Of a DNA stretch of 64,000 nt, positions 1-64,000 are shown one piece after another. Where the stretch lies: contig NZ_CP035310.1 of the NCBI RefSeq assembly GCF_004114695.1, forward strand, positions 2,649,501-2,713,500. The letters are read 5' to 3'. Each line of letters starts with the position of its first letter. Position 1 is the first letter of the stretch. Below the pieces are notes generated by a model. That model worked only from the letters and a program-made list of their open reading frames with translations, searched no databases and was not told where the DNA came from. The stretch comes from Erythrobacter sp. HKB08 (GTDB taxonomy: Bacteria; Pseudomonadota; Alphaproteobacteria; Sphingomonadales; Sphingomonadaceae). The position numbers and the translations under genes were made by a program.

Positions 1-74
1 GGGCTTTCGCTTTCCTGTGGGCGAGAAATCTGCGCGGTGGCGGTGCGGCGGATTTGCTGGCAGTCTCGCGCACC

Positions 75-1106
75 ATGAGCAAACACCTGATTTCGCTGGC
101 CGCCGCGCTGGCTCTCGCTTCGCCTACTTTCGCACAGGACGAGCCCCAGGGCGCGCCCTCGCCCAACGAGATCGTCGAAGCTGCCTCTGCGGACGAGTGG
201 ATCACGATTCCCGCTGAAGACCTGCTGGTGATGACGCTCGCCCCCGATGCGCAAGGCAACAAGCGTAAGGTCGTCATCCAGCTCATGTCCGAACCCATCA
301 GCCAGGGCTGGGTCGAGAACATTCGCACCCTCGCCCGCGCCAAGTGGTACGACGACATCAGCGTCAACCGGGTGCAGGATAATTACGTCGTGCAATGGGG
401 CGATCCCAATTACGACAATCCGGAAGCCGACGGGGAAGAGAAGACATTGCCCGAAGGGCTGCGGGTCATGGGAGAAGATGAATACACCTCCAGCCTTGCA
501 GAGTGGCAAGCCGAGAACGCACGGCGCGATCTCGAACGGCAAGACGAGGGGGTCTTACTGGCGCCCAGCAAGCCCGAGCCCTATCCCGACTGGCATAGCC
601 GCGATGCCTACGCTTCGTGGGTCGACTTCTATTCTGGCTGGCCGGTAGCGACTTCCGGCTTCTCCTGGGACCAGGTCTGGTGGCCCCTGCACTGCTACGG
701 CATGGTCGGCGTTGGGCGGAAATACTCACCGGACACTGGTTCGGGGGCGGAGCTTTACACCGTGATCGGCCAAGCGCCGCGACATCTCGACCGCAATATC
801 GCGCTGGTTGGACGGATCGTGAGCGGGATGGAGCATCTGTCCTCGCTGCCACGCGGCACTGGTGCGCTTGGCTTCTACACCGAAGACGAGTTCGACAAGC
901 GTACCCCGATCCTGACCGTTCGCGTTGCGAGCGACCTGCCGGAAGCGGATCAGCCGAACTTCCAATATCTCGATACCGAAAGCGAAAGTTTCGCCCGCTA
1001 CGCCGAAGCGCGCGCCAATCGCCGCGACCCGTTCTTCATCGTGCCGGCAGGCGGGGCGGATGTGTGCAACATTCCTGTCCCCACGCGGACCGCCGCATCC
1101 GGGTGA
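75..1106 (+). CDS. secreted cyclophilin-type peptidylprolyl isomerase
   Basis: Probable periplasmic prolyl isomerase assisting folding of exported proteins. The N-terminus is a clean Sec signal peptide (about residues 1-20, ending TFAQ). The first half carries the cyclophilin-like strand and loop KVVIQLMSE with YVVQWGDP near residue 110. The second half has the core YTVIGQAPRHLDRNIALVGR and GMEHLSSLPRG. A long insert separates the halves, making the protein (343 aa) larger than a minimal cyclophilin. An upstream in-frame ATG exists at 54, but the signal peptide begins cleanly at 75. Family assignment is from remembered similarity to sphingomonad cyclophilins; enzyme activity is inferred. Its stop overlaps the next start. 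Confidence 0.75.
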   Translation: MSKHLISLAAALALASPTFAQDEPQGAPSPNEIVEAASADEWITIPAEDLLVMTLAPDAQGNKRKVVIQLMSEPISQGWVENIRTLARAKWYDDISVNRVQDNYVVQWGDPNYDNPEADGEEKTLPEGLRVMGEDEYTSSLAEWQAENARRDLERQDEGVLLAPSKPEPYPDWHSRDAYASWVDFYSGWPVATSGFSWDQVWWPLHCYGMVGVGRKYSPDTGSGAELYTVIGQAPRHLDRNIALVGRIVSGMEHLSSLPRGTGALGFYTEDEFDKRTPILTVRVASDLPEADQPNFQYLDTESESFARYAEARANRRDPFFIVPAGGADVCNIPVPTRTAASG

Positions 1107-1423
1107 GCGAAGAAACCGTCTCCCACACCGGGCCTCTATGGCGCTGGACGGCGAACAACGGCGTCAGCTGGTTCTTCATCACGATCGATGGCGAGGCGGG
1201 CGAAGCGATTTCAGCGACCGCACTGATGCGACGGCTCGAACTCGGCAGCAAGCGCGGCTGGGGCGGCGTGAGGGTGTCGGTCACGCTCGGCGAGAGCAAG
1301 TGGCAGACCTCGGTCTTCCCGCAAAAGGACGAGGCGGGCTGGCTGCTCCCGGTGAAGGCGGCGATCCGCAAGGCGGAAGGGCTGGAAGAAGGCAGCGAAG
1401 CGCGCGTGACGCTCAGCTACTGA
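1103..1423 (+). CDS. DUF1905 domain-containing protein
   Basis: Small soluble protein of 106 residues recognised as DUF1905: it opens with a short beta segment (GPLWRWTANNGVSWFFITI) and has the conserved GWGGVRVSVTLG and TSVFPQKD stretches. No enzymatic role is established for the family. The only sensible start is GTG at 1103, which overlaps the TGA of the cyclophilin gene by four bases (GTGA), implying translational coupling. The next in-frame ATG would remove the conserved N-terminal third. No signal peptide or membrane segment. Confidence 0.75.
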   Translation: MSEETVSHTGPLWRWTANNGVSWFFITIDGEAGEAISATALMRRLELGSKRGWGGVRVSVTLGESKWQTSVFPQKDEAGWLLPVKAAIRKAEGLEEGSEARVTLSY

Positions 1424-1424
1424 G

Positions 1425-3515
1425 CTACATGCGCTCCGCCTGCGCGACCGCATCGCTTGCGCGCAGCGCGCTGAGGATGCGGGTGAGGTGCGCAAGGTCC
1501 TGCACTTCCAGATCGACTTCGTAGACGCCGAAAGGATGCTCCGTCTCGCTCAGTTCGAGCGCGCGGATATTGGCCATGTTCTGCCCGAAGATGCCCGCCA
1601 TCTCGGCCAGCGCACCGGGACGGTCGTAGAGCGTCGCGCGCAAGCGGCCTACCGCGCCTTTCGAACGCTTGCCCCATGACAGGTCGAGCCAGTCGGCATC
1701 GATACCGCTTGCCAGTTCGAGACAGTCGATCGTGTGGACTTCGACGCCTTCGTTCGGCTTGCGCAGGCCAACGATGCGGTCGCCCGGGACCGGGTGGCAG
1801 CAGGTCGCGAGCTGATAGCCGACGCCGGGGGTCAGGCCGCGGATCGAGATCGCCTGCTCCTGGCGCCCCCACTCTTCCTCGTCGGCGATTTCGGCCGTGC
1901 AGCCCGGCACGAGCGCTTCCATCACTTCGCGGTCTTCGATCTTCGCCGCGCCGATGGCGTACATGAGGTCTTCCTCGTCCTCCATGTCGAGCCGCTTGAG
2001 CGCGTCGGTCTTCGCCTTCTTGCCGATCTTCGCAGGCACGCGGGCGGCGATCTCGTCGAACAGCTTGGCCCCGATTTCGGCAACTTCGGCGCGTTCTTTC
2101 AGGCGCACCGAACGGCGGATTGCCGCGCGCGCCTTGCCGGTCACGACGAAGCCGAGCCACGAAAGCTGCGGTTCGGCGGTCGAGCCCTTGATGATCTCCA
2201 CCACGTCGCCGTTGTTGAGCGGCGTGCGCAGCGGCATGTGCCGTCCGTTGATCTTCGCCCCGACGGTCTGCGCGCCGAGGTCGGTATGGACCGCGAAGGC
2301 AAAGTCGACCGGCGTCGAACCCTTGGGCAGCTGGAACAGCGCGCCCTTTGGCGTGAAAGCGAAGATGCGATCCTGGTAGATCGCCATGCGCGTATGTTCG
2401 AGCAGTTCCTCCGCATCGTGGCTCGCATCGACGATTTCGATCAGGTCGCGCAGCCAGCCGACCTGTCCATCGGGCCGGTCGCCCTGCTTGTAGGCCCAGT
2501 GCGCTGCGAGGCCGAATTCGTTGCGGCGATGCATCTCGCGCGTGCGGATCTGCACTTCGACACGCATCGAGTTCTCGTAGATCAGCGACGTGTGGAGCGA
2601 GCGATAGCCGTTGTTCTTGGGCGTCGAGATGTAGTCCTTGAAGCGCCCGGGAATGAACTGCCAGACCGTGTGCAACACGCCGAGCGCGGCGTAGCAATCC
2701 GCCTCGCTTTCGGTGATGACGCGGAAAGCCATGATGTCGGTCACCTGCTCGAAAGAGACATGGCGTTCGGCCATCTTCTTCCAGATCGAGTAGGGGTGCT
2801 TTTCGCGGCCCGAAACCTCGACCATGAGGCCGGCCTCGGCGAGCGATTGCTTGATCGCCAGCGCGATAGCGTCGACCTGCCCGCCGTCCTGCCGCCTGAT
2901 CTGTTCGAGCCTGCCGGTAATCGTCTTGTAGGCTTCCGGCTCGAGCTGTTCGAAGGCGAGAAGCTGCATCTCGCGCATGTATTCGTACATGCCGACCCGC
3001 TCGGCGAGCGGGGCGTAGATATCCATCGTCTCGCGCGCGATGCGGCGGCGCTTGTCCTCGTTCTTGATGAAATGCAGCGTGCGCATGTTGTGCAGCCGGT
3101 CGCCCAGCTTTACCAGCAGCACGCGGATATCCTCGCTCATCGCGAGCAGGAACTTGCGCAGGTTCTCCGCCGCGCGCTCGTTCTCCGGCATCGCCTCGAT
3201 CTTGGAAAGCTTGGTCACCCCGTCGACCAGCCGCGCGACTTCGCCGCCGAAGTTTTCCTCGATGTCCTCGATCGTCGCGAGCGTGTCCTCCACCGTGTCG
3301 TGGAGCAGCGCGGTAATGATGGTTTCCTGGTCGAGACCGAGGTCGGTCATCAGGCCCGCGACCTCTACCGGATGGCTGAAATAGGGGTCGCCCGATGCGC
3401 GCTTCTGCGTGCCGTGCTTCTGGACCGTGTAGACATAGGCACGGTTGAGCAATGCCTCGTCGGCATCGGGGTCGTAATCCTTGACCCTTTCAACAAGTTC
3501 GTACTGGCGCAGCAT
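1425..3515 (-). CDS. bifunctional (p)ppGpp synthetase/hydrolase (RelA/SpoT homologue)
   Basis: Long RSH enzyme (696 aa) that makes and degrades the alarmone (p)ppGpp. The N-terminal HD hydrolase domain has the metal and catalytic residues H48 and H72-D73 within HDTVEDT, so hydrolase should be active. The synthetase domain contains RFKDYISTPKNNGYRSLHTS. A TGS domain (IFAFTPKGALFQLPKGSTPV) and a C-terminal ACT domain follow, with a CCHPVPGD zinc-finger-like segment between. ATG at 3515 is used because MLRQYELVERV is the normal RSH N-terminus; the in-frame ATG at 3578 adds an unrelated tail. Alphaproteobacteria usually carry one bifunctional long RSH, commonly named rel, relA or spoT, so no symbol is forced. 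Confidence 0.97.
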   Translation of the reverse strand: MLRQYELVERVKDYDPDADEALLNRAYVYTVQKHGTQKRASGDPYFSHPVEVAGLMTDLGLDQETIITALLHDTVEDTLATIEDIEENFGGEVARLVDGVTKLSKIEAMPENERAAENLRKFLLAMSEDIRVLLVKLGDRLHNMRTLHFIKNEDKRRRIARETMDIYAPLAERVGMYEYMREMQLLAFEQLEPEAYKTITGRLEQIRRQDGGQVDAIALAIKQSLAEAGLMVEVSGREKHPYSIWKKMAERHVSFEQVTDIMAFRVITESEADCYAALGVLHTVWQFIPGRFKDYISTPKNNGYRSLHTSLIYENSMRVEVQIRTREMHRRNEFGLAAHWAYKQGDRPDGQVGWLRDLIEIVDASHDAEELLEHTRMAIYQDRIFAFTPKGALFQLPKGSTPVDFAFAVHTDLGAQTVGAKINGRHMPLRTPLNNGDVVEIIKGSTAEPQLSWLGFVVTGKARAAIRRSVRLKERAEVAEIGAKLFDEIAARVPAKIGKKAKTDALKRLDMEDEEDLMYAIGAAKIEDREVMEALVPGCTAEIADEEEWGRQEQAISIRGLTPGVGYQLATCCHPVPGDRIVGLRKPNEGVEVHTIDCLELASGIDADWLDLSWGKRSKGAVGRLRATLYDRPGALAEMAGIFGQNMANIRALELSETEHPFGVYEVDLEVQDLAHLTRILSALRASDAVAQAERM

Positions 3516-3574
3516 TGACGCAAATGTGCGGTTTGCCGCCGACAAGTGCAAGCGCGAAACGCTGCAATGCAGCG

Positions 3575-4558
3575 TCAAATTTTCGCGGCGAGCTCCTTGA
3601 GGAAGGGCGCAGGCTCGTCGAGCCGGAATGCGACGCGCTCGATCGAGCGCGTCCGGCCGAGAAATCCGCGGTGCTCGATGGGCGTCGACAAGCGCAGCAC
3701 GACATTGGGATGCGACAGGATCGCCGCGTTGAGCACGCCGGGCGTTTTCGCCTCCTCGGCACTGATCGAAGGTTCGATGGCGGCAATGGCATGGTAGGGA
3801 ATGCGCCGGTCGACCAGCGTCCCGCCTCGCACATGCACGCCACTATCGTCGAGCAGGATCGGATAGAGGCGGAATGCCTTCATCAGCGCGATCAGGAACA
3901 GCGCTCCCCAGATGCCCAGCGCGAGCAGGACCAGTGCAGCCCGCTCGCTCCAGTGGCTGACGAGCAGGTCGACGACGACGATCTCGATCACTTGCAGAAC
4001 GAGGAAGACCGCAATCATCGGGTTGATGACGCGGTGGTAGGCGAACCCCCGCGCACCTTCGGGCACATGCGGCTCCGCGCCCCAGCGGAACAGCGCGAGG
4101 CGAAGCATTTCGGTTTCTTGCGCGGCGAAGCTCACGAGCGGCTGCGGCAGTATCTCGCCCAGCGCAGCCTCGATCGAACCGGACGACCTGAAGGTCCGAA
4201 GAGCGAGCCAGCCGCTCCAGGCGAAGTAAAGAGCGACAGTCACACCCATCGCGAAGACGACCGGACGCATCTCCAGCAGCGCATCGCGCACCGGGTCGGC
4301 CGCGGCCAGCGTCGCGACCACGCATCCTGCCGCAATTGCGCCCAGCACTGCGCGAAGGCCCGGACGGTTGGCAGGCGCTTTCGCGATCAGCGCAAGCGCT
4401 AGGGCATCGGCTGCAAGCCACAGGAAAAGGAGCGCAGCCTGCGCAGGATAGCGCGCGGCAAGCTCGCTATGGGTTGCGAACCGGCCCGCAAGGATCGCCG
4501 CCAAAGGCAGCAGCGTTAAAGCCAAGGGATTGATCGACGACGGAATTCTGACCTGCAT
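3575..4558 (-). CDS. membrane protein with C-terminal PH-like domain, function unknown
   Basis: Not recognised as a named family. The 327-residue product has about five to six hydrophobic helices: a pair near residues 10-60, further ones near 75-125, and a strong pair around 185-235 (MIAVFLVLQVIEIVVVDLL, AALVLLALGIWGALFLIAL). After the last helix comes a roughly 85-residue soluble tail (LDDSGVHVRGG, IPYHAIAAIEPS) that reads like the PH-like beta domain seen in bacterial YdbT/PH-domain membrane proteins. It lies immediately upstream of the RSH gene on the same strand (59-bp gap), so the two may be co-transcribed. Function unknown. Confidence 0.7.
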   Translation of the reverse strand: MQVRIPSSINPLALTLLPLAAILAGRFATHSELAARYPAQAALLFLWLAADALALALIAKAPANRPGLRAVLGAIAAGCVVATLAAADPVRDALLEMRPVVFAMGVTVALYFAWSGWLALRTFRSSGSIEAALGEILPQPLVSFAAQETEMLRLALFRWGAEPHVPEGARGFAYHRVINPMIAVFLVLQVIEIVVVDLLVSHWSERAALVLLALGIWGALFLIALMKAFRLYPILLDDSGVHVRGGTLVDRRIPYHAIAAIEPSISAEEAKTPGVLNAAILSHPNVVLRLSTPIEHRGFLGRTRSIERVAFRLDEPAPFLKELAAKI

Positions 4559-4680
4559 GTCGCGGCTCCTTGTCGAATTCAGCGACTACGCGCCATCGCA
4601 AGGGCAATCAATCGCAACCACCGCAACTTCCCGTGCGAGTTCCGCAAGCTCTGGCTGGCCATGAGCGCATCACGTTGATA

Positions 4681-4694
4681 TGAGAACGTTCACA
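4681..4694. promoter_or_regulatory. LacI-like palindrome upstream of GH16 gene
   Basis: TGAGAACGTTCACA matches its reverse complement at 12 of 14 positions and is centred on AACGTT, with a central CG flanked by A/T as in LacI-family operators. It ends 19 bases before the ATG of the GH16 glycosidase, where a repressor could block transcription. No LacI gene is present in the window, so the regulator is inferred. Confidence 0.4.
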
Positions 4695-4713
4695 ACACCA
4701 CGGGGAGTAGGTA

Positions 4714-5613
4714 ATGCGCAAATCTTTGGTCGTCGCGGTCGCGGCAGTTCTTTCGCTTCAGGGATGCGGCGGCGAGAATACGGCCCCGCCTGCGGCTTCG
4801 ACCACCACTGCCCCTGCCACCTCCGCCGAACGCCAGCTGCTGTTCTCCGACGAGTTCAATTCCGGATCGCTCGACCGGTCCAAGTGGAACGTCATCGGGA
4901 TGGATTTCTGGGTCAACAACGAGCAGCAGGCCTATCTCGACAGCCCCGACACGATCCAGTTCGCTTCGAGCGCGCAAGGTGCCGATGGAGGCGTCCTGAT
5001 CCTGCGTCCGGTCTATCGCCCCGGCGTCGACACACGCGCCGACCGCAATGCCGATTTCATCTCAGGCCGCATCAACTCGAAGGGCAATTTCGATTTCACC
5101 CATGGCCGCGCCGAAGCCCGCATTCGCATGCCCGATGCGCGCGGTGCCTGGCCTGCCTTCTGGCTGCTCGGCAACGGCCAGTGGCCCGACACGGGCGAGA
5201 TCGACATCATGGAATATGTCGGCGAGAAGGACTGGACCGCCATGGCCGTCCATGGTCCGGGCTATTCGGGCGAAACCCCGATCGTCGGCCGCCGCTATTT
5301 CCCCGAAGGACAGGATGCGACCGGCTGGCACACCTATGCCGTCGAATGGACCGACCAGAAGATGAGCTTCGAAGTCGATGGCGACACCTTCTACGAAGTC
5401 ACGCGCGCCGAAATCGAACAATACGGTCCGTGGCGCTTCGACACCCCGAAATTCCTGATCCTCAACTTCGCGCTCGGCGGCGCCTACCCTTACAAGGTCA
5501 ACAAGATCGAGGAGCCGTACAACGGCATGCCGCAATCGACCGTCGATGCGATCAAGCGCGGCGAGCTGGTGATGGAGATCGACTGGGTGCGGGTTTACGG
5601 ACCAGAGGGCTGA
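4714..5613 (+). CDS. GH16 family glycoside hydrolase, lipoprotein
   Basis: Beta-glucan hydrolase of family GH16 (laminarinase/lichenase-like). Residues 1-18 form a lipoprotein signal ending LSLQGC, so the mature enzyme should be anchored in the envelope at Cys18, followed by a Thr/Ala/Pro linker. The catalytic signature GEIDIMEYVG is intact, with nucleophile Glu162, Asp164 and acid/base Glu167. The WPAFWLLG and WHTYAVEW strands of the jelly-roll are present. At 299 aa it is a single-domain enzyme with no carbohydrate-binding module. A GGGGAG ribosome site precedes ATG 4714. The substrate is inferred to be a beta-1,3-glucan such as algal laminarin. Confidence 0.93.
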   Translation: MRKSLVVAVAAVLSLQGCGGENTAPPAASTTTAPATSAERQLLFSDEFNSGSLDRSKWNVIGMDFWVNNEQQAYLDSPDTIQFASSAQGADGGVLILRPVYRPGVDTRADRNADFISGRINSKGNFDFTHGRAEARIRMPDARGAWPAFWLLGNGQWPDTGEIDIMEYVGEKDWTAMAVHGPGYSGETPIVGRRYFPEGQDATGWHTYAVEWTDQKMSFEVDGDTFYEVTRAEIEQYGPWRFDTPKFLILNFALGGAYPYKVNKIEEPYNGMPQSTVDAIKRGELVMEIDWVRVYGPEG

Positions 5614-6471
5614 TCAGCTCCACACCGCTTCGGGCGGCAGGCTCATCAGGATGGCGTCGATATTGCCGCCCGTCTTGAGGCCGAACAGCGTGCCCCGGTC
5701 GTAGACCAGGTTGAACTCCGCATAGCGCCCGCGCCATTCGAGCTGCTGTTTTTTGTCGGCATCGGAGAACTCGCTCTCCATCCGGCGGCGGACCAGCTTC
5801 GGGAAAACCTCGAGGAAGGTCGAACCGACATCCCTAGTGAAAGCGAAGTTGCGTTCGAAAGCGGCTTCGTCCTCGCATTCGAGATGGTCGTAGAAGATGC
5901 CCCCGACGCCGCGATGCACGCCGCGGTGGGGGATGTAGAAATAGTCGTCCGCCCATTTCTTGAAGCGGTCGTAATAAGTCGGGTTGTGGCCCGAGCATGC
6001 CGCGCGGAAGGCGGCGTGGAATTCCTCGGTGTCTTCCTCGTAGGGGATCGGCGGGTTGAGATCCGCGCCGCCGCCAAACCATGCCTTGCCGGTCGTCAGG
6101 AAGCGGGTGTTCATGTGGACTGCCGGCACATGCGGGTTCGCCATATGCGCCACAAGGCTGATGCCGGTCGCGGTGAAGCCGGGCTGCTCCGCACTCGCGC
6201 CGTGGATCGAGCCGGCGAACTCCTGCGAGAAATTACCGCGCACGGTCGACACGTTGACGCCGACCTTCTCGAACACCTTGCCCTTCATCAGGCCGCGCGT
6301 GCCGCCGCCGGGATCGGGATTGCCCTCCTCCTCGCGCTGCCAGGACTGGTAGTCGAAGGAAGCGTCGGAGCCGGCCTCGCGCTCGATCGCCTCGAATTCG
6401 GCACAGATGTCGTCGCGCAGGGTTTCGAACCAGTCTTTCGCGCGGGCGGTGAAGGGTTGCCAATCGGTCAT
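5614..6471 (-). CDS. hemF: oxygen-dependent coproporphyrinogen III oxidase
   Basis: Aerobic HemF converts coproporphyrinogen III to protoporphyrinogen IX in haem synthesis, using O2. The 285-aa product shows the family core: GGGTRGLMKGKVFEKVGVN, the HMNTRFL strand, GGGADLNPPIPYEEDTEEFH, and the HRGVHRGVGGIFYDHL block. The C-terminal WRGRYAEFNLVYDRGT sequence is also typical. ATG at 6471 (MTDWQPFTARAKDWF) matches family length; longer reading toward 7263 would run through the divergent phosphoesterase gene. It is convergent with the GH16 gene (no gap) and divergent from the next gene across 45 bp. Confidence 0.97.
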   Translation of the reverse strand: MTDWQPFTARAKDWFETLRDDICAEFEAIEREAGSDASFDYQSWQREEEGNPDPGGGTRGLMKGKVFEKVGVNVSTVRGNFSQEFAGSIHGASAEQPGFTATGISLVAHMANPHVPAVHMNTRFLTTGKAWFGGGADLNPPIPYEEDTEEFHAAFRAACSGHNPTYYDRFKKWADDYFYIPHRGVHRGVGGIFYDHLECEDEAAFERNFAFTRDVGSTFLEVFPKLVRRRMESEFSDADKKQQLEWRGRYAEFNLVYDRGTLFGLKTGGNIDAILMSLPPEAVWS

Positions 6472-6478
6472 GCGAGCC

Positions 6479-6510
6479 CTCTTGCCAAGGCCATCGCGCT
6501 GCGGCAAGAG
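6479..6510. promoter_or_regulatory. 8-bp inverted repeat filling the hemF / pdeM divergent gap
   Basis: Arms CTCTTGCC (6479-6486) and GGCAAGAG (6503-6510) are perfectly complementary, separated by 16 bases. They occupy most of the 45-bp gap between divergent hemF and the phosphoesterase gene. It could be an operator or an RNA hairpin holding the ribosome site of the rightward gene. Function inferred only. Confidence 0.35.
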
Positions 6511-6516
6511 CGGCGA

Positions 6517-7209
6517 ATGGTTCCCCTTTCGTTCGCAGGCGAGGAATTCGCCATCAGCAAGAGCAATGCGCTCTTCTGGCCGCGTGAAAACGCGCTGCTG
6601 GTGGCCGACCTGCATCTGGAGAAAGGCAGCTTCTTCGCGCGCCACGGGCAGATGATCCCGCCCTACGATTCGCGCGAAACGCTCGAGCGCATTGCCCTTG
6701 CCCTGCGCGAAACCGGTGCGCGGCGGGTCTATACTCTGGGTGACAATTTCCACGACAGCGCCGGTTCGACCCGGCTCGAACCGCATGCCGCCGGAATGCT
6801 CTCTGCCCTGACGCGGGCGACCGACTGGGTGTGGATCACCGGCAACCACGATCCCTCGATGGAAGCGCGCCACGGCGGGGCCATTGCGGAAGAGCTCGAG
6901 GTCGCCGGCATGGTCCTGCGCCATCACGCGAAGAAGGGCGAGACGCGGCCCGAGCTTTCCGGCCATTTCCACCCGCGCCTGCAGCTGACGGTGCGCAACC
7001 GGCGGATCAGGCGACCCTGCGCGGTTGTCGCGACGGGTGAGGAGCGCGGCGGACGGATGATCCTGCCGGCGTTCGGAGCCTATACCGGCGGGATGGATGC
7101 GAGCGACCCTGCGATCCTCTCCGCGCTCCAGCCGGCAAGCCGGATCGACGCGGTGGTTGCGACGAAAGAAAGGCTCGCGACCTTCCCCCTCTGGCGGCGC
7201 GCAGCCTGA
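6517..7209 (+). CDS. pdeM: PdeM-type metallophosphoesterase (ligase-associated DNA damage response)
   Basis: Calcineurin-like phosphoesterase of the PdeM type, named from gene neighbourhoods with ATP-dependent DNA ligase and Lhr-like helicase. All metal-binding motifs are visible: DLHLEKG (31-37), GDNFHD (75-80), GNHD (109-112) and GHFHP (149-153). ATG 6517 gives 230 aa, typical for the family, with AAGAG as a weak ribosome site. Unlike the usual arrangement no ligase, exonuclease or helicase gene adjoins it here, so the partner genes must lie elsewhere. Nuclease activity is a family-level inference. Confidence 0.85.
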   Translation: MVPLSFAGEEFAISKSNALFWPRENALLVADLHLEKGSFFARHGQMIPPYDSRETLERIALALRETGARRVYTLGDNFHDSAGSTRLEPHAAGMLSALTRATDWVWITGNHDPSMEARHGGAIAEELEVAGMVLRHHAKKGETRPELSGHFHPRLQLTVRNRRIRRPCAVVATGEERGGRMILPAFGAYTGGMDASDPAILSALQPASRIDAVVATKERLATFPLWRRAA

Positions 7210-7277
7210 TTGGCGCGTTTCCCCTAGCGAATCCGCGAAACTACGCCTACATAGCCCCCACAAACCAAGGCAAACTC

Positions 7278-7293
7278 AGGAGACTGCCCCATA
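7278..7293 (+). promoter_or_regulatory. infC Shine-Dalgarno with rare ATA start codon
   Basis: AGGAG (7278-7282), an 8-base spacer, then ATA (7291-7293) in frame with infC. The first in-frame ATG (7315) has no ribosome site before it. Non-ATG starts on infC let IF3 repress its own translation (known for AUU in E. coli infC); the same logic probably applies here. Confidence 0.7.
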
Positions 7294-7833
7294 GCCCGTC
7301 CACCCCGGCGCAGCATGCAAATGCCCGTGAAAAGCGGCCCGCGCTACGACAATTTCATCAACGTCCCCAAGGTCCGCGTGATCGATCACGAAGGCGAGAA
7401 CCTGGGGGTGATGTTCACCCGCGAAGCGATCGAGCAGGCCCAGGATGTCGGCCTCAACCTCGTCGAAGTGTCCCCCAATGCGGACCCGCCGGTGTGCAAG
7501 TTCCTCGATGTCGGCAAGTATCGTTACGAGGCCCAGAAAAAGGCCAACGCTGCGCGCAAGACGCAAAAGACGCAGGACATCAAGGAAGTGAAGATGCGTC
7601 CGAACATCGACACGCACGACTATGACGTGAAGATGCGCAACGTGAACAAGTTCATCGAGAACGGCGACAAGGTGAAGGTCACCCTGCGCTTCCGCGGGCG
7701 CGAAATGGCGCACCAGCAGCTCGGCATGGACCTGCTCAACCGCGTGCGCGACGATGTCGAGGAAATCGCCAAGGTGGAAAGCTTCCCGCGCCTTGAAGGG
7801 CGCCAGATGCTGATGGTGCTGGCTCCGAAGTAA
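7291..7833 (+). CDS. infC: translation initiation factor IF-3
   Basis: IF3 binds the 30S subunit, blocks 50S joining and proofreads start codons. The N-domain has [18 protein letters not shown] and the linker and C-domain have [36 protein letters not shown] and [17 protein letters not shown], all hallmark IF3 sequences. The start chosen is ATA 7291, giving 180 aa beginning (M)[11 protein letters not shown], because the basic RPPRR lead-in looks like related alphaproteobacterial IF3 proteins and a strong AGGAG sits 8 bases upstream. A conservative annotation would begin at ATG 7315 (172 aa). A strong hairpin terminator follows the gene, so it seems to be the last gene of its transcript. Confidence 0.95.
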
Positions 7834-7860
7834 GCCGCACCAGCGACACACGAGATCAGG

Positions 7861-7890
7861 AAGGGCCGGGCAGCGATGTCCGGCCCTTTT
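7861..7890 (+). terminator. rho-independent terminator after infC
   Basis: AAGGGCCGG pairs with CCGGCCCTTTT across a 10-base loop, giving a GC-rich 7-9 bp stem ending in a T tract, 27 bases after the infC stop. The A/T ends make it usable in both directions, which suits the convergent membrane-protein gene. Confidence 0.85.
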
Positions 7891-7900
7891 CGCGTCGGGG

Positions 7901-8362
7901 TCAGAGAAAAACCTCTGCCGTCTCCGCAGACGTGGCCTCGACCACCGGCCTGCGCCCGAAGCGCCACCAGAAATAGCCGATCGCGCCCCCGGTAACGATC
8001 CCGAAGAAGGAGAACAGCAGGGCGCCGAACATGTCGGCATCGACCAGCCATGAGCCGAGCATGAGCGCGCCCGCGCCGACGGCCGCTCCGCCTACCCCGT
8101 AATTCGCGCCGGTTTCCAGCTCGAGCCTGCGCAGGAGCAAGGTGAACGGAAGGCCGAGGAAGATGAAACCGCCCAGCCCGGCAGCGAGACAGATCAGCGC
8201 AGGCGTCACGACCAGCAGGACGATGACACCGCCGTCTTCGAAGCCGTCGGCGGCCATGCCGGTCGCGACGATCGTCGTGATCGCCGTCGGGATCGCAGCC
8301 CCGACAAGAGAGCCGTAGAGAACTGCCTTTGCAGCGGCGACCAGACTTGCCTTGCGATCCAT
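7901..8362 (-). CDS. small integral membrane protein, function unknown
   Basis: 153-residue protein with about four predicted membrane helices: residues about 12-33 (AVLYGSLVGAAIPTAITTIV), 44-70 (GVIVLLVVTPALICLAAGL), 88-105 and 112-130 (ALLFSFFGIVTGGAIGYFW). The C-terminal 20 residues are soluble and acidic. No family is recognised and no catalytic motif is visible. It is convergent with infC, sharing the terminator hairpin, and divergent from the anion symporter gene. Confidence 0.6.
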   Translation of the reverse strand: MDRKASLVAAAKAVLYGSLVGAAIPTAITTIVATGMAADGFEDGGVIVLLVVTPALICLAAGLGGFIFLGLPFTLLLRRLELETGANYGVGGAAVGAGALMLGSWLVDADMFGALLFSFFGIVTGGAIGYFWWRFGRRPVVEATSAETAEVFL

Positions 8363-8423
8363 CCCTTGTGATTACTTGCCCCGGCACCGCGCGACAAGAT
8401 GCGGGCAAGCGAGGGGAATACGC

Positions 8424-9833
8424 ATGACTGCCAATCGGATAGGGCTGGTTATCGGCGCGCTCGGGCTGCTCGCCGGGATCATCCTGCCGACGCCCGAGGG
8501 CATGACGCGCGAGGCATTCATCGTCGCGGGCCTCGTCGTGCTGATGGCAGCCTGGTGGATGACCGAGGCTATCCCGCTTACCGCGACTGCCCTGATGCCG
8601 TTCATCGTCCTGCCCCTCGCCGGAGTGATGACCGCGCGCGACACGGCGAGCGCCTATTACGCGCCGATCCTGTTCCTGCTGCTCGGCGGCGCGTTCATTG
8701 CGCTCGCGATCGAGCGGACCGGGCTGCACCGGCGGCTGTCGCTGGCGATCCTCAAGGGTATCGGCAGCGGCGGCGGGCAGACGCGGCTGCTGCTCGCCTT
8801 CATGATCAGCGCGGCGATCCTTTCCATGCTGATCTCCAACACCTCGACCTCGCTCATCATGATGCCGATGGCGCTCGCCGTCCTCGCCGGAGGCGGGGTC
8901 GCGGCGGGCGAGCGAGAGGGGCTTTCCGGCGCGCTGCCGATGGGCATTGCCTTTGCCGCGAGCATCGGCGGCCTCGGCACGATCGTCGGTTCGCCGACCA
9001 ACGGGATCGCCGTCGCCCTGCTCGACGAGATGACCGGCCTGCGCATCAGTTTCGCGGAATGGATGGCTTACGGCCTCCCGGTCGTGCTGATCGGGGTACC
9101 GCTCGCCGCGTTCATCATTTCGCACGTCCAGCAGGTCGCCTCGCACCCGTTCGACGTAAAAGCGGCGCGTGCGGCGATCGACGACCATGCCCCTTGGTCG
9201 AGCGCCGAGAAGCGCCTCCTGCCGATCATCGCCATCACCTTCGCGCTGTGGATGAGCCAGCGCTGGGTCGCGCCCTACTTGCCGGAGAACAGCTGGACCG
9301 ACGGGACGATCGCGATCCTCGCCTCGCTCGCGCTGTTCCTGCTGCCCGACGGGACGGGCCGACCGATGCTGCAATGGCACGAGGCCGACCGCGCGCCTTG
9401 GGGTGTGATCATGATGTTCGGCGGCGGCCTCGCGCTTGCAGCAGGGATGCAGGCGTCCGGCCTTGCGGACTGGCTCGGTCAGGCGCTTCTGCCGCTCGAC
9501 GCACTGCCGCTGGTCGTCGTCGCGCTCGCCATCGTCGCCATGGTCGTGCTGATCACCGAGTTCGCCAGTAATGTCGCAACGGCGAGCGGCATCATCCCGG
9601 TCGTTGCGAGCCTCGTCGTCGCGCTCGGGGTCGATCCGATCCTGCTCGCAATGCCTGCCGCCCTCGCCGCGAGCTGGGGTTTCATGCTGCCGGCAGGCAC
9701 CGGGCCGAACGCCATCGCATGGTCGACCGGGCACATCCGGATCGGCCGCATGGTCGGCGCCGGGATCCTGCTCGATCTGGCGGGGATTTTCCTGATCGTC
9801 GGAATGGTGTGGGCGGTTGCGGCCATCCTCTAA
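8424..9833 (+). CDS. SLC13/DASS family anion symporter
   Basis: Polytopic inner-membrane transporter (469 aa) of the divalent anion:Na+ symporter family, which imports dicarboxylates, sulfate or phosphate. Both sodium/substrate signature motifs are present: SNTSTSLIMMPMAL in the N-terminal half and SNVATASGIIPV in the C-terminal half, consistent with the inverted-repeat fold. WWMTEAIPLTATALMPF is the usual first conserved block. ATG 8424 follows a GAGGGGA ribosome site and is preferred to an in-frame start at 8352. Substrate cannot be told from sequence; dicarboxylate or sulfate are the likeliest. The sulfur amino-acid gene downstream may be a hint or coincidence. Confidence 0.88.
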   Translation: MTANRIGLVIGALGLLAGIILPTPEGMTREAFIVAGLVVLMAAWWMTEAIPLTATALMPFIVLPLAGVMTARDTASAYYAPILFLLLGGAFIALAIERTGLHRRLSLAILKGIGSGGGQTRLLLAFMISAAILSMLISNTSTSLIMMPMALAVLAGGGVAAGEREGLSGALPMGIAFAASIGGLGTIVGSPTNGIAVALLDEMTGLRISFAEWMAYGLPVVLIGVPLAAFIISHVQQVASHPFDVKAARAAIDDHAPWSSAEKRLLPIIAITFALWMSQRWVAPYLPENSWTDGTIAILASLALFLLPDGTGRPMLQWHEADRAPWGVIMMFGGGLALAAGMQASGLADWLGQALLPLDALPLVVVALAIVAMVVLITEFASNVATASGIIPVVASLVVALGVDPILLAMPAALAASWGFMLPAGTGPNAIAWSTGHIRIGRMVGAGILLDLAGIFLIVGMVWAVAAIL

Positions 9834-9902
9834 CGCGCGAGTTGAAATCGACCCGCACGGGCGATATTCGCCGCTCCAGCATTCGGCATCCGGCGGAGAT
9901 GC

Positions 9903-9992
9903 GTTCCTGCGGAGGTTAGGAACGGGCGCCCCGGCCAGCCATACCGGCTCCTGCCTTCCTGGGAGCATGATGCAAGGAAGGACCCGTCGCAC
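9903..9992 (+). promoter_or_regulatory. structured 5' leader with an SD-sequestering hairpin
   Basis: Two perfect hairpins lie before the PLP-enzyme gene: GTTCCT/AGGAAC (9903-9908 with 9918-9923) and CCTTCCT/AGGAAGG (9954-9960 with 9975-9981, 14-base loop). The 3' arm of the second contains the GGAAGGA ribosome site, 10 bases before ATG 9993, so folding would hide it. I could not match the leader to SAM-I, SAM-II or SAM/SAH consensus cores. It is a candidate translational switch of unknown type. Confidence 0.4.
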
Positions 9993-11309
9993 ATGACCGA
10001 CGCAGTCGACGCAGCTGAAACCCCGACCCCGCGCCGCAAGCCCAAGGCGCCCGTCACCACGATCAATGGCCGCGAAATGAAGCCCAGCACGCTGATGATG
10101 GGCTATGGCTACGACCCCGCCCTTTCGGAAGGCTCGCTCAAGGCGCCGATCTTCCTCACCAGCACTTTCGCTTTCGAGAACGCGGCCGCAGGCAAGCGCC
10201 ACTTCGAAGGCATCACCGGCCAGCGTCCGGGCGGTGCGGAAGGCCTCGTCTATTCGCGCTTCAACGGCCCGAACCAGGAAATCCTCGAAGATCGCCTCGC
10301 CATCTGGGACGGCGCGGAAGACGCGCTGTGCTTCTCCAGCGGCATGACCGCGATCTGCATCCTGATGCTGGCCTATTGCTCGGCCGGCGACGTGATCGTC
10401 CACTCCGGCCCGCTCTATGCGGCGAGCGAAGGCTTCGTCGCCAAGGTGCTGAGCAAGTTCGGCGTGACCTATATCGACTTCCCGGCAGGCGCGAACCGCG
10501 AGGAACTCGACGCCGTGCTCGAAAAGGCGAAGGCGCAGGCCGAGGCGAACGGCGGCAAGGTCGCGATGATCTACCTCGAAAGCCCGGGCAACCCGACCAA
10601 TGCGCTGGTCGACGTCGAAGCGGTCAAGGCCGCGCGCGATGCGAAGCTCGACATGGATTGCCCGATCGCGATCGACAACACCTTCCTCGGCCCGCTGTGG
10701 CAGCGCCCGCTCGACAATGGCGCGGACATCGTCTGCTACTCGCTGACCAAATATGTCGGCGGCCATTCGGACCTCGTGGCAGGTTCGGTCGCAGGCGCGA
10801 AGAAGTGGATGGACCCGGTCCGTGCGCTGCGCAACACGATGGGTGGCATTGCCGACCCGAACACCGCGTGGATGCTCCTGCGCAGCCTCGAAACCGTCGA
10901 ACTGCGCATGCAGCGCGCCGGCGAGAATGCGGAGAAGGTGTGCGAATTCCTTCGCGGCCATCCGAAGGTCGAAGGCCTCGGCTATCTCGGCTTCATCAAG
11001 GACGAGCGCCAGCAGGACATCTACGACCGTCACTGCACCGGCGCGGGCTCGACCTTCTCGGTCTTCATCCAGGGCGGCGAGGCGGAATGCTTCCGTTTCC
11101 TCGATGCGCTCAAGGTCGCCAAGCTCGCGGTCAGCCTCGGCGGTACCGAAACGCTGGCGAGCCACCCGGCGAGCATGACGCACCTCTCGGTCCCGCACGC
11201 ACGCCGCGACCAGCTCGGCATCACCGACAACCTCGTACGCATCTCGATCGGTATCGAGGACCCGGACGACCTGATCGCCGACTTCGCACAGGCGCTGGAC
11301 GCTGTCTGA
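9993..11309 (+). CDS. cystathionine gamma-synthase family PLP enzyme
   Basis: Fold-type I PLP enzyme of the Cys/Met metabolism family (438 aa). The Schiff-base lysine is K253 in SLTKYVGGHSD. Other markers are SRFNGPNQEILEDRLAIWDGAE, SSGMTAI, YLESPGNPTN, AIDNTFLGP and SLGGTETLASHPASMTH, which places it with cystathionine gamma-synthase, methionine gamma-lyase and O-acyl-homoserine sulfhydrylase; which of these reactions it performs cannot be decided from motifs. It has an N-terminal basic extension of about 25 residues. The leader hairpin suggests control at translation. It is followed after four bases by an ATP-grasp gene. Confidence 0.88.
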   Translation: MTDAVDAAETPTPRRKPKAPVTTINGREMKPSTLMMGYGYDPALSEGSLKAPIFLTSTFAFENAAAGKRHFEGITGQRPGGAEGLVYSRFNGPNQEILEDRLAIWDGAEDALCFSSGMTAICILMLAYCSAGDVIVHSGPLYAASEGFVAKVLSKFGVTYIDFPAGANREELDAVLEKAKAQAEANGGKVAMIYLESPGNPTNALVDVEAVKAARDAKLDMDCPIAIDNTFLGPLWQRPLDNGADIVCYSLTKYVGGHSDLVAGSVAGAKKWMDPVRALRNTMGGIADPNTAWMLLRSLETVELRMQRAGENAEKVCEFLRGHPKVEGLGYLGFIKDERQQDIYDRHCTGAGSTFSVFIQGGEAECFRFLDALKVAKLAVSLGGTETLASHPASMTHLSVPHARRDQLGITDNLVRISIGIEDPDDLIADFAQALDAV

Positions 11310-11313
11310 GGAC

Positions 11314-12195
11314 ATGCGGCGCGTCGGTTTCCTCGCGTGCCCGGGCACACTGCCGGGCTCGTCGGACCGGCGCGCCGATGCCCACGAGCACGATTTGCAG
11401 GTAGCGGCCCTTCGCGAAGGATTCGCACCTGCAGGGCTCGAGCTGGTCGAAATCGACTGGCGCGCGCCGGAAAGCGCGTTCGACGGGATTGAGCTCGTCC
11501 TTCTCGGCACGGTATGGGACTACCAGGACCATGCCGAGCGGTTCTTCGCGACCATCGAGGGGTTGGCTGCCCGCGGCATCGCCGTGTGCAATCCGCCCGA
11601 ACTGGTCCGCTGGAATATCGAGAAGACCTACCTGCGCGATCTCGAGCAAGCGGGCGCTCCAGTCATCCCGACCCTGTGGCTCGACGATCCGAATGGCGCC
11701 GACATCGCCGCCGCGTTCGATTACTTCGGCTGCGACCGGCTCGTCGTCAAACGCCAGGTCGGCGCCGGCGCGGAAGGTCAGATGAGTTTCGATCGCACCG
11801 CCCCGCCCTCGCCCGACTGGCGCTACGGCCACCGCGCGATGGTCCAGCCGTTCCTTCCGGCAATCGTCGAGGAAGGCGAATACAGCTTCGTTTTCTTCGA
11901 CGGCGAATTCTCGCACTGCATCCGCAAGACCGCCGCGCCGGGCGAATATCGCATCCAGTCGCTTTATGGCGGCAAGGAGGAAGCGATCGACCCGCCTGCC
12001 GAAGACATCGCTTCCGCGCAGGCGGTCGTGCGCGCGATACCGGGCGATACGCCGCTCTACGCCCGCATCGACATGATCCGGCAGGACGGCGCACTGGCAG
12101 TGATGGAGGCGGAACTGATAGAGCCCTACCTCTATCCCGAGCAGGCAACCGGCTTCGGCGCGCGCATGGCCGAAGCGATACTCAAGCGAATCTAG
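11314..12195 (+). CDS. ATP-grasp domain protein, RimK-like, substrate unknown
   Basis: 293-aa soluble protein with an ATP-grasp ligase layout: an N-terminal Rossmann-like part ([22 protein letters not shown]), then the ATP-binding module with [13 protein letters not shown] (flexible loop), [20 protein letters not shown] (the hinge and substrate strand) and a C-terminal [13 protein letters not shown] metal-binding segment. It resembles the widespread uncharacterised RimK-type glutathione-synthetase-like proteins. It should join a carboxylate to an amine or thiol using ATP. It follows the PLP sulfur enzyme by four bases and precedes purT by eleven, so the three appear to form one operon. Confidence 0.75.
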
Positions 12196-12206
12196 GAAAC
12201 GACCCG

Positions 12207-13367
12207 ATGGCCCATACCGCGAAAATCCTCCTCCTCGGTTCGGGCGAACTGGGCCGCGAATTCGTCATCTCGGCCAAGCGGCTCGGTGCCTATGTCGTCG
12301 CCTGCGATGCATATGAGGCAGCGCCGGCCATGCAGCTGGCCGATGCGTTCGAAGTGTTCTCGATGCTCGACGGCGAAGCGCTGCGCGCCGTGGTCCGTAA
12401 GCACCGCCCCGACTTCATCGTGCCCGAGGTCGAGGCGATCCGCACCGAAGTGCTCGCAGAGGTCGAGGCGGAAGGCTTCACCGTCGTCCCCTCTGCCCGG
12501 GCGACGCAGATGACCATGAACCGCGATGCGATCCGCGATCTGGCCGCGCAGCAGCTCGGCCTCACGACTTCGCGCTATCGCTATGCCGAAAGCCTCGAGG
12601 AAGTGCTGGCGGGTGCCGAGCACACCGGCCTGCCCTGCGTCATCAAGCCGGTCATGTCGTCTTCGGGCAAGGGCCAGAGCACCGTGCGCGATGCAGACGA
12701 GCTGGAAACGGCGTGGAACTATGCGGTCGACAACATGCGCGGCGATCGCAAGCGCGTGATCGTCGAGCAGTTCGTCGACTTCGATTACGAAATTACGCTG
12801 CTGACCGTGCGCCACAAGAACGGCGTTACCTTCTGCCCGCCCATCGGCCATCGGCAGGAACGCGGGGACTACCAGGAAAGCTGGCAGCCGACGCCTATGT
12901 CCGAAGCAGCAATCGCCTCCGCACAGGACATGGCCCGCAAGGTGGTCGACGATCTGGGCGGCTACGGCCTGTTCGGGGTCGAGTTCTTCGTGAAGGGGGA
13001 CGAGGTGATATTCTCCGAGCTCAGCCCGCGCCCGCACGATACCGGGATGGTGACGCTGGTGAGCCAGAACCTGTCCGAATTCGACCTGCACGCCCGCGCC
13101 ATCCTCGGCCTGCCGATCCCCGAAGAACTGCGCGCCCGCCCTTCGGCCAGCGCGGTGATCCTCGCCGACCGGGCAAGCGAGACGGTCAGCTATTCGGGCC
13201 TTGCCGATGCGATGGAGAACGGCAGCGACATCCGCATTTTCGCCAAGCCCGTCACCCGGCCCTACCGCCGGATGGGCGTCGCGCTGGCGACTGCGGGCGA
13301 TACCGACACGGCGCGCCGGAAAGCCGCTGAAGCAGCGGCGAAGGTGCACATCCACTACGGAGATTGA
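12207..13367 (+). CDS. purT: formate-dependent phosphoribosylglycinamide formyltransferase
   Basis: PurT formylates GAR with formate and ATP in purine synthesis, as the folate-free alternative to PurN. It is a full-length ATP-grasp enzyme (386 aa): N-terminal [34 protein letters not shown], the ATP-binding [33 protein letters not shown], and [28 protein letters not shown] are all standard. AGGAAAC precedes ATG 12207. Its upstream neighbour is also an ATP-grasp protein but is too divergent to be a recent duplicate. The following gene starts three bases after its stop. Confidence 0.96.
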
Positions 13368-13369
13368 AC

Positions 13370-14137
13370 ATGGCAGAGCGCAAACCGGTCTTTCTCGTCA
13401 TTGGTGCCGGTGCCGGCATCGGTGGCCACACCGCGCAGCGCTTCGCCGCCGGCGGTTATCACGCGGTTCTCGCCCGGCGCTCCGACGAAGAGGGCCTGCA
13501 GAAGCTGGTCGATGCCATCGGCGATGCCGGCGGCGAGGCGAGCGGCAGGCTGATCGATGCATTGCTGCCCGATACGATCGAAGAGCTGGTCGAAGACGTC
13601 GAGCGCAGCATCGGGCCGATCGAATGCGCCCTGTTCAATCTCGGCGCGCAGATCGGCAACCGCGCCCTCGCCGATACGACCGATCGCATATTCGAGCTCG
13701 GATGGAGGCTCGCGACCTATGCGCCTTTCCGCCTCGCCCGCGCGCTGATGCCGCATATGGCGGAACGCGGGCGCGGTTCGCTCATCGTCACCAGCGCGAC
13801 GGCCGCCGTGCGCGGCAATGCCGGCCAGCACAGCCACGCCGCGGCGATGGGCGGAAGACGGATGCTGTGCCAGAGCCTCAATGCGGAGTTTGCGCCGAAG
13901 GGCATCCATGTGGTCCACGCGCTGATCGACGGTCCGGTCGATGCGCCCGATACGCTCGGCAAGATGCTCGGCGACAAGTTCGAGGGCTTCAAATCGAGCA
14001 AGGGCGAAGACGGGCTGCTCGATCCCGCTGCGGTGGCGGAAACCTACTGGCACCTCGCCCACCAGCCGCGCAGCGCCTGGACGCACGAGATCGACCTCAG
14101 GCCGTGGACCGACACGCCCTGGTGGAACGACAACTAG
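13370..14137 (+). CDS. SDR-fold protein lacking the catalytic Tyr and Lys
   Basis: Short-chain dehydrogenase/reductase homologue (255 aa). The N-terminal nucleotide motif GAGAGIGGHTAQRF and the FNLGAQIG segment are recognisable, as is the SATAAV strand with its Ser. The region that should hold YxxxK instead reads QHSHAAAMGGRRM, so by alignment the Tyr is His and the Lys is Met. The protein may still bind a nucleotide but is unlikely to be a normal oxidoreductase. GGAG 7 bases upstream supports ATG 13370; a TTG at 13364 overlapping the purT stop is the alternative. It belongs to the purT transcript. Confidence 0.8.
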   Translation: MAERKPVFLVIGAGAGIGGHTAQRFAAGGYHAVLARRSDEEGLQKLVDAIGDAGGEASGRLIDALLPDTIEELVEDVERSIGPIECALFNLGAQIGNRALADTTDRIFELGWRLATYAPFRLARALMPHMAERGRGSLIVTSATAAVRGNAGQHSHAAAMGGRRMLCQSLNAEFAPKGIHVVHALIDGPVDAPDTLGKMLGDKFEGFKSSKGEDGLLDPAAVAETYWHLAHQPRSAWTHEIDLRPWTDTPWWNDN

Positions 14138-14156
14138 CTAGGGAGGTCGGGGGCGC

Positions 14157-14690
14157 TCAGCCCTTCCACTCGCGGCGCTCTTCCGCCTGCCGCAGCACTT
14201 CGTAGGCGACCTGCAGCTTCTGGAACTCCTCGGCGGCTTCCTTGTCGCCCGGCTTCACGTCGGGATGCACCAGCTTCGCCTTGGCGCGGTATGCCTTCTT
14301 GATCGCAGCGAATTCGACATCCGGTTCCAGCTCGAGGACGTCGAGTGCGCGCATCTCGTCGGCCGAACGCGAACCATCACCGCTGCCGCCCCAGCCGTAG
14401 TGCTGCGCCTCGGCATAGCCGGCATTCTCGCTCCGCTCGCTTTTCGCGCGCGCTTCCTTCTCGGCCTTGTCCAGGCCTTCGAAATAGTCCCACTTGGAAT
14501 TGTATTCCGCCGCGTGCTTCTGGCAGAAATACCAGCGCTCCTTGCTGTTCGGAGCCTTCGGCGCGGGACAGTGGCCCTTTTCCTCGCAGCCGTGCCGGTC
14601 GCACAGGCGAACGGTTGTCGCATCGCGCGACGAGCCATAGCCGCGCCAACGCGGGAAACCCCAGTCGTTCGACCGGCGATTACCGACCAT
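14157..14690 (-). CDS. J-domain protein with N-terminal Cys/His motif
   Basis: DnaJ-type co-chaperone (177 aa). The J domain is at the C-terminus, from about residue 113 (MRALDVLELEPDVEFAAIKKAYRAKAKL) through the essential HPD (VHPDV) to VAYEVLRQAEE, so it should stimulate an Hsp70. The N-terminal half has LCDRHGCEEKGHCPAP and FCQKHAAEYN, a Cys/His arrangement that could bind zinc. It lacks the G/F and zinc-finger domains of DnaJ itself. Such N-terminal Cys motif plus C-terminal J-domain proteins are common in alphaproteobacteria; client unknown. Confidence 0.85.
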   Translation of the reverse strand: MVGNRRSNDWGFPRWRGYGSSRDATTVRLCDRHGCEEKGHCPAPKAPNSKERWYFCQKHAAEYNSKWDYFEGLDKAEKEARAKSERSENAGYAEAQHYGWGGSGDGSRSADEMRALDVLELEPDVEFAAIKKAYRAKAKLVHPDVKPGDKEAAEEFQKLQVAYEVLRQAEERREWKG

Positions 14691-14787
14691 GGTCGGCTCC
14701 GCATGCAGTTCGGCTGGCGCTCATTGCGGTTGATCTAGGGACGATTGCGAAATTTTGAAAGATCGGGAACAAGGTTGCAGCTTGAAA

Positions 14788-14802
14788 TGTTGCATTGCAA
14801 CA
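14788..14802. promoter_or_regulatory. perfect 7+1+7 palindrome upstream of a small gene
   Basis: TGTTGCA-T-TGCAACA is a perfect inverted repeat in the 164-bp divergent gap between the J-domain gene and the 49-residue ORF, 52 bases before the latter's ATG. It lies in an AT-richer patch that could hold a promoter and reads like an operator for a dimeric regulator. The remainder of the gap shows no gene. Confidence 0.35.
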
Positions 14803-14854
14803 GATCGTTCACATCTCGAGGCTAGAGGGCCTTCAACCGCAACCAGAAGATATC

Positions 14855-15004
14855 ATGAGCCAGCAGCTTAAATTCTCCGCAACCGCATCGATCCTCGCCA
14901 TGGCGCTGTTTGCGCTGGTGGGCGGAATGGGTGTGTCGGTCGACGGCGCTGCGCTCGATCTGGCCCAGCCGGGCTACGAGCAGTTCGTGCAAGTCGCGCG
15001 CTGA
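14855..15004 (+). CDS. small membrane or exported protein, 49 aa
   Basis: ATG 14855, preceded by AGAAGA eight bases upstream, encodes 49 residues with one hydrophobic stretch (about residues 11-27, SILAMALFALVGGMG) flanked by MSQQLKFSAT and a C-terminal DLAQPGYEQFVQVAR. It looks like a signal peptide or single-helix anchor with a short periplasmic tail. No family recognised. Support comes from the ribosome site, the upstream palindrome and a convergent hairpin just after the stop. It could still be spurious. Confidence 0.5.
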   Translation: MSQQLKFSATASILAMALFALVGGMGVSVDGAALDLAQPGYEQFVQVAR

Positions 15005-15033
15005 TCCGGCCCGCCGCGCCGCGACAGGCCGGA
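15005..15033. terminator. possible bidirectional terminator hairpin
   Basis: TCCGGCC (15005-15011) and GGCCGGA (15027-15033) form a 7-bp stem between the convergent 49-aa ORF and pal. No T tract follows on either side, so intrinsic termination is uncertain. Confidence 0.35.
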
Positions 15034-15043
15034 CCTGTTCACA

Positions 15044-15562
15044 TCACTCGATAACGACAGTCACCGCACGGCGGTTCTGCGCCCACGCGCTCTCGTTCGA
15101 GCCGAGGGCGACCGGGCGCTCCTTGCCGTAGCTGACGGTGCGCACGCGGCTCGCATCGATGCCGAGGCCGACGAGGTAGTTCTTCGCCGCATTGGCACGA
15201 CGTTCGCCGAGCGCGAGGTTGTATTCGCGAGTACCGCGTTCGTCGGCATGGCCTTCGACCGTCACGCGGATGCTCGGATAACGCATCAGATACTGCGCCT
15301 GGCTCTGCAGGGCGGCAGCATCGGCGCTGTCGATGTTGTAGCGATCGGTATCGAAATAGATCACGTTCTGCCCGTTCACTGCGTCGACGAAGTGCCGCTG
15401 CGTGCCGAGCTCCGCCCCGGTGGGAGCGGTGGTGGTCGTCGTCTGCGTCGACGAAGTGGTCTCGACCGGCTCGGGCGGAAGCGTGTCCGGAGCCTTCGGT
15501 TTGCAAGCGCCGAGGGCAACGGTGCCGATCAGCAGCGAAGCGACGATAGTACGGTTATTCAT
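15044..15562 (-). CDS. pal: peptidoglycan-associated lipoprotein Pal
   Basis: Outer-membrane lipoprotein that ties the membrane to peptidoglycan and works with TolB during constriction. The signal ends LIGTVALGAC with the lipidated Cys20. A Thr-rich linker (to about residue 50) precedes the OmpA-like domain: IYFDTDRYNIDSADAAAL, VTVEGHADERGTREYNLALGERRANA, and ERPVALGSNESAWAQNRRAVTVV. GAGGAGAG precedes ATG 15562. It is the last gene of the ybgC-tolQRAB-pal cluster, 61 bp after tolB. Confidence 0.97.
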   Translation of the reverse strand: MNNRTIVASLLIGTVALGACKPKAPDTLPPEPVETTSSTQTTTTTAPTGAELGTQRHFVDAVNGQNVIYFDTDRYNIDSADAAALQSQAQYLMRYPSIRVTVEGHADERGTREYNLALGERRANAAKNYLVGLGIDASRVRTVSYGKERPVALGSNESAWAQNRRAVTVVIE

Positions 15563-15623
15563 AAGCCTCTCCTCGGGAGGGTGTTGATCCAGGTGCGACC
15601 CCGCTTGCCCCCTAGAAACGTGT

Positions 15624-17000
15624 TTACGGTAGAATCGGTCCCCAAGCCGGATCCGACGCGTCCACCGGCGTCGGCAACTTCCTTTCGTTGCGGCCGGTGA
15701 GATCCACCTGCCAGAGTGACGTTTTGCCCGAGCCTCGCTCGGTTCGGAAAAACTGGATGATGCGGCCATTGGGCGCCCAGGTCGGTGCCTCGTCCTGCCA
15801 GCCATTGGTCAGCGTGCGGACATTGCTGCCCGAAGGCGACATGACGGAAATGTTGAAGCTGCTCGCATTGGTGAAGGCGATCTGGTCGCCGCGCGGGCTC
15901 CATTCCGGGGTCGCGCAGCGGGCGCTGCCGAAGCTGATGCGGCGCTGGTTCGACCCGTCGGCATCCATGACGTAGCACTGCTGGCTGCCCGAGCGGTCGC
16001 TTTCGAACACGATCTTGTTGCCGTCGGGCGAATAGGAGCCGCCGATATCGATGCCGGGCGTGTTGGTCAGGCGCACGCTCGGCCCACCGGATGCGGAAAC
16101 GCGGTAGATGTCCGTGTTCCCGGCAATGGCCATGGAATAGAGGATCCACTTGCCGTCCGGGCTCCAGCGCGGCGCGAAGGTCGGGTTCGCATTTTCGGTC
16201 ACCAGCGTCTGCCGCCCGGCGCCGATATCGTAGACGTAGATGCGCGGGTTGCCGTCGACGTAGCTGAGATAAAGCAGCTTGCTGTAGTCGGGCGAATAAC
16301 GCGGCGTCAGCGCGGTCGAGCGGCCCGTGGTGATGAAGCGCAGGTTGGCTCCGTCGCTGTCCATGATCGCAAGCCGCTTGGATCGGTTATCCTTAGGGCC
16401 GGTCTCCGCGATGAAGGCGATGCGGCTGTCGAAGAACGGGCTTTCGCCGGTCAGGCGCGAATAGACGAGGTCGGCGCATTTATGCGCAGCCCGGCGCCAG
16501 TCGCGCGGCGGGACGATCCAGCCTGAACGCGCAAGCTCGTCCTGCAGGGCGACATCGTAAAGATAGCAGCCGACCGTCAGGCGACCGTCGGGGCGCGCCT
16601 GGACATAGCCGTGAACCAGCATCTCCGCACTGCGGTTCGACCAGGTCGGCCAGTTGGGCGAGGTGATCTGGCCGAACGTCGGCTGCGGCAGGGCGTCCGG
16701 ACCGACCGGCTTGAAGAGGCCGTTGTTGCGCAGGTCGTTAAACACGACGCGGCCGATTTCCTTGCCGAGCGCTGCAGTGCCGGAGGTGTTGGCCGGCGTC
16801 GAGACGTCGCGATCGGTCGCGAAGCCCGCGATGGCGATGCCGAGATCCTGCCAGTCGCTCTCGTCGGTCACGCTACCCGACAGACCCTCCTGCTCGAAAG
16901 TCTCGACCTCGCCGCCCTCGGGCAGGCGATCGCCGAGGTCCTGTGCCGCTGCCGGAGCAGCGATACCGAATGCGAGCAAAATCAGCAGGTAACGCATCAT
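15624..17000 (-). CDS. tolB: Tol-Pal system beta-propeller protein TolB
   Basis: Periplasmic TolB (458 aa), which binds Pal and TolA. A signal peptide (MMRYLLILLAFGIAAPAAAQ) is followed by an N-terminal domain and a six-bladed propeller visible as repeats such as PRYSPDYSKLLYLSY, PRWSPDGKWILYSM, GSYSPDGNKIVFESDRSG and PEWSPRGDQIAFTN. The ATG at 17000 overlaps the tolA stop (TGATG), a translational coupling arrangement; a second ATG follows at 16997. An AGAAGG ribosome site lies upstream. Confidence 0.97.
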   Translation of the reverse strand: MMRYLLILLAFGIAAPAAAQDLGDRLPEGGEVETFEQEGLSGSVTDESDWQDLGIAIAGFATDRDVSTPANTSGTAALGKEIGRVVFNDLRNNGLFKPVGPDALPQPTFGQITSPNWPTWSNRSAEMLVHGYVQARPDGRLTVGCYLYDVALQDELARSGWIVPPRDWRRAAHKCADLVYSRLTGESPFFDSRIAFIAETGPKDNRSKRLAIMDSDGANLRFITTGRSTALTPRYSPDYSKLLYLSYVDGNPRIYVYDIGAGRQTLVTENANPTFAPRWSPDGKWILYSMAIAGNTDIYRVSASGGPSVRLTNTPGIDIGGSYSPDGNKIVFESDRSGSQQCYVMDADGSNQRRISFGSARCATPEWSPRGDQIAFTNASSFNISVMSPSGSNVRTLTNGWQDEAPTWAPNGRIIQFFRTERGSGKTSLWQVDLTGRNERKLPTPVDASDPAWGPILP

Positions 17001-17800
17001 CAAAGCCTTCTGTCGAACCGCCATTCGCGGATATAGGACCACTTATCGTAAAACTCTTCGGGCAGGTCGAACGGTGCGGCGAGTTGCACCGCACGTATGG
17101 CACGCTCCGCATGAACGCCCGCCTGCGCGCGGTTCGCATCGTTGACGCCGCTCTGGCTCACCACTTCGGGCGCACCGGCAAGGCTGCCGTCCTTGTTGAG
17201 ACGCCAGCGCAGGACCGTGACCAGTTGTTCGGTGTCGACCCCTTGGGGGGCGCGCCAGTGCGGGCGCAGCTGGCGCGTGATGGCAGAGCGAAGTGCCGCC
17301 TGCTCGCGCGCGCCAAATTCGCGGCCGACCGCGCGGGTCTCGCTCGTATCGGTGCTGTCGCCGCGGCCGGGCAGGAAATCCGCACCGATCCGGCTGCCAC
17401 CACTACGCGTAGGCGCAGCGCTCGGACGCGGCTGCGGCACGGTGCGCTCTACCCGGTCCGGGCGGCGGCGCGGCGAGGTGTCGGCTGGCACGGCGCGGGT
17501 CGCCGGGACTGGGCGCGTTGCAGGCGCAGGCAGCGGCTCGGCGACGGTCGTTTCGCTCGGGGCGAGCGGGGTGTCGCTCAGCGTCGGGGCAATTGCCGCG
17601 CGGCTCTCCTGCACTGGGTCGGGCGCGGCATCGACCGGGCCGACTTCCTCGGCGAGGCTGACGACGACGCGTTCGGGAAGCGGTGTCGGATCGACGGGGA
17701 AGAACAGCCGCACGACGAGCGCCGCCAGCAGCATCAAATGCAGCGCGACGGCCACGATGAGGCCGATGATCTCTTCCGACGAAAGGCGGGACGCTTGCAT
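17000..17800 (-). CDS. tolA: TolA energy-transducing protein of the Tol-Pal system
   Basis: Inner-membrane anchored protein (266 aa) linking the TolQR motor to TolB/Pal. One N-terminal helix (about residues 12-33, IGLIVAVALHLMLLAALVV) is followed by a Pro/Ala/Arg-rich periplasmic spacer of about 110 residues and a C-terminal TonB/TolA-like domain (LRPHWRAPQGVDTEQLVTVLRW, ERAIRAVQLAAPFDLP). The spacer is shorter and more proline-rich than the long helical domain of E. coli TolA. Identity rests mostly on its place between tolR and tolB. Coupled to tolB by TGATG. Confidence 0.9.
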   Translation of the reverse strand: MQASRLSSEEIIGLIVAVALHLMLLAALVVRLFFPVDPTPLPERVVVSLAEEVGPVDAAPDPVQESRAAIAPTLSDTPLAPSETTVAEPLPAPATRPVPATRAVPADTSPRRRPDRVERTVPQPRPSAAPTRSGGSRIGADFLPGRGDSTDTSETRAVGREFGAREQAALRSAITRQLRPHWRAPQGVDTEQLVTVLRWRLNKDGSLAGAPEVVSQSGVNDANRAQAGVHAERAIRAVQLAAPFDLPEEFYDKWSYIREWRFDRRL

Positions 17801-17814
17801 ATTAGCTAACCGGG

Positions 17815-18993
<1,179 letters not shown>

Positions 18994-19449
18994 TTAGGTG
19001 TCTTCTTCGGATAGAACGGATTGGTAGGCTTGCCGCCATTCCTCGGGCTGGCGACGCGGGCGGCCATCGGGGGCGACGAAACCGACGCGAAGGGTCGCTT
19101 CGGTTAGCAGTTCCTCGCCGCGCCAGGCGCGCTGGTGCATCCTGAGGCTGGCTGCGCGCATATCGGTGCAGCGGGTTTCGATCACGACGTCGTCGTCGAG
19201 CTTGGCCGGTCGGACATAGCGGATCTGCAAATCGGCGACGGCATAGGCCCCCTCGCCCGCCTCGATCGCGGCGCGCTGGTCGATCTCGAGCACGCGCAGC
19301 AGGTCGGAGCGCGCGCGTTCGAACCAGCGCAGGTAGTTCGCGTGATAGACGATGCCGGAAAGGTCGGTATCTTCGTAATAGGCACGCACGGCATAGAGAT
19401 GCCGTTTGCCGTCGATGATGCCGCCGGGGGGATTGGGACGTGTCGTCAT
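18994..19449 (-). CDS. ybgC: Tol-Pal associated acyl-CoA thioesterase YbgC
   Basis: Hotdog-fold thioesterase (151 aa), the usual first gene of tol-pal operons. The active-site region is YYEDTDLSGIVYHANYLRWFERAR, with the catalytic Asp, followed by VRPAKLDDDVVIETRC. ATG 19449 begins MTTRPNPPGG. The exact cellular substrate is debated in the literature (short-chain acyl-CoA in H. influenzae, phospholipid-linked in E. coli). Its stop abuts the tolQ start. Confidence 0.94.
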   Translation of the reverse strand: MTTRPNPPGGIIDGKRHLYAVRAYYEDTDLSGIVYHANYLRWFERARSDLLRVLEIDQRAAIEAGEGAYAVADLQIRYVRPAKLDDDVVIETRCTDMRAASLRMHQRAWRGEELLTEATLRVGFVAPDGRPRRQPEEWRQAYQSVLSEEDT

Positions 19450-19541
19450 TGCTGACGCGGCCTTAGCGCAGCGCCGAGTCCGGCGGCAATCGAAACCTGC
19501 GAATGTACCGGGCTCATCGCCCAACCGTGCAAAATTGCCGA

Positions 19542-19922
19542 TTATCGCCGCATTAACATCGGGCCGAGCGGGTGGCCGCCGAAGATATGGACGTGGAGGT
19601 GCGGCACTTCCTGGTGCCCGTGCCCGCCGATGTTCGCAAGCAGGCGGTAGCCGGGTTCGACCAGCCCCTTCTCCCGCGCGACATGGCCGACGGCGCGGAT
19701 GAATCCGGCGATTTCCTCTGCCGGCGCCTTCGCGGAAAAATCGTCCCAGCTGACGTACTTGCCCTTGGGGATCACAAGCGTGTGGATTTCCGCCTGCGGG
19801 TTGATGTCCTCGAAGGCGAAGGCCCATTCGTCCTCGTAAACCTTGTTCGACGGGATTTCGCCGCGAAGGATCTTCGCGAAGATATTGTTGTCGTCATAGG
19901 GCTGGGTTGCGTCGATCGGCAT
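19542..19922 (-). CDS. HIT family nucleotide-binding protein
   Basis: Histidine-triad protein (126 aa) of the Hint/PKCI type that hydrolyses nucleoside phosphoramidates and adenylated compounds. The triad is HLHVHIFGG near residue 110, and NNIFAKILRGEIPSNKVYEDE is the conserved N-terminal segment. It starts at ATG 19922, one base after the hisE stop; the hisE-HIT pairing is common in alphaproteobacteria and suggests co-expression with histidine synthesis. Confidence 0.94.
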   Translation of the reverse strand: MPIDATQPYDDNNIFAKILRGEIPSNKVYEDEWAFAFEDINPQAEIHTLVIPKGKYVSWDDFSAKAPAEEIAGFIRAVGHVAREKGLVEPGYRLLANIGGHGHQEVPHLHVHIFGGHPLGPMLMRR

Positions 19923-19923
19923 C

Positions 19924-20244
19924 TCAATCCTCCGCTGGGCGGCTCGCCTTTTCCTCGATCCCCGACACGCCTTCGCGCCGGTCGAGTTCGGCGAGCACGC
20001 GTTCGAGGGCAATGTCCTTGCCCGATAGCAGGACGAGCAGGTGGAACAGAACATCTGCCGCTTCGCCGACGAGTTCGTCCTCGTCGCCGGAAAGCGCCGC
20101 GACAGCCGCCTCGACCGCTTCCTCGCCCAGCTTGCGCGCCATCACGGGCAGGCCGCGATGATGCAGCTTGGCGACATAGGAAGTCGATGGATCGGCACCG
20201 CGCCGCTGCGCGATGGTGCTTTCGAGACGGGCCAGTGTGTCCAT
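19924..20244 (-). CDS. hisE: phosphoribosyl-ATP diphosphatase
   Basis: HisE (106 aa) hydrolyses phosphoribosyl-ATP to phosphoribosyl-AMP, the second step of histidine synthesis. The all-alpha MazG-like fold is indicated by VAKLHHRGLPVMARKLGEEAVEAAVAAL and DELVGEAADVLFHLLVLLSGKD with the metal-binding acidic pairs. It is a stand-alone protein, not fused to HisI, and no hisI lies in the window. It belongs to the leftward his cluster, after hisF and a small PEP-CTERM gene. Confidence 0.95.
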   Translation of the reverse strand: MDTLARLESTIAQRRGADPSTSYVAKLHHRGLPVMARKLGEEAVEAAVAALSGDEDELVGEAADVLFHLLVLLSGKDIALERVLAELDRREGVSGIEEKASRPAED

Positions 20245-20275
20245 GCGCGCTCAATGCGCGGCACGGCAGCGCGGG

Positions 20276-20449
20276 TCAATCCTCGTCGGTCTTGCGCTTG
20301 CCGCGGGCAATGAACCGGCCGACGATCAGCCCGGCGAGGCCGAGACCGAAAAGCGCCATGTTGCTCGGCTCGGGGATTTGCGCGCCGATGCGGGCGAAAG
20401 CCGGGTCGGCGGCGAAGATGGCGAGCAGGATGGCGGGAGTGGTCCTCAT
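20276..20449 (-). CDS. 57-residue PEP-CTERM sorting-domain protein
   Basis: Very short gene between hisF and hisE. The product begins with a signal peptide (MRTTPAILLAIFAADPAFA) and within ten residues reaches a PEP-CTERM tail: PEPS, a hydrophobic helix (MALFGLGLAGLIVGRFIA) and a basic end (RGKRK). This is the signal that exosortase-type enzymes recognise in proteins sent to the surface. Almost nothing remains between the two signals (about RIGAQI), so the mature protein would be a bare peptide. ATG 20449 has only a weak ribosome site. It could be a degenerate remnant, but the reading frame is intact. Confidence 0.65.
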   Translation of the reverse strand: MRTTPAILLAIFAADPAFARIGAQIPEPSNMALFGLGLAGLIVGRFIARGKRKTDED

Positions 20450-20536
20450 GCCATCACGCTCGCAGAACCACTCATTTTCGCAACTGCAACAAACGCGGCG
20501 TCCCGAATTGGAACCTCGTCCGGCCGTAGTATGAAG

Positions 20537-21301
20537 TCAGACCGCGCGGGCCGGTAGCCCGGCAGCTCGCAGCGCGTCGTGAGCCTCGGCAATCGTGTGC
20601 TCGCCGAAATGGAAGATCGAGGCGGCGAGGACGGCGCTTGCATGCCCTTCGGTCACGCCTTCGACGAGGTGCTGCAAATTGCCGACACCACCGCTTGCGA
20701 TCACCGGAATACCGACCGCATCGGCAACCGTCCGCGTCAGCTCCAGATCGTAGCCCGCCTTTGTCCCATCGCCATCCATCGAGGTAACGAGCAACTCGCC
20801 CGCACCGAGGTCTGCAAGGCGCATCGCATGTTCGAGGGCATCGACCCCGGTCGGCTTGCGCCCACCGTGGGTGAAGATTTCCCACTTGCCCTCGCCCGTC
20901 CGGCGCGCGTCGACCGAGGCGACGATGCACTGGCTGCCGAATTTCTCGGCGATGTCGCGCACCAGCTCGGGCCGTGCGACTGCCGCGCTGTTGACCGCGA
21001 CCTTGTCCGCCCCGGCGAGCAGGAGGGCGCGCGTATCCTCGACGCTGCGCACCCCGCCTCCGACGGTCAGCGGCATGAAGCAGACTTCCGCCGTTCGGCG
21101 AACCATGTCGAGCAGCGTCCCGCGCCCTTCGTGGCTCGCCGAGATATCGAGGAAACACAGTTCGTCCGCGCCGGCCGCATCATAGGCCTGCGCCTGCTCG
21201 ACCGGATCGCCCGCATCCTTGAGATCGACGAAATTGACACCCTTCACCACGCGCCCGTCGCGCACGTCGAGACAGGGGATGACGCGGATACGGACGGTCA
21301 T
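20537..21301 (-). CDS. hisF: imidazole glycerol phosphate synthase subunit HisF
   Basis: Cyclase subunit of IGP synthase (254 aa). HisF takes ammonia from HisH and converts PRFAR to IGP and AICAR. The TIM-barrel signatures are intact: [22 protein letters not shown] with catalytic Asp11, [32 protein letters not shown] with the second catalytic Asp, and [13 protein letters not shown]. Its ATG overlaps the hisA stop by four bases. Confidence 0.98.
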
Positions 21302-22026
21302 CCGCGATTGCCCATCGCAATCGCCGCCGCCAGGTCGAGCCGCCCTTCGTAGAGCGCGCGGCCGGTAATCACGCCTTCGATCCCCTCGTGCGCGTGCAGC
21401 GAGAGGACGTGGATGTCGTCGAGGCCCTTTACGCCGCCGCTGGCGATCACCGGCATGTCGGTCTGGCGTGCGAGTTCGACCGTCGCGTCGATGTTGCAGC
21501 CCTTGAGCAGACCATCGCGGCCGATATCGGTGAAGAGCAGGCTGGCAACGCCCGCGTCCTCGAACCGGCGGGCCATGTCGGCAACAGGAACGTCCGACAC
21601 CTCAGCCCAGCCTTCGGTCGCGACCACGCCGTCGCGCGCGTCGACGGCTACGACGATGCCGTTTTCCCATTCGCGCGCCATGTCGCGGACGAATTGCGGG
21701 TCCTTGAGCGCGGCCGATCCGATGACGATGCGCGCGACGCCGAGGTTGAACCAGCCCTCGACAGCTTTCGCATCGCGGATACCGCCGCCAAGCTGCACAT
21801 AGCCGGGAAATTCGGCGAGGATCGCCTCGACCGCCTCGCGATTGCGGCTCTCGCCCGCGAAGGCTCCGTCGAGATCGACCACGTGGAGATATTCCGCGCC
21901 TGCCTGGGCGAAAATCATTGCCTGCGCGGCAGGGTTGTCGCCATAGACCGTCGCGCGGTCCATGTCCCCTTCGGCGAGGCGGACGACTTCGCCGCCCTTG
22001 AGGTCGATGGCAGGAAAGACGATCAC
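21298..22026 (-). CDS. hisA: ProFAR isomerase HisA
   Basis: HisA (242 aa) isomerises ProFAR to PRFAR. It shares the TIM-barrel with His[19 protein letters not shown] with catalytic Asp8, [41 protein letters not shown] with the second Asp, and [13 protein letters not shown]. The start is GTG 22026, overlapping the hisH stop as GTGA; a GTG three codons upstream is an alternative. Both junctions are translationally coupled. Confidence 0.97.
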
Positions 22027-22649
22027 GGCATCCACTCCAGGAAACGTTGCAGGGTAGCGAGGCCGTAAGCCTGGCTTTTTTCGGGATGGAATTGCACCCC
22101 GATGATGTTGTCGCGCCCGACGGCTGCGACCAGTCCGCCGCCATGGTCGGTCATGGCAAGGATATCGCGGCCCTGTTCGGCGGCGAAGTGGTAGGAGTGG
22201 AGGAAGTAGGCCTCCCCCTCCTCGATCACGGCATGACCGCGCGCATGCGGGGTGAGCGCGACATCGTTCCAGCCCATGTGCGGCACCTTGATGGCCGGGT
22301 CGGTCCGCTCGATCAGGTGCACCTCGCCCGCGATCCAGTCGAGGCCGCGCGTGGTCCCGTGCTCGAGCCCGCGTGTCGCGAGAAGCTGCATCCCGACGCA
22401 AATGCCGAGGAACGGCGCACCGCCCACGAACACCCGCTCGTGCATCGCCTCAATCATGCCGGGAACCGCCTTCAGCCCTTCGGCGCAGGCCTTGAAGCTG
22501 CCCACGCCGGGCAGGACGATGCGATCGGCCGCGCGCACGACATCCGGGTCGTCGGTCACGCTGACATTCGCGCCCACTGCCTTCAGCGCGTTCTCGACCG
22601 AATGCAGATTGCCCGCGCCGTAGTCGACGAGAGCGAGGACTTCAGCCAC
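22023..22649 (-). CDS. hisH: imidazole glycerol phosphate synthase subunit HisH
   Basis: Glutaminase subunit (208 aa) feeding ammonia to HisF. Class-I amidotransferase residues are all present: nucleophile Cys in [11 protein letters not shown], and the His/Glu pair in [27 protein letters not shown] and [12 protein letters not shown] are standard. There is no early ATG; GTG 22649 gives the conserved N-terminus (M)[10 protein letters not shown] and overlaps the end of hisB by eight bases. Confidence 0.97.
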
Positions 22650-23235
22650 CGAGCTGCCCCTTGGTACTCGGAATGGCGCCGCCCTTGCGCGGGTCAGTCT
22701 CGACCGCCTGCCGCATGGCGCGCGCGAAGCCCTTGTAGATCGCTTCGCAGATATGGTGGTTGTTGGTCCCGTAGAGCAGCTCGACATGCAGCGTCAGGCC
22801 GCAGGTCTGCGCGACCGAGTGGAACCAGTGCTCGATCAACTCGGTATCCCATTCGCCGAGCTTTTCCTGGCTGAAACCGGCACGCCACACGAGATAGGGG
22901 CGCCCCGAAATGTCGAGCGCGACGCGGGCAAGTGTTTCGTCCATCGGCGAATAGGCCGTGCCGTAGCGCCCGATACCGCCCTTGTCGCCAAGCGCCTTCG
23001 CCAGCGCCTGGCCGAGCGCGAGCGCGCTGTCTTCGGTCGTGTGATGCTGGTCGACATGCAGGTCGCCGTCGATCTTCATGGTGACGTCGATCAGCGAATG
23101 CTTCGAGAACTGCTCGACCATGTGATCGAGGAAGCCGATCCCGGTCGAAACGTCGTATTTGCCGGTGCCATCGAGGTTCACCTCGATCGCGATCTTGGTT
23201 TCCGCCGTGTCGCGGTTGATGCTGGCCGTACGCAT
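22642..23235 (-). CDS. hisB: imidazoleglycerol-phosphate dehydratase
   Basis: IGPD (197 aa) dehydrates IGP to imidazole acetol phosphate. It is monofunctional, without the phosphatase domain of E. coli HisB. Metal-binding histidines appear in [60 protein letters not shown] 23235 ([14 protein letters not shown]) matches family proteins; an upstream ATG at 23256 would add seven residues. First gene of the leftward hisBHAF cluster and divergent from the SspB gene across 83 bp. Confidence 0.97.
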
Positions 23236-23318
23236 GATGCTGGGCGCTATACGCATGGGCGGGGAAGGCGCAAGCTTAACCGCTTGACCAAGCGCGGAAC
23301 CCTCGCCACCTAGAGGGC

Positions 23319-23834
23319 ATGAGCGACGATACGCCCGATAGCCTGATCCCCTACGACGAGATCGTGCAGGAAGCGCTGCGCGCCGTGGTCGGACGCGTGC
23401 TGGGCGAAATCGAGGCGTCGGGCGGCGAATTGCCCGGAAGCCACCATTTCTACATCACTTTCAAGACCGGTGCACCGGGGGTCGATATCCCGGACAGCCT
23501 GCGCGAACGCTTCCCGGACGAGATGACCATCGTCCTGCAGAACAAGTTCTGGGATCTGAACGTTCGCGAAGACGGATTTTCGGTCGGCCTCAGCTTCAAC
23601 CAGGTGCCTGCAAAGCTCAACGTGCCCTTCTCCGCGATCACGGCATTCGTCGATCCGGCAGTCGATTTCGGCCTGCAATTCCAGGCGAGTGTCGCCGACA
23701 TGGCGCCCGAAGCGCATGAGGATGCCGAGAACGACGGCTCCGGCAAGTCGGGGGAACAGGGCGGCGCGACGCCCGTTGTCGAAGGCGAGGACGGCAGCAA
23801 TGTCGTGACGGTCGACTTCGGCCGCAAGAAATAG
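23319..23834 (+). CDS. sspB: SspB-like ClpXP adaptor
   Basis: Alphaproteobacterial SspB-type adaptor (171 aa) that tethers ssrA-tagged or other substrates to ClpXP. The N-terminal dimerisation helix ([19 protein letters not shown]) is followed by the substrate-binding beta fold ([33 protein letters not shown]). A disordered acidic linker of about 40 residues leads to the C-terminal [10 protein letters not shown], the short ClpX-binding module. No Shine-Dalgarno precedes ATG 23319; TAGAGGGC directly abuts the start. Confidence 0.88.
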
Positions 23835-23853
23835 GCCAGCACCTGCCGGCCTG

Positions 23854-24246
23854 ATGGAAGGACGGATGGCGAAGCGCGCTAAAAACCTGAAAACGCCCGA
23901 CAAGAGCGAGGAAGTCGCCGGACCGAGCACGGATCCTGCGACCAACCTGCTGCTCGCCGACATGGTCATGCGCGCGGGCTCCTACGTTGTGCGAGACGTC
24001 GTCGAACGAACCATGCTGCGCGGGCGCTACGGCAAGAACACCGCGCGCGAGATCGTTGCAAACAAGACCCTCGGCCAGACGGCGGTTTCCTTCGTCCTCG
24101 CCAAGGTCGCGACGCGCTCGCTGCCCGGCGCATTGCTCGTCGGCGGGGGATCGGTCGTGAAGATTCTGTTCGACCGCAGCCAGAAGCGCCGTGCGGCCAA
24201 GCGCCAGGGCGACCAGCAGCTGCTCGACCAGGCCGACGGGGAATAG
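23854..24246 (+). CDS. conserved hypothetical protein, basic, one possible helix
   Basis: 130-residue protein that I do not assign to a named family, though similar short proteins are common next to sspB/gmk in sphingomonads. It has a basic N-terminus, a central helix-rich region (LLLADMVMRAGSYVVRDVVERTML), a moderately hydrophobic stretch (VSFVLAKVATRSLPGALLVGGG) and a basic Gln-rich tail. A second start, ATG 23866, has a closer GAAGGA and is equally plausible (126 aa). It lies between sspB and gmk on the same strand. Confidence 0.65.
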   Translation: MEGRMAKRAKNLKTPDKSEEVAGPSTDPATNLLLADMVMRAGSYVVRDVVERTMLRGRYGKNTAREIVANKTLGQTAVSFVLAKVATRSLPGALLVGGGSVVKILFDRSQKRRAAKRQGDQQLLDQADGE

Positions 24247-24294
24247 GGCAACACGCCCCTTGATTCCGCGCCGCCCATGCGGGCAAAGGCGCAT

Positions 24295-24936
24295 ATGGCT
24301 CACCACAATACCGACAAGCTCGCCCGCCGCGGCCTGATGTTCATCCTTTCCTCGCCTTCGGGCGCGGGCAAGACGACGATCTCGCACATGCTGCTGACGG
24401 CCGATGAAGAGATCAAGCTGTCGGTATCCGTGACGACCCGCCCCAAGCGCCCGGGCGAGATCGACGGGGTCGACTACCACTTCGTGACCGACGCCCAGTT
24501 CGACCGGATGGTCGAAGAGGACGATTTCTACGAGTGGGCCGAGGTTTTCGGCAAAAAGTACGGCACGCCCAAAGGCTATATCCGCAAGGGCCTGAAGGAA
24601 GGGCAGGACTTCCTCTTCGACATCGACTGGCAGGGCACGCAGCAGCTCAAGCAGAAGGACGACCAGGACGTCGTCACGGTCTTCATCCTGCCGCCGAGCC
24701 TCGACGAGCTGCGCAGTCGCCTCGAAGGTCGTGCACAGGACAGCGCAGATGTCATCGACCGCCGCATGGACCGCGCGCGCGGCGAGATCAGCCACTGGGC
24801 GGAATACGACTACGTCGTCATCAACGACGACGTCGACCAGTGCTTCGTGAAGGTGCGCGAAATTCTACACGCCGAACGCATGCGCCGCACGCGCCAGACG
24901 GGGCTTATCCCCTTCGTGCGCGAACTGACCAGCTGA
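24295..24936 (+). CDS. gmk: guanylate kinase
   Basis: Phosphorylates GMP to GDP with ATP (213 aa). The P-loop SSPSGAGKTT is at residues 19-28, the GMP-binding motif SVSVTTRPKRPGEIDGVDYHFV follows, then EWAEVFGKKYGTPK, the DIDWQGTQQL strand and the lid RRMDRARGEISHW. ATG 24295 has AAAGG nine bases upstream; an in-frame ATG at 24277 is less likely. A hairpin follows the stop. Confidence 0.97.
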   Translation: MAHHNTDKLARRGLMFILSSPSGAGKTTISHMLLTADEEIKLSVSVTTRPKRPGEIDGVDYHFVTDAQFDRMVEEDDFYEWAEVFGKKYGTPKGYIRKGLKEGQDFLFDIDWQGTQQLKQKDDQDVVTVFILPPSLDELRSRLEGRAQDSADVIDRRMDRARGEISHWAEYDYVVINDDVDQCFVKVREILHAERMRRTRQTGLIPFVRELTS

Positions 24937-24945
24937 CATAACGAA

Positions 24946-24969
24946 AGGCCGGAGCTTTCGCCCCGGCCT
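24946..24969. terminator. hairpin between convergent gmk and SDR genes
   Basis: AGGCCGG (24946-24952) pairs with CCGGCCT (24963-24969) across a 10-base loop, ten bases after the gmk stop. Only a short CTCTC follows rather than a T run, so it is a weak terminator candidate serving one or both strands. Confidence 0.45.
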
Positions 24970-24995
24970 CTCGAATTCGCATAACTGCGCAGCGA

Positions 24996-25805
24996 TCAGT
25001 GGCCCGACGGGTCCACGAAATTGCCCGCGTCGATATTGGCGTTCACCACGCCGCCGTCGATTGCGATCGTCGTCCCCACGACATAGTCGCCCGCGCGGCT
25101 GAGCAGGTAGATCGCGCCTGCCGCCATGTCCTCGGTCACGCCGACGCGGCCCGAGGGGATGCCGCGTTTCACCATGTCGGCATTGTCGCGCGCGGCGCGG
25201 TTCATCGCGCTCGGGAAAGCGCCCGGGCCGATGCCGTTGACGATGATATTGTCCTTCACCAGCTCGGCAGCCATGCGGCGCGTGAGGTGGATGAGGCCGG
25301 CCTTCGACGCCTGGTAGGGATAGGTCGGCCACGGGTTCGACTTCATCCCGTCGATCGAGGCGATCATCAGGACCTTCGCCGGACGTTCCTCGGTCGCCGC
25401 GGCCTTGAGCAGGCCGTGCAGCTTCTGGGTGAGGAAGAACGGGGTCTTCACATTGAGGTCCATCGTGCGGTCCCAGCCCGCTTCGGTGAATTCCTCGAAC
25501 GGTTCGCCCCATGCAGCACCTGCATTGTTCACCAGCAGGTCGAGACGGTCTTCGCGGCTTTCGAGCTCGTCGGCGAGCTGCTGGATGCCGTCAATGTTCG
25601 ACAGGTCGCCGACCAGGCCGATGACTTTGTCGCCCAGTTCTTCGGCAGTCTCGTCGACCTGCTCCTTCTTGCGCGCGACGATGTAGACTCGCTCGCAGCC
25701 CGCTTCGAGCAGGCCTTCGACGATCATCTTGCCGATGCCGCGCGAGCCGCCGGTGACGAGTGCGATCCGGCCCTCGAGACCGAAGAGTTCATTCAATTTC
25801 ATCAT
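24996..25805 (-). CDS. SDR family oxidoreductase, RhlG-like
   Basis: NADP-dependent ketoreductase-type SDR (269 aa) resembling RhlG/FabG. Motifs: GGSRGIGKMI (cofactor), LVNNAGAAWG, Ser in MIASIDG, and catalytic YQASK near residue 180, all intact. In the cluster it follows two acyl-CoA dehydrogenases on the same strand, so oxidation of a 3-hydroxyacyl-CoA or similar alcohol is a reasonable inference. AAGGAACTG lies before ATG 25805. Several strong hairpins fill the 112-bp gap to the upstream gene. Confidence 0.88.
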   Translation of the reverse strand: MMKLNELFGLEGRIALVTGGSRGIGKMIVEGLLEAGCERVYIVARKKEQVDETAEELGDKVIGLVGDLSNIDGIQQLADELESREDRLDLLVNNAGAAWGEPFEEFTEAGWDRTMDLNVKTPFFLTQKLHGLLKAAATEERPAKVLMIASIDGMKSNPWPTYPYQASKAGLIHLTRRMAAELVKDNIIVNGIGPGAFPSAMNRAARDNADMVKRGIPSGRVGVTEDMAAGAIYLLSRAGDYVVGTTIAIDGGVVNANIDAGNFVDPSGH

Positions 25806-25831
25806 AGGTCAGTTCCTTTTCTCTCCCGGCA

Positions 25832-25909
25832 AGTCGGCGGGGCCGACTGCCTCCGAGGGGCGGCCTTCCGGCCGGCGGCCGGTCGGCCTTGCTGTCCGGC
25901 GAGCCGGAC
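25832..25909 (-). repeat. cluster of GC-rich hairpins in an intra-operon gap
   Basis: AGTCGGC/GCCGACT (25832-25838 with 25842-25848) and GTCCGG/CCGGAC (25894-25899 with 25904-25909) flank a block of repeated GGCC/CCGG steps. They lie in the 112-bp gap between the acyl-CoA dehydrogenase and SDR genes and could act as an RNA-stability or attenuation element. No T tract is seen. Confidence 0.4.
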
Positions 25910-25917
25910 CGAAACCC

Positions 25918-27057
25918 TCAGTAGCCGCTCAGCGTCGCGACGCGGTTGGCGTGATAATACACATCGCCCAGGAATTCCTGCAGCGCGCGGTCGCGCTTCA
26001 TGTAGAGGCCGATGTCGTATTCGTCGGTCATGCCGATACCGCCGTGCATCTGCACGCCTTCGCGCACGGCAAGACCGGCGGCCTTGGCGACCTTGGCCTT
26101 GGCGGCGGAAATCATCAGTTCGGCCTTTTCGCTGTCGCCATCGAGCAGCTGCTGCGCCTTGATGACGACCGCGCGGGCGATCTCGACTTCGGAATAGAGA
26201 TGCGATGCACGGTGCTGCAGCGCCTGGAATTCGCCGATCAGCTTGCCGAACTGCTTGCGCTGCTTGATGTAGTCGACCGTCATGTCCATCGCGCCGCGAG
26301 CGACGCCGACGCCCTCGGCAGCGGCACCGATACGGCCAGCATTGAGAACCTTGTTGAGGATCTCGCGCCCGCCATCGACTTCGCCGATCACTGCATCACC
26401 ATCGAGCTCGACGCCGTCGAACTTGGTATGCGTCGCCATCGAGCTGTCGACGAGGCGCACCGCGTCGTGGCTCATGCCTGCCGCATCCTTGGGGACTGCG
26501 AAAAGGGTGATGCCGTCTTCGTCATCGTCCGCACCGGAAGTGCGCGCGGCGACCACCAGCATGTCCGCGCTCGCGCCGTGGATCACGAAATCCTTCTGGC
26601 CGGAAAGCTTGAAGCCGTTGCCCGACTTTTCCGCCCTGGTCTTGATGCGCGAGGGATTGTGCTTTGCGCCTTCGTCGATCGCGACGGCGTAGACCGCCTT
26701 GCCCTCGACGATGCCCGGCAGGTAGCGGCCCTTGATGTCGTCGCTGCCATTGCCGAGCGCGGTCGCGGCGAGGACCGAAGTCGTCAGGAAGGGCGACGGC
26801 GTGAGATTGCGCCCGATTTCCTCGAGCACGATGCCGGCCTCGACATGGCCCATGCCGAGCCCGCCGTTGTCTTCATCGATGAGGATGCCGGTGAAGCCGA
26901 GTTCGGCCATCTGCTCCCACAGGCCGTGGCCGAAGCCGTCCTTGCAGTCGCGATCGCGCCAGTGGCGTAGCTGTTTCTGGATGCTGCCTTCCTCGGCCAT
27001 GAACTGGCTGGCAGTTTCGGCGAGCATCGCCTGATCTTCGTCGTGGTAGAGTGGCAT
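25918..27057 (-). CDS. acyl-CoA dehydrogenase family protein
   Basis: FAD-dependent acyl-CoA dehydrogenase (379 aa) introducing the alpha-beta double bond. N-terminal helical domain GFTGILIDEDNGGLGMGHVEAGIVLEEIGR, the flavin domain (KLSGQKDFVIHGASADMLVVAAR) and C-terminal IKQRKQFGKLIGEFQALQHRASHLYSE and VQMHGGIGMTDEYDIGLYMKR are present. ATG 27057 (MPLYHDEDQ) has GGGGA at good spacing; ATG 27069 is an alternative. The paired upstream gene encodes a second ACAD, and such pairs often form heteromers in steroid or terpenoid side-chain degradation. Confidence 0.93.
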   Translation of the reverse strand: MPLYHDEDQAMLAETASQFMAEEGSIQKQLRHWRDRDCKDGFGHGLWEQMAELGFTGILIDEDNGGLGMGHVEAGIVLEEIGRNLTPSPFLTTSVLAATALGNGSDDIKGRYLPGIVEGKAVYAVAIDEGAKHNPSRIKTRAEKSGNGFKLSGQKDFVIHGASADMLVVAARTSGADDDEDGITLFAVPKDAAGMSHDAVRLVDSSMATHTKFDGVELDGDAVIGEVDGGREILNKVLNAGRIGAAAEGVGVARGAMDMTVDYIKQRKQFGKLIGEFQALQHRASHLYSEVEIARAVVIKAQQLLDGDSEKAELMISAAKAKVAKAAGLAVREGVQMHGGIGMTDEYDIGLYMKRDRALQEFLGDVYYHANRVATLSGY

Positions 27058-27174
27058 GCCTGTCCCCATTCCCTTGTCCGGCCCGCTGTCCTGCGTTGTG
27101 CCGGAAATCTGTCTATCGCATGAGAGTATGGCGAAGACCCGGCACGGACCGGGCCGTCGCGAATTCGTGTCGGA

Positions 27175-28353
27175 TCAAGCGCCCGGCAGGTCGAGGATGC
27201 GCTTCGAGATTACGTTGAGCATGACCTCGCTGGTGCCGCCCTCGATCGAGTTGGCCTTGGTCCGCAGCCAGTTGCGCGAGGGCTTGCCGCCGCTCGTTTC
27301 GTCGCTTTCCCATTCGAGATTGCGCGAACCGCCTGCACTCATCATCAGCTCGTGGCGGCGCTTGTTGAGCTCGGTACCGGCGTATTTCATCATGTTCGGC
27401 TGGGCGGGATGCGCCTTGCCGACCTTGATTTCGTCGAGGAACTTCTCGCCCATCGCGCCATAGGCCAGCGCATCGACGTCGAACATCGCGAGTTCTGCGC
27501 GAAGCACCGGATCGATTTCGTCCGCGCTGCGGCTCATCGCGGCGCCGATCGTGCCGGTGTTGCCGCCGTCGGCGCCCGAAATCATCTCGCGCTCGTGGCC
27601 GAGCAGGTACTTGGCCACGTCCCAGCCGCGATTGACTTCGCCGACATAGGCCGGAACGTCCTCGCCATAGCTCTTGGGCACCTTAACATCGTCGAAGAAG
27701 GTCTCGCAGAAAGGCGAGCTGCCGCTGATCAGCAGGATCGGCTTGGTCGACACGCCTTCGCTCGCCATGTCGTAGAGCATGAAGGTGATGCCCTGGTACT
27801 TGTTCTCCTTGTCCGTGCGGACGAGGCAGAAAATCCAGTCGGCCTTGTCGGCGTAGGAGGTCCAGATCTTCTGGCCGTTGACGACCCAGTGATCGCCCTT
27901 GTCCTCGCCGAAGGTCTGCAAGGACACGAGGTCCGAACCCGAACCAGGCTCCGAATAGCCCTGGCACCAGCGGATTTCGCCGCGCGCGATCTCATTGAGG
28001 AAGCGCTTCTTCTGGCCTTCCGTGCCGAAGTGCAGCAGCGCCGGACCGAGCATCCAGATACCGAAGCTCGATAGCGGCGGACGGGCACCGATGCGCGCCA
28101 TTTCCTCGCGCAGCACCTTGGCTTCCGCAGGCGAGAGGCCGGCACCGCCATATTCCTTCGGCCATGCGGGCACGGTGTAGCCCTTTTCGACCGCCGCTTC
28201 GAACCACGCTTTCTGCGCGTCGTTCTTGAAGGTCGCGTTGCGGCCACCCCAGTAAACATCGTCCTCGTCACGCACCGGTTCGCGCATTTCGGCCGGGCAA
28301 TTCGCCTCCAGCCATTCGCGCGTTTCCATGCGGAAGGTATCGAGATCGGACAT
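27175..28353 (-). CDS. acyl-CoA dehydrogenase family protein
   Basis: Second ACAD (392 aa) of the leftward operon. Markers: AEAKVLREEMARIGARPPLSSFGIWMLGPALLHFGTE, RWCQGYSEPGSGSDLVSLQT (flavin/substrate loop), VNGQKIWTSYADKADWIFCLVRTD, and the C-terminal SNxEGGTSEVMLNVI-like end (NSIEGGTSEVMLNVISKRIL). This form is typical of the large-subunit ACADs found in degradation clusters. GAGGAG precedes ATG 28353. A LiuR-like palindrome lies 43 bp upstream. Confidence 0.94.
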   Translation of the reverse strand: MSDLDTFRMETREWLEANCPAEMREPVRDEDDVYWGGRNATFKNDAQKAWFEAAVEKGYTVPAWPKEYGGAGLSPAEAKVLREEMARIGARPPLSSFGIWMLGPALLHFGTEGQKKRFLNEIARGEIRWCQGYSEPGSGSDLVSLQTFGEDKGDHWVVNGQKIWTSYADKADWIFCLVRTDKENKYQGITFMLYDMASEGVSTKPILLISGSSPFCETFFDDVKVPKSYGEDVPAYVGEVNRGWDVAKYLLGHEREMISGADGGNTGTIGAAMSRSADEIDPVLRAELAMFDVDALAYGAMGEKFLDEIKVGKAHPAQPNMMKYAGTELNKRRHELMMSAGGSRNLEWESDETSGGKPSRNWLRTKANSIEGGTSEVMLNVISKRILDLPGA

Positions 28354-28395
28354 GGGAACTCCTCTCATTTTCGAAAATGGCGTATGGTTCGCCTG

Positions 28396-28411
28396 TTGAC
28401 GCTTACGTTAA
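28396..28411. promoter_or_regulatory. LiuR-like operator between divergent catabolic operons
   Basis: TTGACGCTTACGTTAA is a near-perfect palindrome (TTGACG / CGTTAA around CTTA). It fits the TTnACG-N4-CGTnAA form reported for MerR-family LiuR regulators of branched-chain acyl-CoA degradation in proteobacteria. It lies 43 bp before the leftward ACAD and 127 bp before the rightward SDR. A second TTGACG half-site is at 28482, near a possible -35 for the rightward operon. No regulator gene is in the window. Confidence 0.5.
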
Positions 28412-28537
28412 GGGGATTCGGGGCAAGACTGCAAGCGGCTTCGCCCCTGTCCAGCATGCCGTAGCGTCATCTCGTCGCGCGTTGACGGGAGGTCTTGCGC
28501 GCCTAAGCTAAGGTCAAAACAAAGGGAGAGGCCAGGT

Positions 28538-29398
28538 ATGCGATTCTCTGGCAAAACGGTGGTTATCACGGGTGCCGCATCGGGCATCGGAGAAGAGGCA
28601 GCGAAGCTGTTCGCAAGCGAAGGCGCGATCGTCTACGCGGCCGATATCGACGACAAGGCCGGACAGGCCCTCGCCGACGCATCGGACGGTTCGATCCGCT
28701 ACCAGCATTGCGATGTCTGCTCTTGCGAGGACATCAAGGCACTGATGGACCGCGCGGGCGAGGAGACCGGCGGGATCGACGTCGTGTTCAACAATGCGGG
28801 TGCCGGCGGCACGCGCGCACCGATGCACGAAGTCGAGCCGGACGAGTGGGACCGCACGATGGACCTGCTGCTGCGCTCGGTCGCCTTCGGCATCCGCTAT
28901 GCCGTCCCGCACATGAAGGGGCGCCCCGGCGCCTCGATCGTCAACACCTCGAGCGTCGCCGCAGTCGGGCCGGGCTATTCGCCGTCGGTCTACGCAGTGG
29001 CGAAGGGCGGCCTGCTCCACCTGACGAAGTCCGCTGCGGCCGACCTCGCCCAGTTCGGCATCCGTGTGAACGCAATCCAGCCGGGCTTCATCAACACCAA
29101 CATCTTCACCTCGACCCTCGAGATTCCCGACGAGATGAAGGGTGCGGCGAAAGACGCGATCCGGCAGATGTCGTCCAACGCCCAGCCGGTGAAACGCCCC
29201 GGCATGCCGCGCGATATCGCCGAAGCCTGCGCCTTCCTTGCCAGCGAGGCGGGCAGCTTCGTCAACGGCACTTCGTTGATCGTCGACGGCGGGATCACCA
29301 TCGGCCCGCGCCATAGCTGGGACGAGGAAGAGCCGACCATGTTCGCCGCGCTCGAAGCGATGGAAGAGGCCGCGAAGGCCGGAGACGCCTCCGCGTGA
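28538..29398 (+). CDS. SDR family oxidoreductase
   Basis: Classical SDR (286 aa), first gene of the rightward operon. Cofactor motif TGAASGIGEEAAKLF, NNAGAGG, Ser in NTSSVAAVG and YAVAKGG (catalytic Tyr and Lys) near residue 155 are intact, and VDGGITIGPRHSWDEEEP is a C-terminal end with an acidic extension. Substrate unknown; a hydroxy-acid or alcohol intermediate is likely given the neighbours. AAGGGAG lies before the ATG. It overlaps the permease start by four bases. Confidence 0.9.
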   Translation: MRFSGKTVVITGAASGIGEEAAKLFASEGAIVYAADIDDKAGQALADASDGSIRYQHCDVCSCEDIKALMDRAGEETGGIDVVFNNAGAGGTRAPMHEVEPDEWDRTMDLLLRSVAFGIRYAVPHMKGRPGASIVNTSSVAAVGPGYSPSVYAVAKGGLLHLTKSAAADLAQFGIRVNAIQPGFINTNIFTSTLEIPDEMKGAAKDAIRQMSSNAQPVKRPGMPRDIAEACAFLASEAGSFVNGTSLIVDGGITIGPRHSWDEEEPTMFAALEAMEEAAKAGDASA

Positions 29399-30831
29399 AT
29401 TTCATCGAGGGCCCCATCCCCCAGCGCTTCAAGCTGGTACATGGCTTCGGGGCTGTCGCCTTCGGAGTAAAGGACAGCGGGTTCAGTTTCTTCCTGCTGA
29501 TGTACTACAGCCAGGTGCTGGGCATGGATGCGGGCCTCGTCGGCACGATCCTGCTCGTCGCCTTGCTGGTCGATGCGGTGGTCGACCCGATCCTCGGATA
29601 CCTGTCCGACCGGACCTACACCCGCTGGGGGCGGCGCCTGCCGTGGCTCTATGTCGCGCCGATCCCGCTCGCCTTTGCCTGGGTAATGCTGTGGTCCCCG
29701 CCCGGCGGCGAAGCGCCGAGTGCGCTCGGACTGCTCGCCATAGCGGTCGTCGTGCGGGTGCTGCTGTCGGCCTGCGAGGTGCCGTCGGTCTCGCTCGTGC
29801 CCGAGATAACATCGGACTACGACAACCGCACGACGCTGTTTCGCTATCGCTACCTGTCTGGCTGGATGGGCGGGATCCTGATGATGATCCTCGCCTATAC
29901 GGTCTTCATGCCGGGGGCGGAGGGCCTGTTGCAGCAGGACGGATATCTCGCCTTCGGGACATTCGGCGCGATCCTGATGGTCATCTCGGTGCTCGGCTCG
30001 GCCATCGGACAGCATAAGGTCGTCGCCCACCTGCCTGCGACCAAGCCTGCCCCGTTCAGCCTCAAGGCGGCCTTTTCGGAGATCATCGAGGCTTTCAGCG
30101 AGAAAGCCTTCGTCATCTTCGCGCTCGGCGGGCTCGCCGCCTACGTCAGCCAGGGCATGACCTTTTCCATCTCGAACTACCTCAACATTTTCGTGTGGCA
30201 GTTCGACCGCGCGGCGCTGACCGCCTACCCGCTGATCCTCGGCGTTTCGGTGGTGATGATGTTCTTCATCGTCGGCCCGATGCACAAGCGCCTCGGCAAG
30301 CCGAAGAGCGCGGCATTGAGCGCCATCATCGCGCTCGTCATCACGCTGATCCCCTACATGCTGTTCCTCGCCGGCGCATGGCCCGAGGCCGGAACCCTTG
30401 CCTCGACCGCGCTGATCTACGGGTTCATCGTCTTTGCGAACCTGTTCGGCATCGTGGTGATGATCTCGGCATCCTCGATGATCGCGGAAATCGTCGAAGC
30501 CTTCGAGGAACGCACCGGCCGCCGCGCGGAAGGCAGCTTCTATTCCGGCAACTGGCTGGTCCAGAAATGCGCCACCGGCTTCGGCATTTTCATCACCGGC
30601 CAGATCGTGGCGATCTCGCAATTGCCGACCGATGCGCAGCCAGGGACGGTCGACAGCGGCGTTCTGGGCACGATGATCCTCGCCTATGGCGGCGCGGTCG
30701 TCGTGCTGGGACTCGTCACCGCATATTGGCTCGGCCGCTTCCCGATCGACCGGGCAGAACACGAACGCAGGCTTGCCGCCCTCGACCTCGTCGCACGCGG
30801 GGATGTCGACGGCGGGACCACCGTACCCTAA
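29395..30831 (+). CDS. MFS transporter, GPH (glycoside-pentoside-hexuronide) type
   Basis: Inner-membrane permease (478 aa) with about 12 helices. The GPH-type motif AVVDPILGYLSDRTYTRWGRRLPWLYVAPIPLAFAW between helices 2 and 3 is clear; the second-half equivalent is degenerate. It starts at GTG 29395, overlapping the SDR stop (GTGA). GPH members take up sugars, but many in alphaproteobacterial acyl-CoA clusters are thought to move organic acids or terpenoids. Here it probably imports the substrate of the operon. Confidence 0.88.
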   Translation: MNFIEGPIPQRFKLVHGFGAVAFGVKDSGFSFFLLMYYSQVLGMDAGLVGTILLVALLVDAVVDPILGYLSDRTYTRWGRRLPWLYVAPIPLAFAWVMLWSPPGGEAPSALGLLAIAVVVRVLLSACEVPSVSLVPEITSDYDNRTTLFRYRYLSGWMGGILMMILAYTVFMPGAEGLLQQDGYLAFGTFGAILMVISVLGSAIGQHKVVAHLPATKPAPFSLKAAFSEIIEAFSEKAFVIFALGGLAAYVSQGMTFSISNYLNIFVWQFDRAALTAYPLILGVSVVMMFFIVGPMHKRLGKPKSAALSAIIALVITLIPYMLFLAGAWPEAGTLASTALIYGFIVFANLFGIVVMISASSMIAEIVEAFEERTGRRAEGSFYSGNWLVQKCATGFGIFITGQIVAISQLPTDAQPGTVDSGVLGTMILAYGGAVVVLGLVTAYWLGRFPIDRAEHERRLAALDLVARGDVDGGTTVP

Positions 30832-30861
30832 GAATTTCGCGACTCAGAAAGGACTGACACC

Positions 30862-32193
30862 ATGAACTTCGACCTGACCGACCGGCAAACCCACTGGCGC
30901 GACCGTGTGCGTGACTTCATCGAAGAGAACATTCGCCCCAACAACGATGTCTACAAGCAGCAGGATGTCGAGGGCGATCGCTGGAAGGTGATCCCGATCA
31001 TCGAAGAGATGAAAGCGAAGGCCAAGGAGCAGGGCATCTGGAACCTGTTCATGCCGCCGCAGGGCCAGCTGAGCCATGTCGACGACAGCTTCGAGTTCGA
31101 AGGCCCGGGCCTGACCAACCTCGAATATGCGCTTTGCGCCGAGGAAATGGGCCGCATCGGCTGGTCGAGCGAGGTGTTCAACTGCTCCGCCCCCGATACC
31201 GGCAACATGGAAGTGTTCCACCGCTACGGCACGCTGGAGCAGAAGGAAGAGTGGCTGCGCCCGCTGATGAACGGCGAAATCCGTTCGGCCTTCCTCATGA
31301 CCGAGCCCTACACCGCTTCCTCCGACGCGACGAACATCGAGACGCGCATCGAGAAGGACGGCGACGAATACGTCATCAACGGCCGCAAATGGTGGTCCTC
31401 GGGCCTCGGCGATCCGCGCTGCAAGGTCGCGATCGTCATGGGCAAGACCGACTTCGGCGCCCAGCGCCACGCCCAGCAGTCGCAGGTCATCGTGCCGATG
31501 GACGCGCCGGGCGTGAACATCCTGCGCCACCTGCCGGTCTTCGGCTATGACGATGCGCCGCACGGCCACATGGAAGTCGAGCTGAAGGACGTGCGCGTTC
31601 CGGTCAGCAACCTGTTGCTCGGCGAAGGCCGCGGCTTCGAGATCGCGCAGGGCCGCCTCGGCCCGGGCCGTATCCACCACTGCATGCGCACCATCGGCGT
31701 TGCCGAGGAAGCACTCGCCAAGATGTGCCGCCGCCTGCAGGAGCGCGAGGCGTTCGGCAAGCCGATCTACAAGCACTCGGTCTGGGAAGAGCGCGTTGCC
31801 CGTGCCCGCATCGACATCGAGATGACCCGCCTGCTCTGCCTCAAGGCCGCCGACATGATGGACAAGGTCGGCAACAAGGTTGCCAAGCAGGAAATCGCCA
31901 TGATCAAGGTGCAGGCGCCGAACATGGCCCTGCGGATCATCGACGATGCGATCCAGGCCCATGGCGGCGGCGGCGTTTCGGAAGACTACGGCCTCGCCAG
32001 CGCCTACGCACACCAGCGTACGCTGCGCCTCGCCGACGGTCCGGACGAGGTGCACGCACGCTCGATCGCGCGCATGGAATTCGCCAAGCACTCGCCCAAC
32101 CAGGGCCCGACTGCGAATGCCCTGCGCGACGGCAAGGGTCCGGCGCCGATGACGCAGGACTTCACCTCCGGTGACCTGGCGGTGACGCGCTAA
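30862..32193 (+). CDS. ACAD10/11-like acyl-CoA dehydrogenase
   Basis: 443-aa acyl-CoA dehydrogenase whose closest remembered relatives are the dehydrogenase domains of animal ACAD10/ACAD11: [65 protein letters not shown] and [14 protein letters not shown] are near-identical blocks. In ACAD11 and the Pseudomonas LvaAC pathway, a kinase phosphorylates a 4-hydroxyacyl-CoA and this partner converts the phosphate to the 2-enoyl or 3-hydroxy form. The kinase homologue is encoded two genes downstream. The next gene overlaps by one base (TAATG). Confidence 0.93.
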
Positions 32194-33281
32194 TGGCAAA
32201 GGCAGCAATCCTCGAACAGCCCGGCCAGGGCCTCGTCATCGGCGAGGTCGAGATTGCCGATCCCGCTCCGCATGAAGTGCTGATCGACACCAAGGCCTGC
32301 GGCCTGTGTCACTCCGATCTGCACTTCATCGACGGCGCCTACCCGCACCCGCTCCCGGCGATCCCGGGCCACGAGGCGGCAGGCGTCGTGCGGGCGGTCG
32401 GCAGCGAGGTGAAGACGGTGAAGCCGGGCGACCACGTCGTATCCTGCCTCAGCGCCTTCTGCGGCCACTGCGAGTTCTGCGTGACCGGCCGCATGGCCCT
32501 GTGCCTCGGCGGCGACACCCGCCGTGCGCCCGATTCCACCCCGCGCATCCGCCGGGCGGACGGCTCGCCGGTCAACCAGATGCTGAACCTCTCGGCCTTC
32601 AGCGAGCAGATGCTGATCCACGAACATGCCTGCGTCGCGATCGACAAGGACATGCCGCTCGACCGTGCCGCCGTGATCGGCTGCGCGGTGACGACGGGTG
32701 CCGGGACGATCTTCAATGCGGCTGCCGTGGTTCCGGGCGAAACGGTTCTCGTCGTCGGTTGCGGCGGCGTCGGCCTCGCGGCGATCAACGCGGCGAAGAT
32801 CGCCGGCGCCGGCAAGGTCATCGCGGCCGATCCGCTGCCGGAGAAGCGCGAGCTCGCCAAGGTGCTCGGCGCAACGCATACCGTCGACGCGCTGGCCGAA
32901 GATGCTGCCAAGCAGATCATCGAGATCTCGGGCGGCGGCGTCCATTACGGCATCGAGGCCGTCGGGCGGCAGGCTTCAGCCGACCTCGCCGTGGCTTCGC
33001 TGCGCCGTGGCGGCACCGCGATCATCCTCGGGATGATGCCGCTCGACTGCAAGGTCGGGCTGGGTGCGATGGACCTGCTTTCGGGCAAGAAGCTGCAGGG
33101 CGCGATCATGGGTGAGAACCACTTCCCGGTGGACCTCCCGCGCCTGGTCGACTTCTACATGCGCGGCCTGCTCGATCTCGACACGATCATCGCCGAGCGG
33201 ATCCCGCTCGAAGACATCAACAAGGGCTTCGACAAGATGCGTGACGGTCACTCGGCCCGCAGCGTGGTGGTGTTCGACTGA
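32193..33281 (+). CDS. zinc-dependent alcohol dehydrogenase
   Basis: Medium-chain ADH (362 aa). Catalytic zinc ligands sit in CGLCHSDLHFID and GHEAAGVV; the structural zinc cluster is in CLSAFCGHCEFCVTGRMALC. The cofactor site is VLVVGCGGVGLAAINAAK. It closely resembles the class III/Rxyl3153-like dehydrogenases seen in mycobacterial and sphingomonad catabolic clusters. It may oxidise the alcohol that feeds the acyl-CoA steps of this operon. Coupled on both sides: ATG overlaps the ACAD stop and its TGA overlaps the kinase start. Confidence 0.93.
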   Translation: MAKAAILEQPGQGLVIGEVEIADPAPHEVLIDTKACGLCHSDLHFIDGAYPHPLPAIPGHEAAGVVRAVGSEVKTVKPGDHVVSCLSAFCGHCEFCVTGRMALCLGGDTRRAPDSTPRIRRADGSPVNQMLNLSAFSEQMLIHEHACVAIDKDMPLDRAAVIGCAVTTGAGTIFNAAAVVPGETVLVVGCGGVGLAAINAAKIAGAGKVIAADPLPEKRELAKVLGATHTVDALAEDAAKQIIEISGGGVHYGIEAVGRQASADLAVASLRRGGTAIILGMMPLDCKVGLGAMDLLSGKKLQGAIMGENHFPVDLPRLVDFYMRGLLDLDTIIAERIPLEDINKGFDKMRDGHSARSVVVFD

Positions 33282-34363
33282 TGGCAAGCGAGCAACCGAT
33301 GGATTTCGACAAGGAAATGGTCGGCACGATCGAAGTGCCGGAAGCCGACCAGCTGGACCTGGACAGCCTTACCGCCTGGTTCGAGGCCAATGTCGACGGC
33401 TATGAAGGCCCGATCAGCTATTCGAAGTTCAAGGGTGGCCAGTCGAACCCGACCTACCGGATCGACACGCCGGGCGCGTCCTACGTCCTGCGCCGCCAGC
33501 CCTTCGGCAAGCTGTTGCCGAGCGCGCATGCGGTGGACCGCGAATATAAGGCGATGACCGGCCTTTATCCGACCGGCTTCCCGGTCCCGCGCACCTACGG
33601 GCTGTGCGAAGATCCGGAGGTCATCGGCTCCAAGTTCTTCGTCATGAGCATGGCCGATGGACGAAGCTTGTGGAACGGCGCGCTGCCCGGCGTCTCGAAA
33701 GAGGACCGGCGCGAAATCTACAATTCGATGATCGATACCATGGCCGATCTTCACCTGAAGAAGCCGAACGAGATCGGTCTCGGCGATTTCGGCAAGCCGG
33801 ACGATTATTGCGCGCGCCAGATCAGCCGCTGGACCAAGCAGTACAAACTGTCGGAAACCGAGCACCAGCCGAAGATGGAGCGCCTCATCGAATGGCTGCC
33901 GGAGACCATCCCGCCGCAGCATGAAAGCTCGGTCGTGCATGGCGACTACCGCCTCGACAACATGATCTTCCACAAGACCGAGAACCGCGTGATCGCGGTG
34001 CTCGACTGGGAGCTCTCGACGCTCGGCGATCCGATTGCCGACTTCAGCTACCTGATGCTCAACTGGAAGAACGAGAGCGATGGGCGAGCCGGTCTCGCCA
34101 GCCTCGACCTGGAAGATCTGGGTATCCCGACGATGCAGGAAGCGGTCGACCGCTATGTCGCGCGGACCGGTTATCCCGTGCCGCCGATGGACTGGTACTT
34201 CGGCTACAACCTGTTCCGGCTCGCAGGGATCATGCAGGGCATCAAGAAGCGCGTGATCGACGGCACTGCCTCGTCAGCACATGCCAAGTCGATGAGCGAG
34301 CGGGTCACGCCGCTGATCGAGCGGGCCTACGACTTCGCGAAGGCTGCGGGCATGCCGGACTGA
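33281..34363 (+). CDS. ACAD10/11-like phosphotransferase (APH-fold kinase)
   Basis: Kinase of the APH fold (360 aa) matching the N-terminal kinase domain of ACAD10/11 and bacterial LvaA: FKGGQSNPTYRI (nucleotide loop), YVLRRQPFGKLLPSAHAVDREYK (the phosphate-anchoring Lys/Arg), WTKQYKLSETEHQPKMERLIEWLP, catalytic HGDYRLDN (Brenner motif) and VLDWELSTLGDP (metal-binding Asp). It is thus expected to phosphorylate a hydroxyacyl-CoA and not an antibiotic. In animals kinase and dehydrogenase are fused; here they are split but co-transcribed. Last gene of the operon. Confidence 0.92.
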   Translation: MASEQPMDFDKEMVGTIEVPEADQLDLDSLTAWFEANVDGYEGPISYSKFKGGQSNPTYRIDTPGASYVLRRQPFGKLLPSAHAVDREYKAMTGLYPTGFPVPRTYGLCEDPEVIGSKFFVMSMADGRSLWNGALPGVSKEDRREIYNSMIDTMADLHLKKPNEIGLGDFGKPDDYCARQISRWTKQYKLSETEHQPKMERLIEWLPETIPPQHESSVVHGDYRLDNMIFHKTENRVIAVLDWELSTLGDPIADFSYLMLNWKNESDGRAGLASLDLEDLGIPTMQEAVDRYVARTGYPVPPMDWYFGYNLFRLAGIMQGIKKRVIDGTASSAHAKSMSERVTPLIERAYDFAKAAGMPD

Positions 34364-34377
34364 GCCGATTGGCTCAG
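34360..34377. terminator. hairpin spanning two convergent stop codons
   Basis: CTGAGCC-GATT-GGCTCAG is a perfect 7-bp stem with a four-base loop that contains the TGA of the kinase gene (34361-34363) and the stop of the S8 protease gene (34374-34376). There is no T tract, so it may only partly terminate either transcript. Confidence 0.4.
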
Positions 34378-36746
34378 AACTGCGTGCTCCAGCTGATCGC
34401 GGCGCCGACATCGGTCGGATTTGCCGCGACGTGACCCGGCTCCCGGCGGACGAACAGGCTCGATGCCGCCTGTCCGCCGAGCAGCCAGCCGCGCCATGAC
34501 AGCTCGCCCATGATCTCGCGTCCCTCGGGCGTGAATGGGAGGAAGCGTTCGCCGTAGATCTGGCTTTCGCTCGCGTAGTCATACGCCACAGGCAGGTTCA
34601 GCGAGAGGCCGCCGCTCTCGATCCGCAAGGGCTGCGAAATGCGCAGGCCGATGCTGTCGCCCTGCTGGAAGATGCGCGAGCGGGTGACGTCGAACGACCA
34701 GGCGAGGCTCGAAAGCCGCGAATTGCCGCCCGAGGCGTCTCGCAGCCGTGCGTCGGTCCGCCCTGCCCGCACCGCGCCGCCGAGCCGCCAGTCGTCGGCA
34801 ACGGGTGCGCCGAGCCGGGCGTCGAGGAACAGGCTGCGTGCGCCCTGCACGCCCAGGCTATCGTGGAAAATGCCGCCGAGCACGGTGTCGCGCTCGTCCA
34901 GCATGGTGAGGCCGAACGCCGTCTCGAGATCGCCGAAGCGCCGATCCGCGATGAGCGAGACGCTCTGCATGGGGCGATCCTCGAGCCTGCGGCCCACCCG
35001 GTCCGATGCGATGCGCGATGCGCCGATGAAAGCGTCCCCGGTCTCCGCAGTTGCCGTAAGCCCCCAGCCTCCGAGCTGCTGGCGAAGTGCGACGGAACCG
35101 TCGGTGCTGCGCAGGAAGCCGAAATCGCCTCCCGCATCGGGCGCAACCATGAAGGCCGGGCGGGAATGGCCCTGTAGCTGCGCGGCAAGCCCGTCGCTGC
35201 TTTCCGAAAAGCCGAATGCGATCTGCGTGTCCGGCGCGATCCGGGCCGCGACCCGCGCAGCAAGCACGCGCGATTGTTCTGCATCGCGTTCCGACAGGCC
35301 GAGCGGAAGCGCTGCGGCCCGTCCATCGTCGGCGATGGTGAACGCCATCGAGACACCGCCCGCACCGCCACTCACGCGGCGGCCTGACGTCTCGATTGCA
35401 CCACGAAGGCGCGGACGGACCGAGGCCGAGCGCAACCGATTGCCGAGGTCGATCGAATAGGCGCGGTCGTATTTGTCGGTAATGATCGTAGAAAGCGGGA
35501 CGTCGGTGAAAGCATCGCCCATCGGCCCCGATGCGACACCCGTGTCGTCCGACAGGGCGACCGCGATGGTCGAACCGGCGAGCGTCGTCGTGCCCGAAGG
35601 CTGTAGCGCGCGTGCAATATCGAGGATCCCACGACCGTATATCGGGTCGGTCCCCGCAGCGCCCGCATCGCTGGCACTGTCGAGGAGGATCGCGACGATT
35701 TCCTCGCCCGTGAGGTTCGGGAAAGCCTGCTTGAGCAGTGCGACCGCGCCGGCGACCTGCGGGGCGGAAAAGCTCGTGCCGGAAAACAGCGTCACGAAAT
35801 TGTTGCCGTTTTCGTCGGTCGTAATGCGCAGCGTGCCATTCTCGTAGACGCAGCAAATCCTCTCGCCCCGGGCCGTGATGAAAACGTTGGCGAGGCTACC
35901 GGCACGATTGGAGAAATCGGAAAACTGGCCGCTTTCGTCGATCGAGCCGACGATGATCACATTGTCCCCGGCAGCGGAGAAAATCCCTGCAGCGAAGGGG
36001 TCCGGCTGGTCCGGGTCGATCTGCGGATCGGTGGTATCGCCATCGTTCCCCGCGCTTACGACGATAACCACGCCCGCAGCCGCCGCCCGCTGGAGCGCGG
36101 AACGCAAGGTCGGGCTCGGCAGGCTGCCACCGAGGCTCAGATTGATGACGGTCGCGCCAGAGGCGACCGCCTGGTCGACCCCGCGCGCAATGTCGCTGTC
36201 GGAGAAGAGGCATCCGTCGAGCGCCGCTTCGGTCTCCGTCGCGCAGCTGCCCGGCTGGTCGGTCCTGAAGGCGAGGATCATGGCCTCGAACGCGATGCCG
36301 ATGACACCGGTGTTGTCGCGCGCGGCCGCTGCGACCAGCGCTACATTCGTGCCGTGGTCGTCCTCCGCATCGACCGTCCCATTGCCCGCGACATCGCGCG
36401 AGTCCGGGTGGATACGGCCCGCGAATTCCGGGCTGTCGACATCGATACCCGTGTCGATGATCGCGATGGTCGATCCGCTGCCCGTGATGCCGTCCTGCCA
36501 GGCGCTGACCGCATTGTGGAACCTCGGCCCGTCGGAGCGGCGCACTTCTGCCGTATCGAAGGAGGATGCCGTCGGCGTGGGGGTCGGGGTAGGCGTGGGT
36601 GTCGGCGAAGGCACCGGCGCGGGAGAAGGCGTGGGCAGGGGGCGCGGACCCGAGGTCGCGCCGCCGCCTCCGCCGCCACAAGCCGTGAGGAGGGCAATCG
36701 CTGCAAGCGCGCTACCACAGCGCAACCTGCGCAAGGGATGCTTCAT
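34374..36746 (-). CDS. S8 serine protease autotransporter, lipoprotein-type signal
   Basis: Subtilisin-family protease (790 aa). The N-terminus ends LLTAC at Cys23, a lipobox followed by a six-Gly stretch and a Pro/Thr-rich linker to about residue 62. The triad is intact: Asp98 (AIIDTGID), His131 (DDHGTN) and Ser325 (SGTSFSAPQ). About 380 residues follow; their C-terminal portion (GAPVADDWRLGGAVRAG, ending ISWSTQF with terminal Phe) has the alternating pattern of an autotransporter beta-barrel. AAGGA lies before ATG 36746. A lipidated N-terminus plus a barrel is unusual; one may be cleaved first. Confidence 0.9.
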   Translation of the reverse strand: MKHPLRRLRCGSALAAIALLTACGGGGGGATSGPRPLPTPSPAPVPSPTPTPTPTPTPTASSFDTAEVRRSDGPRFHNAVSAWQDGITGSGSTIAIIDTGIDVDSPEFAGRIHPDSRDVAGNGTVDAEDDHGTNVALVAAAARDNTGVIGIAFEAMILAFRTDQPGSCATETEAALDGCLFSDSDIARGVDQAVASGATVINLSLGGSLPSPTLRSALQRAAAAGVVIVVSAGNDGDTTDPQIDPDQPDPFAAGIFSAAGDNVIIVGSIDESGQFSDFSNRAGSLANVFITARGERICCVYENGTLRITTDENGNNFVTLFSGTSFSAPQVAGAVALLKQAFPNLTGEEIVAILLDSASDAGAAGTDPIYGRGILDIARALQPSGTTTLAGSTIAVALSDDTGVASGPMGDAFTDVPLSTIITDKYDRAYSIDLGNRLRSASVRPRLRGAIETSGRRVSGGAGGVSMAFTIADDGRAAALPLGLSERDAEQSRVLAARVAARIAPDTQIAFGFSESSDGLAAQLQGHSRPAFMVAPDAGGDFGFLRSTDGSVALRQQLGGWGLTATAETGDAFIGASRIASDRVGRRLEDRPMQSVSLIADRRFGDLETAFGLTMLDERDTVLGGIFHDSLGVQGARSLFLDARLGAPVADDWRLGGAVRAGRTDARLRDASGGNSRLSSLAWSFDVTRSRIFQQGDSIGLRISQPLRIESGGLSLNLPVAYDYASESQIYGERFLPFTPEGREIMGELSWRGWLLGGQAASSLFVRREPGHVAANPTDVGAAISWSTQF

Positions 36747-36880
36747 CGTCAGTCCTTCCATCGCCCCCGTATGCCCAATAAAGCGTAACGCGGTGTGAAT
36801 GAAAACTCCGCCATTGCCGCTTGTTCCCCCCGCTCCGGCTCGCTAGCAGCGGCGCGACGAGTTTTGCGGGAGCAGCAAGA

Positions 36881-37720
36881 ATGACCGACAGCCTTCAGAC
36901 CGCCATCGACGAAGCGTGGGAACGCCGCGCCGAAGTCACCCCGGCAAGCAGCGACGTTCGCGAGCCGGTCGAGGCTGCGCTGCAACTTCTCGACAGCGGC
37001 AAGGCCCGCGTGGCCGAACCCGATGGCAATGGCGGCTGGACGGTCAACCAGTGGCTCAAGAAAGCTGTCCTCCTGTCCTTCCGCCTCAACGACAATGTCG
37101 TGATGGATGGCGGTGCGGCAGGCGCGCCCGCCTTCGACAAGGTTCCGAGCAAGTTCGACGGCTGGGGCGACAACCGCTTCCGCGATGCCGGCTTCCGCGT
37201 GGTGCCGGGCGCCGTTGCGCGTCGCGGCAGCTTCATCGGCAAGGGCGTGGTCCTGATGCCGAGCTTCGTGAATATCGGCGCCTATGTCGATGAAGGCACG
37301 ATGGTCGATACCTGGGCGACGGTCGGCTCCTGCGCCCAGATCGGCAAGAATGTGCATATCTCGGGCGGCGCAGGAATCGGCGGCGTGCTCGAACCGCTGC
37401 AGGCCGATCCGGTCATCATCGGCGACGGTGCATTCATCGGGGCACGCTCGGAAGTGGCCGAAGGTGTACGCGTGGGCGAAGGCGCAGTGCTCTCGATGGG
37501 CGTCTACATCGGCGCCTCGACCAAGATCATCGACCGCGCGACCGGCGGAGTGCACCGCGGCGAAGTTCCGCCCTATGCCGTGGTCGTGCCCGGCTCGCTT
37601 CCCGGCAAGCCCCTGCCCGACGGCAGCCCGGGTCCGTCGCTCTATTGCGCGGTCATCGTGAAGACCGTCGACGCGCAGACCCGCTCGAAAACCGGGATCA
37701 ACGAACTCCTGCGCGACTGA
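36881..37720 (+). CDS. dapD: tetrahydrodipicolinate N-succinyltransferase
   Basis: DapD (279 aa) succinylates tetrahydrodipicolinate in lysine/DAP synthesis. The left-handed beta-helix hexapeptide region is clear: [84 protein letters not shown] 36881 ([18 protein letters not shown]) is the family start; an ATG at 36821 adds 20 unrelated residues. No dapE is adjacent, although the two are often neighbours. Confidence 0.97.
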
Positions 37721-37808
37721 TTTCCGCAACGCGCGCGAGGAACCGCGCCGGATTTGGGCCGTTTTGCTCTCGAACGGGGTCGTACCCTATTTTTCGGGAG
37801 CAAGAGAC

Positions 37809-38114
37809 ATGCACAAAGAAGGCGAAGAAGTTCACATCGACGATAACGAAGCAAGTGCCGGCACGAAAACCGGCCATGTCCGGTGGATTCTTGCCATCGG
37901 GACGCTGCTCGCAGTCGTCCTCCTCTCGGTAGTCTGGATCACCGGCGCTGCCACCCAGGGCGACGTCGAGGAAGAGGCGACCGTTTCGGGCATCATCGAA
38001 TCGACCGACGAGGAAGACGGCGACGACACCGACTCGATCGTCGGCGAAAGCATGACCGAAATCGACGGCGCCGATGCCGACACCACCGACGGGATCGAAA
38101 CGATCGAGAACTGA
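37809..38114 (+). CDS. small single-helix membrane protein with acidic tail
   Basis: 101-residue protein of no known family. A soluble N-terminus is followed by one transmembrane helix (about residues 24-45, WILAIGTLLAVVLLSVVWITG) and a strongly acidic Asp/Glu/Thr-rich C-terminal tail (EEEATVSGIIESTDEEDGDD). ATG 37809 has GGGAG upstream; a GTG/ATG further 5' is possible. It precedes two small stress-associated DUF genes on the same strand. Confidence 0.65.
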   Translation: MHKEGEEVHIDDNEASAGTKTGHVRWILAIGTLLAVVLLSVVWITGAATQGDVEEEATVSGIIESTDEEDGDDTDSIVGESMTEIDGADADTTDGIETIEN

Positions 38115-38141
38115 TGGGCGGGAGATCCATCGGAGTATTCA

Positions 38142-38369
38142 ATGAGCAATTCGAACAGCTACCAGACCGACCAGTACGTCCAGTGGGACTGGGGCAACGG
38201 CAAGGGCAAGGGCCAGATCAAGGAGCGCTTCGAGCGCGAGGTCACCCGCACCCTGCAAGGCAGCGAAGTCACCAAGAACGGTGACGAGGACAATCCCGCC
38301 TACCTGATCAAGCAGGAGGACGGGGACGAAGTGCTCAAGCGCGGCTCCGAACTGGAGGCGCAGGACTGA
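38142..38369 (+). CDS. DUF2945 / hypervirulence-associated TUDOR domain protein
   Basis: 75-residue soluble protein of the DUF2945 (HVA1/TUDOR) family: YVQWDWGNGKGKGQIKERFEREVTRTLQGSEVTKNGDEDNPAYLIKQEDGDEVLKRGSEL is the entire small beta-barrel. Function is not established; the family is common in alphaproteobacteria and fungi. It overlaps the following DUF3008 start by one base, and the two genes recur together. Confidence 0.85.
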   Translation: MSNSNSYQTDQYVQWDWGNGKGKGQIKERFEREVTRTLQGSEVTKNGDEDNPAYLIKQEDGDEVLKRGSELEAQD

Positions 38370-38557
38370 TGGCCAAGGCCAAGTCGAAAGCTCAGCAGCA
38401 GGCGGCCGGCGCAGCGCTGGCCGCCAAGCGCGGCGAGCAGGACAAGTCGGACCTGCAGGGCGCCTCGAAGCAGATGTACGACAGCATGTCCGAGGACGAG
38501 CTCGAGGATATGGCCTCGACCGACCGCGAGGATTTGCCGGAAACCGTCGACGACTAG
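38369..38557 (+). CDS. DUF3008 family protein
   Basis: 62-residue hydrophilic protein: AKSKAQQQAAGAALAAKRG at the N-terminus and LQGASKQMYDSMSEDELEDMAS at the C-terminus, which is the DUF3008 signature. Highly charged, probably intrinsically flexible; no experimentally defined role that I know of. Starts at ATG 38369 overlapping the DUF2945 TGA (TGATG), so translation is coupled. Confidence 0.85.
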   Translation: MAKAKSKAQQQAAGAALAAKRGEQDKSDLQGASKQMYDSMSEDELEDMASTDREDLPETVDD

Positions 38558-38570
38558 TTTCGTCGCGCGG

Positions 38571-39839
38571 TCAGTCGCGCGGCATCACCGTTTCGATCGG
38601 GTCCATCGATGCCATCGAAGCCTTGGTCGCCTCTGCCGCGCGCATGACCCGCATCATGTTGCGGAAGCTGATCTTCTCCAGTTCTTCCTGCGTGTAACCG
38701 CGGCGGGCAAGCTCGGTGAAAAGCAGCGGATATCCCGACACGTCCTCCATGCCGACCGGGCCGGTCGGCATACCGTCATAGTCCGCCCCGATCCCGATCG
38801 CGTCGATCCCTGCGATGGCACGCACATGGTCAATATGGTCGGCCATGTCGCCGATTGTCGCGAGCGGAAGCGGATTGGCTTCGTCCCACGCGGCAAGGCG
38901 GCTCTCGACCTCGGTGGGCTGCCCTGCCCATAGCGCCTCGAGCCGCGCCTTCTCGGCCTGGCGATTGCCGAACCACTGGCGCGCGTCTTCATTGAGGAAG
39001 CCCGGCAGCGCGACCACCATCACGATCCCGCCATTCTCGGGCAGGCGCTCGAGAACGCTGTCCGGCACGTTTCGCGCGTGCCCATTGATCGCGCGCACGC
39101 CCGAATGACTGAAGATGACCGGCGCCGTGGCGACATCGAGCGCATCGTGCATCGTCGCCTCGCTCACATGGCTCAGGTCGACCAGCATGCCGAGCCGGTT
39201 CATCTCGCGGATCACGTCCTTGCCGAAATCAGTGAGGCCGTCATGCGCCGGAGCATCGGTCGCGCTGTCGGCCCAGGGCGTGTTCTTCGAATGCGTCAGC
39301 GTCATGTAGCGCGCGCCGAGCGCATAGGTTTGGCGCAGCACGCCGAGGCTCGATCCGATCGAATGGCCGCCCTCCATCCCGAGCAGTGAAGCGATGCGTC
39401 CCTCGCCCACGGCGCGCTCGACATCGTCGGCAGTCAGGGCAAGCGCGAGATCGCCCGGGTAGCGGTCGATCAGGCGCTTGGTCACGTCGATCTGCTCGAT
39501 TACCGCCTGCACCGCCTCGGGTTCGCTCAGCGCTGCCGTCACATAGACCGACCAGAATTGCGCGCCGACCTTCCCTTCGCGCAGGCGCGCTAGGTCGGTG
39601 TGCATGGTGCGGCCTTCGGAATGTTCGGGGCCGGTCTCCATCGTGTTCTCGAAGTCAAATTCGGAAATGCGGTTCTCGAAGCGTCCGCGCAGCTGGATCG
39701 GCACGTCGTTGTGCCCGTCCCACACCGGCGCGGCCTCGAGCGCGGCTTCGGCCACTTCCTCGGGCGTGTCGGCCAGCGCGGGGCCGGAATACAGTGCAAT
39801 GGCGGCGGTGGCGGCGGCGAACAGCGACAGGCGTTTCAT
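38571..39839 (-). CDS. membrane dipeptidase family M19, secreted
   Basis: Zinc dipeptidase (422 aa) of the renal-dipeptidase family. A signal peptide (residues 1-23, ending PALA) puts it in the periplasm. Metal ligands: HND at 43-45 (WDGHNDVP), the bridging Glu in LLGMEGGHSIG, HSKNTPWADS, DLSHVSE and FSHSGVRAI; GIGADYDG is the C-terminal motif. Probably cleaves D- or L-dipeptides from wall or peptide turnover. Confidence 0.92.
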   Translation of the reverse strand: MKRLSLFAAATAAIALYSGPALADTPEEVAEAALEAAPVWDGHNDVPIQLRGRFENRISEFDFENTMETGPEHSEGRTMHTDLARLREGKVGAQFWSVYVTAALSEPEAVQAVIEQIDVTKRLIDRYPGDLALALTADDVERAVGEGRIASLLGMEGGHSIGSSLGVLRQTYALGARYMTLTHSKNTPWADSATDAPAHDGLTDFGKDVIREMNRLGMLVDLSHVSEATMHDALDVATAPVIFSHSGVRAINGHARNVPDSVLERLPENGGIVMVVALPGFLNEDARQWFGNRQAEKARLEALWAGQPTEVESRLAAWDEANPLPLATIGDMADHIDHVRAIAGIDAIGIGADYDGMPTGPVGMEDVSGYPLLFTELARRGYTQEELEKISFRNMMRVMRAAEATKASMASMDPIETVMPRD

Positions 39840-39891
39840 TGTGGAGCTCTCCTCGAACTTGTAGGCGGGCTTTTAGCAAGCGAGGGGAGAC

Positions 39892-40356
39892 ATGGAAGTG
39901 CCGCAGGAAACAGCGCGCGCGATCATCGACAGGCTGGGGCTCGAACCGCACCCGGAAGGCGGCTGGTATCGCGAGACATGGCGCGCACCTACTGAAGGCG
40001 GGGCGCGGGCAAGCTCGACGGCGATCCATTTCCTGCTCGAGGCAGGCCAGCGCTCGCACTGGCACCGGGTCGATGCGGCAGAGGTCTGGCTGTGGCACGC
40101 GGGCGATCCACTGCGCCTCGGCATCGCGCCCGGGGATAGCGGGCCGGTCAGCTGGCACCTGCTCGGCGGCGATGTGCTGGGCGAACAGCAGGTCCAGTGC
40201 GTCGTGCCGGAAGGCCATTGGCAGGCTGCCGAGCCATCGCCTGTCCCTGTGCACGGCTACACGCTCGCTTCCTGCGTCGTTGCGCCGGGTTTCGAGTTTT
40301 CGGGATTCGAACTGGCTGCTCCGGGCTGGGAACCGGGTGAAGGGAGCGGCTCGTGA
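39892..40356 (+). CDS. cupin domain protein, DUF985
   Basis: 154-residue cupin of the DUF985 family: LGLEPHPEGGWYRETWRAP, AIHFLLEAGQRSHWHRVDAAEVWLWHAG (metal-binding HxH), GDSGPVSWHLLGGDVLGEQQVQCVVPEGHWQAA and GYTLASCVVAPGFEFSGFEL are the conserved strands. Some family members are sugar epimerase-like, but no activity is known. GAGGGGAG precedes the ATG. The next gene begins at a GTG overlapping its stop. Confidence 0.88.
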   Translation: MEVPQETARAIIDRLGLEPHPEGGWYRETWRAPTEGGARASSTAIHFLLEAGQRSHWHRVDAAEVWLWHAGDPLRLGIAPGDSGPVSWHLLGGDVLGEQQVQCVVPEGHWQAAEPSPVPVHGYTLASCVVAPGFEFSGFELAAPGWEPGEGSGS

Positions 40357-40754
40357 TCCGCGCCGGGCTCCGCATCCTGCTCGCCATATTCTACGCCGCG
40401 GCCGGCTATTTCCACCTCGCCGCGCCCGAGCCGTTCCTGCAGATCATGCCGGACTGGGTGCCGATGCCCGAAGCGGTCGTGTTCTGGACGGGGATCGCCG
40501 AATTGCTCGGCGCGGTCGGCCTGCTCCAGCCCTGGTCGCAGCCCTTGAGGCGCGCGGCGGGCGTGGGCCTTGCGCTTTACGCGCTGTGCGTGTGGCCGGC
40601 CAATATCAACCACTTCACGATGGACATGGCGCGAGAGGACGGCGGGCTAGGCCTCGCCTATCACGTGCCTCGCATGATGGCGCAGCCGGTCATCATCTGG
40701 CTGGCGCTGTGGGTGGGCGGAACGACCGACTGGCCGTTCCGCCACCGCAATTAG
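40353..40754 (+). CDS. DoxX-like membrane protein
   Basis: 133-residue, four-helix membrane protein resembling the DoxX/DUF4267-like group: LRILLAIFYAAAGYFHLAAPEPFLQIMPDWVP, FWTGIAELLGAVGLL, GVGLALYALCVWPANINHF and a final VIIWLALWVGG helix. Start GTG 40353 overlaps the cupin TGA. Role unknown; some DoxX relatives work in redox stress. Confidence 0.75.
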   Translation: MIRAGLRILLAIFYAAAGYFHLAAPEPFLQIMPDWVPMPEAVVFWTGIAELLGAVGLLQPWSQPLRRAAGVGLALYALCVWPANINHFTMDMAREDGGLGLAYHVPRMMAQPVIIWLALWVGGTTDWPFRHRN

Positions 40755-40761
40755 GAGCCGA

Positions 40762-41010
40762 TCAGCTCAGGTGCTTCGAGACCGCAGCGGTCATCTTGAA
40801 CATCGAGATCTGGTCCTTGCCGATGACAGCGCCGAGCTTCGCGTCGGGATTGATCTGACGCTTGTCCTTGCTGTCCTGCAGGTTGTTGGCCTTGATGTAT
40901 TCCCAGACCTTCGACGTCACCTGAGCGCGGGTCATCGGACCCTTGCCGACGACGTTCTCGAGGTCCGACGAAAGATTCACCGGCTTCTGGAGAGCGTTGT
41001 TCTTAGCCAT
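40762..41010 (-). CDS. SWIB/MDM2 domain protein
   Basis: 82-residue protein that is one SWIB/MDM2 domain (about residues 9-80): LSSDLENVVGKGPMTRAQVTSKVWEYIKANNLQDSKDKRQINPDAKLGAVIG. In eukaryotes the domain binds chromatin remodellers; bacterial versions are typically stand-alone and, in Chlamydia, linked to topoisomerase and DNA compaction. Function here unknown. AAGGAAA lies just upstream of ATG 41010. Confidence 0.9.
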   Translation of the reverse strand: MAKNNALQKPVNLSSDLENVVGKGPMTRAQVTSKVWEYIKANNLQDSKDKRQINPDAKLGAVIGKDQISMFKMTAAVSKHLS

Positions 41011-41039
41011 GATAATTTCCTTTCCTTCTGGCTATTCGA

Positions 41040-41636
41040 TCACTCGAATTCTTCATCCTCGTCCCAACCGTCTTCCTCGTCCGCACGTTTGTACGTGGCG
41101 GTGAGGACGGCTGCGGCCATTACATGCCCTTCCATCGCGGCGACCACTTCAGCCCGTTCGGCGCCGGGCATCAGCGTCATGGGCAGGTCGAGCGCGAAGA
41201 TCTGGAATACGTAGGTGTGCGCAGGGTCGTCATGCGGCGGCTCGGGCAGGAGCCATTCCGAATTGCGATGCGCGTTCTTGCCGACCCGCGGCGGGGCTTC
41301 GCCTTCGAGGATCATGCCCTTCTGGCCGGGCAGGCCCCAGACGAGCCAGTGAACGGGCGCTTCATCGCCATCCGCGCTCGCATCTTCGACGATGACGACG
41401 ATTTCCTGCGCGCCGGGCGGCGGGGCCGTCCATTCGAGCGGCGGCGCAACGGCATCTTCCTCGTCAGCGGTAAAGCACGGGTCGAGCCCCTCGCCTGCAC
41501 GGAACGCCGGGCTGGACAGCGAGAACCCGCCGCGCCCGAACGCTTTTTCGTCGGCGATCCTGGCAATTGTCAGGCGCGATCCATCGACGCCGTTACCCAG
41601 CGCGCGCGCAAGCCAATCAGGTGCATTTCCTGCCAT
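41040..41636 (-). CDS. YbhB/YbcL family Raf kinase inhibitor-like protein
   Basis: 198-residue PEBP-fold protein. PPLEWTAPPPGAQEIVVIVEDASAD, PVHWLVWGLPG (ligand-pocket His) and HTYVFQIFALDLPM match bacterial YbhB/YbcL. A non-canonical N-terminal extension (MAGNAPDWLARALGNGVDGSRL) of about 30 residues precedes the fold, and the C-terminus is very acidic (EEDGWDEDEEFE). The start at 41636 has AAAAGGG upstream. The following 247 bp contain no gene; no clear promoter could be named. Confidence 0.88.
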   Translation of the reverse strand: MAGNAPDWLARALGNGVDGSRLTIARIADEKAFGRGGFSLSSPAFRAGEGLDPCFTADEEDAVAPPLEWTAPPPGAQEIVVIVEDASADGDEAPVHWLVWGLPGQKGMILEGEAPPRVGKNAHRNSEWLLPEPPHDDPAHTYVFQIFALDLPMTLMPGAERAEVVAAMEGHVMAAAVLTATYKRADEEDGWDEDEEFE

Positions 41637-41883
41637 AGACCCTTTTCTTCCCTCGATTTGTAACACTAGGCCCGTTGGCGGGGAGCGACGAGTGGTAACA
41701 CCGCCTGCGAGGGGGTTTTCCACCGCTTCCATGCGTATCGGGCCGAAAAAGCGCCGATCGGTTGCTCGAAGCAATGGAAATTGGCCCGATTTCACCTTGC
41801 TCAGCCCGTATTCAGACGGCATCGTCTTGTCCGCTTGTACTGCCGTCACGTCGCATCGGCAGGCTATCGGGAGCGTTTATTTC

Positions 41884-43335
41884 ATGAAATTGGGTCGTAC
41901 CAGCGTATCGATTGCCCTTGCCATTTCCCTTGCCGCCTGCGGCGGTAGCGGGGCTCCGACAGGAGGCGGCGGCGGAGGCGCCATCGGCGGCGGTGGCGGC
42001 GGCGGCGGAACGCCTGCGCCCTCCCCCTGCTCGCTCTCGGCCCGCCAGGACTTCGTCAAGGCCGTGATCGACGAATGGTACCTGTTCCCCAACCTGGTCG
42101 ACAATACGGTCAACAAGGCGAACTACAGCGACGTCCAGAGCTATATCGACGCGCTCGTTGCCCCGGCGCGCGCGCAGTCGAAGGACCGCTTCTTCACCTA
42201 CATCACCTCGATCGAGGAAGAGAACGCCTTCTTCAATTCCGGCTCGAGCGCCGGCTTCGGCATCCGGCTCGGTTACGACACGGCCAACAATCGCGTTTTC
42301 GTGATCGAGGTCTTCGAGACCGGACCGGCGTTCCAGCAGGGCTTCGACCGCGGGGTCGAGCTGATTTCGGTCGGCACCTCCGCCGGCAATCTCGAGAGCA
42401 TCGCCACCATCATGGCGAACGAAGGGCCGCAGGGCGTCATCAACCGCCTCGGCAGTTCCGATCCGGGCGTCACGCGCGTGTTCGTGATCAACATCCCGGG
42501 CACGGGCAATACGCAGGTCACGGTTAGCAAGGCGGACTTCTCGCTCGATCCGGTGTCGGACCGCTACGGCGCGAAGATCATCGACGATAACGGCAAGAAG
42601 GTCGGCTACATCAACCTTCGCACCTTCATCGACAGCGCCGACCCGGACCTGCGCGCCGGTTTCGACCAGTTCCGCCAGCAGGGCGTGAACGAGGTTATCA
42701 TCGACTTCCGCTACAATGGCGGCGGGCTCGTTCGCATCGCCGAGCTGATGGGCGACCTGATGGGCCGCAACTACGTCGGCCAGGTGTTCAGCCGCACCAC
42801 CCTGCGCGACAGCAAGTCGAGCGAGAACGAAACCGACCTGTTCGGCGCGCAGCCCGAAGCCATCACCGCGACCAAGATCGCCTTCATCGGCCGCGGCGGC
42901 ACCGCTTCGGCGAGCGAGCTCGTGACCAATGCCTTCATTCCCTATGTCGGCAACAACATGGCGCTGGTGGGCACCAATACCTTCGGCAAGCCGGTCGGCC
43001 AGTTCGGCTTCGACAAGAGCGAATGCGACGATCGCCTCCGCGCGGTGACCTTCAAGACCGAGAATGCCGATGGCCAGGGCGAATATTTCACCGGCCTCGC
43101 CTCGGTCGTGCCCAACACCTGCCGCGCGGACGACGACATCTCGGCCCAGCTGGGCGATCCGAACGAGGCTTCGGTCGCACAGGCGCTCAACTTCCTGCGC
43201 AACGGCGCAGCGGTCTGTACGCCGATCTCCGGAGCTGCGCAGGGCACCCAGCGCGCAGGCGTATCGGACCGGCGCGAACTGCTGCAGCCGCGCTATCCCA
43301 GCGCCGCGCAGCGCGAGGTGCCGGGGCTGTTCTAG
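41884..43335 (+). CDS. S41 family (C-terminal processing-type) peptidase, lipoprotein
   Basis: 483-residue lipoprotein: signal ends ISLAAC at Cys19, followed by a Gly-rich spacer. The S41 core has a PDZ-like domain (VFVIEVFETGPAFQQGFDRG) and the protease domain with KVGYINLRTFID, VIIDFRYNGGGLV, GRGGTASASELV (catalytic Ser342) and FGKPVGQ (catalytic Lys369), so the Ser-Lys dyad is intact. It belongs to the TSP/CtpA-like group. GGGAGC is nine bases before ATG 41884. Confidence 0.92.
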   Translation: MKLGRTSVSIALAISLAACGGSGAPTGGGGGGAIGGGGGGGGTPAPSPCSLSARQDFVKAVIDEWYLFPNLVDNTVNKANYSDVQSYIDALVAPARAQSKDRFFTYITSIEEENAFFNSGSSAGFGIRLGYDTANNRVFVIEVFETGPAFQQGFDRGVELISVGTSAGNLESIATIMANEGPQGVINRLGSSDPGVTRVFVINIPGTGNTQVTVSKADFSLDPVSDRYGAKIIDDNGKKVGYINLRTFIDSADPDLRAGFDQFRQQGVNEVIIDFRYNGGGLVRIAELMGDLMGRNYVGQVFSRTTLRDSKSSENETDLFGAQPEAITATKIAFIGRGGTASASELVTNAFIPYVGNNMALVGTNTFGKPVGQFGFDKSECDDRLRAVTFKTENADGQGEYFTGLASVVPNTCRADDDISAQLGDPNEASVAQALNFLRNGAAVCTPISGAAQGTQRAGVSDRRELLQPRYPSAAQREVPGLF

Positions 43336-43338
43336 CCT

Positions 43339-43740
43339 TTAGCCGGGGTTACGCTCGACCTGCGGCGCATCGCCCAGGTCGAGCCACTCCTGCTTGCTCT
43401 TGGTCCAGATATGGACCGCCGGTGCGATACCGCTGGTGTCGTCAAGCGTGCCAGCCTTGATGAAGACCATGTTGGGGGCGCTCGGAACGAGGGTGAACAG
43501 GGGCGAGCCGCATTTGCCGCAGAACTGGCGCTGCAACGTGTTCCCGCTTTCGCCTTGGTCCTCGTAGGTCTGCACCTCGCCGGTGATCTCGATATCACTC
43601 TCTGGAACGGCGACGATTAGCGAGAACGAAGTCCCGCTCTGCTTCTGGCAATGGGTGCAATGGCACGCCATCGACATCGCCGGTTCGCTCGCCAGCGTGT
43701 AGCGCACCGCGCCGCACAGGCATCCGCCTTCTCTCGCCAT
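43339..43740 (-). CDS. GFA family protein (Mss4-like fold)
   Basis: 133-residue GFA (glutathione-dependent formaldehyde-activating-like) protein. Zinc ligands: GGCLCGAVRY, HCTHCQK and FCGKCGSPLF. The original activity claim has been questioned, so only the fold is certain. AGGGAGGAG precedes ATG 43740. It is nearly abutting the S41 gene stop, convergent. Confidence 0.92.
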   Translation of the reverse strand: MAREGGCLCGAVRYTLASEPAMSMACHCTHCQKQSGTSFSLIVAVPESDIEITGEVQTYEDQGESGNTLQRQFCGKCGSPLFTLVPSAPNMVFIKAGTLDDTSGIAPAVHIWTKSKQEWLDLGDAPQVERNPG

Positions 43741-43814
43741 CTTCTCCTCCCTCGAATAGCTGGCGGCAGGATAGCACCCCATCCAGGGACTCGCCAAAGG
43801 GAAAGCCGGAATGG

Positions 43815-43847
43815 AAAGGGCGCCGCCTGCCGTAGCAAGCGACGCCC
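43815..43847 (-). terminator. rho-independent terminator after the fasciclin gene
   Basis: On the minus strand GGGCGTCGC pairs with GCGGCGCCC (9 bp including one G-T) across a 12-base loop and is followed by TTT. It starts 24 bases after the fasciclin stop. Confidence 0.65.
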
Positions 43848-43870
43848 CCGGGTCGACTGGTTGTCGCCTA

Positions 43871-44443
43871 TCAGGACGGCATGACGACCGTATCGATGAC
43901 GTGGATCACGCCGTTCGATGCGTCGATGTCCGTCGCGGTGACGGTTGCCTTGTTGCCTGCAGCATCGGTCAGGACGACGTTCTCGCCTTCGAGCGCGGCC
44001 GTCAGCTTGGTGCCGTTGACGGTGGTCAGCTCGGTCGAGCCGCCCGCTTCGTTGATCGCGGCGATCAGCGCTTCGGCATTCGTTTCGCCTGCCACCACGT
44101 GGTAGGTGAGGACGCCGGTCAGCTGCGCGCGATTTTCTTCCTTCAGCAGGTCTTCGACAGCGCCTTCCGGCAGCTTGGCGAACGCGTCATTGGTCGGCGC
44201 GAAAACGGTGAACGGACCTTCGCCCGACAGCGTGTCTGCCAGCTGTGCAGTGGTCACGGCGGTGACGAGGGTCGAGAAATCTTCGTTGCCCTGCGCGACT
44301 TCGACGACGGTGCCCGGGCCTTCGGCGACGGTTTCGGTCGTGGTGTCGGTCGGCTCGGCCGTTTCGGTGGTGTCACCGCAAGCGGCAAGGGCCAGCGAGG
44401 ATGCAAGCATCGGAATGGCGAGCATCTTGATCGGGGTCTTCAT
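43871..44443 (-). CDS. fasciclin domain lipoprotein
   Basis: 190-residue secreted protein. The signal ends SLALAAC at Cys22, so it is lipidated; a Thr/Glu linker follows, then one FAS1 domain (residues about 50-188): LVTAVTTAQLADTLSGEGPFTVFAPTNDAFAKLP and the YHVVAGET and VIHVIDTVVMPS ends. FAS1 domains mediate adhesion. ATG 44443 is preceded by a run of ten C on the coding strand and an AAGGA 12 bases upstream, so tract length may affect expression. Confidence 0.93.
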   Translation of the reverse strand: MKTPIKMLAIPMLASSLALAACGDTTETAEPTDTTTETVAEGPGTVVEVAQGNEDFSTLVTAVTTAQLADTLSGEGPFTVFAPTNDAFAKLPEGAVEDLLKEENRAQLTGVLTYHVVAGETNAEALIAAINEAGGSTELTTVNGTKLTAALEGENVVLTDAAGNKATVTATDIDASNGVIHVIDTVVMPS

Positions 44444-44444
44444 T

Positions 44445-44454
44445 GGGGGGGGGG
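44445..44454. repeat. G10/C10 homopolymer between SD and start of fasciclin gene
   Basis: Ten consecutive G on the plus strand (C on the coding strand) lie one base upstream of ATG 44443 and after AAGGA, setting the spacing at 12 bases. A tract this long is exceptional in this window and is prone to slippage. Confidence 0.85.
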
Positions 44455-44475
44455 ATCCTTCTCTCTGCTTCATAG

Positions 44476-44498
44476 AAAAGGCTGCCAAAGCGGCAGCC
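44476..44498 (-). terminator. rho-independent terminator after the 137-aa lipoprotein gene
   Basis: Minus-strand GGCTGCC pairs with GGCAGCC around a five-base loop and is followed by TTTTCT: a strong intrinsic terminator for the gene ending at 44546. It lies only about 33 bases before the fasciclin start, so the fasciclin promoter must overlap or precede it. Confidence 0.85.
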
Positions 44499-44545
44499 GG
44501 TTCAGCAGGGGGAACGGGCTTCCCAAAAGAAGGTTCCGGCGATTA

Positions 44546-44959
44546 TCAGGGGTTTTGCGGGCCAGTGAAAGGACGCGCATCGGTCCACGCGCAGCCGATG
44601 CGCATTTCCTCGCCCAGCTGCAACGTCGCATTGAACGGATAGGTCCGGTCGGACATCGCATCGCTGCATTCGCCCTCGGTGATCGTCAGGTCGAAAGTCG
44701 CGCCATCCATCGTGCCGCTGAGCCCGATACCGCTGTTGCCGGTGAAGCGCTCGACCGGGAAGGTCTCGCCCTCGATGTTTTCCGGCGTGGTGTAGGTCAG
44801 CTGGCCGCCGGCCGCCTGTCCGCCCCAGAACGGCTCGGTGCCTGTGAAATGGACCGTCTCGCCATCCGAGATGCCGTCATAGGTCGCGACGCGTTCGGGG
44901 GCATTACCGCCACAGGATGCGAGGAGGAGGACGGCGATCGGAAGGGCTGAGCGGATCAT
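44546..44959 (-). CDS. small lipoprotein of the COG3650 type
   Basis: 137 residues: signal ending LLLASC at Cys16, then a compact beta-domain with FTGTEPFWGGQAAGGQLTYTTPEN, GIGLSGTMDGATFDLTITEGECSDAMSDRTYPFNA. The EPFW and DGxxFDLTITEGxCSDxMSDRxYP pattern is the COG3650/DUF-type putative envelope protein seen in many proteobacteria, related in appearance to MliC. No function known. GCGAGGGA precedes ATG 44959. Confidence 0.8.
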   Translation of the reverse strand: MIRSALPIAVLLLASCGGNAPERVATYDGISDGETVHFTGTEPFWGGQAAGGQLTYTTPENIEGETFPVERFTGNSGIGLSGTMDGATFDLTITEGECSDAMSDRTYPFNATLQLGEEMRIGCAWTDARPFTGPQNP

Positions 44960-45053
44960 GTTCCCTCGCTAGGCCAGCATGGCATTCGCGGCAAGCGAGG
45001 AACCAAGAACCCGTCTTTCCCGTTGGAAGGAAAACGAATTCTCAGAGGTCGAT

Positions 45054-45641
45054 ATGAAAACCCGCTATGCAATCGGCGCAGCCGCGGTCGTCGCCATCTT
45101 CGCCGGAGCCGCAACCGGAACCGCGATCAGCACCGAGCCGGTCAGCCGCTATTCCGACACGCTCGACGACGTTGTCGAGCGCAAGGCCCAGGCCTCGCAC
45201 CAGCTCGCCGATTTCGACCGGTCCCGCTACACGCCGCCGGCAGGGGAACGCCCCGAGATGCTGGTGGACGGCAAGCCCTATTCGCAGTGGCAGCAGGAGC
45301 GTTACGAAGCCAGGCTCGCCGCCGCCTATCCGGCCTATTCCGATGCCGCCTACGAGGAGGCACCGGTCGAACTGGAAGTGCATCCGATGACCGGCGAACC
45401 GATCCGCGAAAGCGCGATCAATGGCATCCCGGTGCGCGGCCAGCCGCTCGAACCGCAGAAAGTATCCGTTCGCGAAATCCCGCGCCTGTCGCGATCGGCG
45501 GAGCGCCTGATCGCCTCGTCATCCGAGGTATCGAGTTCACGCGATACCGCGAAAGCGCAGGCCAGGGCGCAGGGCGAACCCGTCGCCGATGCGCAGCCCC
45601 AGCCGGTAGTGCGTGTGGGCTATTCCGACGCGGGTCGCTGA
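45054..45641 (+). CDS. exported hypothetical protein
   Basis: 195 residues with an N-terminal signal or anchor (residues about 1-25, MKTRYAIGAAAVVAIFAGAA). The rest is hydrophilic and rich in Arg/Gln/Pro, with GKPYSQWQQERYEARLAAAYPAYSD and a low-complexity Ser/Gln C-terminus. No family recognised. ATG 45054 is preferred over 44979 because it begins the signal. The 3' end overlaps the convergent 115-aa gene by 22 bases. Confidence 0.65.
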   Translation: MKTRYAIGAAAVVAIFAGAATGTAISTEPVSRYSDTLDDVVERKAQASHQLADFDRSRYTPPAGERPEMLVDGKPYSQWQQERYEARLAAAYPAYSDAAYEEAPVELEVHPMTGEPIRESAINGIPVRGQPLEPQKVSVREIPRLSRSAERLIASSSEVSSSRDTAKAQARAQGEPVADAQPQPVVRVGYSDAGR

Positions 45642-45967
45642 GCGGGCCAGACGAGGATCGCCAGGAAGGCGACCATGAACAGGATGTCGCCCAGCAGCAC
45701 CAGGCCGACATAGCCCGGCAGCAGACCAGCCTGCACCTGCGACCAGACGAGTAGAACCACTCCGGCCTTTCCGACGACGCCGGCCCAGAGGATCGGCTTG
45801 AATCTCTCCGCATCGGTAGCGACGATCGCGTAGACCATGCCGAAGCAGGCGACGAGCAGGCCGACGATGCGCCCCTCGTTGGTCGAATGCGATCCGACCA
45901 GAGCAGTCCCCCCGATCAGCAGGTTGTAGAGCGCCGCTGCGGCGAGAATGAATTTCGCACCCTTCAT
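45620..45967 (-). CDS. small integral membrane protein, four helices
   Basis: 115-residue protein: helices at about 5-25 ([19 protein letters not shown]), 33-52 ([17 protein letters not shown]), 60-78 ([19 protein letters not shown]) and 83-108 ([25 protein letters not shown]). No recognised domain or catalytic residues. The stop overlaps the convergent gene. Divergent from the next gene over 113 bp. Confidence 0.65.
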
Positions 45968-46080
45968 CTGGTCCTCCCCTTGCGCCGCATGGCGACGCCG
46001 ATGCGACTATATGGCCCGACAGGTGGCCATTCGCCAAATTCATCCATATCATCCTTCGCACAACCAGAGGGAGACTCGCC

Positions 46081-46770
46081 ATGCGTACCGTGATCCTGCC
46101 GACCCTGCTCCTTTGTGCAGCATGCAGTGGAGCCGACGAAGGCGCCGCCGCTCCGGACGACGCGGCGACAGGGACTCCCGGTGTCGAATTTCCCGAAACG
46201 CTCGCTGCATTCGGCGACGGCTATCCCAATGCAGGCGATCCGTGCCGCAGGCTCGGTGAAAGCGCGGCGACTTCCAACTGGCTCGACGACAGCGCAGATC
46301 TCGTCGGTTGCCCCAGTGCCAGCGATGCCGCGGCGCTCGGCGGCACGGTCGTCGATACGGTCGATGGGATCACCATCGTCTCTGTCCCGCGCGGGGACGC
46401 GAATGCCGGCATGGGCGAGAACGGCCCGATGGCTGGGGGAGATGTCGACGTCAAAGTCGCCGGTACGGACTACAACGCGACCTCGATTATCGATTGCGGG
46501 ACGAGCGGCTCGTTCTCCGGCTCATGCGATGTCGGTGTGAAGCGCAAATGGGACGATGAAGGCGGCCATTTGGTCGAGGTCACCAAGCCCAACGGCACGA
46601 AGCGCGCGATCTTCTTCGATGCCAATGGCAAGGCTTTCGGCGCGGACAGCGCGCAGGCCGATGGCTCCGCCGGCTGGACCTTCAAAGCGACGCGCGAGGA
46701 CGACTGGACGATCATCAGCTACGGCCCGGAACGCTATCGCATTCCCGACGCGCTGATTTTCGGCGGCTAG
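46081..46770 (+). CDS. hypothetical lipoprotein
   Basis: 229 residues; the signal ends LLLCAAC (Cys15), followed by an Ala/Asp-rich spacer. The mature part has a Cys-containing segment ([28 protein letters not shown]) and [22 protein letters not shown], suggesting disulfides. No family recognised. GAGGGAG precedes the ATG. It sits alone between divergent and convergent neighbours. Confidence 0.65.
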
Positions 46771-46782
46771 GCAGCCCTCTGG

Positions 46783-47226
46783 TCAGCTCTTCGGGGTCCA
46801 GTTGTGGCTCAGCAACTTGACCGTCACGCGTCCGGTAGCGGCTAGCTGCCCGTCTGCGTCATACATCGGCACATCGGCGGTGTAGCCCGCGCTACCCTTG
46901 CGCTCGAGATCGGCGAGCAGCGCGTCGATCTCCTCGTCGCTCAGTCCGTATTCGGCCGTCACGTCGCTCGCCACCATGCGGTGGAAGTCGACCGCGATAT
47001 CCTTGATGATCGGGAAGTACTTCTCCGTGTCGAGGATCGAGATGCCCGGACCCGCCGCAACCGCTTCGGCAAGCACGCAGAAAGCGCCGAGGTACATGAC
47101 GTCGACATGGTTCGCATTGGGCTCGAGCGGCATCAGCAGCTTCGAATACCCGCGCCGTTCCTCGATGCGCGTCATCCCCGTGCGCTCGACGAAGGGGACG
47201 CGGTATTTCTTCTTGGGTTCGGACAT
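46783..47226 (-). CDS. hotdog-fold DUF4442-type thioesterase-like protein
   Basis: 147-residue soluble protein resembling DUF4442 / YiiD C-terminal hotdog proteins: RRGYSKLLMPLEPNANHVDVMYLGAFCVLAEAVAA (the helix-containing core) and the C-terminal GRVTVKLLSHNW. An acyl-thioester substrate is inferred. Start ATG 47226. It is 13 bases downstream of the EthD gene on the same strand, so the two are probably co-transcribed. Confidence 0.7.
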   Translation of the reverse strand: MSEPKKKYRVPFVERTGMTRIEERRGYSKLLMPLEPNANHVDVMYLGAFCVLAEAVAAGPGISILDTEKYFPIIKDIAVDFHRMVASDVTAEYGLSDEEIDALLADLERKGSAGYTADVPMYDADGQLAATGRVTVKLLSHNWTPKS

Positions 47227-47239
47227 ATCCTGCCTGCTC

Positions 47240-47611
47240 CTAGCCAATGACGACATTTTCGCGCGTGATGAACATGCGCGAGCGGGTGAAATCGATGAAC
47301 TTCGCCTCGTCCTCTAGAAGGATGCGGGCGTGCTCCGCGGCTTCCGCCGTCGGCTCGCCCGAGACATCGTCTTCGGCGAGCCAGATTTCCGCCACGCCGT
47401 CGAATTCCTCGCCCTCGCCGTGCGGCATCCCGCGCCCTTCGGCCGTCGGCGCGAGGATCGGGTGATCCTCCGTGTGGCACTGGATGTAACGCACGATGCC
47501 GAGATGCGGTGCAGCCGCCTTGACCAGCGGCGCATGCGTCTCGCGCCAGTAGCGCTGGAATTCCTCGCGGGTGAGCGAGGGGAGGCGGTGAAGGCAATAG
47601 GTCAGTTTCAT
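47240..47611 (-). CDS. EthD domain-containing protein
   Basis: 123 residues of the EthD/dimeric ferredoxin-like barrel: KLTYCLHRLPSLTREEFQRYWRETHAPLVKAAAPHLG, VRYIQCHTEDH and DGVAEIWLAED are the classical EthD blocks. EthD is needed with a P450 in ether degradation in Rhodococcus, but the family is broad. Two ATGs (47614, 47611) are adjacent; AGAGG spacing favours 47611. Confidence 0.88.
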   Translation of the reverse strand: MKLTYCLHRLPSLTREEFQRYWRETHAPLVKAAAPHLGIVRYIQCHTEDHPILAPTAEGRGMPHGEGEEFDGVAEIWLAEDDVSGEPTAEAAEHARILLEDEAKFIDFTRSRMFITRENVVIG

Positions 47612-47666
47612 CATCGCCTCTTGGACCATATCCGCGGGCGCAAGGGAAGCGTCCGGAAACTCCTCC

Positions 47667-48053
47667 TCAGCCGGTGGCAGGTTCGGCCTTGCGCACCAGC
47701 ACTCCCAGCACCACCGCGACCAGCAGCAATGCAGGCACATCGCCGAGCAGGTGACCGCCGTGCATCGGCTGCTGGACAGCCTGCACAGCCATGACCAGTG
47801 CGTGGATGACGCTCGACCACACGGTGAACCAGATCAGCGAGACATGCGCCGACGGGTTGCTCGCCGCGCGGATCAGGAAAATGCCGAGCGTCGCGTAAAC
47901 GCCCAGGATCATCGCGTAGTAATTGTTCGAAAGCGGCGCACCTTCATGCCACACCCAGCCCGCCGGCCACACCAGTGCGAGCGGATAGACGAGGCAGAAT
48001 ATCACCCCGAACACGAACAGCGCGACCTGCAGGTATGTGTATTTGCCAATCAT
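47667..48053 (-). CDS. small membrane protein, DUF6632-like
   Basis: 128 residues with four predicted helices (about 7-30, 45-65, 73-93 and 105-122), including LQVALFVFGVIFCLVYPLALVWP and SLIWFTVWSSVIHALVMAVQAV. The HALVMAVQA-H arrangement recalls DUF6632 membrane proteins; assignment is tentative. ATG 48053. Function unknown. It is upstream of and in line with the EthD gene. Confidence 0.65.
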   Translation of the reverse strand: MIGKYTYLQVALFVFGVIFCLVYPLALVWPAGWVWHEGAPLSNNYYAMILGVYATLGIFLIRAASNPSAHVSLIWFTVWSSVIHALVMAVQAVQQPMHGGHLLGDVPALLLVAVVLGVLVRKAEPATG

Positions 48054-48144
48054 GGTCAGCCCCTCCTTTCCCAAGAGGGCGACCCGTGTCTCGAATATGT
48101 CCCGGATGGCCTAAAGGCGCAATTTCCGGCCGCCGCCTGGCGGA

Positions 48145-48489
48145 TTACATCACCTTGTCGGGCCGCTGGTCGTGCGAGTGGCGCGACTGCTTGCCGAAGT
48201 GCCGGTCGAGCCGCTGGGCGAGCGTCATCGCCGCCTTGCGCGCGGCATCGTCGACGGTGGAGCCGGTCTCCGTCACCCCGATCGGCTTGCCCGAACGCGG
48301 CCGCGCCTCGATGGTGCAGGCCTTGTCGTCATGTCCGTGGGTGTGGCGATGCTCGTCATGCACATGGATCTCGAGGCGGGTCAGCCGATCCTCGAACCGC
48401 CCGAGCTTCTCGCGCACCTTGCCCTCGATCCGCTCCGCGACGTTTTCCGTACCCATGACGGTGTGATCGGAATTGAACTGGACCTGCAT
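48145..48489 (-). CDS. HPF/RaiA family ribosome-associated protein
   Basis: 114 residues in the short ribosome-hibernation fold: QVQFNSDHTVMGTENVAERIEGKVREKLGRFEDRLTRLEIHVHDEH and KPIGVTETGSTVDDAARKAAMTLAQRLDRHFGK. It is more divergent than canonical HPF and has a His-rich loop (EHRHTHGHDD) and tail, so a stress or metal-related variant is possible. GAGGAGAG lies before ATG 48489. Confidence 0.82.
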   Translation of the reverse strand: MQVQFNSDHTVMGTENVAERIEGKVREKLGRFEDRLTRLEIHVHDEHRHTHGHDDKACTIEARPRSGKPIGVTETGSTVDDAARKAAMTLAQRLDRHFGKQSRHSHDQRPDKVM

Positions 48490-48580
48490 GATGCGCTCTC
48501 CTCTTTTGTTGTCTCACCTACCGACATGGGGAGTGTCGGGCCGGATGGAAGGGTAATTCTGTATGCCCTTGAAGCGATGC

Positions 48581-49159
48581 TCAAGCTCCGCCCCGCTCAC
48601 GTCCGAACCGCTTGGCCCAATCCACCCGTGCCAGCAGCACCAGCCCGACCAGCATCGCCACTTGCAGCGCGATGCCGAGCGGGCTGCTGAACTGTTCGCG
48701 GAACGCTTCGCCAAGGCTCGTCGAGGCGAGGCCCGCAGCGGTCAGGCCGTAGATCGTGTAGCTGACGATGCGCCCTGCGAAGAAGGCGGCGGTGAAGGGC
48801 AGCAGCGGTAGCCGCGCCAGCCCCGCGGCCTCGAACAGCTGGGCCGAGGGAACCGGCGAGAGCGCGAACAGGCCGAGCGCGAGCACCGTATTGCGCCTGC
48901 GTTGCTCCAGCGCCTCGCGCGCAGCCTCGAGGTTCGCCTGTATCCGCTCGGTCAGGAAGCGCTCGCCGAACAGCCGCGTCGCATGGCCGAGCAGGAACCT
49001 CCCCAGCGCCGCCGCCAGCGCTCCGACGATTACCAGCAACGCCAGCTTGAGATCGCCATTCAGCGCATAGAGCGCGATGATCGACCACGTCGGCGGTCCG
49101 AATGCCGGCATCAGGTTGATACCCAGCACGAGCGCAAAGAAGATCAGGTAGTCTGCCAT
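48581..49159 (-). CDS. DedA/VTT-like small membrane protein, function unknown
   Basis: 192 residues with about five helices: residues 3-25 (YLIFFALVLGINLMPAFGPPTW), 35-60 (ALLVIVGALAAALGRFLLG), 92-115, 125-145 (AAFFAGRIVSYTIYGLTAAG) and 168-182. The PAFGPPTW and LSPVPSAQLFEAAGLARL turns are reminiscent of SNARE-associated/DedA proteins with their re-entrant loops. Function inferred only at fold level. Confidence 0.65.
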   Translation of the reverse strand: MADYLIFFALVLGINLMPAFGPPTWSIIALYALNGDLKLALLVIVGALAAALGRFLLGHATRLFGERFLTERIQANLEAAREALEQRRRNTVLALGLFALSPVPSAQLFEAAGLARLPLLPFTAAFFAGRIVSYTIYGLTAAGLASTSLGEAFREQFSSPLGIALQVAMLVGLVLLARVDWAKRFGRERGGA

Positions 49160-49181
49160 CTCGCCCCTGCCGTCGGCCCCC

Positions 49182-49586
49182 TCACCCGGTGCCGAGCGCC
49201 TTGTCGGCGAGGATCGTGTCCATGTACTCGCGCACTTCGACGATCTTGCCGTCCTTCATCCGGAACACGAAGCAATAGTCGTTGTCGTAGCGCTCGCCCT
49301 CGACCGTCTCGGCATCGCCTTTCGCCAGCACGACGACATGGTCGCCATCGGCAAGGATTAGCTCGGGAATATTGAGGTATGGCCCCGCAAAGCGGGCAAA
49401 CAGCGGCCCGACGAGATCGCGCTCGACATTGGCGAGGCCCTTCGCGTGCTTCGACCAGGCGGACGAGCCCATCACCCACCATTCGATATCCTCGTCGAAC
49501 AGCGGCATGAAATGCGAGGGATCGCCATGGCGCAGCCCCTCGAAGGCCTTGGTGATGAGCGAGCGGTTGGTCTCGGTCCGGGTCAC
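49182..49586 (-). CDS. NTF2-like (SnoaL-type) protein
   Basis: 134 residues with the NTF2 cone fold pattern: LITKAFEGLRHGDPSHFMPLFDEDIEWWVMG, GDHVVVLAKGDAET, YDNDYCFVFRMKDGKIVEVREYMDT. No early ATG; GTG 49586 (GTG-ACC) follows AGGAGGA 11 bases upstream and gives the natural start. Upstream in-frame ATG 49652 would precede the ribosome site. Ligand unknown. Confidence 0.75.
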   Translation of the reverse strand: MTRTETNRSLITKAFEGLRHGDPSHFMPLFDEDIEWWVMGSSAWSKHAKGLANVERDLVGPLFARFAGPYLNIPELILADGDHVVVLAKGDAETVEGERYDNDYCFVFRMKDGKIVEVREYMDTILADKALGTG

Positions 49587-49690
49587 GGGGCGCAATTCCT
49601 CCTGTCCGTTGGGACAGTGAAGCTGAGCCGCAATTTGCGCAAGGGCGAGCACGGTGGTGCGAGACAGCCGGGCGCGCTAGGCCCGGGTCC

Positions 49691-50149
49691 ATGAAGGAAC
49701 CCGTCACCATCCTCGTCGACGCCGATGCCTGCCCGGTGAAGGAGGAAATCTACCGCGTGGCCGACCGCCACAAGGCGCATGTCCGCGTGGTCAGCAACAG
49801 CCCCTTCCGCGTGCCGGTGAGCGAGCGGGTAAAGCGCGTGGTGGTCTCGGACGGCTTCGACGCGGCGGACGACTGGATTGCGGAGAACGCGGGGCCGCGC
49901 AGCGTAGTCATCACCGCCGACATCCTGCTGGCCGAACGCTGCCTCAAGGCGGGCGCGACGGTACTGCGCCACGACGGCAAGCCCTTCGATGCCGCCAGCA
50001 TCGGCAGCGCCATAGCCACCCGCGCGATCATGGAAGACCTGCGCGCCGGGATGGACGGGCTCGGTGGAGGCCCGCCGCCGTTCAGCAAGGCGGACCGGTC
50101 GAACTTCCTGCAGGCGCTGGACCGGGTGCTTGTTGGGTTCACCAGATGA
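49691..50149 (+). CDS. YaiI/YqxD family UPF0178 protein
   Basis: 152-residue UPF0178 protein with PIN-like/NYN fold features: TILVDADACPVKEEIYRVADRH, VVVSDGFDAADDWIAENAGP, SVVITADILLAERCLKAGATVLRHDGKPF, and SNFLQALDRVL. Nuclease activity suggested by the DADACP motif but not proven. There is no SD; a TAGGCC box lies 13 bases before the ATG. It is the last GC-rich gene before the AT-richer island. Confidence 0.9.
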   Translation: MKEPVTILVDADACPVKEEIYRVADRHKAHVRVVSNSPFRVPVSERVKRVVVSDGFDAADDWIAENAGPRSVVITADILLAERCLKAGATVLRHDGKPFDAASIGSAIATRAIMEDLRAGMDGLGGGPPPFSKADRSNFLQALDRVLVGFTR

Positions 50150-50235
50150 TAGTCGTTTTGGAGCAATGTGCTTTGCTTTGACTTCGCCCAAATTTGCCAA
50201 CGTAGCCTGACGAATGTCCCAACCCTTAGGTCCGG

Positions 50236-51858
50236 CTAGGCGTATCGTTCTTCGAGTATTTGTCCTAAATCTCGATGCTCATATTGAGCAACGTGATCCA
50301 TTTCGTGAAAGCAAACCAAGAGGCGATGTCCTTGCATATCGCCGAACCCCATCGGTCCACCCTCAACAATAGAATTTGTCAAAGCTTCAGCGACAAGCGC
50401 ACCATTATCATGTTGCTGCGCATCGCGCCGAGCTCGGAGGACAATCTCCAGAACATACGCGATGAATCGATCACTAATCTTGTCGGAACTCAATAGCTCA
50501 CGAATGCAAATGCCAACGGAGAGGATTGCCGATTTGATGATGTGGCCATTCTCATGTGTGGCTGCTGGACTATCAATGATAAGCGCGGGACTGTCCGCCT
50601 GTAGGCATTCGAAAAGCCGGATCCAATCCCTAAGATTACTAACAATTTTATATATCAGGAAATGCGCGAAATTAGGGAATTCTGAATTTTCATCATAGTC
50701 TGGGTGATCAGTGTCGATAATTTCGACCAGCCTTCGAGTTAGAATATTCATGTAGTAAAGCCACATGTGCCATTCTATTCCATCTCTAGCCGAAGATCTG
50801 ATCATTATGTCAAAGAATTGTATAACAAGGAATAGGTCGTCGGACCTTTTCATTTTGTCGAAATCTCTCGGCTTGGAATTCAGCAGCCTAAGGTATTTTT
50901 CGTCTTCGAGACTGTCGAAAGCAAACTCGCCAATCGGCCGATAAACTTCTCGCTCCTCCGCTTTCTTCGAGTCTGTAAAAAGGTATGCGATTATCTGATT
51001 GTCTGAATCGATGTCGTAAAAACACAGCCCTAGACTGTCGTTCTCCCAAATCTCTTGGCGGAGTGGAGCATCGATTCCACTGATGAAGAAAGTGAATGCT
51101 CTATCGGAGAACTCATAGGAATCGGACAAATCCGATTCCAGAATTCTCAGGGCGAACCTCGTTCTCTCCTGCGCGACAAAACGCACAAACTCATCATTCG
51201 ACATCAATCGCCTTATGATCTGACGTGCATTCTTCTGCTTAATATCCTCGTCTGGAAATGCAGTTATGAACGGCTGTGCGCATGACAGCATCGCTCCCTT
51301 TATCGCCTCCCACACCCTGCCTCGCAGCTTGGCACTCGTGACCGAACTCTCATGCTGTGCGAAGAGGTATTCGAGCTCCGGACTGCGCTTTCCGTGGTGA
51401 CGAACCGCATCGATGGTTCGCTGCATCCAATGCCCGCGGTTCGCGCGAAGTGCGATTGCGTCGAAATGAGGCTCAATTAGCTCGACAACTTCCCCATATT
51501 TTCTGTCACTGATCAACCGTTCAACCAAGTCGCGGAATAGGCGATAGTTGCGGATAGAAATTTTTCTAGAACTATAGAGTGCGCCGAGAAACGATAGCCA
51601 AAGCATTGTGAGCCCGAAGGCAATTTCGTTGGACAACCGAGAGCTTGGTTTGATCTCAAAGCCTGAGCAAACGCTGCTGTTGCAATTCGGCGCCACCCTA
51701 TCGAACAGGAGAAAGTACGTAATTGCGCCCAAGAACACTGCTGATGGAGCCCACAGCTTCCATCCCAGCAATCGGAACCGCAGCTTCGCTACAGGCGAAG
51801 CGATCGTATAAAGTCCAACCAAAAGGGTAAGGCAGGTGATGAAGCCATCTATACTCAT
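50236..51858 (-). CDS. unrecognised membrane protein in an AT-richer island
   Basis: 540 residues of no known family. Three hydrophobic helices lie in the first 100 residues (about 5-25, 37-54 and 80-97: FITCLTLLVGLYTIASP, APSAVFLGAITYFLLFD, EIAFGLTMLWLSFLGAL), and the remaining 440 are soluble, helix-rich and charged. Motifs noted but not assigned: a possible HExxH-like HEMDH near residue 516 and HENGH near 440. Its base composition and codon use (many AT-ending codons, stretches such as acaattttatatatc) are unlike all neighbours, suggesting recent acquisition. It has no evident ribosome site. It may be a single-gene defence or stress module. Confidence 0.7.
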   Translation of the reverse strand: MSIDGFITCLTLLVGLYTIASPVAKLRFRLLGWKLWAPSAVFLGAITYFLLFDRVAPNCNSSVCSGFEIKPSSRLSNEIAFGLTMLWLSFLGALYSSRKISIRNYRLFRDLVERLISDRKYGEVVELIEPHFDAIALRANRGHWMQRTIDAVRHHGKRSPELEYLFAQHESSVTSAKLRGRVWEAIKGAMLSCAQPFITAFPDEDIKQKNARQIIRRLMSNDEFVRFVAQERTRFALRILESDLSDSYEFSDRAFTFFISGIDAPLRQEIWENDSLGLCFYDIDSDNQIIAYLFTDSKKAEEREVYRPIGEFAFDSLEDEKYLRLLNSKPRDFDKMKRSDDLFLVIQFFDIMIRSSARDGIEWHMWLYYMNILTRRLVEIIDTDHPDYDENSEFPNFAHFLIYKIVSNLRDWIRLFECLQADSPALIIDSPAATHENGHIIKSAILSVGICIRELLSSDKISDRFIAYVLEIVLRARRDAQQHDNGALVAEALTNSIVEGGPMGFGDMQGHRLLVCFHEMDHVAQYEHRDLGQILEERYA

Positions 51859-51892
51859 AGACCAGAGGCTTTAGCGCCGGTGATTCATTAAG

Positions 51893-54227
<2,335 letters not shown>

Positions 54228-54251
54228 GGCTTCGTCCTCTCCTCGCATCGG

Positions 54252-54372
54252 AAAAGGCGGAGCGGTTCTCGCATTGGCCGCCCACTCCCTCCGCCGATGC
54301 TAGTCGGTTCAGGTTCAACGGGTCGGGCGGCGCTTATCCCGCCCCTCTCAGCCACAAGCTGGCTCCCCGGGG
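54252..54372 (-). promoter_or_regulatory. TPP riboswitch (thi box) with overlapping terminator
   Basis: On the minus strand, from about 54370 downward: GGGGAGCC, then GGCTGAGAGG, then ACCCGTTGAACCTGAACC, then CATCGGCGGAGGGA, matching the conserved TPP aptamer order. A hairpin GGCGGAG/CTCCGCC (54289-54295 with 54256-54262) ending TTTT (54255-54252) overlaps the 3' aptamer arm, so ligand binding probably frees a terminator. It controls the 135-aa membrane protein and thiC. Confidence 0.93.
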
Positions 54373-54421
54373 ATGGCCCAAGCGATAGACCCTCGCCGCT
54401 CGCGCGTCTAGGCCGCACGGC

Positions 54422-55057
54422 GTGACGCTGCTCTATCGCCTCGATGCCAATGCCGCCGATGTGGCGCGGCGCTTCGGCGCGCGGGTCGGGGACGATCCAT
54501 GGGCCGGGGGTTATTGCACGCCGGCAAAGTTCGCGCCGGTCATTACTGCGGGCCGCGAATTCGTTGCAGGGCCGCGGCCAGCGGGAAAGCCGCTTGCGCC
54601 GCGCATGGTGCCGCGCCTGTGGGGCGTGATGCCTCCGCCGTCCGCAGGCGACCAGACACGCTTGGTCGCGACAGTGCGGAACCCCGACAGCCCGTTCTGG
54701 ATCGGCAATTTGCGCAACAGCGAGTTTCGCTGCCTCGTCCCTGCGACCGCCTTCATGGAATGGGGCGACGGGACCGATTACGAGGGGCGGAGGCTGAAGC
54801 ATCGGTTCGCGCCGGAAGGCGTCGGTGTTTTCGCCATGGCCGGCGTGTGGAAGGACGACGAGGTGCCGGGCTTCGCCCTGCTCACCGTCGAGGCGCGCGG
54901 GTTGGCGAGACAGCTGGGCTGCAAGTCGATGCCGGTGGTGCTGCCCGACAGCGAAGATGCACGGCAAGCATGGTTGCACGGCGACTGGGCACGCGCCCGG
55001 CAGATCATCGAGAAACCAGCGGCCCTTTCACAGTGCGAAGAGCCGCAGGCGCGTTAG
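54422..55057 (+). CDS. SRAP/HMCES-like protein lacking the catalytic residues
   Basis: SOS-response-associated peptidase (SRAP) fold, 211 aa, normally acting at abasic sites through Cys2. Here the start is GTG 54422 and the product begins MTLLYRLDANA, so position 2 is Thr, and the Asn of the usual MCNLY is Leu. FRCLVPATAFMEWGDG keeps the Glu, but the HDRMP motif is CKSMP, so the catalytic His is also lost. It is either inactive or altered in role. No Shine-Dalgarno; TAGGCC lies 13 bases upstream of the GTG, as for the gene at 49691. Confidence 0.85.
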   Translation: MTLLYRLDANAADVARRFGARVGDDPWAGGYCTPAKFAPVITAGREFVAGPRPAGKPLAPRMVPRLWGVMPPPSAGDQTRLVATVRNPDSPFWIGNLRNSEFRCLVPATAFMEWGDGTDYEGRRLKHRFAPEGVGVFAMAGVWKDDEVPGFALLTVEARGLARQLGCKSMPVVLPDSEDARQAWLHGDWARARQIIEKPAALSQCEEPQAR

Positions 55058-56853
55058 GCGAATTCCAGCCCCTCGAACTTGCCCGATTTGCGCCACGCGT
55101 CGATGTGGCTGAAGAACGCCAGCGCGCCGCCCGGGTGGCCGAGGTTGTACTTGTCCCGCTCGCGCAGGCCCTTGCCTTCGTTGTTGTAATAGCCGGGCGT
55201 GCACTCGGTATTGCTCAAGGCATTGCCGCGACCGGTGAGCAGGAAGTCGAGCCATTTCTGCTCGGCTTCGGCGCTCGGTTCGGCCGTGCTCAGTCCTTCG
55301 CTTTCCATGTGCGAGACGATCGCCGCGATGGTGTCGGCGTGGTCGACGAGGTTGTGCGGATAGTTTGCAATGAACGCCGCTCCCTGCGTCGCCTGGACGA
55401 GGAAGAGGTTCGGGAAACCGTGCATCTGGAGCCCGTGCAGCGTGCGCATCGCCTCGCCCCAGTGATCGGACAGCTTCTTGCCGCCGCGTCCGACCGGGTC
55501 GAAGCCGGTGCGGCTTTCGAAGTCGGTCCACACCTCGAAGCCCGAAGCGTAGATGATGCAGTCGACCTCGTATTCCTTGCCGTTTGCGACCACGCCCTTT
55601 TCGGTGATGCGTTCGACGCCCTGCCCGTCGGTATGGACCAGCTTCACGCCGGGGCGGTTGAAGGCCTGCAAATATTCGTCGTGGAAGCACGGGCGCTTGC
55701 ACAGCTGGCGATACCACGCCTTGAGTGCCTCGCCCGTTTCAGGATCGTCGACCAGGGCGGCGGCCCGCTGGCGGATTTCCTCCATCTTTTCGAAGTCCGC
55801 ATCCTCGAAGGCGGCCATCATCTTTTCCGGCGTCCACTGGTCCATCGGGACCTTGGTCATGTTCTTGCGGATGCGCTTGGCGAGATCGGTCCAGCCGTCG
55901 TTGACGAGGTCTTCCGCTGGCATGCCCATGCCGAAATGGGCAGTGAAGTTTTCCTGCCACTTCTTCTGCCAGCCTTCTTCGGCGACACCGGCGAACCAGT
56001 CCTCGTCGATCGGCTCGTTGGCGCGCACATCGACCGATGACGGGGTGCGCTGGAAGACGGTCAGTTCCTTGGCGTATTTCGCCGTCTCGGGCACGCACTG
56101 GACGGCGGTTGCGCCGGTGCCGATGATGGCGACGCGCTTGTCGGCCAGTCTGTCCATCGGGGCGCCTTCGGGCGTGCCGCCGGTGTAGGCGTAGTCCCAT
56201 CGGCTGGTGTGGAAGCTCTTGCCCTTGAAGCGCTCGATCCCTTCGAGGCCCGGCAGCTTGGCGACGTGCAGTGGTCCGGTGCCCATGCCGACATATTTCG
56301 CGGTGAAGCGATCGCCGCGATCGGTCTCGATCACCCATAGCTTGGCGTCCTCGTCCCATTCGAGGCCGGTGACCTGCGTGTGGAACAGCGCGTGTTCGTA
56401 GAGCCCGAACTGCTTGCCGATGCGCGCGCAATGTTCGCGGATTTCGGGCGCGTGGGCGTATTTCTCGCTCGGCATGTGGCCGGTTTCTTCGAGCAGCGGC
56501 ATGTAGATCATGCTCGCCGTGTCGCACTGCGCACCGGGATAGCGGTTCCAGTACCAGGTTCCGCCGAAGTCGCCGCCCTTGTCGATCAATCGCACGCTGT
56601 CGTAGCCCGCCTGCTTCAGCCGCGCACCGACGCACAGGCCTGCAAAGCCGCCGCCGACGAAGGCGAAGGTGACATGGTCGGTGACCGGGTCGCGCTGCTG
56701 GACCGGCAGGTAGGGGTCGGTGGCGAGGTCGGAGAATTCGCTTTCGAGCCGGATGTACTGCTCCGACGCATCGTCGCGCAGGCGCTTGTCGCGTTCTTCC
56801 GCGTATTTCCTTTTCAGCGCATCTTTGTCGATCACGAGTGCTTCGCTCGCCAC
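55054..56853 (-). CDS. type I Baeyer-Villiger-like flavoprotein monooxygenase
   Basis: 599-residue FAD/NADPH monooxygenase. An N-terminal extension of about 55 residues precedes the FAD motif [17 protein letters not shown]; the BVMO fingerprint [13 protein letters not shown] (FxGxxxHxxxWD) follows near residue 212, and the NADPH site is [30 protein letters not shown]-type residues ([14 protein letters not shown]) are typical of this class. The substrate is probably a ketone or aldehyde from lipid or terpenoid breakdown. Divergent from the P450 gene. Confidence 0.92.
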
Positions 56854-56938
56854 ATCATCTCTCCCTACGACTGGCCCGATTCAACGTGACAGATTCGTCC
56901 TCCTATGCAACCTTTCTTGTCGGAGAGAGGAGAAGGCG

Positions 56939-58177
56939 ATGGCCACAGCCGCAAAGGAAGGGCGCGCGATCGCGCCGGTCGATGTCAGCCGCGAAGCGCT
57001 ATACGTGGAGGACAGCTGGCGAGAGCCATTCAAGCTCCTGCGCCGCGAGATGCCGGTCAGCTATTGCCCGGAAAGCCCCTATGGCCCCTACTGGTCGGTC
57101 GTCACGCATGACCTGGTGAGTGCAGTCGAGCTCGATCACGAGACTTTCTCCTCGAGCTGGAAGAACGGCAACATCACCATCACCGACCCGCCGCCCGAGA
57201 GCAATCTGCCCAATTTCATCGCCTCGGACCCGCCGGTTCACACGGCACAGCGCAAGGTCATCCAGCCGGCCTTCGCGCCGAGCCAGATGAAGATGCGCGA
57301 GCTGCAGGTGCGCGAACGCTGCTCCTACTTGCTCGACAAGCTGCCGCTGGGCGAAACTTTCGATTGGGTCTCGCAGGTCTCGATTCCGCAGACCATGGGC
57401 ATGCTCTGCATCCTGTTCGGGATGGACCCGGACGAGGAAGCTGCCGACCTCAAACGCTGGTCGGACTATGCCGGGGGCGTGAGCGAGAGCAGCAATACCG
57501 ACGAATTCCGCGCCGAGTGGATGGTCCAGATGCAGGCCATGCTCGCCCGCTTCGACGAGCTTCTGGAAGAACGCCGCCAGGCACCGCCGACCGACGACCT
57601 GCTGAGCCGCATGGTCCATTCCGATGCCATGGGGAACCTCACCCCGATGGAACGGCTCGCCAATATCGCCCTGCTGATCGTCGGCGGAAACGACACGACG
57701 CGCAATTCGATCAGCGGGCTGGTCGAGGCGCTCGACACCTATCCCGACCAGCTCGATGCGCTGCACGGCGATGCCGCGCTCATTCCCAATGCCGCGCAGG
57801 AAATCATTCGCTGGCAGTCGCCCGTACTCCACATGCGCCGCACGACGACGCGCGACACCGAACTAGGCGGCCAGCACATCCCGGCGGGCGAGAAGGTCGT
57901 CATGTGGTACATCTCCGCCAATCGCGACGAGAGCGTTTTCCCGGACGCGGAGAAGTTCGATGTCGCGCGCAGCAATGCGCGCCGCCATCTCGCCTTCGGC
58001 CATGGCATCCACCGCTGCGTCGGTGCGCGGCTCGCGGAAATCCAGATCGCCACGATCATCGAGGAGATCGTGGCGCGCGGCTGGAGGATCGTGCCGCAGG
58101 GCAAGCCGACCCGCCTAGCGAGCCCGTTCCTCAGGGCCTTCACCGAAATGCCGGTGAAGCTGGAGAAGCGCGGCTAG
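56939..58177 (+). CDS. cytochrome P450, CYP153-like
   Basis: 412-residue soluble bacterial P450. I-helix LLIVGGNDTTRNSISG (acid/alcohol pair), EIIRW (ExxR) and heme loop FGHGIHRCVGARLAE with ligand Cys360 are present, so it should be active. The GGNDTTRN segment and SDPPVHTAQRKVIQPAF recall CYP153 alkane hydroxylases; CYP subfamily needs a tree. ATG 56939 follows GAGAGGAGAAGG. No ferredoxin or reductase gene is in the window, so electron partners must be elsewhere. Confidence 0.93.
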   Translation: MATAAKEGRAIAPVDVSREALYVEDSWREPFKLLRREMPVSYCPESPYGPYWSVVTHDLVSAVELDHETFSSSWKNGNITITDPPPESNLPNFIASDPPVHTAQRKVIQPAFAPSQMKMRELQVRERCSYLLDKLPLGETFDWVSQVSIPQTMGMLCILFGMDPDEEAADLKRWSDYAGGVSESSNTDEFRAEWMVQMQAMLARFDELLEERRQAPPTDDLLSRMVHSDAMGNLTPMERLANIALLIVGGNDTTRNSISGLVEALDTYPDQLDALHGDAALIPNAAQEIIRWQSPVLHMRRTTTRDTELGGQHIPAGEKVVMWYISANRDESVFPDAEKFDVARSNARRHLAFGHGIHRCVGARLAEIQIATIIEEIVARGWRIVPQGKPTRLASPFLRAFTEMPVKLEKRG

Positions 58178-58178
58178 C

Positions 58179-58580
58179 TCAGGCGATCCGCAGCATGGCA
58201 GCGCCCGCGAGCGCGAGGCCGCACAGGAACGTCACGCCGGTCCAGAAACGATGGATCGCGGCGAGGTTCTTGAGCCAGACCTGCATGTAGAGATCGCAGA
58301 TCGCCATCACGACGAGCGCCTCGGCCATCATCAGCGCGCCGATCACCTTCATCACCTGCGCCAGCAGGTCGCCGCTGGTCCATGGGGCCGCGAGGTAGAT
58401 CGCGGCACCGACGAACAGCTCCATGAAGCCGCTGAGCAATTGCAGCGCGGGCGAGCGGTCGACCTCGTCGATCATCTTGCGCCACAGGCCCGGCTGGCGG
58501 AATGCGCCGATGGACACGGATATCGCGAACAGGCCGAGCAGCAGCGCGCTCCAGCCGACGAGATCGAGCGGTTCGGTCAT
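58179..58580 (-). CDS. four-helix membrane protein, paralogue of the thiC-operon protein
   Basis: 133 residues with helices at about 10-28, 50-70, 80-105 and 113-132 (VGWSALLLGLFAISVSIGAF, GFMELFVGAAIYLAAPW, VMKVIGALMMAEALVVMAICD, HRFWTGVTFLCGLALAG). It aligns along its length with the 135-aa riboswitch-controlled protein at 53820-54227. No domain recognised. It lies one base past the P450 stop, convergent, and just downstream of the next FMO gene on its strand, with which it is probably co-transcribed. Confidence 0.75.
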   Translation of the reverse strand: MTEPLDLVGWSALLLGLFAISVSIGAFRQPGLWRKMIDEVDRSPALQLLSGFMELFVGAAIYLAAPWTSGDLLAQVMKVIGALMMAEALVVMAICDLYMQVWLKNLAAIHRFWTGVTFLCGLALAGAAMLRIA

Positions 58581-58598
58581 TTTGGTCCTCCGGCGCGG

Positions 58599-60149
58599 TC
58601 AGTCGGCATGCGCCATGTCGGCTTCGGCGGATTGCGGAGTCGCCGTGTAGGCGAATTCTGGACCGTCGAGGTCGATCGCGGGAATCTCGACCCGCTCGGT
58701 CCAGTAGTCCTGGTTGTGCCGCCACTCGGGCTTGTCCCCGCGGCGCGGCATCTTGTCGAGCCCGCGCATCAGGTAGCCCGGATTGAAGTTGTCCGCCTCG
58801 ATCCAGGGCAAGAGCTCCATGTCCTTGTCCTCCGGCCGGAACTGCACTTCGACGCGGCGCGCGCCCTGCTCGTCCATGTGGTTGAGCAGCGAGCACACGA
58901 AATCGCCGAGCATGTCGACGCGCAGCGTCCAGCTGGCGCGGAAATAACCCATGACCCACACCATGTTCGGCACGCCGGTGAACATCATCCCGCGATAGGT
59001 CACGGTGTCGTGCCAATCGACCTGCTTTTCATCGACGAAGAAGGGGATGTCACCCATCACGGACAGCTGGAAACCGGTCGCCGCAACGATCAGGTCGGCC
59101 TCGATCTCCTCGCCCGAGGAGGTCATGACACCCTTCTCGGTGAAGCGGTCGATGGTGTCGGTTACGACTGTAAGCTTGCCCTCGACCGCGCACCGAAACA
59201 CGTCGCCCTCCGGACAGAAGGCGAGGCGCTGCTGCCACACGCGATATTTCGGGGTGAAGTGCGGTTCGAACTCGAAGTCCGGCTTGCCGGTGAAGGCGCG
59301 CACGAGTTCCTTCAGCTCCTCGAAGACCGCCTCGGGCTCCTCGAGGCAGCGCTTGGTCAGCATGTCCTGGTCGTACATGATCTGCTGGCGCACCACGCGG
59401 TGCACGGTCGGTTCGTCGACGCCGACCTCGCGCAGTCGGTCGGCCAGCTCGTTCTTGTTCTCGCTGCAGAAGAAATAGGTCGGCGAGCGCTGGAGCATGG
59501 TGACGTGCTCCGCCTTCTCGGCAAAGGCCGGGACGACCGTCGCCGCCGTTGCGCCCGATCCGATGACCAGCACGCGCTTGCCGGCATAGTCGTAATCGGG
59601 GTCCCACTTCTGTGCATGGACGAAGTCGCCCTTGAAATCCGACAGGCCCTTATCCTGCCATTCCGGCGGGATGTAGGGCGTCTTGTGGTCGTAATAGCCC
59701 TGGCACATCCACAGGAAGTTGCAGGTGAAGACCATCCGCTCCCCGTCCGACAGGCGGGTCGCCTCGACGGTCCACAGGTCGGTCTCGCGCGAGAAGCTGC
59801 AGCGATCGATCCGGTGGCCGTAGCGGATGTGATCGCCGATGCCGTTCTCGTCGATCACCTCGCCCATGTATTTGAGAATTTCCTCCGCGCTCGCGATCGG
59901 CGCGCCGACCCACGGCTTGAAGCGGTATCCGAAAGTGTAGAGGTCGCTGTCCGAGCGCACGCCGGGATATTTGTGCGTCTCCCACGTGCCGCCGAAAGTG
60001 TCCTTCATCTCGAGGATCACATAGCTCTTGTCCGGGCACTGGTCCTGCAGGTGGTAGGCCGAGCCGATGCCGGAAATACCCGCCCCGACGATCAGCACGT
60101 CGACATGGCCGCCGGACTGCTTGCCGATAATCTCTTCCATCGCGTTCAT
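58599..60149 (-). CDS. flavin-containing monooxygenase, BVMO type
   Basis: 516-residue class B flavoprotein monooxygenase. FAD motif VLIVGAGISGIGSAYHL near residue 20, TFGGTWETHKYPGVRSDSDLYTFGY (BVMO signature), FKGDFVHAQKWD (FxGxxxHxxxWD) and NADPH motif VLVIGSGATAATV, then ATG-type AATGFQLS near the end. MNAMEE at ATG 60149 has GAGAGGAG upstream. It is divergent from the nitronate monooxygenase gene, with an FNR-like box between. Confidence 0.93.
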   Translation of the reverse strand: MNAMEEIIGKQSGGHVDVLIVGAGISGIGSAYHLQDQCPDKSYVILEMKDTFGGTWETHKYPGVRSDSDLYTFGYRFKPWVGAPIASAEEILKYMGEVIDENGIGDHIRYGHRIDRCSFSRETDLWTVEATRLSDGERMVFTCNFLWMCQGYYDHKTPYIPPEWQDKGLSDFKGDFVHAQKWDPDYDYAGKRVLVIGSGATAATVVPAFAEKAEHVTMLQRSPTYFFCSENKNELADRLREVGVDEPTVHRVVRQQIMYDQDMLTKRCLEEPEAVFEELKELVRAFTGKPDFEFEPHFTPKYRVWQQRLAFCPEGDVFRCAVEGKLTVVTDTIDRFTEKGVMTSSGEEIEADLIVAATGFQLSVMGDIPFFVDEKQVDWHDTVTYRGMMFTGVPNMVWVMGYFRASWTLRVDMLGDFVCSLLNHMDEQGARRVEVQFRPEDKDMELLPWIEADNFNPGYLMRGLDKMPRRGDKPEWRHNQDYWTERVEIPAIDLDGPEFAYTATPQSAEADMAHAD

Positions 60150-60202
60150 TGCGCGCTCCTCTCTCACTTTCGCAATCATGCGCGCCCCCGCGCCACTATA
60201 CA

Positions 60203-60216
60203 TTGATCGAGGTCAA
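60203..60216. promoter_or_regulatory. FNR/FixK-like box between divergent oxygenase genes
   Basis: TTGATCGAGGTCAA matches the TTGAT-N4-ATCAA consensus at nine of ten half-site positions. It lies 54 bases upstream of the leftward flavoprotein start and 67 bases before the rightward nitronate monooxygenase start, so an FNR/FixK/Anr-type regulator could control both. Regulator not in window. Confidence 0.45.
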
Positions 60217-60282
60217 ACTTCGCATGGCCTGTTGCTCGTCCCGGCGCGTTCGTTAAACCCTTGGTCCAAAGGGAGAGAAATT

Positions 60283-61401
60283 ATGCCGTTCCGGATGACC
60301 GAGATGGTGGGATGCGAATTCCCGCTGTTCGCCTTTTCGCATTGCCGCGACGTGGTCGCCGCCGTGAGTCGCGCAGGCGGCTTCGGAGTGCTGGGCGCGG
60401 TGAGCTTCACGCCCGAACAGCTCGAACAGGAACTTGCCTGGATCGACGATCACGTGGATGGCAAGCCCTACGGCGTCGACGTGCTCATCCCCGAAGTGCA
60501 GGCGGTCGAAAAGCAGGTCACCTCCGACGAGATCGTCGCCCTGATCCCGAGCGAATATCGCGACTTCACGCGCCAGATCCTGAGCGAAGCGGGGATCAGC
60601 GACGACGGAACTTCGCCGCTCGGCGGATCGCAGCGCCCCAATACCTCGCTCGGGCAGGAATTGCTCGAAGTCAGCTTCAACCACCCGGTCCGGCTGATCG
60701 CCAATGCACTCGGGACCGCACCGCCGGAAATGATCGCTGCAGGCAAGAAGCACGGCATCCCCGTCGCGGCGCTCGTCGGTGCGAAGGAGCATGCGATGAA
60801 GCAGATCGAGGCCGGGGTCGACATCATCGTCGCACAAGGCGGCGAAGGCGGCGGGCACTGCGGCGAGGTCTCGACCATCGTGCTGATCCCCGAAGTACTC
60901 GAAGCGATCGAGGAAGCGGGCAAGGACATTCCCGTCCTCGCGGCAGGCGGCATCATGAATGGCCGGCAGATGGCCGGGATGATGGCGATGGGCGCGGCGG
61001 GCGCATGGTGCGGAAGCGTGTGGCTCGCCACCAGCGAATCCGAGACCAACGAAGTCTTCCGCGAGAAGATGGTCGAGGCGACCAGCCGCGACACCATCCG
61101 CTCCAAGCACCGTACCGGCAAGTACAGCCGCCAGCTGCGTTCCGGCTGGCATGCGCGGTGGGAGGAACAGGGCATGCCCGCCCTCCCCATGCCGCTGATG
61201 ATGCTGCTGTCCGAACCGGTGCTGCGCGCGATCGACAAGGCAGCGGTCAACGGGAACCCGCAGGCGCAGGCGCTGTGCACCTATTTCGTCGGCCAGGGCG
61301 TCGGCCTCGTGCGCGAAGTGCGCGGCGCGGGCGCGGTCGTGCAGGACTTCAAGGAAGACTTCCTGCGCGGCTTCGAGAACCTGTCCGAGGCGCTGGCATG
61401 A
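60283..61401 (+). CDS. nitronate monooxygenase (NMO) family protein
   Basis: 372-residue FMN TIM-barrel protein of the NMO/2-nitropropane dioxygenase family. DVVAAVSRAGGFGVLGAVSFTPEQL, VGVDIIVAQGGEGGGHCGEVSTIVLIPEV-type FMN loop (DIIVAQGGEGGGHCG) and PVLAAGGIMNGRQMAGMMAMGAAGAWCGS are characteristic. The family includes enzymes of unsaturated or nitro compound oxidation; the substrate is open. GGGAGAG precedes ATG 60283. It is overlapped by the next FMO gene (ATGA). Confidence 0.9.
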   Translation: MPFRMTEMVGCEFPLFAFSHCRDVVAAVSRAGGFGVLGAVSFTPEQLEQELAWIDDHVDGKPYGVDVLIPEVQAVEKQVTSDEIVALIPSEYRDFTRQILSEAGISDDGTSPLGGSQRPNTSLGQELLEVSFNHPVRLIANALGTAPPEMIAAGKKHGIPVAALVGAKEHAMKQIEAGVDIIVAQGGEGGGHCGEVSTIVLIPEVLEAIEEAGKDIPVLAAGGIMNGRQMAGMMAMGAAGAWCGSVWLATSESETNEVFREKMVEATSRDTIRSKHRTGKYSRQLRSGWHARWEEQGMPALPMPLMMLLSEPVLRAIDKAAVNGNPQAQALCTYFVGQGVGLVREVRGAGAVVQDFKEDFLRGFENLSEALA

Positions 61402-62750
61402 GCGCCCTTCCGCGCGTCTGCATAATCGGCGCGGGCTGTTCGGGCTTTACCACGGCCAAGCGGCTGCAGGACTTCGGCATCCCCTTCGACATTTTCGAAG
61501 CCTCGGACGACATCGGCGGCAACTGGTATTTCGACAATCCGAACGGCATGTCCGCCTGCTACAAGAGCCTGCATATCGACACCTCGAAATGGCGCTTCGC
61601 GTTCGAGGACTATCCGGTTCCCGACGACTGGCCCGACTACCCGCATCATTCGCAGCTGCTGCAGTATTTTCACGACTACGTGGATCACTTCGGCCTGCGC
61701 GAACACATCACCTTCAACACGCGGGTCGAGAAAGCGAAACGGCGCGAAGGCGGCGGGTGGGACATCACCCTCTCGAGCGGCGAGACGCGCAGCTACGATG
61801 CGCTCGCGGTCGCCAACGGGCACCACTGGGCCGCGCGCATCCCGGATTACCCGGGCGAGTTCACCGGCGAACAGCTGCATTCCCACAGCTACCGCAGCCC
61901 GTTCGAGCCTGTCGATTGCGTTGGCAAGCGCGTACTGGTCGTCGGCATGGGCAATTCTGCGATGGATATCGCAAGCGAGCTTTCGCAGCGGCCCATGGCG
62001 GACAAGCTGTTCGTATCGACTCGGCGCGGCGTGTGGATCTTCCCGAAATACTTTCGCGGCCAGCCGCTCGACAAGAACCCGGCGCCTGCATGGATGCCCA
62101 AGAAGGTGCGCCAGTGGCTCGGCGCGCGCATGGTCAAGAACCTCGTCGGCAAGATGAGCGATTACGGCCTGCCCGAACCGGAAATCGGCCCGTTCGAAAG
62201 CCACGGCACCGTGTCGGGCGAGTTCCTGCTTCGGGCCGGATCGGGCGACCTGACGGTCAAGCCCGCGATCGAGAAGCTCGACGGCGACGGGGTCGTCTTC
62301 ACCGACGGCACGCGCGAGCAGATCGATGTGATCGTCTGGGCGACAGGCTACGACATCAGCTTCCCCTTCTTCGACGAACCTTCGTTCAAGGCGGATGCCG
62401 ACAACCGCCCGCCGCCGCTGTTCAAGCGGATCATGAAGCCGGAGGTGCCGGACCTGTTCTACATGGGGTTAGCCCAGCCTCTGCCGACGCTGGTCAATTT
62501 CGCCGAGCAGCAGTCCAAGCTGGTCGCGGCCTATCTCGCAGGGGAATATGCCCCGCCACCGCCTGAGACGATGCACGCGATCATCGCGGCGGACGAGGAA
62601 TATCACACCGGCCAGTACTACAAGGCGCGCCGGCACACGATCCAGCTCGACTTCGACGACTACGTCCGCGACCTGAAGAAAGAGATCGAGCGCGGCCGGA
62701 AGCGGGCGGAGAAACAGGGCAAGGCAATGCCCGTCCCGGCTGCCGCCTAG
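61398..62750 (+). CDS. flavin-containing monooxygenase (FMO)
   Basis: 450-residue FMO. FAD motif VCIIGAGCSGFTTAKRL, GGNWYFDNPNG, FxGxxxHSxxY-type FTGEQLHSHSYR, NADPH motif VLVVGMGNSAMDIASEL and WATGYDISFPFFDE match the FMO group and not BVMO. ATG 61398 overlaps the NMO stop by four bases (ATGA), so the two are co-translated. The likely job is N- or S- or carbon oxidation in the same pathway as the P450 and BVMOs. Confidence 0.92.
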   Translation: MSALPRVCIIGAGCSGFTTAKRLQDFGIPFDIFEASDDIGGNWYFDNPNGMSACYKSLHIDTSKWRFAFEDYPVPDDWPDYPHHSQLLQYFHDYVDHFGLREHITFNTRVEKAKRREGGGWDITLSSGETRSYDALAVANGHHWAARIPDYPGEFTGEQLHSHSYRSPFEPVDCVGKRVLVVGMGNSAMDIASELSQRPMADKLFVSTRRGVWIFPKYFRGQPLDKNPAPAWMPKKVRQWLGARMVKNLVGKMSDYGLPEPEIGPFESHGTVSGEFLLRAGSGDLTVKPAIEKLDGDGVVFTDGTREQIDVIVWATGYDISFPFFDEPSFKADADNRPPPLFKRIMKPEVPDLFYMGLAQPLPTLVNFAEQQSKLVAAYLAGEYAPPPPETMHAIIAADEEYHTGQYYKARRHTIQLDFDDYVRDLKKEIERGRKRAEKQGKAMPVPAAA

Positions 62751-63193
62751 CGGCGCTCCTGCGGGATGACCGCCATGGTCAGGCGCGAAATGCAAACAAG
62801 CTTTCCGGTATCGTCGGTGATGCGGATCGACCAGATCTGCGTCGTGCGACCGATGTTCACCGCCTCCGCCTTCGCGGTGACGTAGCCCGAATAGGCCGGG
62901 CGCACGTGGTTGGCGTTGATCTCCATGCCGACCGCTACGAATTTTTCGCGGTCGATGCAGAAACTCGCCGCGACCGAGCCGATGGTTTCGGCAAGCACGA
63001 CCGAGGCTCCGCCATGCAGGCGCTTGAACGGCTGCTGCGTGCGCTCGTTCACCGGCATGCGGGCGGTAACCCAGTCATTGCCGGCTTCGAGGAATTCGAT
63101 GCCGAGGAAACCCGGCATGCAGCCCTCGCCCAGCGAGGTCATCGGTTCGAGGGGCGGGAGCTTGCCGCCCCACCAGATCATGTCGTCGCTCAT
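62747..63193 (-). CDS. PaaI family hotdog thioesterase
   Basis: 148-residue hotdog thioesterase: FKRLHGGASVVLAETIGSVAASF (catalytic Asn/Gln-Asp region replaced by the usual PaaI HGG and Glu), VGMEINANHVRPAYSGYVTAKAEAVNIGRTTQIWSIRI. ATG 63193. It overlaps the FMO end by four bases, convergent. Acyl-CoA or aryl-CoA substrates are usual. It may serve the oxygenase cluster. Confidence 0.88.
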   Translation of the reverse strand: MSDDMIWWGGKLPPLEPMTSLGEGCMPGFLGIEFLEAGNDWVTARMPVNERTQQPFKRLHGGASVVLAETIGSVAASFCIDREKFVAVGMEINANHVRPAYSGYVTAKAEAVNIGRTTQIWSIRITDDTGKLVCISRLTMAVIPQERR

Positions 63194-63248
63194 CGGCGCA
63201 GCTTGTGGCGGGAGGCAGGCACGCTGTCCATGCCTCCCGCCTAAAGCT

Positions 63249-64000
63249 TTACTTCGAGGCCTCAATCCAGCGGTTGATCTTCTGTTCGAGCACCGCGAGC
63301 GGAAGCGCACCGGTGCCGAGCACCTGGTTGTGGAATTCCTTGATATCGAAATCCTCGCCCAGTTCGGCTTCGGCCTTCTGGCGCAGTTCCTGGATCTTGA
63401 GCGCGCCGACCTTGTAGGCGAGCGCCTGGCTCGGGATCGCAATGTAGCGCTCGACTTCCGAGACCACTTCGGTCCGGGTCATGCCCGAATTTTCGAGCAT
63501 GAATTCGATTGCCTGGTCGCGGCTCCAGCCCTTGGAATGCAGGCCCGTGTCGACGACGAGGCGCATGGCGCGAAGCTGCTCGTCCTGCAGCGTGCCATAG
63601 CGGTTCCACGGATCATCGAAGAAGCCCATTTCGTAGCCGAGCGTCTCGGAATAGAGCGCCCAGCCCTCGATGAAGGCGGTGGTGCCACCGAAGCGCATGA
63701 AAGCAGGCAGCGCCTCGTTTTCCTGCGCGAGGCTGATCTGGAAGTGGTGGCCCGGCGCGCCTTCGTGCAGGTAGAGCGTGACGTTGCCGGTCGTAAGGCG
63801 GCTCGGCAGGTCGTAGGCGTTGAAGTAGAAAGTGCCGGGGCGCGAACCGTCGGGGGCGCCCTGCTGGTAGGAACCGCCCGCGCTGAACTGCTCGATCGCC
63901 GGATCGTAGGGCTTGATCTCGAGCGGGGTGACCGGGAGCACGGAGAAGTACTCGCCGATCTTCTCGTCGACTTCGCGCCCGATGCGATAATAGTCCTCGG
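63249..64000 (-). CDS. DUF885 metallopeptidase-like protein, partial (5' end off window)
   Basis: The last gene is cut by the window edge; 250 C-terminal residues are read. DUF885 features: YDPAIEQFSAGGSYQQGAPDGSRPGTFYFNAYDLPS, the zinc-binding HEGAPGHHFQISLA and FIEGWALYSETLGYEMG. Its frame continues upstream through the end (EDYYRIGREVDEKIGEYFSVLP). Members are secreted or cytosolic peptidases of unclear substrate. The full protein is probably about 600 residues. Confidence 0.85.
   Translation of the reverse strand, partial: EDYYRIGREVDEKIGEYFSVLPVTPLEIKPYDPAIEQFSAGGSYQQGAPDGSRPGTFYFNAYDLPSRLTTGNVTLYLHEGAPGHHFQISLAQENEALPAFMRFGGTTAFIEGWALYSETLGYEMGFFDDPWNRYGTLQDEQLRAMRLVVDTGLHSKGWSRDQAIEFMLENSGMTRTEVVSEVERYIAIPSQALAYKVGALKIQELRQKAEAELGEDFDIKEFHNQVLGTGALPLAVLEQKINRWIEASK

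Follow-up and report, generated by a model that had tools for sequence, protein, structure and literature searches.

What is the function of the AT-rich gene that lies by itself between thiC and yaiI in Erythrobacter sp. HKB08, and how did it arrive there? Here, we analysed a window of 64,000 nucleotides (positions 2,649,501-2,713,500 of the single contig of 2,746,849 bases that constitutes this genome), and we propose, with a probability of about 0.52, that the gene encodes a single-gene membrane anti-phage protein, transferred into a defence hotspot 3' of thiC, which would sense phage through a helical superhelix and compromise the membrane. The locus is defined by the following three genes.

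49691-50149, plus strand: yaiI-like gene, convergent, one border of the cargo site (ORF reading).
50236-51858, minus strand: the gene under study, a full-length relative of phrog_13820 (ORF reading, profile search, composition).
51893-53785, minus strand: thiC, the other border of the cargo site (match to PDB ThiC chains, E 7e-290).

A first-pass annotation of this DNA described a gene that stands alone between yaiI and thiC and differs in base composition from every neighbour, and both observations are borne out. The thiC and yaiI genes are convergent, and the gene under study is the only one between them; the 49691-50149 gene, which gave no match in a PDB sequence search, is presumed to be yaiI, a name that we adopt from that annotation. 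The open reading frame at 50236-51858 is intact, with 540 codons, an ATG start and no internal stops. Its GC content is 0.479 and its GC3 0.529, against 0.62-0.68 and 0.82-0.89, respectively, in the five neighbouring genes measured. The three 1-kb segments that lie mostly over it (GC 0.473-0.514) are the most AT-rich of the 64 kb; the segment overlapping its end has a GC content of 0.581, and all the remaining ones fall between 0.610 and 0.693. A degenerate or spurious reading frame is ruled out by the existence of stop-free, full-length homologues, and by the purifying selection to which the relatives are subject (dN/dS 0.10-0.15, Nei-Gojobori). These ratios were computed on relatives, the window copy not being among them, and come from five informative pairs, each with a finite dS and 50 or more synonymous differences (dS exceeds 1 in two of them); other pairs gave 0.13 and 0.29 from few differences, and one pair was saturated.

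The claim that the encoded protein matches nothing has to be abandoned, because residues 6-522 align with positions 12-482 of the 505 positions of phrog_13820 (PHROGs v4, E 3.2e-25), and there are many unnamed relatives besides. The protein belongs to this group along its full length, but the group itself is nameless and has no assigned function, and the three phage records that we found, all from Klebsiella, are ~21% identical. None of the libraries searched gives the family a name. Firstly, the best Pfam match of the window protein was DUF2996 at E 0.18, under the curated cut-off, and NCBIfam gave no match. Secondly, none of the PADLOC-DB 2.0.0 families matched it up to an E value limit of 5, a limit at which the HMMER filters drop most weak matches. 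Thirdly, no PDB sequence was matched by an HMM of a 15-row family alignment.

Relatives are spread over mobile elements of distant hosts. By tblastn, 3 of 50,697 phage records matched, all of them from Klebsiella, together with 135 of 72,556 plasmid records, of which 114 were from Klebsiella, with others from rhizobia, Sphingomonas and Acidisarcina; among the viral_contigs, searched with six protein queries, relatives were found for the Klebsiella query alone (three contigs). When an Elusimicrobia homologue served as the query, 134 plasmid records matched, including three haloarchaeal genera; the Halobaculum match has an E value of 2e-23 across 289 residues, and the whole protein can be aligned with the family. 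Genome scans added homologues in one Elusimicrobia and one Acidobacteria metagenome-assembled genome. Within the bacterial family of the window, on the other hand, the gene is rare: 4 of 298 genomes match, one of them by a C-terminal piece. Members were found in 2 of 59 relatives scanned, in 3 of 398 genomes of a phylum sample, and in 7 of 396 genomes of an order sample; these samples overlap, and each count includes the source genome. Two of the order matches (G873 and G917) are confined to model positions 31-164, at places where the listed reading frames are unrelated or of low complexity; we regard them as spurious, which reduces the order count to 5 of 396. An ordinary housekeeping gene is ruled out, since 294 of the 298 family genomes and both sampled congeners gave no match; the situation in which all close relatives carry the gene at the same place, which the first-pass annotation had named as the one that would undo its idea, is therefore not what we found. 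Its suggestion that the gene was acquired by horizontal transfer is well supported by the odd composition, the rarity in the family, the absence from the congeners, the relatives on phage-plasmids and conjugative plasmids, and the variable content of the site.

This last point became clear from the interval between thiC and yaiI in relatives. In G157, the two genes are adjacent without cargo, with 29 bases between the thiC stop and the aligned end of yaiI. A yaiI gene lay within the fetched stretch in 25 of 72 loci, at 47 to 7,235 bases from the aligned end of thiC. The G064 locus (L095) has the same arrangement as the window and holds a different gene: thiC, a 559-aa gene with a GC content of 0.49, and yaiI, the middle gene being AbiU/AIPR-like (E 2e-71). 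In G066, thiC is followed by a 657-aa gene with a GC content of 0.44. The congeners G001 and G002 have different genes adjoining or near thiC (GC 0.54 and 0.56), and one of the G002 genes at the site reads as a sulfatase. Other cargo could be named: DRT6/DRT4 in L116, NsnA/PD-T4-2 in L114, a ThsA-like gene in L149 and a caspase in L124. In G008 (L058, 5560-7210), an NsnB-like AAA ATPase gene (E 1e-30) and a second, 253-aa gene (GC 0.46-0.48) are located beside yaiI, beyond other genes, and may form a two-gene defence module. The gene order around yaiI in the window (48145-50149; membrane and NTF2-like genes, by reading) is unlike that of G008, and this difference indicates that rearrangement, in addition to the loading of cargo, has affected the region.

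To what extent is the 3' side of thiC special? The GC counts were restricted to 60 loci (L110-L169), because the larger set of 71 loci includes four (L095, L096, L098 and L099) that had been chosen for AT-rich DNA beside yaiI. The 60 loci were taken in order from the thiC similarity list; we passed over those already fetched, those close to the end of a contig and, by hand, a few others (for example, G216, G165, G022, G101, G150, G091 and G067). Low-GC reading frames were defined as those of at least 100 aa with a GC content at most that of thiC minus 0.10; downstream of thiC, 38 loci had a total of 62, versus 11 spread over 5 loci on the upstream side. We also compared the 500-base stretch of lowest GC within 5 kb on either side with thiC: the median difference was -0.155 for the downstream flank and -0.057 for the upstream one (Wilcoxon p 2e-8), and dips beyond -0.12 were present downstream in 40 loci and upstream in 6.

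The nature of this cargo was assessed with PADLOC. For the largest reading frame per locus in the 71 loci, 207 models matched downstream, versus one model in one protein upstream, a comparison that is unmatched for low GC and in which the 12 low-GC upstream reading frames do not form a separate set. The 74 low-GC downstream reading frames matched 326 PADLOC models and 38 Pfam families, and the matches listed include GmrSD_N, Fic, AIPR, SIR2_2, caspase, N6_N4_Mtase and HEPN; the cargo further includes an IS1595 transposase. It should be noted that model counts are inflated by redundant models and exceed the numbers of proteins. Counted by protein, 3 of the 10 largest downstream reading frames of ten early-fetched loci had a PADLOC match, one of them weak (1.6e-6), and 7 had none, in a batch in which L095, L096 and L098 had been chosen for their AT-rich look beside yaiI; the count was 9 of 10 in a batch hand-picked, and hence biased, from the low-GC reading frames. 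Taken with the GC counts, these matches suggest that, in this bacterial family, the DNA 3' of thiC is a hotspot whose cargo is AT-rich, varies between genomes and is to a good extent defence-like; there is strong evidence that the window gene is cargo of this defence-rich hotspot. The place of the gene, in a hotspot where known defence genes are exchanged, and that of its relatives beside phoH, where one plasmid has an AbiH-family gene instead (see below), are those of a candidate defence gene. Defence genes that stand alone in hotspots are already known, and the first-pass annotation had suggested a defence or stress module here; the location of the gene agrees with a defence role.

The way in which cargo reaches the site may be reflected in duplicated ends of thiC. 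In 14 of the 72 loci, part of the 3' end of thiC is repeated downstream of the gene, as against 2 loci in which an internal segment of thiC gave hits. The second copy is at least 100 bases long in six loci (L096, L113, L116, L120, L144 and L155; 112-236 bases aligned), and in four of them (L113, L116, L144 and L155) a low-GC reading frame begins within ~150 bases beyond it. From these duplicated ends and the reading frames that soon follow them, cargo seems to enter by repeated exchange at the end of thiC. When the same insertion-marking repeat was sought in the window, no second copy of the thiC 3' end was present downstream of thiC.

The anatomy of the window protein, as predicted, comprises the following parts, all encoded on the minus strand.

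51787-51846, minus strand: membrane helix 1, about residues 5-24 (hydropathy; passes the threshold in the window copy).
51703-51756, minus strand: membrane helix 2, about residues 35-52 (below the threshold in the window copy; predicted in 11 of the 13 other rows with an N-terminus).
51625-51702, minus strand: loop joining helix 2 to helix 3, residues 53-78, containing two cysteines (probably outside, by the positive-inside rule).
51571-51624, minus strand: membrane helix 3, about residues 79-96 (below the threshold in the window copy; predicted in 12 of the 13 other rows with an N-terminus).
50239-51246, minus strand: all-helical C-terminal domain, residues 205-540 (AlphaFold2, pLDDT 84.3, pTM 0.87).
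50752-51069, minus strand: most conserved core of the family, residues 264-369 (15-row alignment).

The three N-terminal helices that had been described earlier are thus recovered as predictions, the first from the window copy and the other two from the rest of the family. Basic residues after helix 1 and helix 3 would place the N-terminus and the two-cysteine loop outside and the remainder of the protein in the cytosol. The invariant residues of the alignment (E269, A300, G310, F349, M352, W366, L367 and Y369) all fall within this predicted cytosolic part; S264, L266, N273 and N287 are nearly invariant. Conservation also decides the fate of two motifs. Metal binding by the HEMDH and HENGH segments, raised as a possibility in the first-pass annotation, is not supported, as neither is a family motif: HEMDH is present in the window row alone, and HENG(H/N) in 4 of the 15 rows, the three besides the window row reading HENGN. 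A HEPN-like R-x5-H at residues 358-364 was dropped, the arginine being unconserved in the alignment by reading.

The AlphaFold2 model of the whole protein, built from four sequences, is mediocre (pLDDT 65.8, with residues 1-105 and 135-208 below 50), and that of domain 205-540 alone is good and wholly helical. Foldseek returned no match at E 0.001 or better for the whole model against PDB and BFVD or for the domain against PDB, a result that is not proof of a new fold. The best Foldseek match of the domain was the N-terminal domain of ALPK1 (E 0.035). The best VIA match was to designed helical repeats (Z 11.6, rmsd 3.3, 170 residues), with HEAT/ARM proteins at Z 8-10, values of a size that, as the tool warns, can be generic for helical proteins. 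We tentatively read the predicted cytosolic part as a HEAT-like helical superhelix without a recognisable enzyme. A likeness to HEAT/ARM-like repeat proteins would lie in this predicted superhelix and its VIA scores; the difference lies in the lack of a Foldseek match at the above threshold.

Based on the location of the gene, we assign it with moderate confidence to the defence genes, and its product is probably a virus-defence protein. The three predicted helices would anchor it in the inner membrane with the N-terminus outside, and the superhelix of ~340 residues would serve as a sensor or an oligomerisation platform. Binding of a phage product might then rearrange the complex, so that the membrane is compromised and infection stops; the membrane-damage step is the weak part of this proposal. 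The anti-phage reading is weakened by the lack of any PADLOC match to the window protein, by the fact that the cargo of the thiC site is not all known defence, and by equivocal neighbour counts on plasmids (see below).

The main rival explanation derives from the elements on which the relatives reside. On pKPHS1-like elements of ~110 kb, which we take to be SSU5-type phage-plasmids, the family gene is divergent from phoH; on an E. coli plasmid, it adjoins a glutaredoxin gene. The flank on that side of phoH was read in seven of the 596 records from a phoH search, in PLSDB gene tables that are incomplete: p47733 carries there an AbiH-family gene on the strand of phoH, and the other six have three small genes, a 305-aa gene, insertion-sequence genes (two records), no gene, and a 203-aa gene. 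About 120 enterobacterial plasmid records have the family gene, versus 480 with phoH at a minimum of 80% identity, counts from two separate searches, unmatched record by record, that suggest that about a quarter of the sampled phoH-bearing enterobacterial phage-plasmids carry it. A membrane protein as an accessory gene of phage-plasmids would suit superinfection exclusion, in which the entry of phage DNA, a receptor or an injection step is blocked and the cell is unharmed, and the absence of a constant partner gene from the loci read agrees with this. However, an internal sensor would better account for the large conserved cytosolic part, with its invariant residues in 269-369, and for the shortness of the predicted outside loop. 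Furthermore, the family spans proteobacteria to haloarchaea, between which phage entry differs. We therefore consider superinfection exclusion rather unlikely.

A sensor of stress or of a metabolite, unrelated to phage and spread by transfer, is improbable. Such a role would be consistent with a window protein that matches no enzyme or defence model, with thiC-site cargo that is not exclusively known defence, and with equivocal neighbour counts on eight plasmids: 48 neighbours matched 212 PADLOC models, but 48 further genes from the same plasmids, a group II intron reverse transcriptase among them, also matched 85. The rarity and patchiness of the gene and its company at the thiC hotspot, on the other hand, argue against it. 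About as improbable is a function for the mobile element itself (plasmid entry exclusion, stabilisation or transfer control) with the chromosomal copy as a stranded passenger, since, despite relatives on conjugative plasmids and, in G013 and G789, copies with type IV secretion genes nearby (by reading the ORFs), 121 of the 135 matching plasmid records are typed as non-mobilizable, and chromosomal copies occur not only at thiC in the window, but also in G739, of another family of the order, where a 483-aa copy with a GC content of 0.33 (L181, 1444-2895; L185, 9072-10523) lies with one small reading frame between genes that read as purB and purC.

How would the proposed single-gene membrane anti-phage protein relate to known systems? 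Single-gene abortive-infection proteins of the AbiU/AIPR type are comparable in position, an AbiU-like gene holding the thiC-yaiI place in L095, but the window protein matches neither AIPR nor AbiU. Membrane-acting single-gene defence proteins exist as a general class, and the window protein would resemble them in its predicted membrane anchor and cytosolic domain, its single gene and its status as mobile cargo; on the other hand, PADLOC revealed no common sequence family with this class. If the proposal is true, an undescribed bacterial and archaeal family joins the membrane arm of prokaryotic immunity, and its suggested presence on about a quarter of the sampled enterobacterial phage-plasmids of the phoH type would matter for competition between phages. 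It is tempting, and rather doubtful, to go further and see here an unnamed immune family common to bacteria and archaea, in which one gene, encoding a membrane-anchored superhelix, senses phage and acts on the membrane without an enzyme, a second messenger or a fixed partner, and which travels on phage-plasmids, conjugative elements and an undescribed thiC hotspot.

Independent of the window gene, the short interval 3' of thiC, often flanked by two core genes, is a place to look for more genes that are still undescribed. It looks like a defence-cargo hotspot so far undescribed, as judged from the titles listed in a search of open-access literature; none of these titles dealt with the gene, with a hotspot at thiC/yaiI or with Sphingomonadaceae defence islands, and the text match of PMC10121019 to 'thiC' was the word 'thicker'.

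The neighbourhoods on other plasmids contain further defence-like genes. On one plasmid, the family gene follows a UPF0489 gene, and a Shedu-domain gene lies ~8 kb off. The UPF0489 gene recurs at this place in G584, with 72% identity; the two UPF0489 genes (L008, 9198-10004; L052, 8551-9357) stand directly before the family gene and are possible partners of it in that branch. Elsewhere, an Abi-family gene is ~4 kb away from the family gene, or a DNA methyltransferase gene adjoins it. Finally, a 193-aa gene on a Vibrio plasmid (L101, 7941-8522), with a weak local match to the family (E 3e-4), is perhaps a family fragment; it adjoins type I restriction genes, and KwaB-like and Hhe genes lie 5-7 kb off.
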